Assembly (NCBI GenBank): GCA_022825665.1
Contig: JAJDWI010000123.1
Coordinates: 1-37,120, forward strand
DNA length: 37,120 bases
From: Candidatus Poribacteria bacterium
GTDB taxonomy: Bacteria; Poribacteria; WGA-4E; WGA-3G
Direction of reading: 5' to 3'
The position numbers and the translations under genes were made by a program. Positions 1-37,120 of this stretch are shown here, one piece after another. The stretch's first letter is position 1. Each line of letters starts with the position of its first letter. The notes under the pieces were generated by a model, which was not told the origin of the DNA, did no database searches, and saw nothing but the letters and a program-made list of their open reading frames with translations.

Positions 1-392
1 AGAAGAGACTTGTCTTCCAATGTTCTTTTGTCAAAGGTAACCCTGCATCCTTTGCAATAGAATATATACTCACCAACTCATAATCCTGCAAATCCTGAAA
101 TCCCGGGGAATGCCTAAATGGCATTCATACCGTTGATTTGGAAATCCTGGTTCAGACAACATCGTAGGGGCGAGGTTTCCTCGCCCATCTTCACTTCGGA
201 CATTCTCGTAGGTCGGATCGAGCAAAACGACCTCCAACAAATATTGTGTCTGAACCAAGATTTACAGAATAAGAGATTTGTATGCCAATGTTCCTTTGTC
301 AAGGTAACCCTTCATCCTTTGCAATAGAATATATACTCACCAACTCCTAATCCTGGAAATCCTGAAATCTTGGAAATCCTGGTTCAGACAAC
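1..392. repeat. Non-coding direct duplication of about 100 bp
   Basis: Bases 1-102 and 268-369 are diverged copies of one sequence. Both contain the string CCTTTGCAATAGAATATATA followed by CTCACCAACTC, and both end in a run of AATCCTG-type short repeats. The second copy runs on into GGAAATCCTGGTTCAGACAA (371-390), a motif also seen at 141-160, near 2570 and near 2920. No convincing gene lies here: the short open frames use no recognisable protein sequence. The stretch 393-473 after it is AT-rich and shows nothing else. Confidence 0.75.
108..262. repeat. Composite palindromic segment between the two direct-repeat copies
   Basis: Four nested structures are visible. There is a perfect 7-bp hairpin, GAATGCC (108-114) with GGCATTC (120-126). 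The motif AAATCCTGGTTCAGACA (142-158) is repeated in inverted form at about 246-262. Between these lies a GGGCGAGG-TTT-CCTCGCCC hairpin (168-186). A second stem, AGGTCG (210-215) with CGACCT (228-233), lies in a 15-base string (207-221) that recurs in reverse complement at 21352-21366. The arrangement resembles a small non-autonomous element or a nest of REP-like units. No coding function is seen. Confidence 0.6.
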
Positions 393-473
393 AAGTAATT
401 CAATAAATTAATCTTCATATAAGAACTGCCGCAGCACAATAAAATCACGATATAAATAATTTTGAGATACGTT

Positions 474-1739
474 CTACTTCCTTTGTGTCCCCTGCTTCAA
501 ACGTTCTAACTTATTCAATGCCTCCAAAGCATCTCTATCATTCGGTTTTATTTTTGTAATGTGTTGATAAACTTCAATCGCTTTATCAATCTGTTGCTGT
601 TGTGCATAAATCTCCGCCAACCCATGATACGCCAAAGTCAACTTCGGCATTTTCTGAATTGCCTTTTGTAGATGCAATTCAGCCTTATCATACACTTTCT
701 GAGAACTATAGATCCACCCTAATCTCACATGTGCTTCAACAGCATTAGGATTCAATTCCAGCACTTTATTGAATAGCGGAATCGCCTGCTGATGCATATC
801 AATATCCATTAACAACCTACCCAGTTTATCATATCCTGTAACAAAAGTAGGATTCAACCGAAGCATTACTTGATAAGTAGAAATTGCCGCAGAGATATGC
901 TTATGAGCAACATGGATTTCCGCCAATGTCAACCAAAGGGCAGTGTTCGTAGGGTCTTCAGCAAGCGTGTCTTCAATCGCGTAAGTCTTGTCGTAATATG
1001 CCTTCATCTCACGGAAAAGTTTCAGCTGTTCTGTTGCCGAATCCATATCCCCAAGAAGACGATACGCTTTCGCAAGGTTATAATAGGCACTCTGAATGAA
1101 CGGTTTATGCTGAATCGCAGTCTTATAGTGAGATACCGCTTCCTGTGGCTTGTGTTGCATCAGCGCAATTAAACCCAACCACTCATAGACTTCAGCAAAA
1201 TTCGGTTTCAACGCAAGGGTACGTTTAAACGAAGCATGTGCCTTGTCAAATTTTGCTTGATGGGTATAGATATAACCGAGACGGTAATGTGTATCTGCTA
1301 CCGTAGAACATCTTTCAACTGCTTCAATCGCATGTTTCTCAGCGATGTCTAATTTGCTCTGTTTGCAGTAGATTTCAGAAAGCAGAAGATGTGTAAATCC
1401 AAATAAACGCTCGTTTGTTGATAGATTTTGTGAGGCTGCTATTTTGAATATTTCGTTTGCAGTCTTTATGGATAATTCTAACGCATCCTGTAACTTATAG
1501 ACATTTGCTAATTGAAAGAGAACATTAATATCTGTCGGATTTCGCACCAAAATTGATTTAAAGGTATCTACAGCTTTCGTGTATAGTTTTAACTTGACGT
1601 ATTCTACACCCTGTTGTAATTCCGCGGTTGATTCAGACCTGCTAATAGACGGCATAAACGACAAAAACGCAATAAGAATTAAAACCCAACAAGTTCGTTT
1701 TGCGAATATTATATTCTGACGTTTTCCATCTACTTCCAT
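474..1739 (-). CDS. Exported or membrane-anchored TPR-repeat protein
   Basis: A 421-residue protein made almost wholly of tetratricopeptide repeats. I count about ten helix-pair units with the usual W/L-G-Y-A-F-P spacing, for example around HYRLGYIYTHQAKFDKA and AHVRLGWIYSSQKVYDKAE. TPR arrays are scaffolds for protein-protein contacts, so no reaction is implied. The N-terminus has basic residues followed by a hydrophobic stretch (WVLILIAFLSFMP), a signal peptide or anchor, so it probably acts in the periplasm or at the envelope. I chose the ATG at 1739 because it lies 10 bases after the stop of the upstream gene and puts the signal at the N-terminus. The longer frame to 1847 would overlap that gene by about 100 bases. 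It is probably co-transcribed with the carboxymuconolactone-decarboxylase-like gene. Confidence 0.85.
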   Translation of the reverse strand: MEVDGKRQNIIFAKRTCWVLILIAFLSFMPSISRSESTAELQQGVEYVKLKLYTKAVDTFKSILVRNPTDINVLFQLANVYKLQDALELSIKTANEIFKIAASQNLSTNERLFGFTHLLLSEIYCKQSKLDIAEKHAIEAVERCSTVADTHYRLGYIYTHQAKFDKAHASFKRTLALKPNFAEVYEWLGLIALMQHKPQEAVSHYKTAIQHKPFIQSAYYNLAKAYRLLGDMDSATEQLKLFREMKAYYDKTYAIEDTLAEDPTNTALWLTLAEIHVAHKHISAAISTYQVMLRLNPTFVTGYDKLGRLLMDIDMHQQAIPLFNKVLELNPNAVEAHVRLGWIYSSQKVYDKAELHLQKAIQKMPKLTLAYHGLAEIYAQQQQIDKAIEVYQHITKIKPNDRDALEALNKLERLKQGTQRK

Positions 1740-1749
1740 ACGTCTGTTC

Positions 1750-2079
1750 TCAATCAGACTGAGGTTGTTTGTCCACAACATCCTGAATCCAAGACAAGGC
1801 TGCCATACTTGAAGACCAACCGATAGATGTAACAGCAAGCAGCGCAACCTGTTGTATCTCCTCTCGTGTTATTCCTTCACGCAGCGCACGACGTGTATGC
1901 GAATGCACAGCACCTTCAGACTTCGCACCAATAGCAAGCGCAAGTTTAGTAAGACGCACAGTTTTAGAGTCAAGAGGTCCAGCAGTACCACACGCCTCAC
2001 CCAAACCCTGATACGCTTTCCAAACATCAGGATATTCTTCTATGACACCCTGAAGAAAATCAGGTAATTTCTCTTTCAT
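1750..2079 (-). CDS. Carboxymuconolactone decarboxylase / AhpD-like family protein
   Basis: A 109-residue all-helical protein with the family signature around residues 50-85: an E...H...A...G.t.EEI pattern, here in SEGAVHSHTRRALREG followed by ITREEIQQ. Family members include gamma-carboxymuconolactone decarboxylase and the AhpD peroxidase reductase. AhpD-type enzymes use a CxxC pair, which is absent here; the only cysteine is near residue 30, outside the motif. A thiol-peroxidase role is therefore unlikely, and this is a non-redox-type member of unknown substrate. It lies upstream of the TPR gene with a 10-base gap and 144 bases downstream of tatA. No strong ribosome-binding site is seen before the ATG. 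Confidence 0.8.
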   Translation of the reverse strand: MKEKLPDFLQGVIEEYPDVWKAYQGLGEACGTAGPLDSKTVRLTKLALAIGAKSEGAVHSHTRRALREGITREEIQQVALLAVTSIGWSSSMAALSWIQDVVDKQPQSD

Positions 2080-2091
2080 CGTATATATAAT

Positions 2092-2212
2092 CCCATTTTA
2101 AATTATTTGTCTCATAAACAAAAACGCGTTTGTAGTCGCGCAATTCACGCGCCTCTTACATTCTACACAGCGTGAGATTTCCTAAATCTAATGAGACTTG
2201 ATTAATAAAAAT
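2092..2212. repeat. Possible MITE-like element between tatA and the CMD gene
   Basis: The gap contains the recurring core ACGCGTTTGTAGTCGCGC followed by a GCGC hairpin and CCTCTTACATT (about 2124-2163). The flanks, CCATTTTAAATTATTTG at the left and the reverse complement of the right flank near 2190-2212, share CCATTTT and TCTCAT in the same order, suggesting imperfect terminal inverted repeats. It appears to be a diverged relative of the better-preserved element at 5701-5833. Confidence 0.45.
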
Positions 2213-2223
2213 GGTTTAAAAAT

Positions 2224-2430
2224 CTAACTAACTTCCTCTTTCTGTGGTGCTTCACCTTCCGTCTGCGCTGTCGTTTCTGCTTCATCCGACTGGTCTTCTT
2301 TTAATCCAGATTTAAAATTTGTAATACTTTTTCCAAGACCACGTGCTAATTCAGGTAACTTTTTCGATCCAAACAAAAGTATCACAATTGCTAATATAAT
2401 GACCCATTCCAACCCACCAGGGAATCCCAT
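2224..2430 (-). CDS. tatA: Sec-independent protein translocase subunit TatA/E
   Basis: A 68-residue protein with the complete TatA layout: a short N-terminal transmembrane helix (about residues 7-20), the hinge [15 protein letters not shown], an amphipathic helix and an acidic, Glu/Gln-rich tail. TatA oligomerises to let folded, twin-arginine-signal proteins cross the cytoplasmic membrane, working with TatC, which is not in this window. The FG hinge and the A/G spacing favour TatA/TatE over TatB. The start is supported by GGAG about 8 bases upstream. It stands at the edge of the repeat-filled gap, so its promoter probably lies in 2431-2570. Confidence 0.93.
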
Positions 2431-2591
2431 TTTTCTATCTCCATATAATTGTTATTTGTGCACTAAGAGCATGCACAGTAATAATTAACTCTATATTCTA
2501 CCACATAAAGCAAACAATTTCATCTAAATTTTACTTTCTTCTGTAGGAGCCACCTCTTATCCCAAAAATCTTGGTTCAGACAACATCGTAG

Positions 2592-2780
2592 GGGCGGGGT
2601 CTCCCCGCCCGTATCATCTTGACAGGTTCCTCACCTGTATTGTCCCATCTCATCGTAGGGGCGGGTCTCCCGCCCTATATATGTCAACTTAAGGAGAAAA
2701 CGCGTTTGTAGTCGCGCAATTCATTGCGCCTCTTACATTTGTCACCTCATGCCTATCGTAGGGGCGAGGTCCCCTCGCCC
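2592..2780. repeat. GGGCGGGG-type hairpins with paired base changes
   Basis: Members lie at 168-186, 2592-2610, 2659-2675, 2762-2780 and 3204-3222, usually preceded by ATCGTAG. The stems are GGGCGGGG/CCCCGCCC in some and GGGCGAGG/CCTCGCCC in others, with 3-base loops. The change in one arm is matched in the other, which indicates that base pairing has been kept. A decayed copy lies near 3113-3132. Confidence 0.8.
2671..2732. repeat. 62-bp perfect direct repeat, copy 1
   Basis: Bases 2671-2732 are identical to 3128-3189. The unit starts with the end of a GC-rich hairpin, passes through TATATATGTCAACTTAAGG and ends in the GCGCAAT-TC-ATTGCGC hairpin followed by CTC. Identity over 62 bases indicates a recent duplication or gene conversion within the array. 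Confidence 0.85.
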
Positions 2781-2802
2781 GTAGCAAGCCCGTGACATGT
2801 AC

Positions 2803-2871
2803 ACTATAGCCTCGGAGAGGCGAAAGGTGTATAGTTAACGGGTATCCATCAACAAAGAGCCCCAGCGGGGC
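2803..2871. repeat. Two GCCCC-AGC-GGGGC family hairpins
   Basis: The first (2809-2821) reads GCCTC-GGA-GAGGC and the second (2859-2871) GCCCC-AGC-GGGGC. Both are followed by GRCRAAGGTGTATAG-type sequence, giving paired changes in the stem. The first is also enclosed by ACTATA (2803-2808) and TATAGT (2830-2835). Two more members lie at 7862-7874 and 7910-7922. Confidence 0.75.
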
Positions 2872-3127
2872 GACAGGTGTATAGCTTTCTCTTATCCTGA
2901 AAATCCTGAAATCCTGAAAATCCTGGTTCAGACAAGAAATTCTGAAACCCACATAAAACATATTGGATATATATTGTTCCACTCTATTGATTAATTTCAC
3001 TTCCCATACAACCATCCGTTAAACTATAACATCATTTCGAAATGAAAACTTTTTATTAACGAAAAACCGCGTTTGTAGTCGCGCAATTTATTGCGCCTCT
3101 TACATTATCGTAGGGGTGAGGTTTCCG

Positions 3128-3189
3128 CGCCCTATATATGTCAACTTAAGGAGAAAACGCGTTTGTAGTCGCGCAATTCATTGCGCCTC
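3128..3189. repeat. 62-bp perfect direct repeat, copy 2
   Basis: Second copy of the unit at 2671-2732. It is followed by CGGACATT where copy 1 has TTACATT, so the two diverge immediately after the repeat. Confidence 0.85.
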
Positions 3190-3447
3190 GGACATTATCG
3201 TAGGGGCGGGGTTTCCCCGCCCGTATTGACACTTTACGTATCGGTTATGCTTGTAGTCGCGCAATTCATTGCGCCTCGGACATTCAGATTAGAATTAAAG
3301 TCTAAAAATGTGGTTTAATTTATTAGAATTGGTATAAGATGATCGTTAACTTTGTTAGATGACACGAATATCTTGTAATGGTATCTTTGTTTTTTCTATT
3401 ATGACAGAAACTATACCCAGTTTTGTCTCACTTTCGTAACAATTCAT

Positions 3448-3456
3448 TGTTATAAT
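3448..3456 (+). promoter_or_regulatory. Extended -10 promoter for pstS
   Basis: TGTTATAAT is an exact extended -10 (TGnTATAAT), 33 bases before the pstS start. No good -35 hexamer is seen at the usual distance, as is common for extended -10 promoters. I do not see a convincing E. coli-type Pho box. Confidence 0.55.
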
Positions 3457-3488
3457 ACAAGATATACTTTTGCCATAGGAATGTTTTC

Positions 3489-4400
3489 ATGAAATATAGA
3501 GGATTAATCATTTATGTTGTCTTGACCATACTGGTTGTTTCCATATATGGTTTTGTCATAAGAGATGGATCGTCAGGTAAGGAGACAGGAGAAGTCTCAG
3601 GACATTCCATCATCAAAAATAAAGGCTCGGATACTATGGTCAATTTAGCACAGGCATGGGCTGAAGTGTATTCCGATATTTCTGACACTGTATCAGTTGA
3701 GGTGTCAGGTGGAGGATCAGGAACAGGTGTTGCTGCATTGATCAATGGCACTGTTGATATTGCCAACTGTAGTCGACAGATAAAACCTAAGGAGAAGGAA
3801 GAGGCGACGAAAAACACAGGTAAAGAACCTATTGAGTTCATTGTTGGATATGATGCACTCGCTGTATATGTTCACAAAGACAACCCACTCAACGAAATTA
3901 CTATCCCACAACTTGCAGAAATATATGGAGAAGAAGGAACGATAACCAGATGGGATCAACTTGGAATTGCTAATTCTGGATGCAGAAGTGATAAAATCAT
4001 ACGAATCAGCCGACAGTCAAACTCAGGCACATATTTTTACTTTAGAGAAGCACTTCTTGGTAAAGAGCGCGATTTTGAATCGGGATCGTTAGATTTACAC
4101 GGTTCAAAAGATGTGGTGGAAGTTATTGGACGTACACATTGTGCTATCGGCTATAGTGGTATGGGGTATGCAACAGACCATGTGAAGATGTTAAAGGTTG
4201 CAACCACAGCAGATCAACCATACTACGCACCCAATCTTGAGAACGTAATAGCAAAAACATACCCGATTGCACGTCCTCTTTACATGTATTCCCTTGGTGA
4301 ACCAACAGGTGAAGCAAAAGCATATCTGGATTGGATTTTATCTGATGAAGGACAAAAGATCGTTGAGGAACTTGGATTTGTTCCGTTAACTAAAAACTGA
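3489..4400 (+). CDS. pstS: Phosphate ABC transporter, phosphate-binding protein PstS
   Basis: A 303-residue class of PstS. An N-terminal hydrophobic stretch (residues 6-24) serves as signal or anchor; no lipobox cysteine is seen. The mature part begins with IKNKGSDTM, contains VSGGGSGTGVAALINGTVDI and SRQ, and later RISRQSNSGTYFYFREA, the phosphate-binding loops of the family. It captures inorganic phosphate outside the cytoplasmic membrane and delivers it to the PstC/PstA permease. ATAGGA lies about 8 bases before the ATG. It is the first gene of the pst locus, 16 bases before the DUF805-PstC gene. Confidence 0.95.
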   Translation: MKYRGLIIYVVLTILVVSIYGFVIRDGSSGKETGEVSGHSIIKNKGSDTMVNLAQAWAEVYSDISDTVSVEVSGGGSGTGVAALINGTVDIANCSRQIKPKEKEEATKNTGKEPIEFIVGYDALAVYVHKDNPLNEITIPQLAEIYGEEGTITRWDQLGIANSGCRSDKIIRISRQSNSGTYFYFREALLGKERDFESGSLDLHGSKDVVEVIGRTHCAIGYSGMGYATDHVKMLKVATTADQPYYAPNLENVIAKTYPIARPLYMYSLGEPTGEAKAYLDWILSDEGQKIVEELGFVPLTKN

Positions 4401-4416
4401 AGGTTTTCTTGTTTTA

Positions 4417-5694
4417 ATGAAATTTATTCAAATCTTATTTTCATTTGAAGGACGGATCAACAGATCGGGTTGGTGGTTGCTGAATTTACCAATATTCGTC
4501 ATATTTGCTGTATCCGCAGTAACATTTGATTTTCCAATAAACAAATCACTTGAACATATTCAAGTGATTATCCTCTTAGTACTTGCTCTGGTCCACATAA
4601 CCATATCCGCAAAACGTTGGCAAGACAAGAACAAGTCAGCATTGTGGTTATTGTTTCATATTGTTCCACTTATCTGTTCTGTCAGTATACTCGCCGTCAA
4701 ACTAACTTCAGGATGGTGGGAACTGTTCCATCTTATCACAGTTATTAATGGTCTTTGGACATGTGTTGAATTAGGATTCATTAAAGGTACTGAAGGTAGT
4801 AATCAGTATGGACCTGACTCCGAAACCTCATCAGAGACTGTAATTGATGCCTACATTAGCATTTGCGGAATAAGTTCAATCATTTTTGTTTTTGGCATCT
4901 TTTTCTTCGTTTTTAAGGAGGGAGCAGGTTTTCTATTTGGTGGTTTAGATATATGGCAGTTCTTGACAAGTGAAGAGTGGTATCCAACATCGCTTGAAAA
5001 CAAAAGATACGGCACATTCGCACTAATACTCGGTACATTCAGTGTGACCGCACTGGCAATGTTGCTCGCTGTTCCATTTGGACTTGGTGCTGCAATCTAT
5101 GTATCTGAGTTTTGCAGTCCAAAGTTAAGGGAAACCTTCAAAATTGTCATTGAATTTCTTGCTGCGATTCCATCGGTTGTATGGGGATTCATCGGGTTAA
5201 CATTGATGAACCAACTAATTATACAAGTATTCAATGCACCTATCGGTTTGACAATGCTTAATGGTGGTATTATGCTTGCATTGATGAGTGTTCCTATCAT
5301 AGTTTCCATCGCAGAGGATGCCTTGAAGGCTGTTCCAGATTCTTATCGTGAAGCTGCAGAAGCACTTGGTGCAACACGTTGGCAGGTTATATATAGAGTG
5401 TTATTACCCGCAGCAAAGAATGGTTTGTTGGCAGCAGTATTACTCGGTGCAGCGCGTTCCATCGGTGAAACGATGGCTGTCCTGATGGCAACTGGACATT
5501 CAGTCAACATTCCGTCTGGACCACTTTCGTGGATACGCACTCTTACAGCAACTATTGCAGCGGAGTTAGGTGAAGTGGCAAGAGGTGGAGAACATTACCA
5601 AGTATTATTTATTATTGGAATCTTACTATTTTCAATTACATTCGTGGTAAACCTTATTGCTGATTTAGTGATTAAAGGAATTCGTCAAAGTTAA
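4417..5694 (+). CDS. pstC: Phosphate permease PstC with an N-terminal DUF805 domain
   Basis: A 425-residue fusion. Residues about 1-135 have all the hallmarks of DUF805: FEGRINRSGWW, then AKRWQDKNKSALWLL, and finally KGTEGSNQYGPD, with four hydrophobic helices. Residues about 145-425 are an ordinary PstC core, with VPFGLGAAIYVSEF, IPSVVWGF and the EAA loop EAAEALGATRWQVIYRVLLP near 311-330, which docks onto the ATPase. PstC normally is about 300 residues, so the extra 130 are an addition and not a misplaced start: the frame is continuous and the DUF805 motifs are in frame. DUF805 has no established biochemical role. It probably pairs with PstA (5848-6765). The DUF805 part may be an extra membrane-embedded interaction module. 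Confidence 0.93.
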   Translation: MKFIQILFSFEGRINRSGWWLLNLPIFVIFAVSAVTFDFPINKSLEHIQVIILLVLALVHITISAKRWQDKNKSALWLLFHIVPLICSVSILAVKLTSGWWELFHLITVINGLWTCVELGFIKGTEGSNQYGPDSETSSETVIDAYISICGISSIIFVFGIFFFVFKEGAGFLFGGLDIWQFLTSEEWYPTSLENKRYGTFALILGTFSVTALAMLLAVPFGLGAAIYVSEFCSPKLRETFKIVIEFLAAIPSVVWGFIGLTLMNQLIIQVFNAPIGLTMLNGGIMLALMSVPIIVSIAEDALKAVPDSYREAAEALGATRWQVIYRVLLPAAKNGLLAAVLLGAARSIGETMAVLMATGHSVNIPSGPLSWIRTLTATIAAELGEVARGGEHYQVLFIIGILLFSITFVVNLIADLVIKGIRQS

Positions 5695-5700
5695 CACACG

Positions 5701-5833
5701 TTATACCATTTCTAAATAATAACTTCTCATTAACAAAAAACGCGTTCGTAGTCGCGCAATTCATTGCGCCTCGGACATTAGAATTAGTATTAAAGTCTCA
5801 AAATGTAGTTTTATTTATTAGAAATTGGTATTA
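5701..5833. mobile_element. MITE-like element filling the pstC-pstA gap
   Basis: Near-terminal inverted repeats are ATACCATTTCTAAATAA (5703-5719) and, on the other side, TTATTAGAAATTGGTAT (5815-5831), which pair with one indel. Inside is the recurring core CGCGTTCGTAGTCGCGC, a GCGCAAT-TC-ATTGCGC hairpin and CCTCGGACATT. The element occupies almost the whole 153-base gap between two genes that are normally adjacent, so it looks like an insertion. A partial copy with the same right half lies at about 3251-3337, just upstream of pstS. It encodes no protein. Confidence 0.7.
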
Positions 5834-5847
5834 CTATCAAGGAATTT

Positions 5848-6765
5848 ATGAATACCGAAACTGATATATCTGCACAGGACATGTTTACTGAAACAGCCAT
5901 CGGAAAACAGAACAGGCATATAGAGAATGTGGTCAAAATATTCTTCCTCATAATGACCTGTTTGATGATTCTGCCATTGCTTCTAATTATCGGATACCTT
6001 TTCTACAAGGCACTGCCAGTGCTGTCTCTTGATTTTCTGTTCACGAATCCAAAAGATAATATGCGTGCTGGTGGTATTTGGGCACCATTCTTGGGTACAA
6101 TCTATCTTGTTGTGGTTTCCCTATTAGTAACAGCCCCGATTGGTGTGTTTGCTTCTGTATATTTGAACGAGTATGCACGAGATAATTGGTTTACGCGCAT
6201 AGTGAACCTGGCTGTAGTGAACCTTGCAGGCGTGCCAAGTATTGTGCATGCACTGTTCGGTGTTGGGGCATTTGTGTTGTTTGCTGGTTTAGGTGAGTCA
6301 ATACTTGCCGCATCCCTAACATTAGCAATTATGACATTACCTGTTATCATCGCAAGCACAACAGAAGCACTGAAAGCCGTACCGATGTCTTTCCGTGAAG
6401 CATGCTGGAATCTCGGTGCAACACGTTGGCAAACGATTCGTAGGATTGTTCTACCAAACTCAATTAGCGGTATTCTAACAGGTGTAATTCTACAAGTATC
6501 CCGTGCTGCAGGTGAAACAGCACCTATTATGTTCACGGGGGCAGTGTTTTTTAAACCTATTGCAGAAGGCGACTTTTTTGCATATAATATATTTGACCAG
6601 TGTATGGCACTTTCATTACACCTCTATACGATTTCTACACAGGTGCCGGATGTTACAGAGGGCATTCCTTATGGCACTGCGATTGTACTTGTCGGCAGTG
6701 TCCTACTTGTGAATGCTGCCTCAATAATTCTGCGGGTATATCTTAGAACGCGAAAGAAGTGGTAG
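5848..6765 (+). CDS. pstA: Phosphate ABC transporter permease PstA
   Basis: A 305-residue inner-membrane permease. It has a first helix at about residues 30-52, then PFLGTIYLVVVSLLVTAPIG, the region VNLAGVPSIVHALFG and the EAA loop EACWNLGATRWQTIRRIVLP, followed by SRAAGETAPIMFTG, all typical of PstA. It forms the channel with PstC. CAAGGA lies just before the ATG. It is separated from pstC by the MITE-like element and followed by a K+ channel gene instead of directly by pstB, the usual next gene. Confidence 0.95.
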   Translation: MNTETDISAQDMFTETAIGKQNRHIENVVKIFFLIMTCLMILPLLLIIGYLFYKALPVLSLDFLFTNPKDNMRAGGIWAPFLGTIYLVVVSLLVTAPIGVFASVYLNEYARDNWFTRIVNLAVVNLAGVPSIVHALFGVGAFVLFAGLGESILAASLTLAIMTLPVIIASTTEALKAVPMSFREACWNLGATRWQTIRRIVLPNSISGILTGVILQVSRAAGETAPIMFTGAVFFKPIAEGDFFAYNIFDQCMALSLHLYTISTQVPDVTEGIPYGTAIVLVGSVLLVNAASIILRVYLRTRKKW

Positions 6766-6855
6766 TTCATTGGTTTTGAAAGCAGGAGTGCCACTTGCTG
6801 GTATTGTGGATTTCGTTATTGTAGTCTGCTATCTCGCCAGAGGGCGTATTATAGG

Positions 6856-7614
6856 ATGTTACCCATGTTGAATGAAGTTAACGATGAACACACAGGTTTT
6901 CGAAAAGACTTATACGAAATAATAGAAGGACCTTTAATAAGTGGGATCATTCAATTTTTGATTCTCGCTTCTGCAGCAGCCTTTGTTCTTGAGACTGAAT
7001 CTGCATTTGATAAATATGAATCCTATTTTGTAATAATAGATTGGTCGTTTTTAACGCTTTTTTCAGTAGAATATATTTTACGTGTCTACACTGCCCCTGA
7101 TAGGAAAGGGTTTATATTCAGTTTCTTCGGTATAATTGATCTACTTGCGATTTTACCCGCTCTCGTGCTTATTCCTGGGTTTCGTGTGCTACGTGTTCTC
7201 AGATTCTTACGAATATTCAGAATCTTTAAAGCAACACGATTCGTCTTGGCAGTGGATAGAATGATTGAGGCATTAGGTGAAGTCAGAAGAGAACTTCTTG
7301 CACTTGTAATTCTGTGTTCGCTGTTTGTTTATTTAGCTGCATGTGGTATCTACTTTTTTGAAAAAGACGCACAACCTGAGGCATTTGGTTCTATACCAGA
7401 TGCTATGTGGTGGGCAATCGTATCGCTAACAACTATTGGATATGGTGATGTGTATCCTGTTACCCCTGGCGGTAAAATCTTCACTGCATTGGTTGCCTTA
7501 GTAGGTGTAGGACTTATTGCTATTCCATCTGGATTATTAGCTTCCGTTCTAACTGAAGCGAGGGTGGAAGAGGAACTTCAAAACGGGGACGATGGTGAAG
7601 AAGATGAAAAATAG
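6856..7614 (+). CDS. Six-helix voltage-gated-type potassium channel
   Basis: A 252-residue Kv-type channel. S1-S3 span roughly residues 27-105, and S4 carries regularly spaced arginines (FRVLRVLRFLRIFRIFKATR, about 109-128), the voltage-sensor pattern. The pore helix and selectivity filter TTIGYGD lie at 192-198 and S6 at about 205-232, ending in a short acidic tail. It should form a tetrameric K+ channel in the cytoplasmic membrane. All key residues are present, so it is probably functional. Its place between pstA and pstB, on the same strand, is unusual. The start could also be the ATG at 6868, three residues or so downstream; neither has a clear ribosome-binding site. Confidence 0.93.
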   Translation: MLPMLNEVNDEHTGFRKDLYEIIEGPLISGIIQFLILASAAAFVLETESAFDKYESYFVIIDWSFLTLFSVEYILRVYTAPDRKGFIFSFFGIIDLLAILPALVLIPGFRVLRVLRFLRIFRIFKATRFVLAVDRMIEALGEVRRELLALVILCSLFVYLAACGIYFFEKDAQPEAFGSIPDAMWWAIVSLTTIGYGDVYPVTPGGKIFTALVALVGVGLIAIPSGLLASVLTEARVEEELQNGDDGEEDEK

Positions 7615-7858
7615 TAATGGGATTCTACAGAAGATTCTTGCATTTGTTATTCTGTTGATCGTATTTCTTTTCTTCTCAGCATATTGTATATACCTATTTG
7701 AAAGATCGGAACAACCTAATTTGTTTCATTCAATCCCTGCAGCATTATCGTCCGTATTTCTAATATTTTTCACTGTTGGGTATTCAAGGATTCTCTACTA
7801 TTTGCGAGTTATCTTAGGGATCGTAACTCGTAGAAAAGGATGTTTTATACATATCTGA
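7592..7858 (+). pseudogene. Truncated second K+ channel pore segment with lost selectivity filter
   Basis: The 88-residue frame aligns with the S5-pore part of the preceding channel: AYCIYLFERSEQPNLFHSIP matches ACGIYFFEKDAQPEAFGSIP, and the filter TTIGYGD has become FTVGYSR. S1-S4 are absent and S6 stops early. The start overlaps the end of the channel gene by 11-23 bases (ATG at 7592 or 7604). The last four residues and the stop lie inside a palindromic element (7840-7892), so the original 3' end seems to have been replaced. It is most likely a decaying remnant of a tandem duplication. A short membrane peptide that modifies the full channel is possible but less likely. Confidence 0.65.
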
Positions 7859-7892
7859 ACAGCCCCAGCGGGGCGGAATGTGTATAAAACAT
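7840..7892. mobile_element. Nested palindromic element at the end of the half-channel
   Basis: ATGTTTTATACA (7840-7851) and TGTATAAAACAT (7881-7892) form a perfect 12-bp inverted repeat around the hairpin GCCCC-AGC-GGGGC (7862-7874). A second copy of the hairpin lies at 7910-7922, followed by GACAGGTG as in the copy at 2859. The stop codon of the half-channel is inside the left part. The rest of the gap to 8034 is AT-rich. Confidence 0.7.
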
Positions 7893-8034
7893 GAAACTCC
7901 CAGACACAAGCCCCAGCGGGGCGACAGGTGGAAAAACAAAACTGGTTAGGATGCACAGCATTTCATTAAACAAATTTCAGATAACTATTAAAATTGTCCA
8001 AACTATAGTAATAATTTAGCGAAGCGAGGATTAA

Positions 8035-8790
8035 GTGGAAAACAAAATTGAAATTGCCAATCTAAAGGTGTCTTACGGAGATACACAAGCTTTGAATGGC
8101 ATTTCCTTGAATGTTCATCCGAACGAAATACTTGGAATCATAGGTCCAGCACAGTCAGGAAAAACGACACTGTTAAAGGTCATCAATCGCACTTTAGAGT
8201 TCAATCAAGGTATTTCCGTTGAAGGCACTGTAAAGTTAGACGGTGAAGATATCAATTCAATCGGGGACGTTTACGGGTTGCGTAGACGTATCGGTATGGT
8301 GCTTCCTTTGCCAGTGGGGTTGCCACTTACCATCTACGATAACGTTGCCTTCGCTCCAAGGACAGCAGGAATCCGAAATAAAGCAGAAATAGATGAAATC
8401 GTTGAACGATGTCTACAGCAAGCAGCATTATGGGATGAAGTTAAAGATAGATTGGATTCTCTCGGAACAAAACTCTCAGGAGGACAACAGCAACGTTTGA
8501 CCATTGCACGCGCACTATCGCACCAACCTGAAGTTCTGTGTCTGGATGAATTCTCAATTGCTGTTGATCCGATTACAACGATGCGTATTGAAGATGTCCT
8601 CAAGACACTCAAAAATGAGATGACGATATTGCTCGTTACAAATTTAGTTCAACAGGCGAAACGATTGGCTAATCGCACTGCATTTATGCTAAACGGAGAT
8701 TTGATTGAAATTGACGAAACAGATGTTATTTTCTCCGATAATCCTTCGAATCAATCTACCTATGACTATGTAAACGGTAACTTTGGATAA
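8035..8790 (+). CDS. pstB1: PstB-like ATPase 1: intact signature, no switch histidine
   Basis: A 251-residue ATPase clearly of PstB type (NLKVSYGDTQALNGISL, LWDEVKDRL, ending YDYVNGNFG). Seen motifs: Walker A GPAQSGKTT (37-45), signature LSGGQQQRL (from 147), Walker B VLCLDEF (167-173) with the catalytic Glu172. Departures from the family: the Q-loop glutamine is Pro91 (MVLPLP in place of MVFQKP), the usual proline after DE is Phe, the D-loop is SIAVD, and the switch histidine is Asn203 (VTNLVQQA in place of VTHNMQQA). The GTG start is supported by GAGGA 6 bases upstream. On its own it should hydrolyse ATP poorly. With PstB2 it could supply the missing signature motif. The frame is intact, arguing against simple decay. 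Confidence 0.88.
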   Translation: MENKIEIANLKVSYGDTQALNGISLNVHPNEILGIIGPAQSGKTTLLKVINRTLEFNQGISVEGTVKLDGEDINSIGDVYGLRRRIGMVLPLPVGLPLTIYDNVAFAPRTAGIRNKAEIDEIVERCLQQAALWDEVKDRLDSLGTKLSGGQQQRLTIARALSHQPEVLCLDEFSIAVDPITTMRIEDVLKTLKNEMTILLVTNLVQQAKRLANRTAFMLNGDLIEIDETDVIFSDNPSNQSTYDYVNGNFG

Positions 8791-8811
8791 CGAGACAGAG
8801 GAGTATAATAC

Positions 8812-9585
8812 TTGGAAACGAATAACTTCAGTATTGAAACAGAGAATCTTAGTCTCTGGTATGGTGATTTTCAGGCACTTATGGATGTAAGTGTGAAAAT
8901 TCCCGATGGTAAAATCACTGGTCTGATTGGACCTTCTGGGTGTGGAAAAACGACTCTTCTCCGCTGTTTTAACCGTGTAAATGAGCGATACGGCAACGTT
9001 ACGACAAAAGGTGAGATAAAGATTTTAGGAAAGAATATCTACGATTCGGATGTCTCGCTGTTGGAATTGAGGAAAACTGTGGGTATGGTATTTCAACGTC
9101 CAAACCCCTTGCCAATATCAGTCTATGAGAATATACTCTTCGGTTTACGGATACATTCGCCTTTTAGAAGTCTAACACGTACACAATCTGATGAAATCGT
9201 TGAAGAAGCACTTACCTCCGTATTTCTATGGGATGATTTAAAGGATAAATTGAAAACACGAGCAACATCACTACAACTTGAACAGCAACAGAAATTATGT
9301 ATTGCCCGGTTGTTACCGTTGAAACCAAAGATAATCTTGATGGATGAACCTTGCTCAGCACTTGATGCCAAGGGCACACTTGCTGTTGAAGAACTTATGT
9401 CAGTCCTCGCTGGAACATATACTTTTTTAATTGTGACACATAATATGGCACAAGCACGACGAATTAGCGATGAGTGCATATATATGTTTCTTGGTGAGTT
9501 GATAGAACATCGGGAAACGCAAGCACTTTTTGAAACCCCTGAACATCCGAAAACAGCAGATTATGTGCAAATGCGCTACGGATAG
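8812..9585 (+). CDS. pstB2: PstB-like ATPase 2: intact Walker motifs and histidine, lost signature
   Basis: A 257-residue PstB homologue beginning with TTG at 8812, preceded by AGAGGAG at 8 bases. Walker A GPSGCGKTT (40-48), Q-loop MVFQRPNPLP with Gln95, Walker B IILMDEPCSALD (Glu179) and H-loop VTHNMAQA (His210) are all consensus. The signature, LSGGQ in nearly every PstB, reads LQLEQ at 154-158, so the serine and both glycines that contact the partner's ATP are missing, though the following QQ.LCIAR is kept. A homodimer would lack any working composite site. It lies 21 bases after PstB1 and is its likely partner. The gap to the next permease is short, so the genes are probably one transcript. 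Confidence 0.9.
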   Translation: METNNFSIETENLSLWYGDFQALMDVSVKIPDGKITGLIGPSGCGKTTLLRCFNRVNERYGNVTTKGEIKILGKNIYDSDVSLLELRKTVGMVFQRPNPLPISVYENILFGLRIHSPFRSLTRTQSDEIVEEALTSVFLWDDLKDKLKTRATSLQLEQQQKLCIARLLPLKPKIILMDEPCSALDAKGTLAVEELMSVLAGTYTFLIVTHNMAQARRISDECIYMFLGELIEHRETQALFETPEHPKTADYVQMRYG

Positions 9586-9680
9586 GTCAAATTCAACAAT
9601 AAATCAAGAGATTTTTGTTCCCATACTTGTCCCTTACGCCTGTCCGATGCAAGCATCTCTTTAGAAAAAATGCTAATATC

Positions 9681-10409
9681 ATGAACAGGTCAAATCTATT
9701 ATATAATGTCATCGCTATAGTAATACTTGCATTAGTTTTATTTATGTTCTGGAACTTCGCAGCATCAACGTCTTATGTTGAGGGTAAAATCACATCTGGT
9801 GGGGTAGTGATAGATACTTTGTCCACAATTTATGGGTATCTTTACGGAATGATCCCGATATGTTGTGTTCTTATTCTCTTTAGTCTTGCAGTAGCATTTT
9901 ACTTAGAAGAATGGTTATCACATAGATCTTGGCAGTACCGTATTATTGAACGGATAATTGCAATTTTTGCATGTATTCCATCATTAGTATATGGCTTATT
10001 CTGTGTCTACTTTATAGTTGTCAAATCACAGCAATTATCTTATCTCACGCTAACAATCGCTGTTTTCTTCCTTGTGGTTCCGGTTACGATTCAGACAACA
10101 CAAAAAGTGATTCAAGGAGTTGATATATCTGTTCGTGAAGCAGCGTATGCTTTAGGGGCAAACAGAATGCGTGTAATTAGAGACCATGTTATTCCAAACA
10201 CCATTCCAACGATATTGGTGGGAATATTCACAGCAATATCACGAGTGCTGGCAATTGCTGCACTATTTATCGTAATTTGCGGATGGAAAATCACCGAATC
10301 AAATTCAATACATTCATTTGATATTCCAAATAATGTTATTGTTCTTCTATTATCCGCACTTCTATTCAGTGTTATCTCATGTTTATTTGAGAAGAAAAAG
10401 TCTTTTTGA
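9681..10409 (+). CDS. Third PstA/PstC-like permease
   Basis: A membrane protein of about 242 residues with roughly six helices and a phosphate-permease-type EAA loop, VREAAYALGANRMRVIRDHVIPNTIP, followed by SRVLAIAALFIV where PstA has SRAAGETAPI; the GET motif is missing. ACIPSLVYGLFCVYF matches the IPSVVWG region of PstC/PstA. I chose the ATG at 9681, which gives a normal N-terminal helix. A TTG at 9615, with CAAGAG just before, would add 22 residues with no similarity to the family. It sits between PstB2 and PstB3 and has no dedicated partner permease, so it may form a homodimer or replace PstA or PstC in the complex. Substrate unknown. Confidence 0.8.
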   Translation: MNRSNLLYNVIAIVILALVLFMFWNFAASTSYVEGKITSGGVVIDTLSTIYGYLYGMIPICCVLILFSLAVAFYLEEWLSHRSWQYRIIERIIAIFACIPSLVYGLFCVYFIVVKSQQLSYLTLTIAVFFLVVPVTIQTTQKVIQGVDISVREAAYALGANRMRVIRDHVIPNTIPTILVGIFTAISRVLAIAALFIVICGWKITESNSIHSFDIPNNVIVLLLSALLFSVISCLFEKKKSF

Positions 10410-10488
10410 TAGAATAAAACAAGATTGATCTATTATCTACATTTCAGACACAGTTTCTCAACATTATTAAGATTGGATTTATTGAGGA

Positions 10489-11259
10489 ATGCCTCAACAA
10501 AATAATATTCCCATTCTACACATAAGTGAATTGAATGTTTGGTATGGAAAAAACCAGGTTCTTAAAAACCTGACATTTGATGTATTATCTAAGCAGGTTA
10601 CAGCCTTTATTGGACCATCAAATTCAGGTAAAACTACCTTGGTGCGTTGTTTGAACCGTTTAAATGATTTGTCTGTGGATTTTAGACACACAGGAAAAAT
10701 ACTTTTTAAGGGGAGGGATCTTTATGCCCCGAAAATAAATACCTCCGAAGTAACTAAACAGATAGGGATGATTTTTCAAAAGCCGATCCCTTTCAGTAAA
10801 TCAATATATGACAATGTTGCCTATGGTGCGCGTATGGATGGTATGAAAGATACTATACAACTCGACGATATCGTTGAGGATAGTCTTAGGAAGGCACATC
10901 TATGGGATGAGGTTTGTGACAACCTGAAATCCTCTCCAGATATTCTCTCTAACGGGCAACAGCAACAGCTTTGTGTTGCTCGTGCATTAGCAGGTAATCC
11001 TGAAGTGCTGATTTTTGATGAACCGTGTGAACAACTGGACGCTACTGAAACCCCTAAATTGGAAGCAATAGTTCAGAACCTTAAAACCCAATATACGTTA
11101 ATTTTTGTTACCAACAAGAGAAGGCAAGCTGCACGCGTATCAGACGTGGCTGGTTTCCTTTATTGTGGAGAATTGGTAGAATTCGGACAAACTGAACAGA
11201 TCTTTACGAATCCAAATGATAAACGGACTGAGGACTATGTTACAGGTAGATTGGGTTAA
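10489..11259 (+). CDS. pstB3: PstB-like ATPase 3: altered signature, no switch histidine
   Basis: A 256-residue PstB homologue. Walker A is GPSNSGKTT (42-50), Q-loop MIFQKPIPF keeps Gln97, signature is LSNGQ (153-157; first glycine to asparagine), Walker B is VLIFDEPCEQLDA (Glu178) and the H-loop reads VTNKRRQAAR, with Asn209 in place of the switch histidine. Thus it shares its main defect with PstB1 and could complement PstB2. The ATG follows TTGAGGA with hardly any spacing, and an in-frame TGA lies just upstream, so no longer form is possible. The gap to phoU is 22 bases. Confidence 0.88.
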   Translation: MPQQNNIPILHISELNVWYGKNQVLKNLTFDVLSKQVTAFIGPSNSGKTTLVRCLNRLNDLSVDFRHTGKILFKGRDLYAPKINTSEVTKQIGMIFQKPIPFSKSIYDNVAYGARMDGMKDTIQLDDIVEDSLRKAHLWDEVCDNLKSSPDILSNGQQQQLCVARALAGNPEVLIFDEPCEQLDATETPKLEAIVQNLKTQYTLIFVTNKRRQAARVSDVAGFLYCGELVEFGQTEQIFTNPNDKRTEDYVTGRLG

Positions 11260-11281
11260 GATAAATCGTAAGGAAGTTTAG

Positions 11282-11944
11282 ATGCAACATTACCTTGAAT
11301 CAGAACTCAAAGAACTTCAGCACCAACTCCTTAAAATGGGTGGGATAGCAGAAAACATGTTGCGAGATGCTGTTCAATCAGTTTTAAACCGCAACGAGGA
11401 TCTGGCTCTACGGGTTATCGCAATTGATGATACAGTTGACAAACTTGAGAACGAAATTGAAGCAAGATGTATTCAACTCATTGCGCGCCACCAACCTGTA
11501 GCCTTTGAATTGCGGTATCTGACGATGGCAATGAAGGTGAACCGAAATATTGAAAGGTTAGCCGACAAATGTGTCTCCATCTCAAGACGTAGTATTGAAC
11601 TAATAGAATATCCACCAATGCAGCCATTTGTTGATCTCCCATCTATAACCCTGATTATACAAGAGATGGTAAAGGATGCACTTGATGCTTTGGTCAATCG
11701 AAACGCCGAACTTGCGAGAGAACTCAGAGAACGTGATGGCAAAGTTAATACTATATACGAACAAATGGTAAGTGAACTATGCACTCTCTTGACTGACCAA
11801 CCGCAGCTCATCCAAACTGGTATTAGTCATCTACTTCTTTTCCGTCATTTAGAACGAGTCGGTGACCTCGCAGCAAATATCGGTGAGGAGGTATACTACC
11901 TTGTTGAAGGTGAGGTAATTCGGCATACAAACATCCCTCGATAG
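11282..11944 (+). CDS. phoU: Phosphate signalling protein PhoU
   Basis: A 220-residue protein with two three-helix repeats. Each repeat has the metal-binding family motif: ERLADK in the first half and ERVGDLA in the second, with DDTVDKLENEIE and QPVAFELRYLT as further PhoU landmarks. PhoU links Pst transporter state to phosphate-regulon signalling and limits phosphate uptake, binding Fe or Zn clusters in some species. No sensor kinase or response regulator is in the window. AAGGAAG precedes the ATG at 5 bases. It closes the pst locus and converges on the mscS group, with only 30 bases between and no obvious terminator. Confidence 0.94.
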   Translation: MQHYLESELKELQHQLLKMGGIAENMLRDAVQSVLNRNEDLALRVIAIDDTVDKLENEIEARCIQLIARHQPVAFELRYLTMAMKVNRNIERLADKCVSISRRSIELIEYPPMQPFVDLPSITLIIQEMVKDALDALVNRNAELARELRERDGKVNTIYEQMVSELCTLLTDQPQLIQTGISHLLLFRHLERVGDLAANIGEEVYYLVEGEVIRHTNIPR

Positions 11945-11974
11945 ACCGTTTAAACGCTAATGAAGTGATTGCTG

Positions 11975-13201
11975 TTAATCGTCCTTTGGATAAAAATGTA
12001 CATCTCTTTGTGGGAATGGGATTCTGATGTCATATTCCTTGAACTTTTCCCAAATCATAAAATGCAAGTCGCTTGCAACATCAAATCTCTTGAACGAGTC
12101 TTGAATCCATGCCAATAGTTCAAAATCTAAAGATGATTCACCAAAATTAGTAAACCGGACAAAAGGGGCTGTGACGTTCTCCATATTACTTGTCGGTTCT
12201 TTTATCACTTCAGGATGTTCGTGTGCCACCTCAATCAGTGCTTTTCTGACAAGTTCTACGTCTGAACCGTATGAGACACCGACTGGAACATGAACACGGA
12301 ACCGATAATTGTAGTGTGTGAGATTATGTACGGGTTCAGTAACCAATTGTGAATTTGGAACAATTACCTCCTTTTCATCAAGTGAAATAATGACTGTTGA
12401 ACGGAGATTGATACTACTCACTCTACCGAATATATTAACGTCTATTATTTCTACTAAATCCCCAATTTTGATGGGTCGTTCAAAAATCAGAATCAATCCT
12501 GCTAACAAATTGGCAACCGTATTCTGTAAACCGAAACCAATACCGATACTCAACCCACCAAAAATAATCGCTAAACTCGTGAAGCTTATTCCAAGGGTAT
12601 TGAGACTGATTAGAACACCCAATGTAATAAGTATAAAGTGGAAAAACCGAAGTATGATGAATTGCGTATGTCTATCAATTTGGAATCCTTGTAATACTTG
12701 TCGCTGAAGGACTAATTGCGCGTACTTTGACAGAACATACATTCCGAAGATGATAGCAAATCCATAAAAAATGCTTGCTAAGGTTAATCTCTGTGCATCG
12801 CTATCAACTGTTTCAGTTTTTCTACCAAGTAGAGTTTGGAATAACGAAGAAAGCCCGGTAGATTCTTCAGACTTTTGTGTTGTTTGGAATAGTTCCGCAA
12901 TTGGATAGTTAAATATCTTACCAAATAGTCCTGTACTAATTTGGGCAACGTTGAATGCAACCCCTATACCAACCACCAAGACTATTAGAAAAAGAATAGC
13001 AAGCAATCGGTTTACGAAATTCTGTGTTAAATTCAACCGATCAAATAGACGACGTAACCATCTCCGTAAATAACCAGCAACCACCACCGATGCAACCAAA
13101 ATAGCGGCAAACACTACAATTTGCCAGACTTTAATGTCATTATCCAAAGTGATAACGGTTATTTCGAACAGGTCACCTATCTGTTGTATCAATTCATCCA
13201 T
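11975..13201 (-). CDS. MscS-family mechanosensitive channel, long form
   Basis: A 408-residue protein. The N-terminal half has about four to five transmembrane helices, and the pore helix region reads GFGLQNTVANLLAGLILIFE, followed by RPIKIGDLVEI, the start of the beta domain; the C-terminus ends with IRIPFPQRDVHF, all standard MscS. Such channels open when membrane tension rises and release osmolytes on hypo-osmotic shock. CAGGA lies about 10 bases before the ATG. It is third in a row of three mscS-type genes, 39 bases after the second, and is the most canonical of them. An insertion of about 40 residues between helices (SEESTGLSSLFQ region) is specific to this copy. Confidence 0.93.
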   Translation of the reverse strand: MDELIQQIGDLFEITVITLDNDIKVWQIVVFAAILVASVVVAGYLRRWLRRLFDRLNLTQNFVNRLLAILFLIVLVVGIGVAFNVAQISTGLFGKIFNYPIAELFQTTQKSEESTGLSSLFQTLLGRKTETVDSDAQRLTLASIFYGFAIIFGMYVLSKYAQLVLQRQVLQGFQIDRHTQFIILRFFHFILITLGVLISLNTLGISFTSLAIIFGGLSIGIGFGLQNTVANLLAGLILIFERPIKIGDLVEIIDVNIFGRVSSINLRSTVIISLDEKEVIVPNSQLVTEPVHNLTHYNYRFRVHVPVGVSYGSDVELVRKALIEVAHEHPEVIKEPTSNMENVTAPFVRFTNFGESSLDFELLAWIQDSFKRFDVASDLHFMIWEKFKEYDIRIPFPQRDVHFYPKDD

Positions 13202-13240
13202 CTTTATCTATCCTGTAGTACGTGAGTATAAAATTGTGGT

Positions 13241-14116
13241 TTACACATGAAGATATTGTGGAGGAGGATTCTGCGTGCCGTATGGTGATAGTTCAATTTC
13301 TTCTTTTACATAAGCAAATTGAATGTTTTTTTCTTCTGTAAACATTTTATATATGCCTTCAACAATTAATGTGGAAACTTGTGGACGTTCAACTGCAACA
13401 ACACGATACCTTAATTTTGCAACGACACCTGAAGGTATAAATTCAAAGCGAACATAAGGTTTTTCACTGAGTTCTGTGCAGATATCCGCAGTTACTTCAG
13501 CTGCTTGTTCACACATAATCTGTTCAGCTTTATCTATATCAGACTTATATGTTAATCGTAATATTACTTCATCCAGTATATATTTTTCATCTCGTGTATA
13601 ATTTACCACAGTCCAGTTAAAAAGGTGTAAGTTTGCAATTAATACACTTCGTCCTGATTTTTCTTCGCTACTCACTGTTCCTCCAACCTGATCAAGTATT
13701 GTATGCATAACTGTTATCTTTTTTACGTCACCGATCAATTGTCCGAGAATCACTCTATCACCAATTTGATATGGTTTTTTGAGAATAATAAGTAACCATG
13801 CTGCCAGATTCATAATTGGGTTTCGGAGTCCCCAACTCAAAACTGTCATAATGAAACCGAGTGACAACCCAAGTAACCCAAATGTGTCAGAAAACAAAAA
13901 TATGATGATGGTTGCTATGATGAACATAAAGGAATATCGCCAAATAAAAAAGAATCTATCTGAATTTTCAGGTTTATATGCATGTGTATCAACATACTTG
14001 CGCATTTGCAATGTTATATATGTGTAAACTATGATAGTACATAAGATTATTGCAACTATCCATACTACAGAGATATACTTAAAATTCAGAAGAAATTTGG
14101 CAGTATTATTAAACAT
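13241..14116 (-). CDS. MscS-like channel, short form
   Basis: A 291-residue MscS homologue: three helices, a pore segment SWGLRNPIMNLAAWLLIILK, then KPYQIGDRVILGQLIGDV. It is clearly a paralogue of the gene just upstream, sharing LDQVGGTVSSEEKSGR with LNQVGGTVSSEERSGR. I chose the ATG at 14116 because AGGTGG lies 9 bases upstream and only two bases separate it from the previous stop. The longer frame to 14173 would overlap the neighbour by 55 bases. The pore helix lacks the usual glycine and alanine ladder of E. coli MscS, so conductance and gating may differ. The partner is probably the upstream paralogue. Confidence 0.88.
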   Translation of the reverse strand: MFNNTAKFLLNFKYISVVWIVAIILCTIIVYTYITLQMRKYVDTHAYKPENSDRFFFIWRYSFMFIIATIIIFLFSDTFGLLGLSLGFIMTVLSWGLRNPIMNLAAWLLIILKKPYQIGDRVILGQLIGDVKKITVMHTILDQVGGTVSSEEKSGRSVLIANLHLFNWTVVNYTRDEKYILDEVILRLTYKSDIDKAEQIMCEQAAEVTADICTELSEKPYVRFEFIPSGVVAKLRYRVVAVERPQVSTLIVEGIYKMFTEEKNIQFAYVKEEIELSPYGTQNPPPQYLHV

Positions 14117-14118
14117 AG

Positions 14119-15030
14119 TTATATTCCACCTGTTTTGTTTATCCCAGATGTCAACATAGCATTGTCTTTCCATGAATAGATTACTTCAGTGTGTGCGTAA
14201 CAGAATTCCACATTTTCATTAATAGAGAATTCATGAAAAATAATCTTGACAATATCACTTAAGCTACTTGCTCTATCAACTGGACGGCATTTATATCGGA
14301 GTCTCATCATAATACCAGCATCAAATAGTTCAGCTCTGATAAAAGGCTCCTCGTTTATATCCGCAATTACTTCAGCAGCCACCTCTTTTGCAGCATTTAC
14401 CAAAATTCGTTCTGCTTCTTGCCAGTTAGATTCAAAAGTGATGCGGACAGGAACTTCAACCAATATGTATTCTTCTTCAAGTGTGAAATTTGTTATAGTT
14501 TGACCAAAAAGAATGGCATTTGGTATGAGTATTCCCCTTCCTGAACGTTCTTCACTGGATACGGTTCCACCAACCTGGTTAAGGATTACGTGCGTTAATG
14601 TGATGTCCATTACATCACCTGTGATTCCCGCAATAATAACACGGTCTCCAATTTTGAAAGGTCTTTTCAAGATTAACATTAACCATGCTGCAATTCCTGT
14701 AACAGGTGCTTGCAAGGACCATCCTAACACCATTCCCAAGAAACCTGCTGAAATACCGAGCGTTTTTAAAGACCCACTCAGACTGATTATGCCAAAAATA
14801 GCGATTACAGCAGTCCATACATAACCCCACACTGCCATGAAATTTTGTGCATTTGTTTCTACTTGTGCTCGTTTATAAACATAATTTTTAACAAAATAAC
14901 CTAAAACTGCCTTTAGAATGAATAAAGTAGTTATAGTGATTGCACTTAATATAATTCCCTTAAATGGTGAATTGATTATAGCATTTATGAAATCACCTAA
15001 CTGGTTAAAAAAATCAATCAACACATCCAT
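14119..15030 (-). CDS. MscS-like channel, short form (paralogue)
   Basis: A 303-residue MscS homologue with N-terminal helices at about 20-40, 60-85 and 90-125, the pore segment GWSLQAPVTGIAAWLMLILK and RPFKIGDRVIIAGITGDV. AAAGGTGG lies 7 bases before the ATG at 15030. The soluble part keeps NFTLEEEYILVEVPVRI, as in small bacterial MscS proteins. It heads the three-gene mscS row and is nearly fused to the next by a two-base gap, suggesting translational coupling and possibly a mixed channel. A MITE-like palindrome lies immediately upstream. Confidence 0.88.
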   Translation of the reverse strand: MDVLIDFFNQLGDFINAIINSPFKGIILSAITITTLFILKAVLGYFVKNYVYKRAQVETNAQNFMAVWGYVWTAVIAIFGIISLSGSLKTLGISAGFLGMVLGWSLQAPVTGIAAWLMLILKRPFKIGDRVIIAGITGDVMDITLTHVILNQVGGTVSSEERSGRGILIPNAILFGQTITNFTLEEEYILVEVPVRITFESNWQEAERILVNAAKEVAAEVIADINEEPFIRAELFDAGIMMRLRYKCRPVDRASSLSDIVKIIFHEFSINENVEFCYAHTEVIYSWKDNAMLTSGINKTGGI

Positions 15031-15096
15031 CTATTATCCACCTTTACAACTTAGAAAAAATAATTCGCATCTTTACTCAATTGAGATATACTTACG

Positions 15097-15189
15097 TGAG
15101 TTCCATAAATCAGTACGAATATCTCTGTGGGTTGGATTGAGGAACGAAACCTAACCTACAGCGGTAATTGGATTTAATTATGGAACTCA
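15097..15189. mobile_element. 93-bp element with terminal and nested inverted repeats
   Basis: TGAGTTCCATAA (15097-15108) and TTATGGAACTCA (15178-15189) are a perfect 12-bp inverted pair. Inside, CTGTGGGTTGGATT (15125-15138) pairs with AACCTAACCTACAG (15148-15161), with G-U wobbles and one mismatch. The structure is that of a small MITE or a strong bidirectional hairpin between corA and the mscS genes. No coding sequence is visible within it, and no clear target duplication. Confidence 0.7.
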
Positions 15190-15217
15190 GTTAATATATA
15201 CATTTCTTGTTCAGAAT

Positions 15218-16315
15218 TTAGAGCCATTTCTTAACTTTGAAAAAGATAAACATTGTAATACCAATAAGTACCATTACAGATAATGCAACTGGATAACCCC
15301 ATTGCATTTCAAGTTCAGGCATAACTTTAAAATTCATTCCGTAAATACCTGCAATGAAGGTCAATGGTATGAAGAATGTTGCAACTACTGTCAATACCTT
15401 CATTACTTCATTCATTTTATGACTTAGTGCAGAACTATAAGTATCAAACAAACCTGATGCACATATCCGTAACGTATCCAATGAATGAATTAATTGGTTT
15501 AGATGATCATATAAGTCTTTATAATAGAGTTGTATATCAACTTTGAGTATAGGTATTTCTTCACTTAATACTTCCTCAATTACATCGCGTAATGGAATTA
15601 TAGGTTTACGAAGTAATAGAACTTGTCCCCTTAAATTATTGATTTTTTTTAGTATTTCAGGTGTGGGGTTAGTTATAGTTTCTTCTTCTATTGTTTCAAT
15701 TTGATCGCTAATTTGCTCTATCACGACAAAGTAATTGTCAACGATTAGATCAATCAATGCGTAGGCAAGATATCCAGACTGCATCATCCGTATTCTACCT
15801 TGTTGATTTTCAATCCTATCGTGAATAGGTTTAAATAACTTTTCTCCACTTTCTTGGATTAAGATAACGTGGCTTTGACCGATGATCAAATTTATTTGTA
15901 TGTCAGATACACTATACGTCTCAGAATTATAACTCAGACCTTTGAGTATAACGTATATATATTCATCAAATACCTCTATCTTGGGGAGTTGAGTCGGATT
16001 CATAATGTCTTCAAGGACAAGTGAGTTGATACCAAAATGTTCACCAACCTTTCTGATGAAATTCTCCTCATGGATTCCTTGAATATATATCCATGTTACT
16101 GTTTCAGCATTCTTAAATGTATCACATTCCTCAATCATTTCAATAGTGTTTTCATGATAATATGACTCATTGTAATCAATTTGGGTAATCTGGGTTGGTT
16201 CTGTCCGTTCATCACCGACATAAACAAGAGTTCCAGGCGGCAGCCCAACCTTATGAGAATATCTATTGAATAGATTAGACAGTGGGTTTTTCAATTGATT
16301 AGTGTCTCCCAACAA
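15218..16315 (-). CDS. corA: Magnesium/cobalt transporter CorA
   Basis: A 365-residue CorA. A large cytoplasmic N-terminal domain, rich in helices, is followed by two C-terminal transmembrane helices with the signature YGMNF (GIYGMNFKVMPELEMQWGYP). CorA is a homopentameric channel for Mg2+ that is closed by cytoplasmic Mg2+. The C-terminus KVKKWL has the usual basic ring. The start is uncertain. TTG at 16315 gives the longest form; a TTG at 16294 is preceded by GGGAGA at 10 bases and could be the true start. It is on the same strand as the mscS genes but separated from them by the palindromic element. Confidence 0.95.
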   Translation of the reverse strand: MLGDTNQLKNPLSNLFNRYSHKVGLPPGTLVYVGDERTEPTQITQIDYNESYYHENTIEMIEECDTFKNAETVTWIYIQGIHEENFIRKVGEHFGINSLVLEDIMNPTQLPKIEVFDEYIYVILKGLSYNSETYSVSDIQINLIIGQSHVILIQESGEKLFKPIHDRIENQQGRIRMMQSGYLAYALIDLIVDNYFVVIEQISDQIETIEEETITNPTPEILKKINNLRGQVLLLRKPIIPLRDVIEEVLSEEIPILKVDIQLYYKDLYDHLNQLIHSLDTLRICASGLFDTYSSALSHKMNEVMKVLTVVATFFIPLTFIAGIYGMNFKVMPELEMQWGYPVALSVMVLIGITMFIFFKVKKWL

Positions 16316-16451
16316 TTGGATCCAGTGATAGGAAGATGGTGATTTGCATTATACTGTGTCATTTTTGTCTTTCAATAGAAATAGTGGAGGTTATCAATAC
16401 TATATGTTGATTAGTAATGGGTTTAACATTCTGTGAATATGTTAGCAGATT

Positions 16452-18767
16452 CTAATCAATTGCGATCTGTTCTATGGAATGAACGAATAAGACATCGTTA
16501 ACATCTTGGAAACGTTGCAGCACGTCTGTCAATCGGTCAGAATTTATGTCTTCTGCTGTTATTCCGTAGATTACCAAATCTGCTTGAGCGGATCTATGTG
16601 CTACTTCTTGTTCTAATCCTTCCTCACTATCATAAGGTACAGAGGTGACATTCTGCATAGAAATAGGAAGTCTTCCTTCTTTGATAACATCTGAGAGTCT
16701 GTTAGCATCCAATTCAGCTTCCCAAGAACCGGAACATGCAAATAGACGGATCTTGGCACGTTTCCATTCTGGATGTCCCACCAGTATATATGCCAGTAAC
16801 AGCATCATAGGCACATTACTGATGTTGTCATCAGTTACCCATACATGAATTGAGGACCGGTATCCAAAGCGGTATTTCGTTGAACGTAGGATAAGGACAT
16901 TGAATAGAGATGCAACAGCAAGTTGAGCACCGAGTTTAACTTCGTCTATTTCTTCTGGATGATTTTTATCGAATTCCAGTAGGATGGAGTTATTTGGCAA
17001 ACCACTAATCCCAGGCATCTGGAGAGCATGAGCTAATGCAAGATCGAATGTTGGACAGATAAGCGAATCTACAAAAATACCTGCTCCGCTTGCTTCAGAT
17101 TGTTGTATTAAAGCTTCAACATGAATTCGTGCTGTGATTTCTTCTGTAAAAGAATATTCTCCAGGGAAAAATTGGATAAAGTGTCCAAATCCTTGTCTAT
17201 GGCATATCCAACGTAGGAGGTCAAAATGACCGAGACGTCGTTCCCCGAATTGTGTTATCGCTACGATTGAAGGTCGCCAACCACTGTCGGATGCACCTGC
17301 TCTGCTTTTCTGTAGTGTCGTCTGAAGCCATCTTGTTAATTGAAACATCGTCCCTTGGAATATACCTGTGATACCGAGAGGTTCACGGTTTCCGCGACGA
17401 AGTCCAATATAGATTGCGAGCATGATAAATATTGAAAGGGATGCATAGAACACATCTATCTGGAGCATCATTAAACCGCACATTACGGTTCCTAAGAGTG
17501 ATACATACCATCGTGAATGGAATGTTGGTCGGTAAGATGGATTTCCTGCAAAGTGTTCAAGGAATGACACAATGCATAAGGCTCCATAAGTAACAAGAAA
17601 GAACATGGTTAGAATCCGAGCGATGAAGTTTAGTTCTCCAATAGCAACGAACACCAGTGCAACTGCACCAGAGACGAAAGTTGCGGGAATCGGTTCTTGA
17701 CTTTTTCCTACACCTGTTCGCATGAGCCGGTTTAAACCTGGTATGGGTAAAACGTCGTCCCTTCCAAGTGCTTGCAGTGTTCTGGGAGCAATCATAATAG
17801 AACCGAGTGCTGATGATAACGATGCTGCACCTAATCCAATAAATATTGCTGGTCCCCAAGCAGATATTTTTGCCATTATAAATGGGTCATTCGCAAGAAA
17901 TTCAGGTAAAGCACTTTGACATAGTTTAAATGCCACAAATATATATATAACCATACCAGCAAGTGTAGCACTGATAGTTCCAAGTGGGATACTCCGTTGT
18001 GGGTTCTTCAAATCACCGGATAACCCTAAACCAGCAATCATCCCTGTAAAGGCAGGAAAACAGATAGCAAATACTTTACCAAAAGAATCAGCACCATCCT
18101 TTATTCCTTCCGTGATATTTAATGTTTCAGGACGAAATGGCACCTCGACCCCTTCAACCAATATGGTAGTACCTGGATTTCCAAGAAAAAATGTAGATAG
18201 TGATACAGTCAGAATTCCACAGATCAACCATAACATTGAAACTCCAATATTTGCACCTTTTGTCAACATAATGATGATAAGAATCAATGTGCCTGGGATG
18301 CTGATCCACCGGACATCAATAGCTTCCTTAAAGAATTCTGGATATTTTGCTACAAACATATCTAGTACAGGTTGAAAAGCTTCGGCAAATGCGACCATGT
18401 AAAATGCTATTGAAATTGCTTGCGAAATATACAGTGCTATTCCAATAGTACCACCGATACTTGTTCCGAATGAACGGCTAACGATATAGTAGGCACCACC
18501 CCCAGCAACTCTACGGTTTGTTGCTACTTCTGAAACGGCAAGTACTGTTGGGATAGTTACCAGATGTCCAAGCACAATGATCGCAAGACTTTTCAAAAAC
18601 CCAACATGACCTACTGCATAACCGAACCGTAGGAATAGTATTGCCCCTAATATAGTACTTATTGAGGCAAGAAAGACAGGAGCAGTACCAAATCCATGTC
18701 CATGTTGTTCAACACCATTGTTCCAATCAGAACCTGACTGATTTGTTTGTCTCAATTTTGAAAACAT
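16452..18767 (-). CDS. SLC12-like cation-chloride cotransporter (APC superfamily)
   Basis: A 771-residue transporter. Residues about 25-455 have twelve helices of the APC fold and read like the SLC12 family: GTAPVFLASISTILGAILFL, RFGYAVGHVGF and VAGGGAYYIVSRSFGTSIGG. The C-terminal 300 residues are a soluble domain starting at WRPSIVAITQF, as in Na-K-Cl and K-Cl cotransporters. Bacterial relatives are known, though in bacteria the ions carried are mostly unproven. Amino-acid permeases of the same superfamily lack this long C-terminal domain. GAAGGA lies 8 bases before the ATG. It has a 136-base gap to corA. Confidence 0.88.
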   Translation of the reverse strand: MFSKLRQTNQSGSDWNNGVEQHGHGFGTAPVFLASISTILGAILFLRFGYAVGHVGFLKSLAIIVLGHLVTIPTVLAVSEVATNRRVAGGGAYYIVSRSFGTSIGGTIGIALYISQAISIAFYMVAFAEAFQPVLDMFVAKYPEFFKEAIDVRWISIPGTLILIIIMLTKGANIGVSMLWLICGILTVSLSTFFLGNPGTTILVEGVEVPFRPETLNITEGIKDGADSFGKVFAICFPAFTGMIAGLGLSGDLKNPQRSIPLGTISATLAGMVIYIFVAFKLCQSALPEFLANDPFIMAKISAWGPAIFIGLGAASLSSALGSIMIAPRTLQALGRDDVLPIPGLNRLMRTGVGKSQEPIPATFVSGAVALVFVAIGELNFIARILTMFFLVTYGALCIVSFLEHFAGNPSYRPTFHSRWYVSLLGTVMCGLMMLQIDVFYASLSIFIMLAIYIGLRRGNREPLGITGIFQGTMFQLTRWLQTTLQKSRAGASDSGWRPSIVAITQFGERRLGHFDLLRWICHRQGFGHFIQFFPGEYSFTEEITARIHVEALIQQSEASGAGIFVDSLICPTFDLALAHALQMPGISGLPNNSILLEFDKNHPEEIDEVKLGAQLAVASLFNVLILRSTKYRFGYRSSIHVWVTDDNISNVPMMLLLAYILVGHPEWKRAKIRLFACSGSWEAELDANRLSDVIKEGRLPISMQNVTSVPYDSEEGLEQEVAHRSAQADLVIYGITAEDINSDRLTDVLQRFQDVNDVLFVHSIEQIAID

Positions 18768-18887
18768 TTTATGATTCCTTCAGCAAAGTGCTGATAACTT
18801 AATCATGATTTCAACTGCAATGTCCCACAAGCATTATGACTTTATGTCAAGGAGATTGATATGATAATATAGGAAATACAGTTTAGG

Positions 18888-19640
18888 TTACAGTGTAACT
18901 CGTAAAATAGATAGATATTTATAGTGTAAATTATCAGTTAATGGTGCGCTATTATACGATAATGAACCACTAAAACGCAATCCGAGACGCGTTGTAAGAC
19001 TGACAGTAATTGCAGGTTCAGCCGAAAAACGATAGTTCTTGAAACCTACTTCTGGTGTGAATTTCACCACGGTATTTAACTTTTTCCAACCTATAGAGGA
19101 AAAGGCTAACCATCGAAACGAAGTAGGATCAAATTTCTTCAATGTAAGATCTTTATGTGGTTGTATGTTTTCTATGAAATAACCTACACCTCCAGAAATT
19201 CGAAGTGAATCTTTCTCATATATCCCAGGTCGGATATAACTTCCGATTTGGGAAGTCAAGGCACTACCTGCACGGATGTTCCGTTCTAAATCTGTAAATG
19301 CTTCTATGCCAAATTTATTAATCCGCATACCACCTTGTATATGGACCTTGATGATTTCTGAAAGAATACCTTCTTCTCCAGAGGCACGCGAACCAAAAAT
19401 ACCGCCCCAACCGTTAATATTCTTAAAGGGCAGAACTGCGGTTAACGATAATGTTTGCGATGCACCATCACCTGAAAATCCGAAGTCTACTGTTTTCGCA
19501 TCAGTTGGTAAATCTGCAAATTGACTGTAGGCAGGAATTGCTAAACAAATAAATAGAATTACCAACAGTCCCAATACATAATTGGCATGTTCATCCTTTT
19601 TATTAGAGTTCATTCGTTGGTTATGTTTTAGACTAATCAT
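18888..19640 (-). CDS. Predicted outer-membrane beta-barrel protein
   Basis: I do not recognise a specific family. After an N-terminal signal (hydrophobic VLGLLVILFICLAIPAYSQ, cut probably after AYS), the 250-residue protein is dominated by alternating hydrophobic and polar residues with aromatic ends, for example KVHIQGGMRINKFGIEAF, FRWLAFSSIGWKKLNTVVKF and the C-terminal YKYLSILRVTL, the pattern of barrel strands. The start may be ATG 19640 or 19613; neither has a good ribosome-binding site. It has 49 bases to the next minus-strand gene and may form an envelope group with the two following proteins. Confidence 0.65.
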   Translation of the reverse strand: MISLKHNQRMNSNKKDEHANYVLGLLVILFICLAIPAYSQFADLPTDAKTVDFGFSGDGASQTLSLTAVLPFKNINGWGGIFGSRASGEEGILSEIIKVHIQGGMRINKFGIEAFTDLERNIRAGSALTSQIGSYIRPGIYEKDSLRISGGVGYFIENIQPHKDLTLKKFDPTSFRWLAFSSIGWKKLNTVVKFTPEVGFKNYRFSAEPAITVSLTTRLGLRFSGSLSYNSAPLTDNLHYKYLSILRVTL

Positions 19641-19689
19641 ACTATTCGGGTTAGTATCACATGTATGTCTGAACCATTTCTCCTTGAAT

Positions 19690-20187
19690 TCAATTATTAT
19701 ATCTGTTAATAAGGATTCCGATTAGACATGCATCTGTTAAACTTCCAACAATACAACCCATTAATGCCCAATTATACCTCTGTTTTTTCATTTCGATTTT
19801 GTATGTATCAGTATAAAAAGCGATATATTTCGGAGATTTGCCTAAAAAACGTGCAGAAGGAATTGTTTTATCGTTACGTTGTGAATATACAGGACCAATA
19901 ATAGAGAAAAAACAACCTGCAGTAAACCACAAAGTTTTGTTGATATGTGCTTTTACATCTCGTTTTGCATCTGCAACAGCATTAGTCTCAGCCGATTTAC
20001 CACTATCGGCTGTATCTTTTTTATTTCGTTGATCATTATTATTCGCCTCGCCTGCAATTTGGTTTTCACCAATATCATACTGTACGGGATCTGGGTCATG
20101 TGCTTGAATATTAATTAGTAAAGGAGTACAAAACATTAGTAAAGTAATAACAAAAACCAAGAGATCAAAATATGTATATATCTTCAT
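19690..20187 (-). CDS. Small membrane protein of unknown function
   Basis: A 165-residue protein. It has an N-terminal hydrophobic segment (about 8-27), a polar, Asn/Asp/Lys-rich middle (about 30-80), a glycine-containing helix LWFTAGCFFSIIGPVYSQ, the segment FLGKSPKYIAFYTDTYKIEMKK and a last helix WALMGCIVGSLTDACLIGIL. The GKSP-YIAFYTDTYK stretch looks conserved and may define a family of unknown function. The start is well supported: AAAGGAGTTGG ends next to the ATG. Nothing in the sequence points to a reaction. Confidence 0.7.
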   Translation of the reverse strand: MKIYTYFDLLVFVITLLMFCTPLLINIQAHDPDPVQYDIGENQIAGEANNNDQRNKKDTADSGKSAETNAVADAKRDVKAHINKTLWFTAGCFFSIIGPVYSQRNDKTIPSARFLGKSPKYIAFYTDTYKIEMKKQRYNWALMGCIVGSLTDACLIGILINRYNN

Positions 20188-20302
20188 TCCAACTCCTTTA
20201 AGGTAATACTTGTACCTCTATTATCTAAGTATTTGCAATGTAAATCTCAATGATAGCCAAATTAATATTCAATTCGGGTAGCCCCAAATATCCTCTGAAT
20301 TA

Positions 20303-21007
20303 CTACTTTTTATCATAAACATGTGCGGTAGAAATATCAGACCAGTAAATTACGAGTAATTTACCATCCCATGTGTATGTGCTGTTGGTTGGGGTCTGTA
20401 TGCCATCATCATACCAATTGATTATTCCTTTATTTTTATCAAATGGTTCGATTAATTTATATGCTCCGGAAAAGAATTGTAAATTTTCTTCAAATTGTCT
20501 TGTAAATGTACTCGTTGTTAGTCGCAATACTCCACCTTGAGTGTCTACGGTTTCACTGTTTACTTGTGTAAGAATAAGTTCATATTCCCCGCTAAGTGCG
20601 TTTGCTACTTCGTATGCTTTTGAAAAAACAAGAATTGAATCAGACTTAGAGATAAGTTCTTCACCTTCGTCCTTCACAGAAACACGAACTGTAACAGTCT
20701 TCGGAGGTGCAATTTCATCATTAACCAATACTGGGGCAGTCCATTGCACTGTGGGTTCACTGCCTCCTTGTAGGATACCATCAGATACATGCCATGAATA
20801 GATTATGGTGTCATCTTCTGGGTCGTACGCACTCACTGTGAATTCGACGGTTTTACCGTATTCAACTTGTTTTGGCACGTCAAAACTGTTGATTGTAGGT
20901 TCTGCGTTTCTCCAATTATCATATAGATCGCAACTACTCAACATTGTCCCTAAAAGTACTAAGAGTATCACAGTCGCACATTGTAGGGAATTCAATAAGA
21001 ATTTCAT
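20303..21007 (-). CDS. Lipoprotein with PKD/Ig-like domain
   Basis: A 234-residue lipoprotein. The signal peptide ends in the lipobox LSSC (Cys26 or so), followed by DLYDN. The middle resembles a PKD or Ig-like sandwich: PTINSFDVPKQVEYGKTVEF, DPEDDTIIYSWHVSDG, then VTVRVSVKDEGEE. The C-terminal third (about 150-234) is strand-rich, including YELILTQVNS and YTWDGKLLVIYWSD, and is like lipocalin-type small lipoprotein domains. It is probably anchored to the inner or outer membrane. The promoter region is shared with the DUF6785 gene, which runs the other way. Confidence 0.78.
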   Translation of the reverse strand: MKFLLNSLQCATVILLVLLGTMLSSCDLYDNWRNAEPTINSFDVPKQVEYGKTVEFTVSAYDPEDDTIIYSWHVSDGILQGGSEPTVQWTAPVLVNDEIAPPKTVTVRVSVKDEGEELISKSDSILVFSKAYEVANALSGEYELILTQVNSETVDTQGGVLRLTTSTFTRQFEENLQFFSGAYKLIEPFDKNKGIINWYDDGIQTPTNSTYTWDGKLLVIYWSDISTAHVYDKK

Positions 21008-21330
21008 CTATTGTTCCACCCTCAAATTTCCAATTATGTATATGCTTAGATGGTTATGCTTTATGCTGGTTCGTTTTTTGAGTATTATTTTGATATTAGA
21101 TGTAGAAAATATGATAAGCCTAACGCTTAACAGTGATTTCTCAATTGATATTTTCCCTAAGTAGTTTATCACAGCAAAAGTATAATGGTTTACATTATAC
21201 TTTAGTGAATAGCCATTTGTCAAATAAAATGCTACAACAGTAGGATTTTTTAATTTTAAGAAACTTCTATTGATACCTGTTACAAGGAGTTAAAATCGTA
21301 TATCAAGGATTGCTTGCATTATACGTCTCT

Positions 21331-21372
21331 GACACGCGTAGGGAACTACGATCGATCCGACCTACGCGTGTC
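21331..21372. repeat. 12-bp perfect inverted repeat
   Basis: GACACGCGTAGG (21331-21342) and CCTACGCGTGTC (21361-21372) enclose 18 bases. The string at 21352-21366 is the reverse complement of 207-221, so part of this is a dispersed repeat. There is no T-tract, so a simple rho-independent terminator is unlikely. Confidence 0.75.
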
Positions 21373-21437
21373 ATTTACACATTCACGCTTGTGAAAAAAG
21401 TTGCTGAATTATCAACTAAATTTACAAGGAATAGAAG

Positions 21438-21466
21438 TTGACAACCTGTGTGTATTACTGTAGACT
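21438..21466 (+). promoter_or_regulatory. Sigma70-type promoter for the DUF6785 gene
   Basis: A perfect -35 TTGACA (21438-21443), a 17-base spacer and a -10 of TAGACT (21461-21466), matching four of six. The start codon is about 38 bases downstream. Confidence 0.6.
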
Positions 21467-21504
21467 ACAATAAGAACTTCTGCTCTATTACAATGTGAAA
21501 CTAC

Positions 21505-23457
21505 ATGGACAATCAACCTACCGTATCATCAAAACCTTCTCAGATTCCTACCCACGGAGTTACATTCAAATCCATACTAATTGCCTCTGTCCTAATTCCT
21601 ATTAATTGCTATTGGGTGATTGAAATGGAGGTAATCCGATATTCAGGACATCCAGTAACGATTTCACTCTTCTTTAATGTAATTTTTAGTTTGTTCGTGC
21701 TAATAGGGTTTAACCAGTTGTTGCGACGTTTTCTTCCACGAATTGCATTGGTGCAAAGCGAATTGGTCATTGTTTATCTAATGCTATCTATTGCGTCAGG
21801 AATAACAGGACACGATATGTTGGAAATATTGGTACCGATGTTAGGACATGCATTTCGCTTTGCAACTCCAGAAAATGAATGGCAGCAGTTGTTTTTACCG
21901 TTTCTCCCAGAATGGCTTACGGTCAGTAATAATAGATTATTACAAGGTTATTATGAAGGAGATCTACCACTTTATACAATTGATACCTTATTTGGTTGGG
22001 CAACACCTGTATTGTGGTGGACTGCATTTATCACTGTTTTAGTTTTCGGCATGTTGTGCATAAATGTAATCATACGCAAGCAGTGGATTGAATATGAAAA
22101 ACTAAGTTATCCCATAATACATCTGCCACTCAATCTAACAGAAACGGATCATAATCGATTTTTTAAGAATAAATTAATGTGGTTAGGTTTCGGCATTGCT
22201 GGTGGTTTAGTATTATGGAACGGTATCAGTTTTTTATTTCCATTCCTACCTGAATTACGTACCCGTAATCAGAGCTATCAGATTTTTACTGAGAGTCCTT
22301 GGAACGCTATGGGTAGAATTCCCTTTTCGCTATATCCATTTGCAATTGGTCTTGGATTCTTTATTCCGCTTGATCTCTCATTTTCTTGTTGGTTTTTTTT
22401 CTGGTATTGGCGTTTATTACGGGTAGTCGGGGCAATGTTTGGGTTTCGAAATCTACCCGGATTTCCATATATGAACGAACAGGCATCTGGAGGGTATCTG
22501 GCATTGTGCGTATTGGCTGTATGGGCAAGCCGACGACATCTTCTCCATGTGGGGCAAATGATATTTGGTCGAAACACATCTCAAGAGGATACAGATTCTC
22601 CGATCTCATACGGCACAGCAGTCTTTGGTCTGATCGCAGTGATGATTGCTTTGGTTATATTTTGTTACTATGGTGGGGCAAACATCTGGGTTATGTTTGC
22701 ATTTTTTGCTATATATTATATGATTTCTATAGCAATCACCCGTATGCGTGCGGAGTTAGGTACGCCTGTGCATGACTTGCACTATTCCGGACCTGATCAA
22801 ATCTTAACGCGGGTCATAGGAACAAGACGGTTAGGTAGAGATAATCTCATTATGTTCTCAATGTTTTGGTTCATCAACCGGGCATATAGGAGTCACCCGA
22901 TGCCACACCAATTGGAAGGATTTAAAATCATTGAACGCACGAACATGACGATGCGTAGGATCGTCTTTGCTTTGATGTTAGCAACCGTATTGGGGTCATT
23001 GGCGGGTTTTTGGTCATTAATTGACAGAGGATATCAATTAGGTATGGAAGTACGAGCTTCCTCTCCATCCTTGACAGCATTTGGTATTGAACCGTATAGA
23101 CGTTTAGCAGGCTGGCTTCAATCTTCATCCGACACACTCATACCAGAAAGTGGGTTTATGGGATTTGGTTTTCTGATGACAACCGTCCTGATGTTATGCC
23201 GCATGCAGTTTGTGTGGTGGCCGTTTCATCCTGCCGGATTTGCTATTTCTACAAGTTGGGGAATGAATGTTACATGGGGCTGTCTTTTCATGAGTTGGTT
23301 AATTAAACTGGTCATCCTCAAGTATGGTGGACCTGTGAAATATCGTAAAATAGCACCCTTTTTCTTAGGTCTTATTCTTGGAGAATTCACAGTAGGAAGT
23401 ATCTGGACGATTATAGGAATTGTTGGGGGAATACCAACCTACGGTTTCTGGGTTTAA
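21505..23457 (+). CDS. DUF6785-type large membrane protein
   Basis: A 650-residue protein with about twelve to fourteen hydrophobic helices. Features that look familiar from the DUF6785/DUF6784 type are SELVIVYLMLSIASGITGHD, the region HAFRFATPENEWQQLF and RMRAELGTPVHDLHYSGPDQ. The family is frequent in Poribacteria and Planctomycetes; function is unknown. The overall helix pattern resembles OPT-type transporters, but I see no substrate motif. The start lacks a clear ribosome-binding site. The stop TAA overlaps that of the converging P-type ATPase-like gene by four bases. Confidence 0.8.
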   Translation: MDNQPTVSSKPSQIPTHGVTFKSILIASVLIPINCYWVIEMEVIRYSGHPVTISLFFNVIFSLFVLIGFNQLLRRFLPRIALVQSELVIVYLMLSIASGITGHDMLEILVPMLGHAFRFATPENEWQQLFLPFLPEWLTVSNNRLLQGYYEGDLPLYTIDTLFGWATPVLWWTAFITVLVFGMLCINVIIRKQWIEYEKLSYPIIHLPLNLTETDHNRFFKNKLMWLGFGIAGGLVLWNGISFLFPFLPELRTRNQSYQIFTESPWNAMGRIPFSLYPFAIGLGFFIPLDLSFSCWFFFWYWRLLRVVGAMFGFRNLPGFPYMNEQASGGYLALCVLAVWASRRHLLHVGQMIFGRNTSQEDTDSPISYGTAVFGLIAVMIALVIFCYYGGANIWVMFAFFAIYYMISIAITRMRAELGTPVHDLHYSGPDQILTRVIGTRRLGRDNLIMFSMFWFINRAYRSHPMPHQLEGFKIIERTNMTMRRIVFALMLATVLGSLAGFWSLIDRGYQLGMEVRASSPSLTAFGIEPYRRLAGWLQSSSDTLIPESGFMGFGFLMTTVLMLCRMQFVWWPFHPAGFAISTSWGMNVTWGCLFMSWLIKLVILKYGGPVKYRKIAPFFLGLILGEFTVGSIWTIIGIVGGIPTYGFWV

Positions 23458-26180
23458 TTAATTTCTTTCCTCGGGTTGATAGCCAAATTTAAAGGTAAAA
23501 GGAGTAAGATAATACAGCATAAACCTGTTATTATCCATTCTTGTTGAAGTGGAACTATACCCAAGACATTCTGCATAGGTTCAATATACATAGAAGATAC
23601 GTGAATACCAATTGCTAATATGAATATAAAAAATAACCTTATATTTATAAACATTCTTTTAAACAGAGATTCCCAAGGGTATCGTACGCATTGGAAGTAA
23701 GAAAATATCTGAGCTAAAACCAGAGTTGTGCAAGCTGCGGTTTGTGCCTCTATCAGATTTGATTGCGTTGATGTAATTGTTACTACTAAAAAATGGATTA
23801 TCGTCATTAGACTGATAACAAAACTGCGACATACAATATCAAAGACAGCAGTTTTTGGAATCAGTAAGGTTACTCTTCTTGGTAGATGTTGCTTTACATT
23901 TACAGATATTCTATCGTATCCTAATCCTATAGCTGGAAGCATCGTGGTTAAAAATTGAACCCAAATAACATGTGTTAGCGTTAAAGGCATCTCAAAGTTG
24001 AATGCTCTATATAAAATTAATCCAAAAATGACCGTCAGGAATTGCGTTAGTGTACATGAAAGACACCATCGTAGTGCTCCTGATAGGTTGTTATAAGCCT
24101 CACGGGCAAAGGGCAGACAATCTTTAACTGCTTTGAACCCTTTGTCAACAATCAGACAATCTGCATGGTCTTGTGCGAAATGTGTAGCGTAACTTGTATC
24201 TGCAAATGCAAGATTAGCAGCAATCATTGCACGTTGATCTTTCGAATACTGTCCTAAGTACCCTACAGAATGATTATGTCGTTTTAAGCTAAGAACAATA
24301 TCCCGACGTTGTTCTTGGGTCGGTTGTGAATAAGCATTCCAATTTGGTACTTCTTTGTCAAACTCTTGCGTTGAGAGATTAATAAGTTCATCCCTTGTTC
24401 CAACCGAATTACGTGTATGTATTAACCCAAGTTCTTTTGCTAAATCAGTTGTTGATTGTTCATTACTATCACTAATAAGAATAACCTTTAATCCGGTGTC
24501 AAGGAAAGATTTAATCACATTTTTTGTCTCATCAGTATCAGTGGCAGAGAAACCAATGAATCCTAAAAAGGTAGACGCTCCTTGAACTTCCGATGGATTA
24601 AGTGGTACATCGGAGTGTATGGTGGCAACCCCGTAAACCATATCTCTGGTATTTTGCATGTATTTGAGTGTTTCACTATATATCTCGTATTGATCATAAT
24701 AGAAATCTTTGAGTTCTCCATTGATAAGGATTGAATTGCATGCTTCAAGCACATTACTTGCATCACCAAAAATTAGGTTGAGATACTCATTTTCACCTGA
24801 TTTAAATACATGGAGTTCATATCCGAAATTTGGGGTCCATGGGTATTCTGCAACAAGACGCATATCTGATTTAAGATCTGCAAACTTATATCCAAGTTTA
24901 TCTAATGTTTCTCTGATAACTTGTTGATGTGCGTGATCAATATCAGTTCTATCGTAATAGCGTTCACCAGAAGTCCCCATACCCGCTGCCAGAACAAGAC
25001 CTGGTGCACCTTGTGGAATTTGGAACCGCGGAGGTATGTTGTTGACTCGATTGCTTTTTTCTTCCGGGGTGTGTGCATCAAGGGAATGTATCCATTTTTC
25101 CCATACTGAACGGTTAACCAATTGTTCATCAACAAAAATATTTGAAATTGTTAGAGATTTAGTGCTTGCAATTCCCTTTTCATCAGAACAGAAAGCAGTT
25201 AATCGGTTTAGTTTCTCAAAGAAATTTCTATTCCGAAGTACTATTCCTTTCTTAAGTAATTTGAAGGAATTCAAATCAAGTATTGCTTGTAGAAGCAAAT
25301 TTAGGTCATAAGGTGTTGCAGCGATTGCAAAAACTAAACCGAATTGAATTAACTCCTTCCAATCAGGTTGTTCATTTAGTTGTGATGTCTGCCACCAATC
25401 AATTGCAACTGCTAATCCTCCCACAACCAAGCCTGCTACTAATAGAATATCTTGAAAAAACTTAATCTGATTTTCAGCAACAGTCATCTCATTCGGCATA
25501 GGACGGGTATGAGCATGGTTCTGATTCATTTCCAACTCATCACCGGTTCTAACAACAATCGCTTGACCCATTCCTGTATCAACATACGTCCCACCAAAGA
25601 CCATGTTGGTTTGTCTTTCCGGAGGTAGACCTACCTCGTCTATTTCCTGTACAGACTTATCAGCTGATCCGCTACTTCCAAATAAACCAGATTCATTTAC
25701 TGTTAAACCATCAGCTTCAACGATACGTGCATCTGCAGGAATGTAATTACCTGGTCTAAGTAGTAAGAGATCACCAGGTACAATATCGGATGAGGGACAT
25801 TTTTCTTGCTTTCCTTGACGTATAACTGAGACGGTCAGGTTGAATTGTCCTTTAAGTTTGTTTTTCTTTTTCTGTAAACTAATCACAACAATTATAGACC
25901 ATGAAAAAGAGAGAATAACAATTGCACTAATAAGGGCAATTGTCGTTACTTTATTCAAGAATCCGAATACAACTATTGCAATAACTAAAAATAGTAATCT
26001 CCAGTTAAATATATGCTCAAGAAAAGATCCAATTTGCAAAGAATCGATTTGAGATTTCGATTCGTTTTTACCAAAACGAATCTGTAACTTCTCAACATCA
26101 GAATGGTTTAATCCTGATTCCAAATCGGTTTTAAATTGGTTTAGCAGAAAAGAGATGCTTTCTGCATAAAAATTAGACAT
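23454..26180 (-). CDS. P-type ATPase-like protein lacking catalytic motifs (predicted pseudoenzyme)
   Basis: An intact 908-residue relative of Ca2+/H+-type P-type ATPases. The A-domain text DIVPGDLLLLRPG, YIPADARIVEADGLTVNES, the M4 region and the six C-terminal helices are recognisable. Yet the key motifs differ: TGES is FGSS (about 167-170), PEGL is PYDL (about 290), DKTGTLT is DEKGIAST with the aspartate kept (about 333), KGA is FGD, DPPR is SATD, TGD is SDS, and GDGVND reads GQYSKD. The ATP-site lysine and Mg2+ ligands are therefore missing. A working pump is very unlikely; a regulator, scaffold or binding protein is possible. I chose ATG 26180, with TAGGA about 7 bases upstream, over GTG 26198. 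The frame has no stop or shift. Confidence 0.85.
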   Translation of the reverse strand: MSNFYAESISFLLNQFKTDLESGLNHSDVEKLQIRFGKNESKSQIDSLQIGSFLEHIFNWRLLFLVIAIVVFGFLNKVTTIALISAIVILSFSWSIIVVISLQKKKNKLKGQFNLTVSVIRQGKQEKCPSSDIVPGDLLLLRPGNYIPADARIVEADGLTVNESGLFGSSGSADKSVQEIDEVGLPPERQTNMVFGGTYVDTGMGQAIVVRTGDELEMNQNHAHTRPMPNEMTVAENQIKFFQDILLVAGLVVGGLAVAIDWWQTSQLNEQPDWKELIQFGLVFAIAATPYDLNLLLQAILDLNSFKLLKKGIVLRNRNFFEKLNRLTAFCSDEKGIASTKSLTISNIFVDEQLVNRSVWEKWIHSLDAHTPEEKSNRVNNIPPRFQIPQGAPGLVLAAGMGTSGERYYDRTDIDHAHQQVIRETLDKLGYKFADLKSDMRLVAEYPWTPNFGYELHVFKSGENEYLNLIFGDASNVLEACNSILINGELKDFYYDQYEIYSETLKYMQNTRDMVYGVATIHSDVPLNPSEVQGASTFLGFIGFSATDTDETKNVIKSFLDTGLKVILISDSNEQSTTDLAKELGLIHTRNSVGTRDELINLSTQEFDKEVPNWNAYSQPTQEQRRDIVLSLKRHNHSVGYLGQYSKDQRAMIAANLAFADTSYATHFAQDHADCLIVDKGFKAVKDCLPFAREAYNNLSGALRWCLSCTLTQFLTVIFGLILYRAFNFEMPLTLTHVIWVQFLTTMLPAIGLGYDRISVNVKQHLPRRVTLLIPKTAVFDIVCRSFVISLMTIIHFLVVTITSTQSNLIEAQTAACTTLVLAQIFSYFQCVRYPWESLFKRMFINIRLFFIFILAIGIHVSSMYIEPMQNVLGIVPLQQEWIITGLCCIILLLLPLNLAINPRKEIN

Positions 26181-26239
26181 ATTCTTTCCTAACGTCACTC
26201 GTTTTTGACAACAGTAAGGTATAATATAAAGAAATGGAT

Positions 26240-27157
26240 TTATGTATTATCAGAGATGAGTTTTGCCCCTTCTACATCAGTTCCTATCACCAGTATATCG
26301 CTCGGTATTCCGTGTTGCTTAAATACATTTTGCATGCTTTTTCCTACTTCTTGCATGTTATCAAGACAATAGGCAGCGATAGTTGGTCCTGCTCCACTCA
26401 ATGCAATACTAAGTGCACCCGCTGATAATGCGGCTTCAACAACATCATCAAATCCAGGAATAAGCGTGCTGCGGTAAGGTTGGTGCAGCTTATCGTTCAT
26501 TGCAGTAGACAACATCTCCAATTTTCCTGTTGCTATACTTGCAACAAGCAATGAACTACGACTTATATTATAGATAGCGTCAGAAAAATCTACTGTTTTT
26601 GGCAATATATTCCGTGCTTTCTGTGTGGATAATGTAAACTCTGGAATTGCAAGGACTACATATAATGCTGGGTCACATTTTAACTGTATAGTGTGTATAT
26701 GTTTATCATCTTGGACAGAAATTACTAAACCACCATACAAAGATGCGGCGACATTATCAGGATGCCCTTCAAGGGTTGACGCAAAATTGAGGAGATCTGA
26801 CCGAGAAAATGGATTCTCACACAATAGATTCGCTGTCAATAATCCCCCAAGAATAGCAGTACCGCTACCACCTAATCCACGAATGGCAGGGATACCATTC
26901 GCAATTGTCAATTTTAGTCCCTTCGGTTGCGATTTTCCGCTCTTTTTATATATGGTTTCTACTGCTTGAAATGCAATATGTTCATTACTACTCGGTATTT
27001 TGTCAACATCAACACCACTCACTATAACTTCTGTCTTGCTTCCAGTAATTTCTAAAGTTACGGTGCTGTAGAGTTGCAATGCCAGTCCAAGTACATCAAA
27101 TCCAGGACCCAGATTTGTAGTGCTGGCAGGAATGCGCGCGGTTGCTTTTAAAGACAT
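26240..27157 (-). CDS. thrB: Homoserine kinase
   Basis: A 305-residue GHMP-family kinase that phosphorylates L-homoserine at its hydroxyl with ATP, the step before threonine synthase. Seen motifs: ARIPASTTNLGPGFDVLGLA (N-terminal substrate site), the ATP-binding loop IRGLGGSGTAILGGL where most relatives have RGLGSSAA, EGHPDNVAASLYGGLVIS, and the C-terminal ALSGAGPTIAAY. Length is typical. It follows the aminotransferase gene by 22 bases on the same strand, so both are likely one transcript and both serve the aspartate-family amino-acid pathway. Serine-to-glycine change in the ATP loop is the only oddity. Confidence 0.95.
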   Translation of the reverse strand: MSLKATARIPASTTNLGPGFDVLGLALQLYSTVTLEITGSKTEVIVSGVDVDKIPSSNEHIAFQAVETIYKKSGKSQPKGLKLTIANGIPAIRGLGGSGTAILGGLLTANLLCENPFSRSDLLNFASTLEGHPDNVAASLYGGLVISVQDDKHIHTIQLKCDPALYVVLAIPEFTLSTQKARNILPKTVDFSDAIYNISRSSLLVASIATGKLEMLSTAMNDKLHQPYRSTLIPGFDDVVEAALSAGALSIALSGAGPTIAAYCLDNMQEVGKSMQNVFKQHGIPSDILVIGTDVEGAKLISDNT

Positions 27158-27179
27158 ACGAATAATTCTCTATTGTGCT

Positions 27180-28352
27180 CTACAACTTTGCTAATGCAGT
27201 GTTGATTCTACTTAATGCATCGTTGATATTATCCAAAGAATTGGCATAAGATAATCTGAGATAACCATCACCATATTTTCCGAAAGCAGTCCCAGGTAAT
27301 AGTGCTACACCTACTTCGTCCATCAAATAGTCAGCAATTGCTTCACACGATAAGGGTAGTTGTGTGACATTCGGAAAAACATAGAACGAACCGAGTGGTT
27401 TGACACACGAGATTCCATCTATAGCATTTAAACCGTCAACAATGGTATCTCTACGTATTCTAAATTCCTCTACCATTTCTGAAACAAAAGTTTGAGGACC
27501 AGTCAATGCTTCAATACCAGCAATTTGTGTGAAAGTTGCTGTACATGAATTTGAGTTGATAGTCAACTGTGTTATCTTGTCAGCGATCTCGCGCGGAGCA
27601 ATTCCATATCCAAGTCTCCAACCGGTCATAGCGTATGTTTTTGAATGACCGTCAATCAGTATAGTGCGTTCTTTCATTCCTGGGAGACTGATGACACTTT
27701 TGTGGGATCCTTCGTAAAGTAGGCGAGAATAAACTTCGTCAGTCAGGATATAGAAATTATGTTTTTCGGCGAGTTCTGCAATGGCTTTGAGATCAGTTTC
27801 GGTAAGTGTTCCACCTGTTGGGTTTTGTGGAGAATTGAGTATCAATAATTTCGTGCGATCAGAAATTGCATTAATTAAATCCTCAATTCTGAAGCGAAAA
27901 TCTACCTCTTCACGAAGAGCAAGAGGCACGGCTTTACCGCCGATAAAATCAATTACCGATTCGTAAACTGGGAAGCCGGGTTCAGGATAGATTACTTCAT
28001 CACCATCATCTATTAAAGCTAATATAGTGAAGAAAATAATTGGTTTGGCACCAGGAGTGACAGTCACTTCGTCGGGATGTATGTCAACACCTCGCGTCTC
28101 AGAGATATGTTGTGCAACAACTTCTCTAAATTCGGGTAACCCTGCTGATGGACAATAACCTGTATGTCCATCCTTCATAGCCTTGTATGCTGCATCACAA
28201 ACATTCATCGGGGTCGAAAAGTCTGGTTGACCTATTTCTAAATGAATAATATCTCTACCTTGAGCTTCTAAGTTTTTTGCTTTGGCTAATACTTCAAATG
28301 CCGATTCTGTTCCCAAGCGACTCATCCGCTTGGCGAATGTAGGGCTTACCAA
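27180..28352 (-). CDS. PLP-dependent aminotransferase, class I/II (aspartate aminotransferase type)
   Basis: A 390-residue fold-type I aminotransferase. It contains IIHLEIGQPDFSTP near the start, SPQNPTGGTLTETDL, ILTDEVYSRLLYEG, the PLP-lysine motif DGHSKTYAMTGWRLGYG and the C-terminal GYLRLSYANSLDNI with the substrate-binding arginine. It converts an amino acid and a 2-oxo acid, most likely aspartate and 2-oxoglutarate, but the exact substrate cannot be read from sequence. The start is decided by AAGGAGG, which lies 6 bases before TTG 28352; a GTG at 28373 would place that site inside the gene. Upstream of thrB in a probable operon. Confidence 0.93.
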   Translation of the reverse strand: MVSPTFAKRMSRLGTESAFEVLAKAKNLEAQGRDIIHLEIGQPDFSTPMNVCDAAYKAMKDGHTGYCPSAGLPEFREVVAQHISETRGVDIHPDEVTVTPGAKPIIFFTILALIDDGDEVIYPEPGFPVYESVIDFIGGKAVPLALREEVDFRFRIEDLINAISDRTKLLILNSPQNPTGGTLTETDLKAIAELAEKHNFYILTDEVYSRLLYEGSHKSVISLPGMKERTILIDGHSKTYAMTGWRLGYGIAPREIADKITQLTINSNSCTATFTQIAGIEALTGPQTFVSEMVEEFRIRRDTIVDGLNAIDGISCVKPLGSFYVFPNVTQLPLSCEAIADYLMDEVGVALLPGTAFGKYGDGYLRLSYANSLDNINDALSRINTALAKL

Positions 28353-28461
28353 AATAATCCTCCTTTTTGTCACACTGCGAGTTTATATCGCATCGCTGCC
28401 CTTGATAATCCTAACCATAATAACTTCAATTGGAAGTTTCATTAATACTCAATGATGAAAC

Positions 28462-29484
28462 CTATTCCGGTTTGATGATGAAACCGTTTGTCCCTACTAA
28501 CCATGCATTTTGTTTATCAAGAACGGAAACCTTTTCCATCTTTACTTCTGATTCTTCGAGTGTCCAAGTCTGTCCTCCATCGGTTGTGCTCAATACGACA
28601 CCAACCCCGATATCACCACCGACTGCCCATCCGATATTCTTATCTGCAAAACGCACGCTACGGATTGTCTCTTCGGTGCCACTTGTTTGTTCTGTCCAAG
28701 TGTTTCCTCCATTATCTGTATGGAGTATTAGACCATTTTCACCAACTGCCCATCCTACTGATGCATCGAGAAAGAAAATGTCTTCAAGAATATCTTCTTT
28801 TCCAGTCTCTTGTGGAGTCCATGTCTGTGCACCATCATCAGTTTTTAAAATAACAGTTTTTTGTGTTTTTTCTGTGGGGAAAACTCGGACTCCTGCGATC
28901 CAACCATTTTTTTCGTCAATGAACTGAACAGCATTGAACATACTTGCATCGTCATCACCAACTTCTCCTACAATGCCACCTTGTAGAACTTTCCATTGTC
29001 GTCCACCATTTTTTGTTGAAATAATAGTATCATTTTGTCCAACTGCGAATCCTACATCTTTGGAAACGAAATAGATACTTGTCAAGGTAGTTCCGACTTT
29101 ACTAATTTGTATATCCCAATCTTTACCATTGGTGGTATTGGCAATTATTCCGTTTTGTCCAACCACCCAACCGTGATTATCATCAAAAAAATAGATTTCG
29201 GTTAGGTCTGATTCCAACTTGATTTCTGATCTTTCCCATGTTTTCCCACCATCCATAGTAAATCCAATGAAGCCGGGATTTTCAAAATCTTCAAATGCTG
29301 CTGAACCAGCAGTCCATCCTGTTCTTTCGCTTGTAAATGCAATTGTCATATAATCTCGAATATCTGGATCACTTTGCTGTAGGATAACCCATCCTGCAAT
29401 TGCAGGTAATGTAAATATCAAACTACACAAAATAGTGAATTTAATGATATATGATTTGCGTAGAAATGACTTTAATTTGATCAT
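28462..29484 (-). CDS. YCF48-type (photosystem stability factor-like) beta-propeller protein
   Basis: A 340-residue secreted or periplasmic protein with a signal anchor (residues about 12-32) followed by about six repeats of the YCF48/BNR-like pattern W.VG..G.I..T.DGG.TW, for example GWVVGQNGIIANTTNGKDW and GWAVGENGLILHTDNGGNTW. In cyanobacteria such a propeller helps assemble photosystem II; in non-phototrophs these proteins are common with unknown role, so the name describes the fold only. AAGGAG lies a few bases before the ATG. It has its own 232-base upstream gap and is probably transcribed alone. Confidence 0.88.
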   Translation of the reverse strand: MIKLKSFLRKSYIIKFTILCSLIFTLPAIAGWVILQQSDPDIRDYMTIAFTSERTGWTAGSAAFEDFENPGFIGFTMDGGKTWERSEIKLESDLTEIYFFDDNHGWVVGQNGIIANTTNGKDWDIQISKVGTTLTSIYFVSKDVGFAVGQNDTIISTKNGGRQWKVLQGGIVGEVGDDDASMFNAVQFIDEKNGWIAGVRVFPTEKTQKTVILKTDDGAQTWTPQETGKEDILEDIFFLDASVGWAVGENGLILHTDNGGNTWTEQTSGTEETIRSVRFADKNIGWAVGGDIGVGVVLSTTDGGQTWTLEESEVKMEKVSVLDKQNAWLVGTNGFIIKPE

Positions 29485-29716
29485 TTTTTCTCCTTTTTTA
29501 TAAAACTTTCTGAGAAGAATCTGATTTATAGTATAACTATAATTCTAACAATTAGTCAAATATTTGTAAATTAAATACATATATAAATATATGATACCGA
29601 TATGAAATTGTAAAATAAAATATAATTCTACATGTAACAATTAAATTACCAACAGGCAAATGTTCTATGATAGATACATCCAAGAATTTAACCTAAATGG
29701 CGTAATATGTTCCCTT
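29485..29716. other. AT-rich intergenic region
   Basis: 232 bases of very AT-rich sequence between the YCF48 gene and the FN3 gene, both on the minus strand. It should hold the terminator of the upstream operon and the YCF48 promoter, but I see no clear hairpin with T-tract and no strong consensus promoter. Confidence 0.5.
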
Positions 29717-31114
29717 CTATTTTGCTACAATGATTGTTCCGGTCTTGTAACTTTCTCCGACCTGTAATTGATATAGATAGATACCGCTTTCAACGATATC
29801 ACCATTATCATTTTTTCCGTCCCATCTCAATTCGCTATCACCAAGTTGAGCAGTGAGTGTTTTTACCAATACGCCATTAAGATTATAGAGAAGCACACTG
29901 AACTCTCCATCACTATCGTCTATGGTCTGTATGGGAAATATGACCATATTAAAATCGGGATCACTCGAAAGTGGTGTAAAGGGATTTGGATACGGTTTAT
30001 TAAATATACGGTATCTTTTCTTTACTGGCGCAGATGTATTATTTGCTTCATCTATTGCGACCACTGCATAAGTATAACTACCAATAGATAAAGGTCTACG
30101 ATCAATATATTCATATTCTGTAGTGCTGTTTGTGGATCTATTCACAGGTATTTCACCATCTATCAGTTGTTCTAAGGTTGTAGTTTCTGCGGATCCGAAC
30201 AAAATATGATACTTTGATGTATCTCTACTTTCACTGGGGTTCCACGATACCTTGATACCTTCATCGATTCGGTCTATTCGGAGTCCTGTTGGAGGTTTAG
30301 GAGCAGCTGTGTCGACTGAAACGACAACGGTTTGAATTGGAGATCGTCCAGATTGTAATAAGATCGTCTTATACGCAGTAATTTCATATTTGTGTTCACC
30401 CGGTGTAACATTTATATCACGATATGTTGTTGAAGCACGGTTTTCCACTGTAATTTGAAAGTCATTATCGCGATAGATCAGGTATCCGTTGACATCAGGA
30501 TCAGTTGAATTTTTCCATCGAAGGGTAACATCATTTTCACCATTCTTGTCAGCTTCAGCAGTGAAGTCTGTTACAGGAGCAGGTGGAACATTTGGAATTA
30601 TTTGCAAATCTAAATCATCATTGTTGAGTTTACTATCTGCTTGTCCAGGACGGATATATTCTCCGACGGGAACATCATCAGGATTTCGCAGCCTAACACT
30701 GAATTCAGCCAAAAATATGGTATTCGGAGTACGTGAATCAAATGTGATATTAAAAATGGAATTTTGAAAATCATCAATGACTTCAGTTAGTTCTACGCGT
30801 AGTACATTGCCTCCAGAAACCACCACTTTTGCTAATAGTTTTTCTCCATCTCTTGTAACACTTTTAAAGTCTGACACCTGTGTAACAAAACCTTTTGGCA
30901 TGGTAATTTCTATTGTCTTAATTTCTTCTCCGGGAACTGCAAGCGATCTGTCTACTGAAAGCGTTACAACTAATGGAACTGTCGAACTTGCAGGTACAAT
31001 GCCGACGGTTTCACCGACTACGTTAATTTCTCCATGTGATGTGACCGCACTATAACTATATGGAGCAATTAGAAGACATACGATAAAATAGAAGATATAG
31101 ATGTGGTGTTTCAT
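29717..31114 (-). CDS. Secreted FN3-domain protein with FlgD/T9SS-like C-terminal domain
   Basis: A 465-residue exported protein. Signal peptide (residues 1-22), an N-terminal strand-rich domain (about 25-170), two fibronectin type III domains (about 180-275, from PAPVTDFTAEAD, and 277-370, from PKPPTGLRIDRIDEG), then a C-terminal domain opening with PYPNPFTP and ending SGIYLYQLQVGES..KTGTIIVAK. The PNPF start and the ENGDI-SGIYLY-like end are typical of FlgD-Ig/type A sorting domains used with the type IX secretion system. GAAGGA is 8 bases upstream of the ATG. It lies 15 bases after the PorV-like gene, an OM protein family linked to the same system. Function unknown beyond this. Confidence 0.8.
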   Translation of the reverse strand: MKHHIYIFYFIVCLLIAPYSYSAVTSHGEINVVGETVGIVPASSTVPLVVTLSVDRSLAVPGEEIKTIEITMPKGFVTQVSDFKSVTRDGEKLLAKVVVSGGNVLRVELTEVIDDFQNSIFNITFDSRTPNTIFLAEFSVRLRNPDDVPVGEYIRPGQADSKLNNDDLDLQIIPNVPPAPVTDFTAEADKNGENDVTLRWKNSTDPDVNGYLIYRDNDFQITVENRASTTYRDINVTPGEHKYEITAYKTILLQSGRSPIQTVVVSVDTAAPKPPTGLRIDRIDEGIKVSWNPSESRDTSKYHILFGSAETTTLEQLIDGEIPVNRSTNSTTEYEYIDRRPLSIGSYTYAVVAIDEANNTSAPVKKRYRIFNKPYPNPFTPLSSDPDFNMVIFPIQTIDDSDGEFSVLLYNLNGVLVKTLTAQLGDSELRWDGKNDNGDIVESGIYLYQLQVGESYKTGTIIVAK

Positions 31115-31129
31115 GTATTTTTTCCTTCT

Positions 31130-32086
31130 TTAGAACAGTAGATTTACAGAGAATCTTTGTGTTGTGTTGTCCTGAAAGTCTCCATTCAATAACTGAATTC
31201 CGTAGTCCAATTGAAGTAATGATCCACCAATTGGAAGCATGGCACTGCCTCCCAGACTAAAAGATGTTGCTGTATTTGTGCTATTATTCCTTGCAAAGCC
31301 TCCACGGATACCAATGGTTTTAATCACCCACATTTCTACACCAACACTTGTATATATTTCACCATCACGAGATGTTACCTCAAAAGTGCCCAAAGTTTCT
31401 TTTAAAAGGTTACTGATTGCAGCTCCCTGTGCACTCATTTCAGCAATTGATTCAAGACTGTATGTAATACCTGCTCGAATGTTCATAGGTATAGGATCTT
31501 CGTGAGTTTCTGATATACTGATATCAGCGGGGACCAGATTCTCTATAGAAACTCCGAGGCTAAGGCTATTGAATGGCTTCGCTAAAAGTCCAAGATCAAG
31601 TGATAACGCAGAACTTGAGGTATTAGCAAAGTACGGGTTCTCTGCAACAAATTCGTTTGTTTCATCATAAGATGTACCGAGATGTTTCAGATTTATTCCT
31701 AATCCCAACTGTTTTATGATGGTCCTACCGTAAGACAATCGTATAGTTTGTTCTCTATATATATCAGAGTCTTCAGTAAGGATTCCGATATTTGCTCCAA
31801 GAGTGCCTATGCCACCGAGAGGAACAACTCCGACAATAGTATTGTAACTTACAAGACCGTTAAATCGCTGTGCATGTGTAGCACTGATGTGTATGTCCTC
31901 AATATAGGCTAATCCTGCAGCATTATAGTTAGCAGCATTGCTATCATCGGCAAGTGCAACAAAGGCACCGCCGAGACCAAGTGGACGTGCCCCAATTCCA
32001 ATTTCATTAAATGCCGCATACCCAGATGAGATGAAAAAAATAGATATGAATAGTAAATTAAAACACATAAATCTTATTTTCGTCAT
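31130..32086 (-). CDS. PorV/PorQ-like outer-membrane barrel protein (UPF0164-type)
   Basis: A 318-residue outer-membrane protein. After a signal peptide ending near SGYAA comes the family's N-terminal motif ARPLGLGGAFVALADDSNAA..NAAGLAY, then about fourteen barrel strands, ending QRFSVNLLF with a terminal aromatic. PorV-type proteins shuttle type IX cargo to the surface and help attach it. GGAG lies 5 bases before the ATG. The start codon overlaps the stop of the methyltransferase gene by four bases (ATGA), which indicates translational coupling. Other T9SS core genes are not in the window. Confidence 0.85.
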   Translation of the reverse strand: MTKIRFMCFNLLFISIFFISSGYAAFNEIGIGARPLGLGGAFVALADDSNAANYNAAGLAYIEDIHISATHAQRFNGLVSYNTIVGVVPLGGIGTLGANIGILTEDSDIYREQTIRLSYGRTIIKQLGLGINLKHLGTSYDETNEFVAENPYFANTSSSALSLDLGLLAKPFNSLSLGVSIENLVPADISISETHEDPIPMNIRAGITYSLESIAEMSAQGAAISNLLKETLGTFEVTSRDGEIYTSVGVEMWVIKTIGIRGGFARNNSTNTATSFSLGGSAMLPIGGSLLQLDYGIQLLNGDFQDNTTQRFSVNLLF

Positions 32087-32733
32087 GATTTCTCCATAGG
32101 TGTACCTGTCATAGGAACAAAACTCACACCTGTAATCCTTTCAGTGTTTATTTTACCTGTATATTTAGTAATTAAGAGTAATTCTTGAAATTCAGAACCT
32201 ACTGGGATAACCATTCGTCCACCATCAGCGAGTTGTTGGGTAAGTCTATAAGGAATCTTCTTTGGTGCTGCTGCAACAAGTACAGCATCATAAGGTGCGT
32301 GCTCAATCCAACCGAAATAACCATTTCCTTGTTTCAAATATATATTATGATAGTCTAATGATTTTAATCTCGCTTCCGCGTTATTTGCAAGTTCAGGTAT
32401 TATTTCAATTGAGTAAATTTCCTTGGCAAGTTCTGCTAACACTGCGGTTTGATAGCCACAGCCTGTTCCGACTTCAAGCACTTTTGAAGTTCGTTTTAAT
32501 TTAAGTAATTCTGTCATCAATGCAACTATATAGGGTTGAGATATTGTTTGTCCTTCATCTATTGGAAGTGGTCTGTCAAGATATGCACATTTACGGAATT
32601 CAGGTTTAACAAATAGATGTCTTTGTATTTTCTTCATTGCTGCCAGAACATCAGGATTACTAATATCACGCTTTTCGATCTGATCCTGTACCATTTTCTT
32701 TCTGGCATGTGCATACTCATCAGCATTATCCAT
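32083..32733 (-). CDS. pcm: Protein-L-isoaspartate O-methyltransferase
   Basis: A 216-residue PCMT that uses S-adenosylmethionine to methylate isoaspartyl residues, starting their repair. Motif I VLEVGTGCGYQTAVLAELA and the preceding DEGQTISQPYIVALM are both diagnostic, as is IEHAPYDAVLVAAAPKKIP. The usual GDG is GNG (NGYFGW), a change that may be tolerated. I prefer ATG 32733, with AGGA at 8 bases, over ATG 32757, whose upstream has no ribosome-binding site. It lies between sppA and the PorV-like gene and overlaps the latter by four bases. Confidence 0.93.
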   Translation of the reverse strand: MDNADEYAHARKKMVQDQIEKRDISNPDVLAAMKKIQRHLFVKPEFRKCAYLDRPLPIDEGQTISQPYIVALMTELLKLKRTSKVLEVGTGCGYQTAVLAELAKEIYSIEIIPELANNAEARLKSLDYHNIYLKQGNGYFGWIEHAPYDAVLVAAAPKKIPYRLTQQLADGGRMVIPVGSEFQELLLITKYTGKINTERITGVSFVPMTGTPMEKS

Positions 32734-32777
32734 TGGCTTTTTCCTAAGAAATCGCATATTAGATATACAAGCAATAA

Positions 32778-35171
32778 TTACAATCCATAACTCAAACCTA
32801 AATCGATATTTATTTCAAATGGTGCCAAGAGAAAGACTCGATGATTTTTGATTATATTAATCAATTTTAGATCTGAGGACTGACCAGCATTACTAAATAT
32901 TTCCGATAACAATGTCCTTTTTTTAGATGAAATATTCCCTATATTTCTGGCAAATTGTGCTATCCAAGAGGGTTTAGGCAACCTAACAATTTCTACAGAT
33001 TTTCTTTCTAATCCTGCACGTTCTTTGGCAATTAAGAGTGCCGTACTCAATCCACCGAGTTCATCAACCAATCCATTTTCTTTTGCTTGTTTCCCAGTCC
33101 AAACACGTCCACGTGCGACTGAATCTACTTCCACCTTCGTTAATTGGTCTCTTCCAAATGCTACTTTGGCGATAAAATCATCATAAATTTCGTTAATTTG
33201 ATTTTGAACTACCTCTCTTTCTGAGGGAGTATAATCACCGCTGTCACTGTAAAAATCAGCACGTGCACCGCGTTTAATTATTTCTTTCTTGATACCGAGT
33301 TTTTCATACAATCCTTTAAAACTATACTTACCTCCAATGACACCGATTGAACCTGTTATTGTCCCAGGTTCAGCCACTATCACATCAGCAGGTGCTGCAA
33401 TATAGTAACCACCAGAAGCAGCAACATCTCCCATAGATACGATAAGGGGTTTTTCCTTTGCAAGTCTAACAAGTTCATGCCATATTATATCTGCTGCAAT
33501 AACCAGTCCACCACCACTATTAATACGCAATACGACTGCATAAATTGAATTGTCTTCTCGTGTACGTTGGATTGCTCTCGCAATCGTATTTGCTCCCATC
33601 ACTGAAATGCCTGTAAATGGATCAATAAAACTCTCACCGGTTACCATCATCCCCTCTGCCTCAATAACTGCTATTTTAGGTTTAGGTACTAACCATACGT
33701 TGGGAGTCAAACCACTATTTAAATATTCATGTATATTTACAAGCTTAACATTTGATTCGGCGAGTTCCTTTGCTAACTCCATTATTTGGTCTTCATAAAG
33801 CAATTCATCAACTATATCTGACTTCACTGCTTGTTTTGCTGTATATGGACCTTGATCAATCAGTTCTTTAACAAACTCAGGTGTCCAACCTCGGTTTGAT
33901 GCAATGGTAGTTGCCAGTTGATCATATAGATCGTCAAGAATTGCATTTTGATTTTCACGATGTGGTTCAGACATTTCATTACGTGTGAACCCGTCCGAAG
34001 CAGATTTATATTCACCAATATGTTCAAGATGTGCTTGAATACCGAGTTTATCCAAAGCATCTTTATAGAAAGTTCGTTCTGAACGTAAACCGATTAGACG
34101 AACATCTGCACTTGGATGCATCAAGATTGCATCACACGCTGATGCGACAATGTATTCACCCGTAGAACAACTGGTTATATGGCAGATGGCGACTTTTCCT
34201 GTTTGTTTGAATTCCATAATGGTATCACGTATTTCTTGAAATTGACCTATTCCATATCTGCTGCCATTTATTCGGATTAATACTCCGGCAACATCTTTAT
34301 CCCATTTTGCTATACGAAGGGCTGCATCAAGACGTTCTATTCCTAAGTCGAGAAAAACACGTTTACGAAAGATCGGTTTTGTCATTGGAGAAGCAGAAAA
34401 GTGGAAGTAACCTACACCTTTACTTACATTGCTACTTTCATCATAATAGTTTGAGTTACCTATTCCGAAATTTCCAAGGTTTATACCGAAACGAATATCA
34501 TAACTATTATCATCATTGTATGTTCCACGGAATATGATCTCACGAATAGGACGTATTTCAACTCCATAGCTGAGATCTAATCCACTCACATCTTGTGTTT
34601 TTCGCATATCAAAGGAGAAAGTTGTTCGCCATGTTCCAGGTCGGAGAGCAATACCTATATCATACGTCCGTCCAAGTTTTTGGTTTTGAATTTTGGGACG
34701 GTTGAGGTCACGTCCTATAGCACCGATTGAGAAAAAACGACGACGAATCATTAAACCTACAGATAACGACTTATATTTATCATAGTACATATCATCAGAG
34801 TTAATCCAACTATAATTAGTTCCAAAATATAAACTACTGCCGAAATGATGTCCCGCGGATGCACTGTACCTTGTAAAGTCTATGTCATCCGCAGCATTAG
34901 CAAATTCCATGCTAAAGCCAGTACCCGGTGCAGAAATGAATATAGCATCATCTCCCGGAAAGTCACTATGATAAGTTCGAAGGTAGTATAGATTTAACGC
35001 ACGGTTGGTCCCTAATCCTGCGGGATTGATATAAGTTGCTAACGCATCATCTGTCATAGCAACTGAGTTTGTGGGAAGTTGTGTGTTTACCTTTGGAGGA
35101 TTTCCTGCAACAATTATAGGACTCAAGCTACAGAAAATGAGGATACACATGAATGTATTACGAATCTTCAA
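32778..35171 (-). CDS. sppA: Signal peptide peptidase SppA fused to an outer-membrane-barrel-like domain
   Basis: A 797-residue protein. Signal peptide (KIRNTFMCILIFCSLSPIIVAG), then about 230 residues that look like a PorV-type barrel (MTDDALATYINPAGLGTN, many alternating strands), then two S49 peptidase repeats. The catalytic lysine is in HIGEYKSASDGFTR (about Lys389) and the serine in GDVAASGGYYIAAPADV (about Ser586), matching the Lys-Ser dyad of E. coli SppA. SppA degrades cleaved signal peptides in the membrane. The start is TTG 35171, preceded by AGAAGGA at 7 bases; the longer ATG 35270 lacks such a site and would hide the signal peptide. The N-terminal motif resembles that of the PorV-like neighbour. 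Confidence 0.9.
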   Translation of the reverse strand: MKIRNTFMCILIFCSLSPIIVAGNPPKVNTQLPTNSVAMTDDALATYINPAGLGTNRALNLYYLRTYHSDFPGDDAIFISAPGTGFSMEFANAADDIDFTRYSASAGHHFGSSLYFGTNYSWINSDDMYYDKYKSLSVGLMIRRRFFSIGAIGRDLNRPKIQNQKLGRTYDIGIALRPGTWRTTFSFDMRKTQDVSGLDLSYGVEIRPIREIIFRGTYNDDNSYDIRFGINLGNFGIGNSNYYDESSNVSKGVGYFHFSASPMTKPIFRKRVFLDLGIERLDAALRIAKWDKDVAGVLIRINGSRYGIGQFQEIRDTIMEFKQTGKVAICHITSCSTGEYIVASACDAILMHPSADVRLIGLRSERTFYKDALDKLGIQAHLEHIGEYKSASDGFTRNEMSEPHRENQNAILDDLYDQLATTIASNRGWTPEFVKELIDQGPYTAKQAVKSDIVDELLYEDQIMELAKELAESNVKLVNIHEYLNSGLTPNVWLVPKPKIAVIEAEGMMVTGESFIDPFTGISVMGANTIARAIQRTREDNSIYAVVLRINSGGGLVIAADIIWHELVRLAKEKPLIVSMGDVAASGGYYIAAPADVIVAEPGTITGSIGVIGGKYSFKGLYEKLGIKKEIIKRGARADFYSDSGDYTPSEREVVQNQINEIYDDFIAKVAFGRDQLTKVEVDSVARGRVWTGKQAKENGLVDELGGLSTALLIAKERAGLERKSVEIVRLPKPSWIAQFARNIGNISSKKRTLLSEIFSNAGQSSDLKLINIIKNHRVFLLAPFEINIDLGLSYGL

Positions 35172-35327
35172 GGAATTGTCCTTCTGGTGTATTAATCCAC
35201 TTGTTAGGATAACACATATCTGTATATATGGCAAGACTTCTTTGTATTGGAAAGTGTAGAAATAGTTCACTCAAAGGTTTTAATAAATCAAAGATTAATC
35301 GGTATATATATTAACCGTTTACGAAAG

Positions 35328-36143
35328 TTAAGATCTCCGAGCATATTGTGGAAATAACTCGTCATGTATTTCACTACATTGCTGCAGATGAATTCTGCGT
35401 TGTTCGTTAGCCGTGTCAACCATGGTTGGAAAGAACATACCCGCCCCGGTGTCAATATTGTAACCACCTGCCGAGTGGATGCTTAGGTATTGATATAATG
35501 TCTCTAAATCTGATTCAGTCTTACAGTTTTGCGTGCAATTCATAGTAAACATTCGTCGTCGTTTTCCACCACCAAATGATGCATGGTAGGTATCGTGATT
35601 GAAGATAACGACATCACCCGGTGTATTTTCAATTGCAATACTGGTGGGAAAATCCTTGGATGGTATGCCATACATTTCTTGTGACTGATTTGGATCAATC
35701 TTTTGCGCACGTACAAAATGTGTTGGGTTTTGACTTCCGGGTATAACCCGTAAACATCCAGTCTCACGGGTCAGGTGATCAAGATAAAATGTAACTTTAA
35801 TTGAAAAAAGTCTACCCCAGTTTCCATCAGGATGCCAACCTGTATCACCTGTATAATAATTTCCGTCTCCACCTGCATAGTTGAAGTCTTCACCGATGAC
35901 ACCTCCAATTAATCCCTTTACTCGTTCATCATCAAGCAAAGTACAAAGTCGTGGACGACGCTCAATTGGTCCTCCAAACATTGTGCGGTGTGTGCCATCG
36001 TGTTCCTTACCGCCACCATATTCTTGTATAGTAGTTTCAAATTCTTCAATAATCCATCCAATTTCGTCTGGTGTAAACATACCAGGAATAGAAAGATAAC
36101 CGAATGTGTTGAAGAAATTGACTTGATGTTCTGTAAGTTTCAT
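35328..36143 (-). CDS. Phytanoyl-CoA dioxygenase (PhyH) family protein
   Basis: A 271-residue Fe(II)/2-oxoglutarate-dependent oxygenase. The metal triad is visible: HPDGNW gives His104 and Asp106, and YHASFGGGKRRR gives His187 with the 2-oxoglutarate arginine among 195-197. Relatives hydroxylate lipids, halogenate or oxidise small molecules; the substrate is not evident. This family is strongly expanded in Poribacteria, which supports the taxonomic guess. It precedes the sppA operon by about 150 bases and appears to have its own promoter in the gap at 36144-36447. Confidence 0.92.
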   Translation of the reverse strand: MKLTEHQVNFFNTFGYLSIPGMFTPDEIGWIIEEFETTIQEYGGGKEHDGTHRTMFGGPIERRPRLCTLLDDERVKGLIGGVIGEDFNYAGGDGNYYTGDTGWHPDGNWGRLFSIKVTFYLDHLTRETGCLRVIPGSQNPTHFVRAQKIDPNQSQEMYGIPSKDFPTSIAIENTPGDVVIFNHDTYHASFGGGKRRRMFTMNCTQNCKTESDLETLYQYLSIHSAGGYNIDTGAGMFFPTMVDTANEQRRIHLQQCSEIHDELFPQYARRS

Positions 36144-36447
36144 AATACGGATTACTTACCTCAATATGTGGTTCCAATAAGTTACAATCTGTTTGGGTTA
36201 TGGTTGATTCATACAATACCAAAACACTTACATATTGTCAATATTTTATTATGTTTCATTTTTCTTACACAGAACTTACTTGGGATTTATATTAATTTGG
36301 GGTTGATTTAGTAATGAGGATACGGTATATTGTTATAAACCAATACAATTAATAATAGAAGTCATATTGAGTAAAACCTATAAATGTGGTAAAATATAGA
36401 TATATAAACAATAATGTAGGTGCTATTTTTTTCTTAGAGGTTCTCTT
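36144..36447. other. AT-rich intergenic region before the IS element
   Basis: 304 bases between the PhyH gene and the transposase. It should contain the PhyH promoter and the left end of the insertion sequence. I could not identify the terminal inverted repeat because the right end is outside the window. No gene is seen. Confidence 0.5.
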
Positions 36448-37120
36448 ATGGCTGACACAACTGAAAAACAACACAATTTCAATTGTCTTCCGAAACAAGT
36501 ATCGCTTAAGGATTTTAACCGGCATATAAAACCCTTCTTGTCAAAAAGACAGAAAGGACCAAAGCCTAAAATATCTTCGGACAAGATCTTCAACTATATC
36601 CTCTATGTTTTACATACAGGTATACAATGGAACCAACTCCGAACACGGCGCAACGAAATCCATTGGTCTAATGTCTACAAATGGCATAATAGATGGTCTA
36701 AAGATGGTTCGTATCAAAAACTTTTTGAAGCCTCTGTCGAACATCTTCTTGAAAGTGATCAACTTGACACCTCTTGTTTACATGGCGATGGTTCAAACAC
36801 CATAGTAAAAAAAGGGGAATGCCATAGGGTATTCGGGTCATAAACATCAAAAAGGTAAAAAAGAGTTGACCATCACTGACAATCACGGGTTCATCATTAG
36901 TCCGATAATTACTAAACCGGTCAACGCACATGACACAACGATTTTGCCAGAAGCGTTTACCGATCTCATTGCTTTTAGTAATCGCATCGGAATGGATCTT
37001 ACTGCTTCCGCGCTAACACTGGATTCCGGTTTTGATACTAAGGTAAATCGTAAGATTATCAAAGAACAAGGGCTGATCCCCAGTGATCTATCCGAACCGA
37101 CGGAATGCCAAAGAACCTAT
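36448..37120 (+). mobile_element. IS5-like transposase in two frames, cut by window end
   Basis: The first frame (36448-36843) gives 131 residues of an IS5-like DDE transposase: PKPKISSDKIFNYILYVLHT, GIQWNQLR, a helix-rich N-terminal part and the first catalytic Asp in HGDGSNT. The protein then continues in the +1 frame from about 36809 to the window end (104 codons): NAIGYSGHKHQKGKKELTIT and the second Asp in LDSGFDTK. The shift is at A7G4 (36807-36817). The third catalytic residue lies beyond 37120. AGAGG stands 8 bases before the ATG. Either the element uses slippage at the A-run or it is inactivated. Confidence 0.8.

Follow-up and report, generated by a model that had tools for sequence, protein, structure and literature searches.

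We analysed a 37,120-nucleotide stretch of DNA from Candidatus Poribacteria bacterium (hereafter the window) and found that the gene at 23454..26180 on the minus strand encodes a P-type ATPase body of 908 amino acids that lacks the residues needed for the normal pump cycle. The protein has a P2A fold, as judged from its open reading frame, an AlphaFold2 model and Foldseek comparison, and we refer to it as a pseudopump. Its catalytic residues are lost, its fold is kept, it is under purifying selection and the losses are common by descent; these are the features that define a pseudoenzyme. We conclude that the protein is very likely a selected, non-pumping pseudoenzyme; this is inferred from the sequence and the model alone.

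Reading frame, domains and predicted fold

The open reading frame spans 23454-26198 (minus strand) and begins with GTG, while the conserved start, common to relatives, is the ATG at 26180 (MSNFYAES...), giving 908 codons with a stop at 23454 and none internal. Pfam matches above the cut-offs were obtained for E1-E2_ATPase, Cation_ATPase_C and Cation_ATPase_N. The nearest sequence relatives in the PDB were Ca2+ pumps of the PMR1/LMCA1 type (E 3e-49), and the best NCBIfam profile was TIGR01522. The domain order and the ten helices are the same as in the P2A Ca2+-ATPases PMR1/SPCA and the bacterial LMCA1 (lmo0841; 6zhf, 9euq; TIGR01522), but the window protein reached only 224 bits against the curated cut-off of 798.3, so that it falls short of the equivalog criterion, and it has lost 19/22 functional residues (see below).

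The AlphaFold2 model of the window protein, built with 27 family sequences, had a pLDDT of 85.4 and a pTM of 0.78 and showed all ten membrane helices as well as the A, N and P domains. In this predicted structure, the A domain comprises residues 1-45 and 112-231, the P domain residues 326-345 and 540-689, and the N domain residues 346-539. The membrane helices are M1 (60-74), M2 (78-111), M3 (~234-267), M4 (274-310, broken at the invariant P290), M5 (681-727), M6 (735-753), M7 (776-803), M8 (808-832), M9 (847-865) and M10 (881-894). The model of a member of the highly divergent family f5 (~20% identity) had a pLDDT of 81.3 and an unchanged architecture. Foldseek matches were P-type pumps, mostly in E1 states (Na,K-ATPase, SERCA, SPCA1), and included a channel-forming Na,K-ATPase with bound palytoxin (9vj0); in the absence of a canonical control model, no conformation was inferred. 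By fold and descent, the protein is thus a member of the P-type ATPase superfamily (A, N, P and ten-helix M domains; Pfam, AlphaFold2, Foldseek). Both the ten-helix membrane body and the cytosolic A, N and P domains are retained, the fold being a model prediction, and all of them are under purifying selection.

Lost and kept functional residues

In the window protein, TGES is replaced by F167GSS, PEGL by P290YDL, KGA by F471GD, TGD by S570DS and GDGVND by G643QYSKD, and the equivalent of the DPPR column is A546-T-D-T; none of the hallmarks TGES, KGA, DPPR, TGD and GDGxND is therefore present. DKTGTLT has become D333EKGIAS, and the DKTGT motif with its catalytic Asp, Lys and Thr (DEKGI in the window protein) reads NENGL, DEVGN, DPRGV or VEHTG in relatives. 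The original prediction was of a full-length, 908-residue P-type ATPase that keeps the A domain, the phosphorylation aspartate and all helices but has lost the other motifs. This held for the reading frame, the modelled helices and D333, and also for the motif losses except for a register slip at DPPR, which had been read as SATD. The retained aspartate needed refinement, since it is not conserved family-wide: several lineages carry Asn, Glu or Gln instead.

To quantify the losses, we used 21 canonical bacterial P2A pumps, which have 152 columns that are at least 95% invariant, and 22 pseudopump rows. Sixteen of these columns were catalytic (SERCA1 numbers E183, D351, K352, T353, T355, F487, K515, R560, D601, R604, T625, D627, K684, D703, N706 and D707) and six belonged to the ion site (E309, N768, E771, N796, T799 and D800). 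Functional roles have been assigned to these SERCA1-numbered residues in the P-type family: K515 serves in ATP binding, K352, T353 and D703 in nucleophile activation and Mg2+ binding, E183 in dephosphorylation, and D601 and D627 in hinge or phosphate contacts. Mean retention across the pseudopump rows was 21% for the catalytic and 8% for the ion-site columns, compared with 45% for the remaining 130 columns and 80% for the other, structural columns of the A domain (Mann-Whitney p=0.0004). The motif loss in pseudopumps is far from chance. The window protein retains 2/16 catalytic and 1/6 ion-site residues, and pseudopumps in general 1-8 of the 22, whereas the canonical controls printed have all 22. 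Both K515 and the Mg2+ aspartate D703 are lost in 22/22 rows. The residues needed for the normal pump cycle are missing, as the sequence demonstrates directly.

The same is true of the Ca2+ site. At E309, N768, E771, N796, T799 and D800 the window protein has Y, T, Q, Q, T and T, and across the family 0-1 of these six residues are retained. The M4/M5/M6 Ca2+ site is missing besides the motor, and the protein is not merely a pump with a dead motor. One could still imagine a passive conduit, in which the ten-helix body lets a small solute through as an ungated channel or facilitator, possibly one tied to the adjacent aspartate/threonine genes. In favour of it, the M4 break has an invariant P290, the ion site of the window genus now carries neutral polar residues (T710, Q713, Q742, T745, T746) and the palytoxin channel 9vj0 is among the structural matches. 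Against it, the residues at the six positions differ from family to family (f5, for example, has H, L/M, E, I/V and F) without a common substitute. The families thus conserve no shared substrate site, which speaks against a conserved transport path; furthermore, the N and P domains of a conduit could decay freely, yet they are constrained. We regard this explanation, for which flux is inferred without data, as unlikely. The T/Q/Q/T residues of the window genus had suggested that a neutral solute site is conserved within the membrane, but this was rejected class-wide, as the replacements vary between families.

Not all active-site positions have drifted. The K684 position (K/R625 in the window protein, HAD motif III) stays K/R and the D707 position (D648, the last Asp of motif IV) stays D in 21/22 rows each, showing that the HAD pocket is not randomised; the HAD motif II position (T/S570) stays T/S in 17/22. 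The position of the adenine-stacking F487 is aromatic in only part of the family. The nucleophile is Asp in the window genus, Asn in its sister genera (CANENG), Asn or Gln in family f3 and Glu in families f6 and f7. An active transporter with rewired chemistry, hydrolysing ATP by non-canonical residues, could be argued from the complete fold and from the persistence of D333 in 12/22 representatives. Such a transporter is nevertheless very unlikely, given that several lineages have exchanged the nucleophile for Asn, Glu or Gln and that D703 is lost in every row. The drift of the nucleophile among D, N, E and Q also speaks against hidden phosphorylation; together with the lack of a shared ion-site substitute, it suggests that selection maintains neither phosphorylation nor a common ion site.

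The core of the A domain is invariant (G136, D137, G144, A149, D150, R152, K175, N192 and G203). Mapping of conserved residues onto the model, as the original prediction had proposed in search of a new binding site, yielded no more than a weak lead: D781, R785, Q830 and R833, family-specific residues conserved on the cytosolic face of M7-M9, might form a new interface. The lead is weak because these residues are not retained in family f5 and because canonical pumps carry a similar F-N-x-R motif nearby. The C-terminal LPLN was dropped as a family-specific interface, as canonical pumps have a nearby LP with a gap shift in the alignment. We also observed that the sister genera g2-g4 (open reading frames of L020-L030) have an extra ~30-60 residues in the outward M7-M8 loop that are absent in the window genus; in Na,K-ATPase, the outward M7-M8 loop contacts the beta subunit.

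Distribution, ancestry and selection

The gene was present in 59/60 relatives searched, and a phylum profile search added 23 further genomes of the same class, so that an orthologue or a fragment (some copies being fragments at contig edges) was found in 82/83 class genomes. The sole class genome without it, G004, is 81% complete; the absence is likely an assembly gap, because the neighbouring homoserine kinase gene thrB is missing there too. We checked the motifs of 54 class orthologues, one of them truncated by a contig end: the losses were common to all, in close and distant relatives, and none had restored motifs. A pseudopump was also identified in G060, a genome of another class (contig L101, 4148-6949; TGVS, SNKKGIMT, GKNSSD), with no match to TGES, DKTGT, KGA, DPPR, TGD or GDGxND. 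Elsewhere in this genome are canonical P2A fragments and an MgtA-like pump. Near the G060 pseudopump, we noted a gene (L101:2295-3707, minus strand) whose product joins a caspase-like domain (PF00656) to a prolyl isomerase of the cyclophilin type (PF00160).

The pseudopumps all grouped in one clade (SH-aLRT 99) of a 45-sequence tree, joined to canonical bacterial P2A pumps, and the canonical pumps of the same phylum fell outside the clade. The tree was obtained by a quick search and contains long branches (outgroup, L047), so details should be treated with caution. The pseudopump was likely inherited vertically since before the classes split. Among the best non-poribacterial matches (~300 other genomes sampled, top matches only), no pseudopumps were found: these proteins carry canonical motifs, in some cases slightly altered (TGEA or KGS, for example). 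No match to a canonical P2A pump was found in the 83 class genomes; the window genome has one other P-type ATPase above the family cut-off, of the heavy-metal type by size and profile score. Therefore, the pseudopump does not serve as a dummy subunit to a canonical P2A pump encoded in the same genome; this candidate was rejected class-wide and remains possible only in G060.

Pairwise Nei-Gojobori dN/dS values were 0.07-0.21 (35 close pairs) and low in every domain. The P domain had the lowest values in most pairs of the window genus, with 0.008-0.08 in several close pairs. The neighbouring ThrB had similar values (0.07-0.20 in the pairs compared). Over the long term, pseudopumps have diverged faster than canonical pumps, as seen from their longer tree branches; fast long-term divergence is common among pseudoenzymes. 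A recently decaying pseudogene or an assembly artefact could be suspected from G058 (64% complete; L051, L119), where the frame is split into two overlapping open reading frames at L119 8702-11558, possibly by a sequencing error or a true break. Frames are, however, intact in dozens of independent genomes, single-contig ones included, dN/dS is low and the pseudopump is older than the class, so that decay or artefact is all but excluded. Independent recent decay was likewise rejected, the losses being common to orthologues of one clade with low dN/dS. The original prediction of a kept pseudoenzyme instead of a decaying gene is thus supported by shared losses, intact frames and dN/dS values like those of neighbouring enzymes; neither class relatives with normal motifs nor frequent stops, either of which would have spoken against it, were seen.

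Gene neighbourhood and proposed role

Directly upstream of the pseudopump lies the gene for homoserine kinase ThrB (26240..27157, minus strand; TIGR00191, 280.8 bits, above the cut-off of 168.25). It is preceded by a class I/II, aspartate aminotransferase-like gene (27180..28373, minus strand; PF00155, 226 bits), whose best NCBIfam match, asp_aminotase_Arch with 347 bits, was below the model cut-off. Next is the gene for an exported Ycf48/BNR-type beta-propeller (28462..29484, minus strand; PF14870) with an N-terminal hydrophobic signal or anchor. The order Ycf48-like propeller, aminotransferase, ThrB and pseudopump (last) forms a conserved four-gene block. ThrB was directly upstream on the same strand in 46/53 loci with enough 5' flank, the aminotransferase-like gene preceded it in nearly all of these 46, and, where the flanks were longer, the propeller headed the block in most cases. 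Family f6 has the propeller immediately upstream of the pseudopump, without ThrB and the aminotransferase between them; in genus g8 and in G050, the block is lost and the pseudopump persists.

On the other side, the gene for a DUF6785/DUF6784 membrane protein (21505..23457, plus strand) is convergent and overlaps the pseudopump stop by 4 bp. It was rejected as a partner, as its position is conserved only within family f1; its dN/dS was 0.03-0.08 in the pairs tested. Two further observations concern the window itself. The gene at 29717-32086 (minus strand) has weak matches to T9SS sorting/PorU domains and adjoins a gene for a PorV/PorQ-family protein, which suggests, from sequence alone, a type IX-like export module in Poribacteria. 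The gene at 16452-18767 (minus strand), near CorA and MscS genes, encodes an APC-type amino acid permease of 771 aa whose long C-terminal part lies past the Pfam match.

We favour a role as a membrane scaffold or regulatory subunit, with confidence that is evenly balanced, as it is inferred without partner, binding or localisation data. The pseudopump would act by binding, not pumping, because motor and ion site are both lost while the whole fold is constrained. Its P-type body may hold or gate a partner at the membrane. By a weaker inference, the exported Ycf48-like propeller may be one partner, on the periplasmic side, and the cytosolic face of M7-M9 (D781, R785, Q830, R833) may provide a second contact. 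In photosynthetic organisms, Ycf48 acts as an assembly factor for a membrane complex; that the propeller is indeed the partner is unlikely, being inferred from gene neighbourhood with no binding data. Two points weigh against the scaffold reading: conservation of the block, which is lost in g8 and G050, could reflect expression alone, and the kept T/S570, K/R625 and D648 may leave room for residual ligand binding.

The latter is the basis of a rival view, in which the protein is a metabolite or nucleotide sensor whose remnant HAD pocket binds a phosphorylated ligand without hydrolysis. The signal would pass via the A and membrane domains and tune the aspartate-threonine metabolism of the same block. 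For this speak the persistence of the three residues while most catalytic positions are lost, the low dN/dS of the P domain and the position of the gene behind the aminotransferase and ThrB. However, D648 and K/R625 are perhaps kept for folding, the F487 position is only partly aromatic, K515 is lost everywhere and the operon link is missing in g8 and G050. In the absence of binding data, we consider both ligand sensing and the proposed signalling improbable.

Returning to the scaffold reading, loss of catalytic residues with the fold under selection is shared with pseudoenzymes such as pseudokinases, which commonly end up in a scaffold or allosteric role. The bacterial KdpB of KdpFABC is likewise a P-type subunit that acts together with a partner protein, although a partner is only proposed for the pseudopump, but KdpB has catalytic activity as a P-type ATPase (PMC9651954), whereas the pseudopump is expected to be inactive. 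In Plasmodium GC-beta, a degenerate P4-ATPase domain with most signature residues absent is fused to guanylyl cyclase (PMC6592433). As in the pseudopump, a P-type body has been retained with its signature residues mostly absent (PMC6592433), but GC-beta is eukaryotic, P4-type and cyclase-fused, and the pseudopump bacterial, P2A-type and free-standing; GC-beta is a eukaryotic precedent in kind. No bacterial P-type ATPase pseudopump was described in the open-licence literature that we searched, in line with the original prediction; subscription classification papers might mention such sequences.

If the pseudoenzyme interpretation is true, a P-type body can be useful independently of phosphorylation or the usual ion site. 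Pseudopumps would then be a natural experiment on purely structural constraints of the fold, the A-domain core being invariant without catalysis to protect. Since they match calcium-pump profiles, they could be miscounted as calcium pumps in annotation. In a bolder reading, which is no more than possible, a whole class without a detected canonical P2-type pump has a free-standing pseudoenzyme, predating the split of the two classes, that acts as a membrane scaffold or receptor together with an exported propeller encoded in the same block. In the Poribacteria, a sponge-associated phylum, nearly every genome examined has kept the body of a pump without its catalytic and ion-binding residues, very likely for a job other than pumping.
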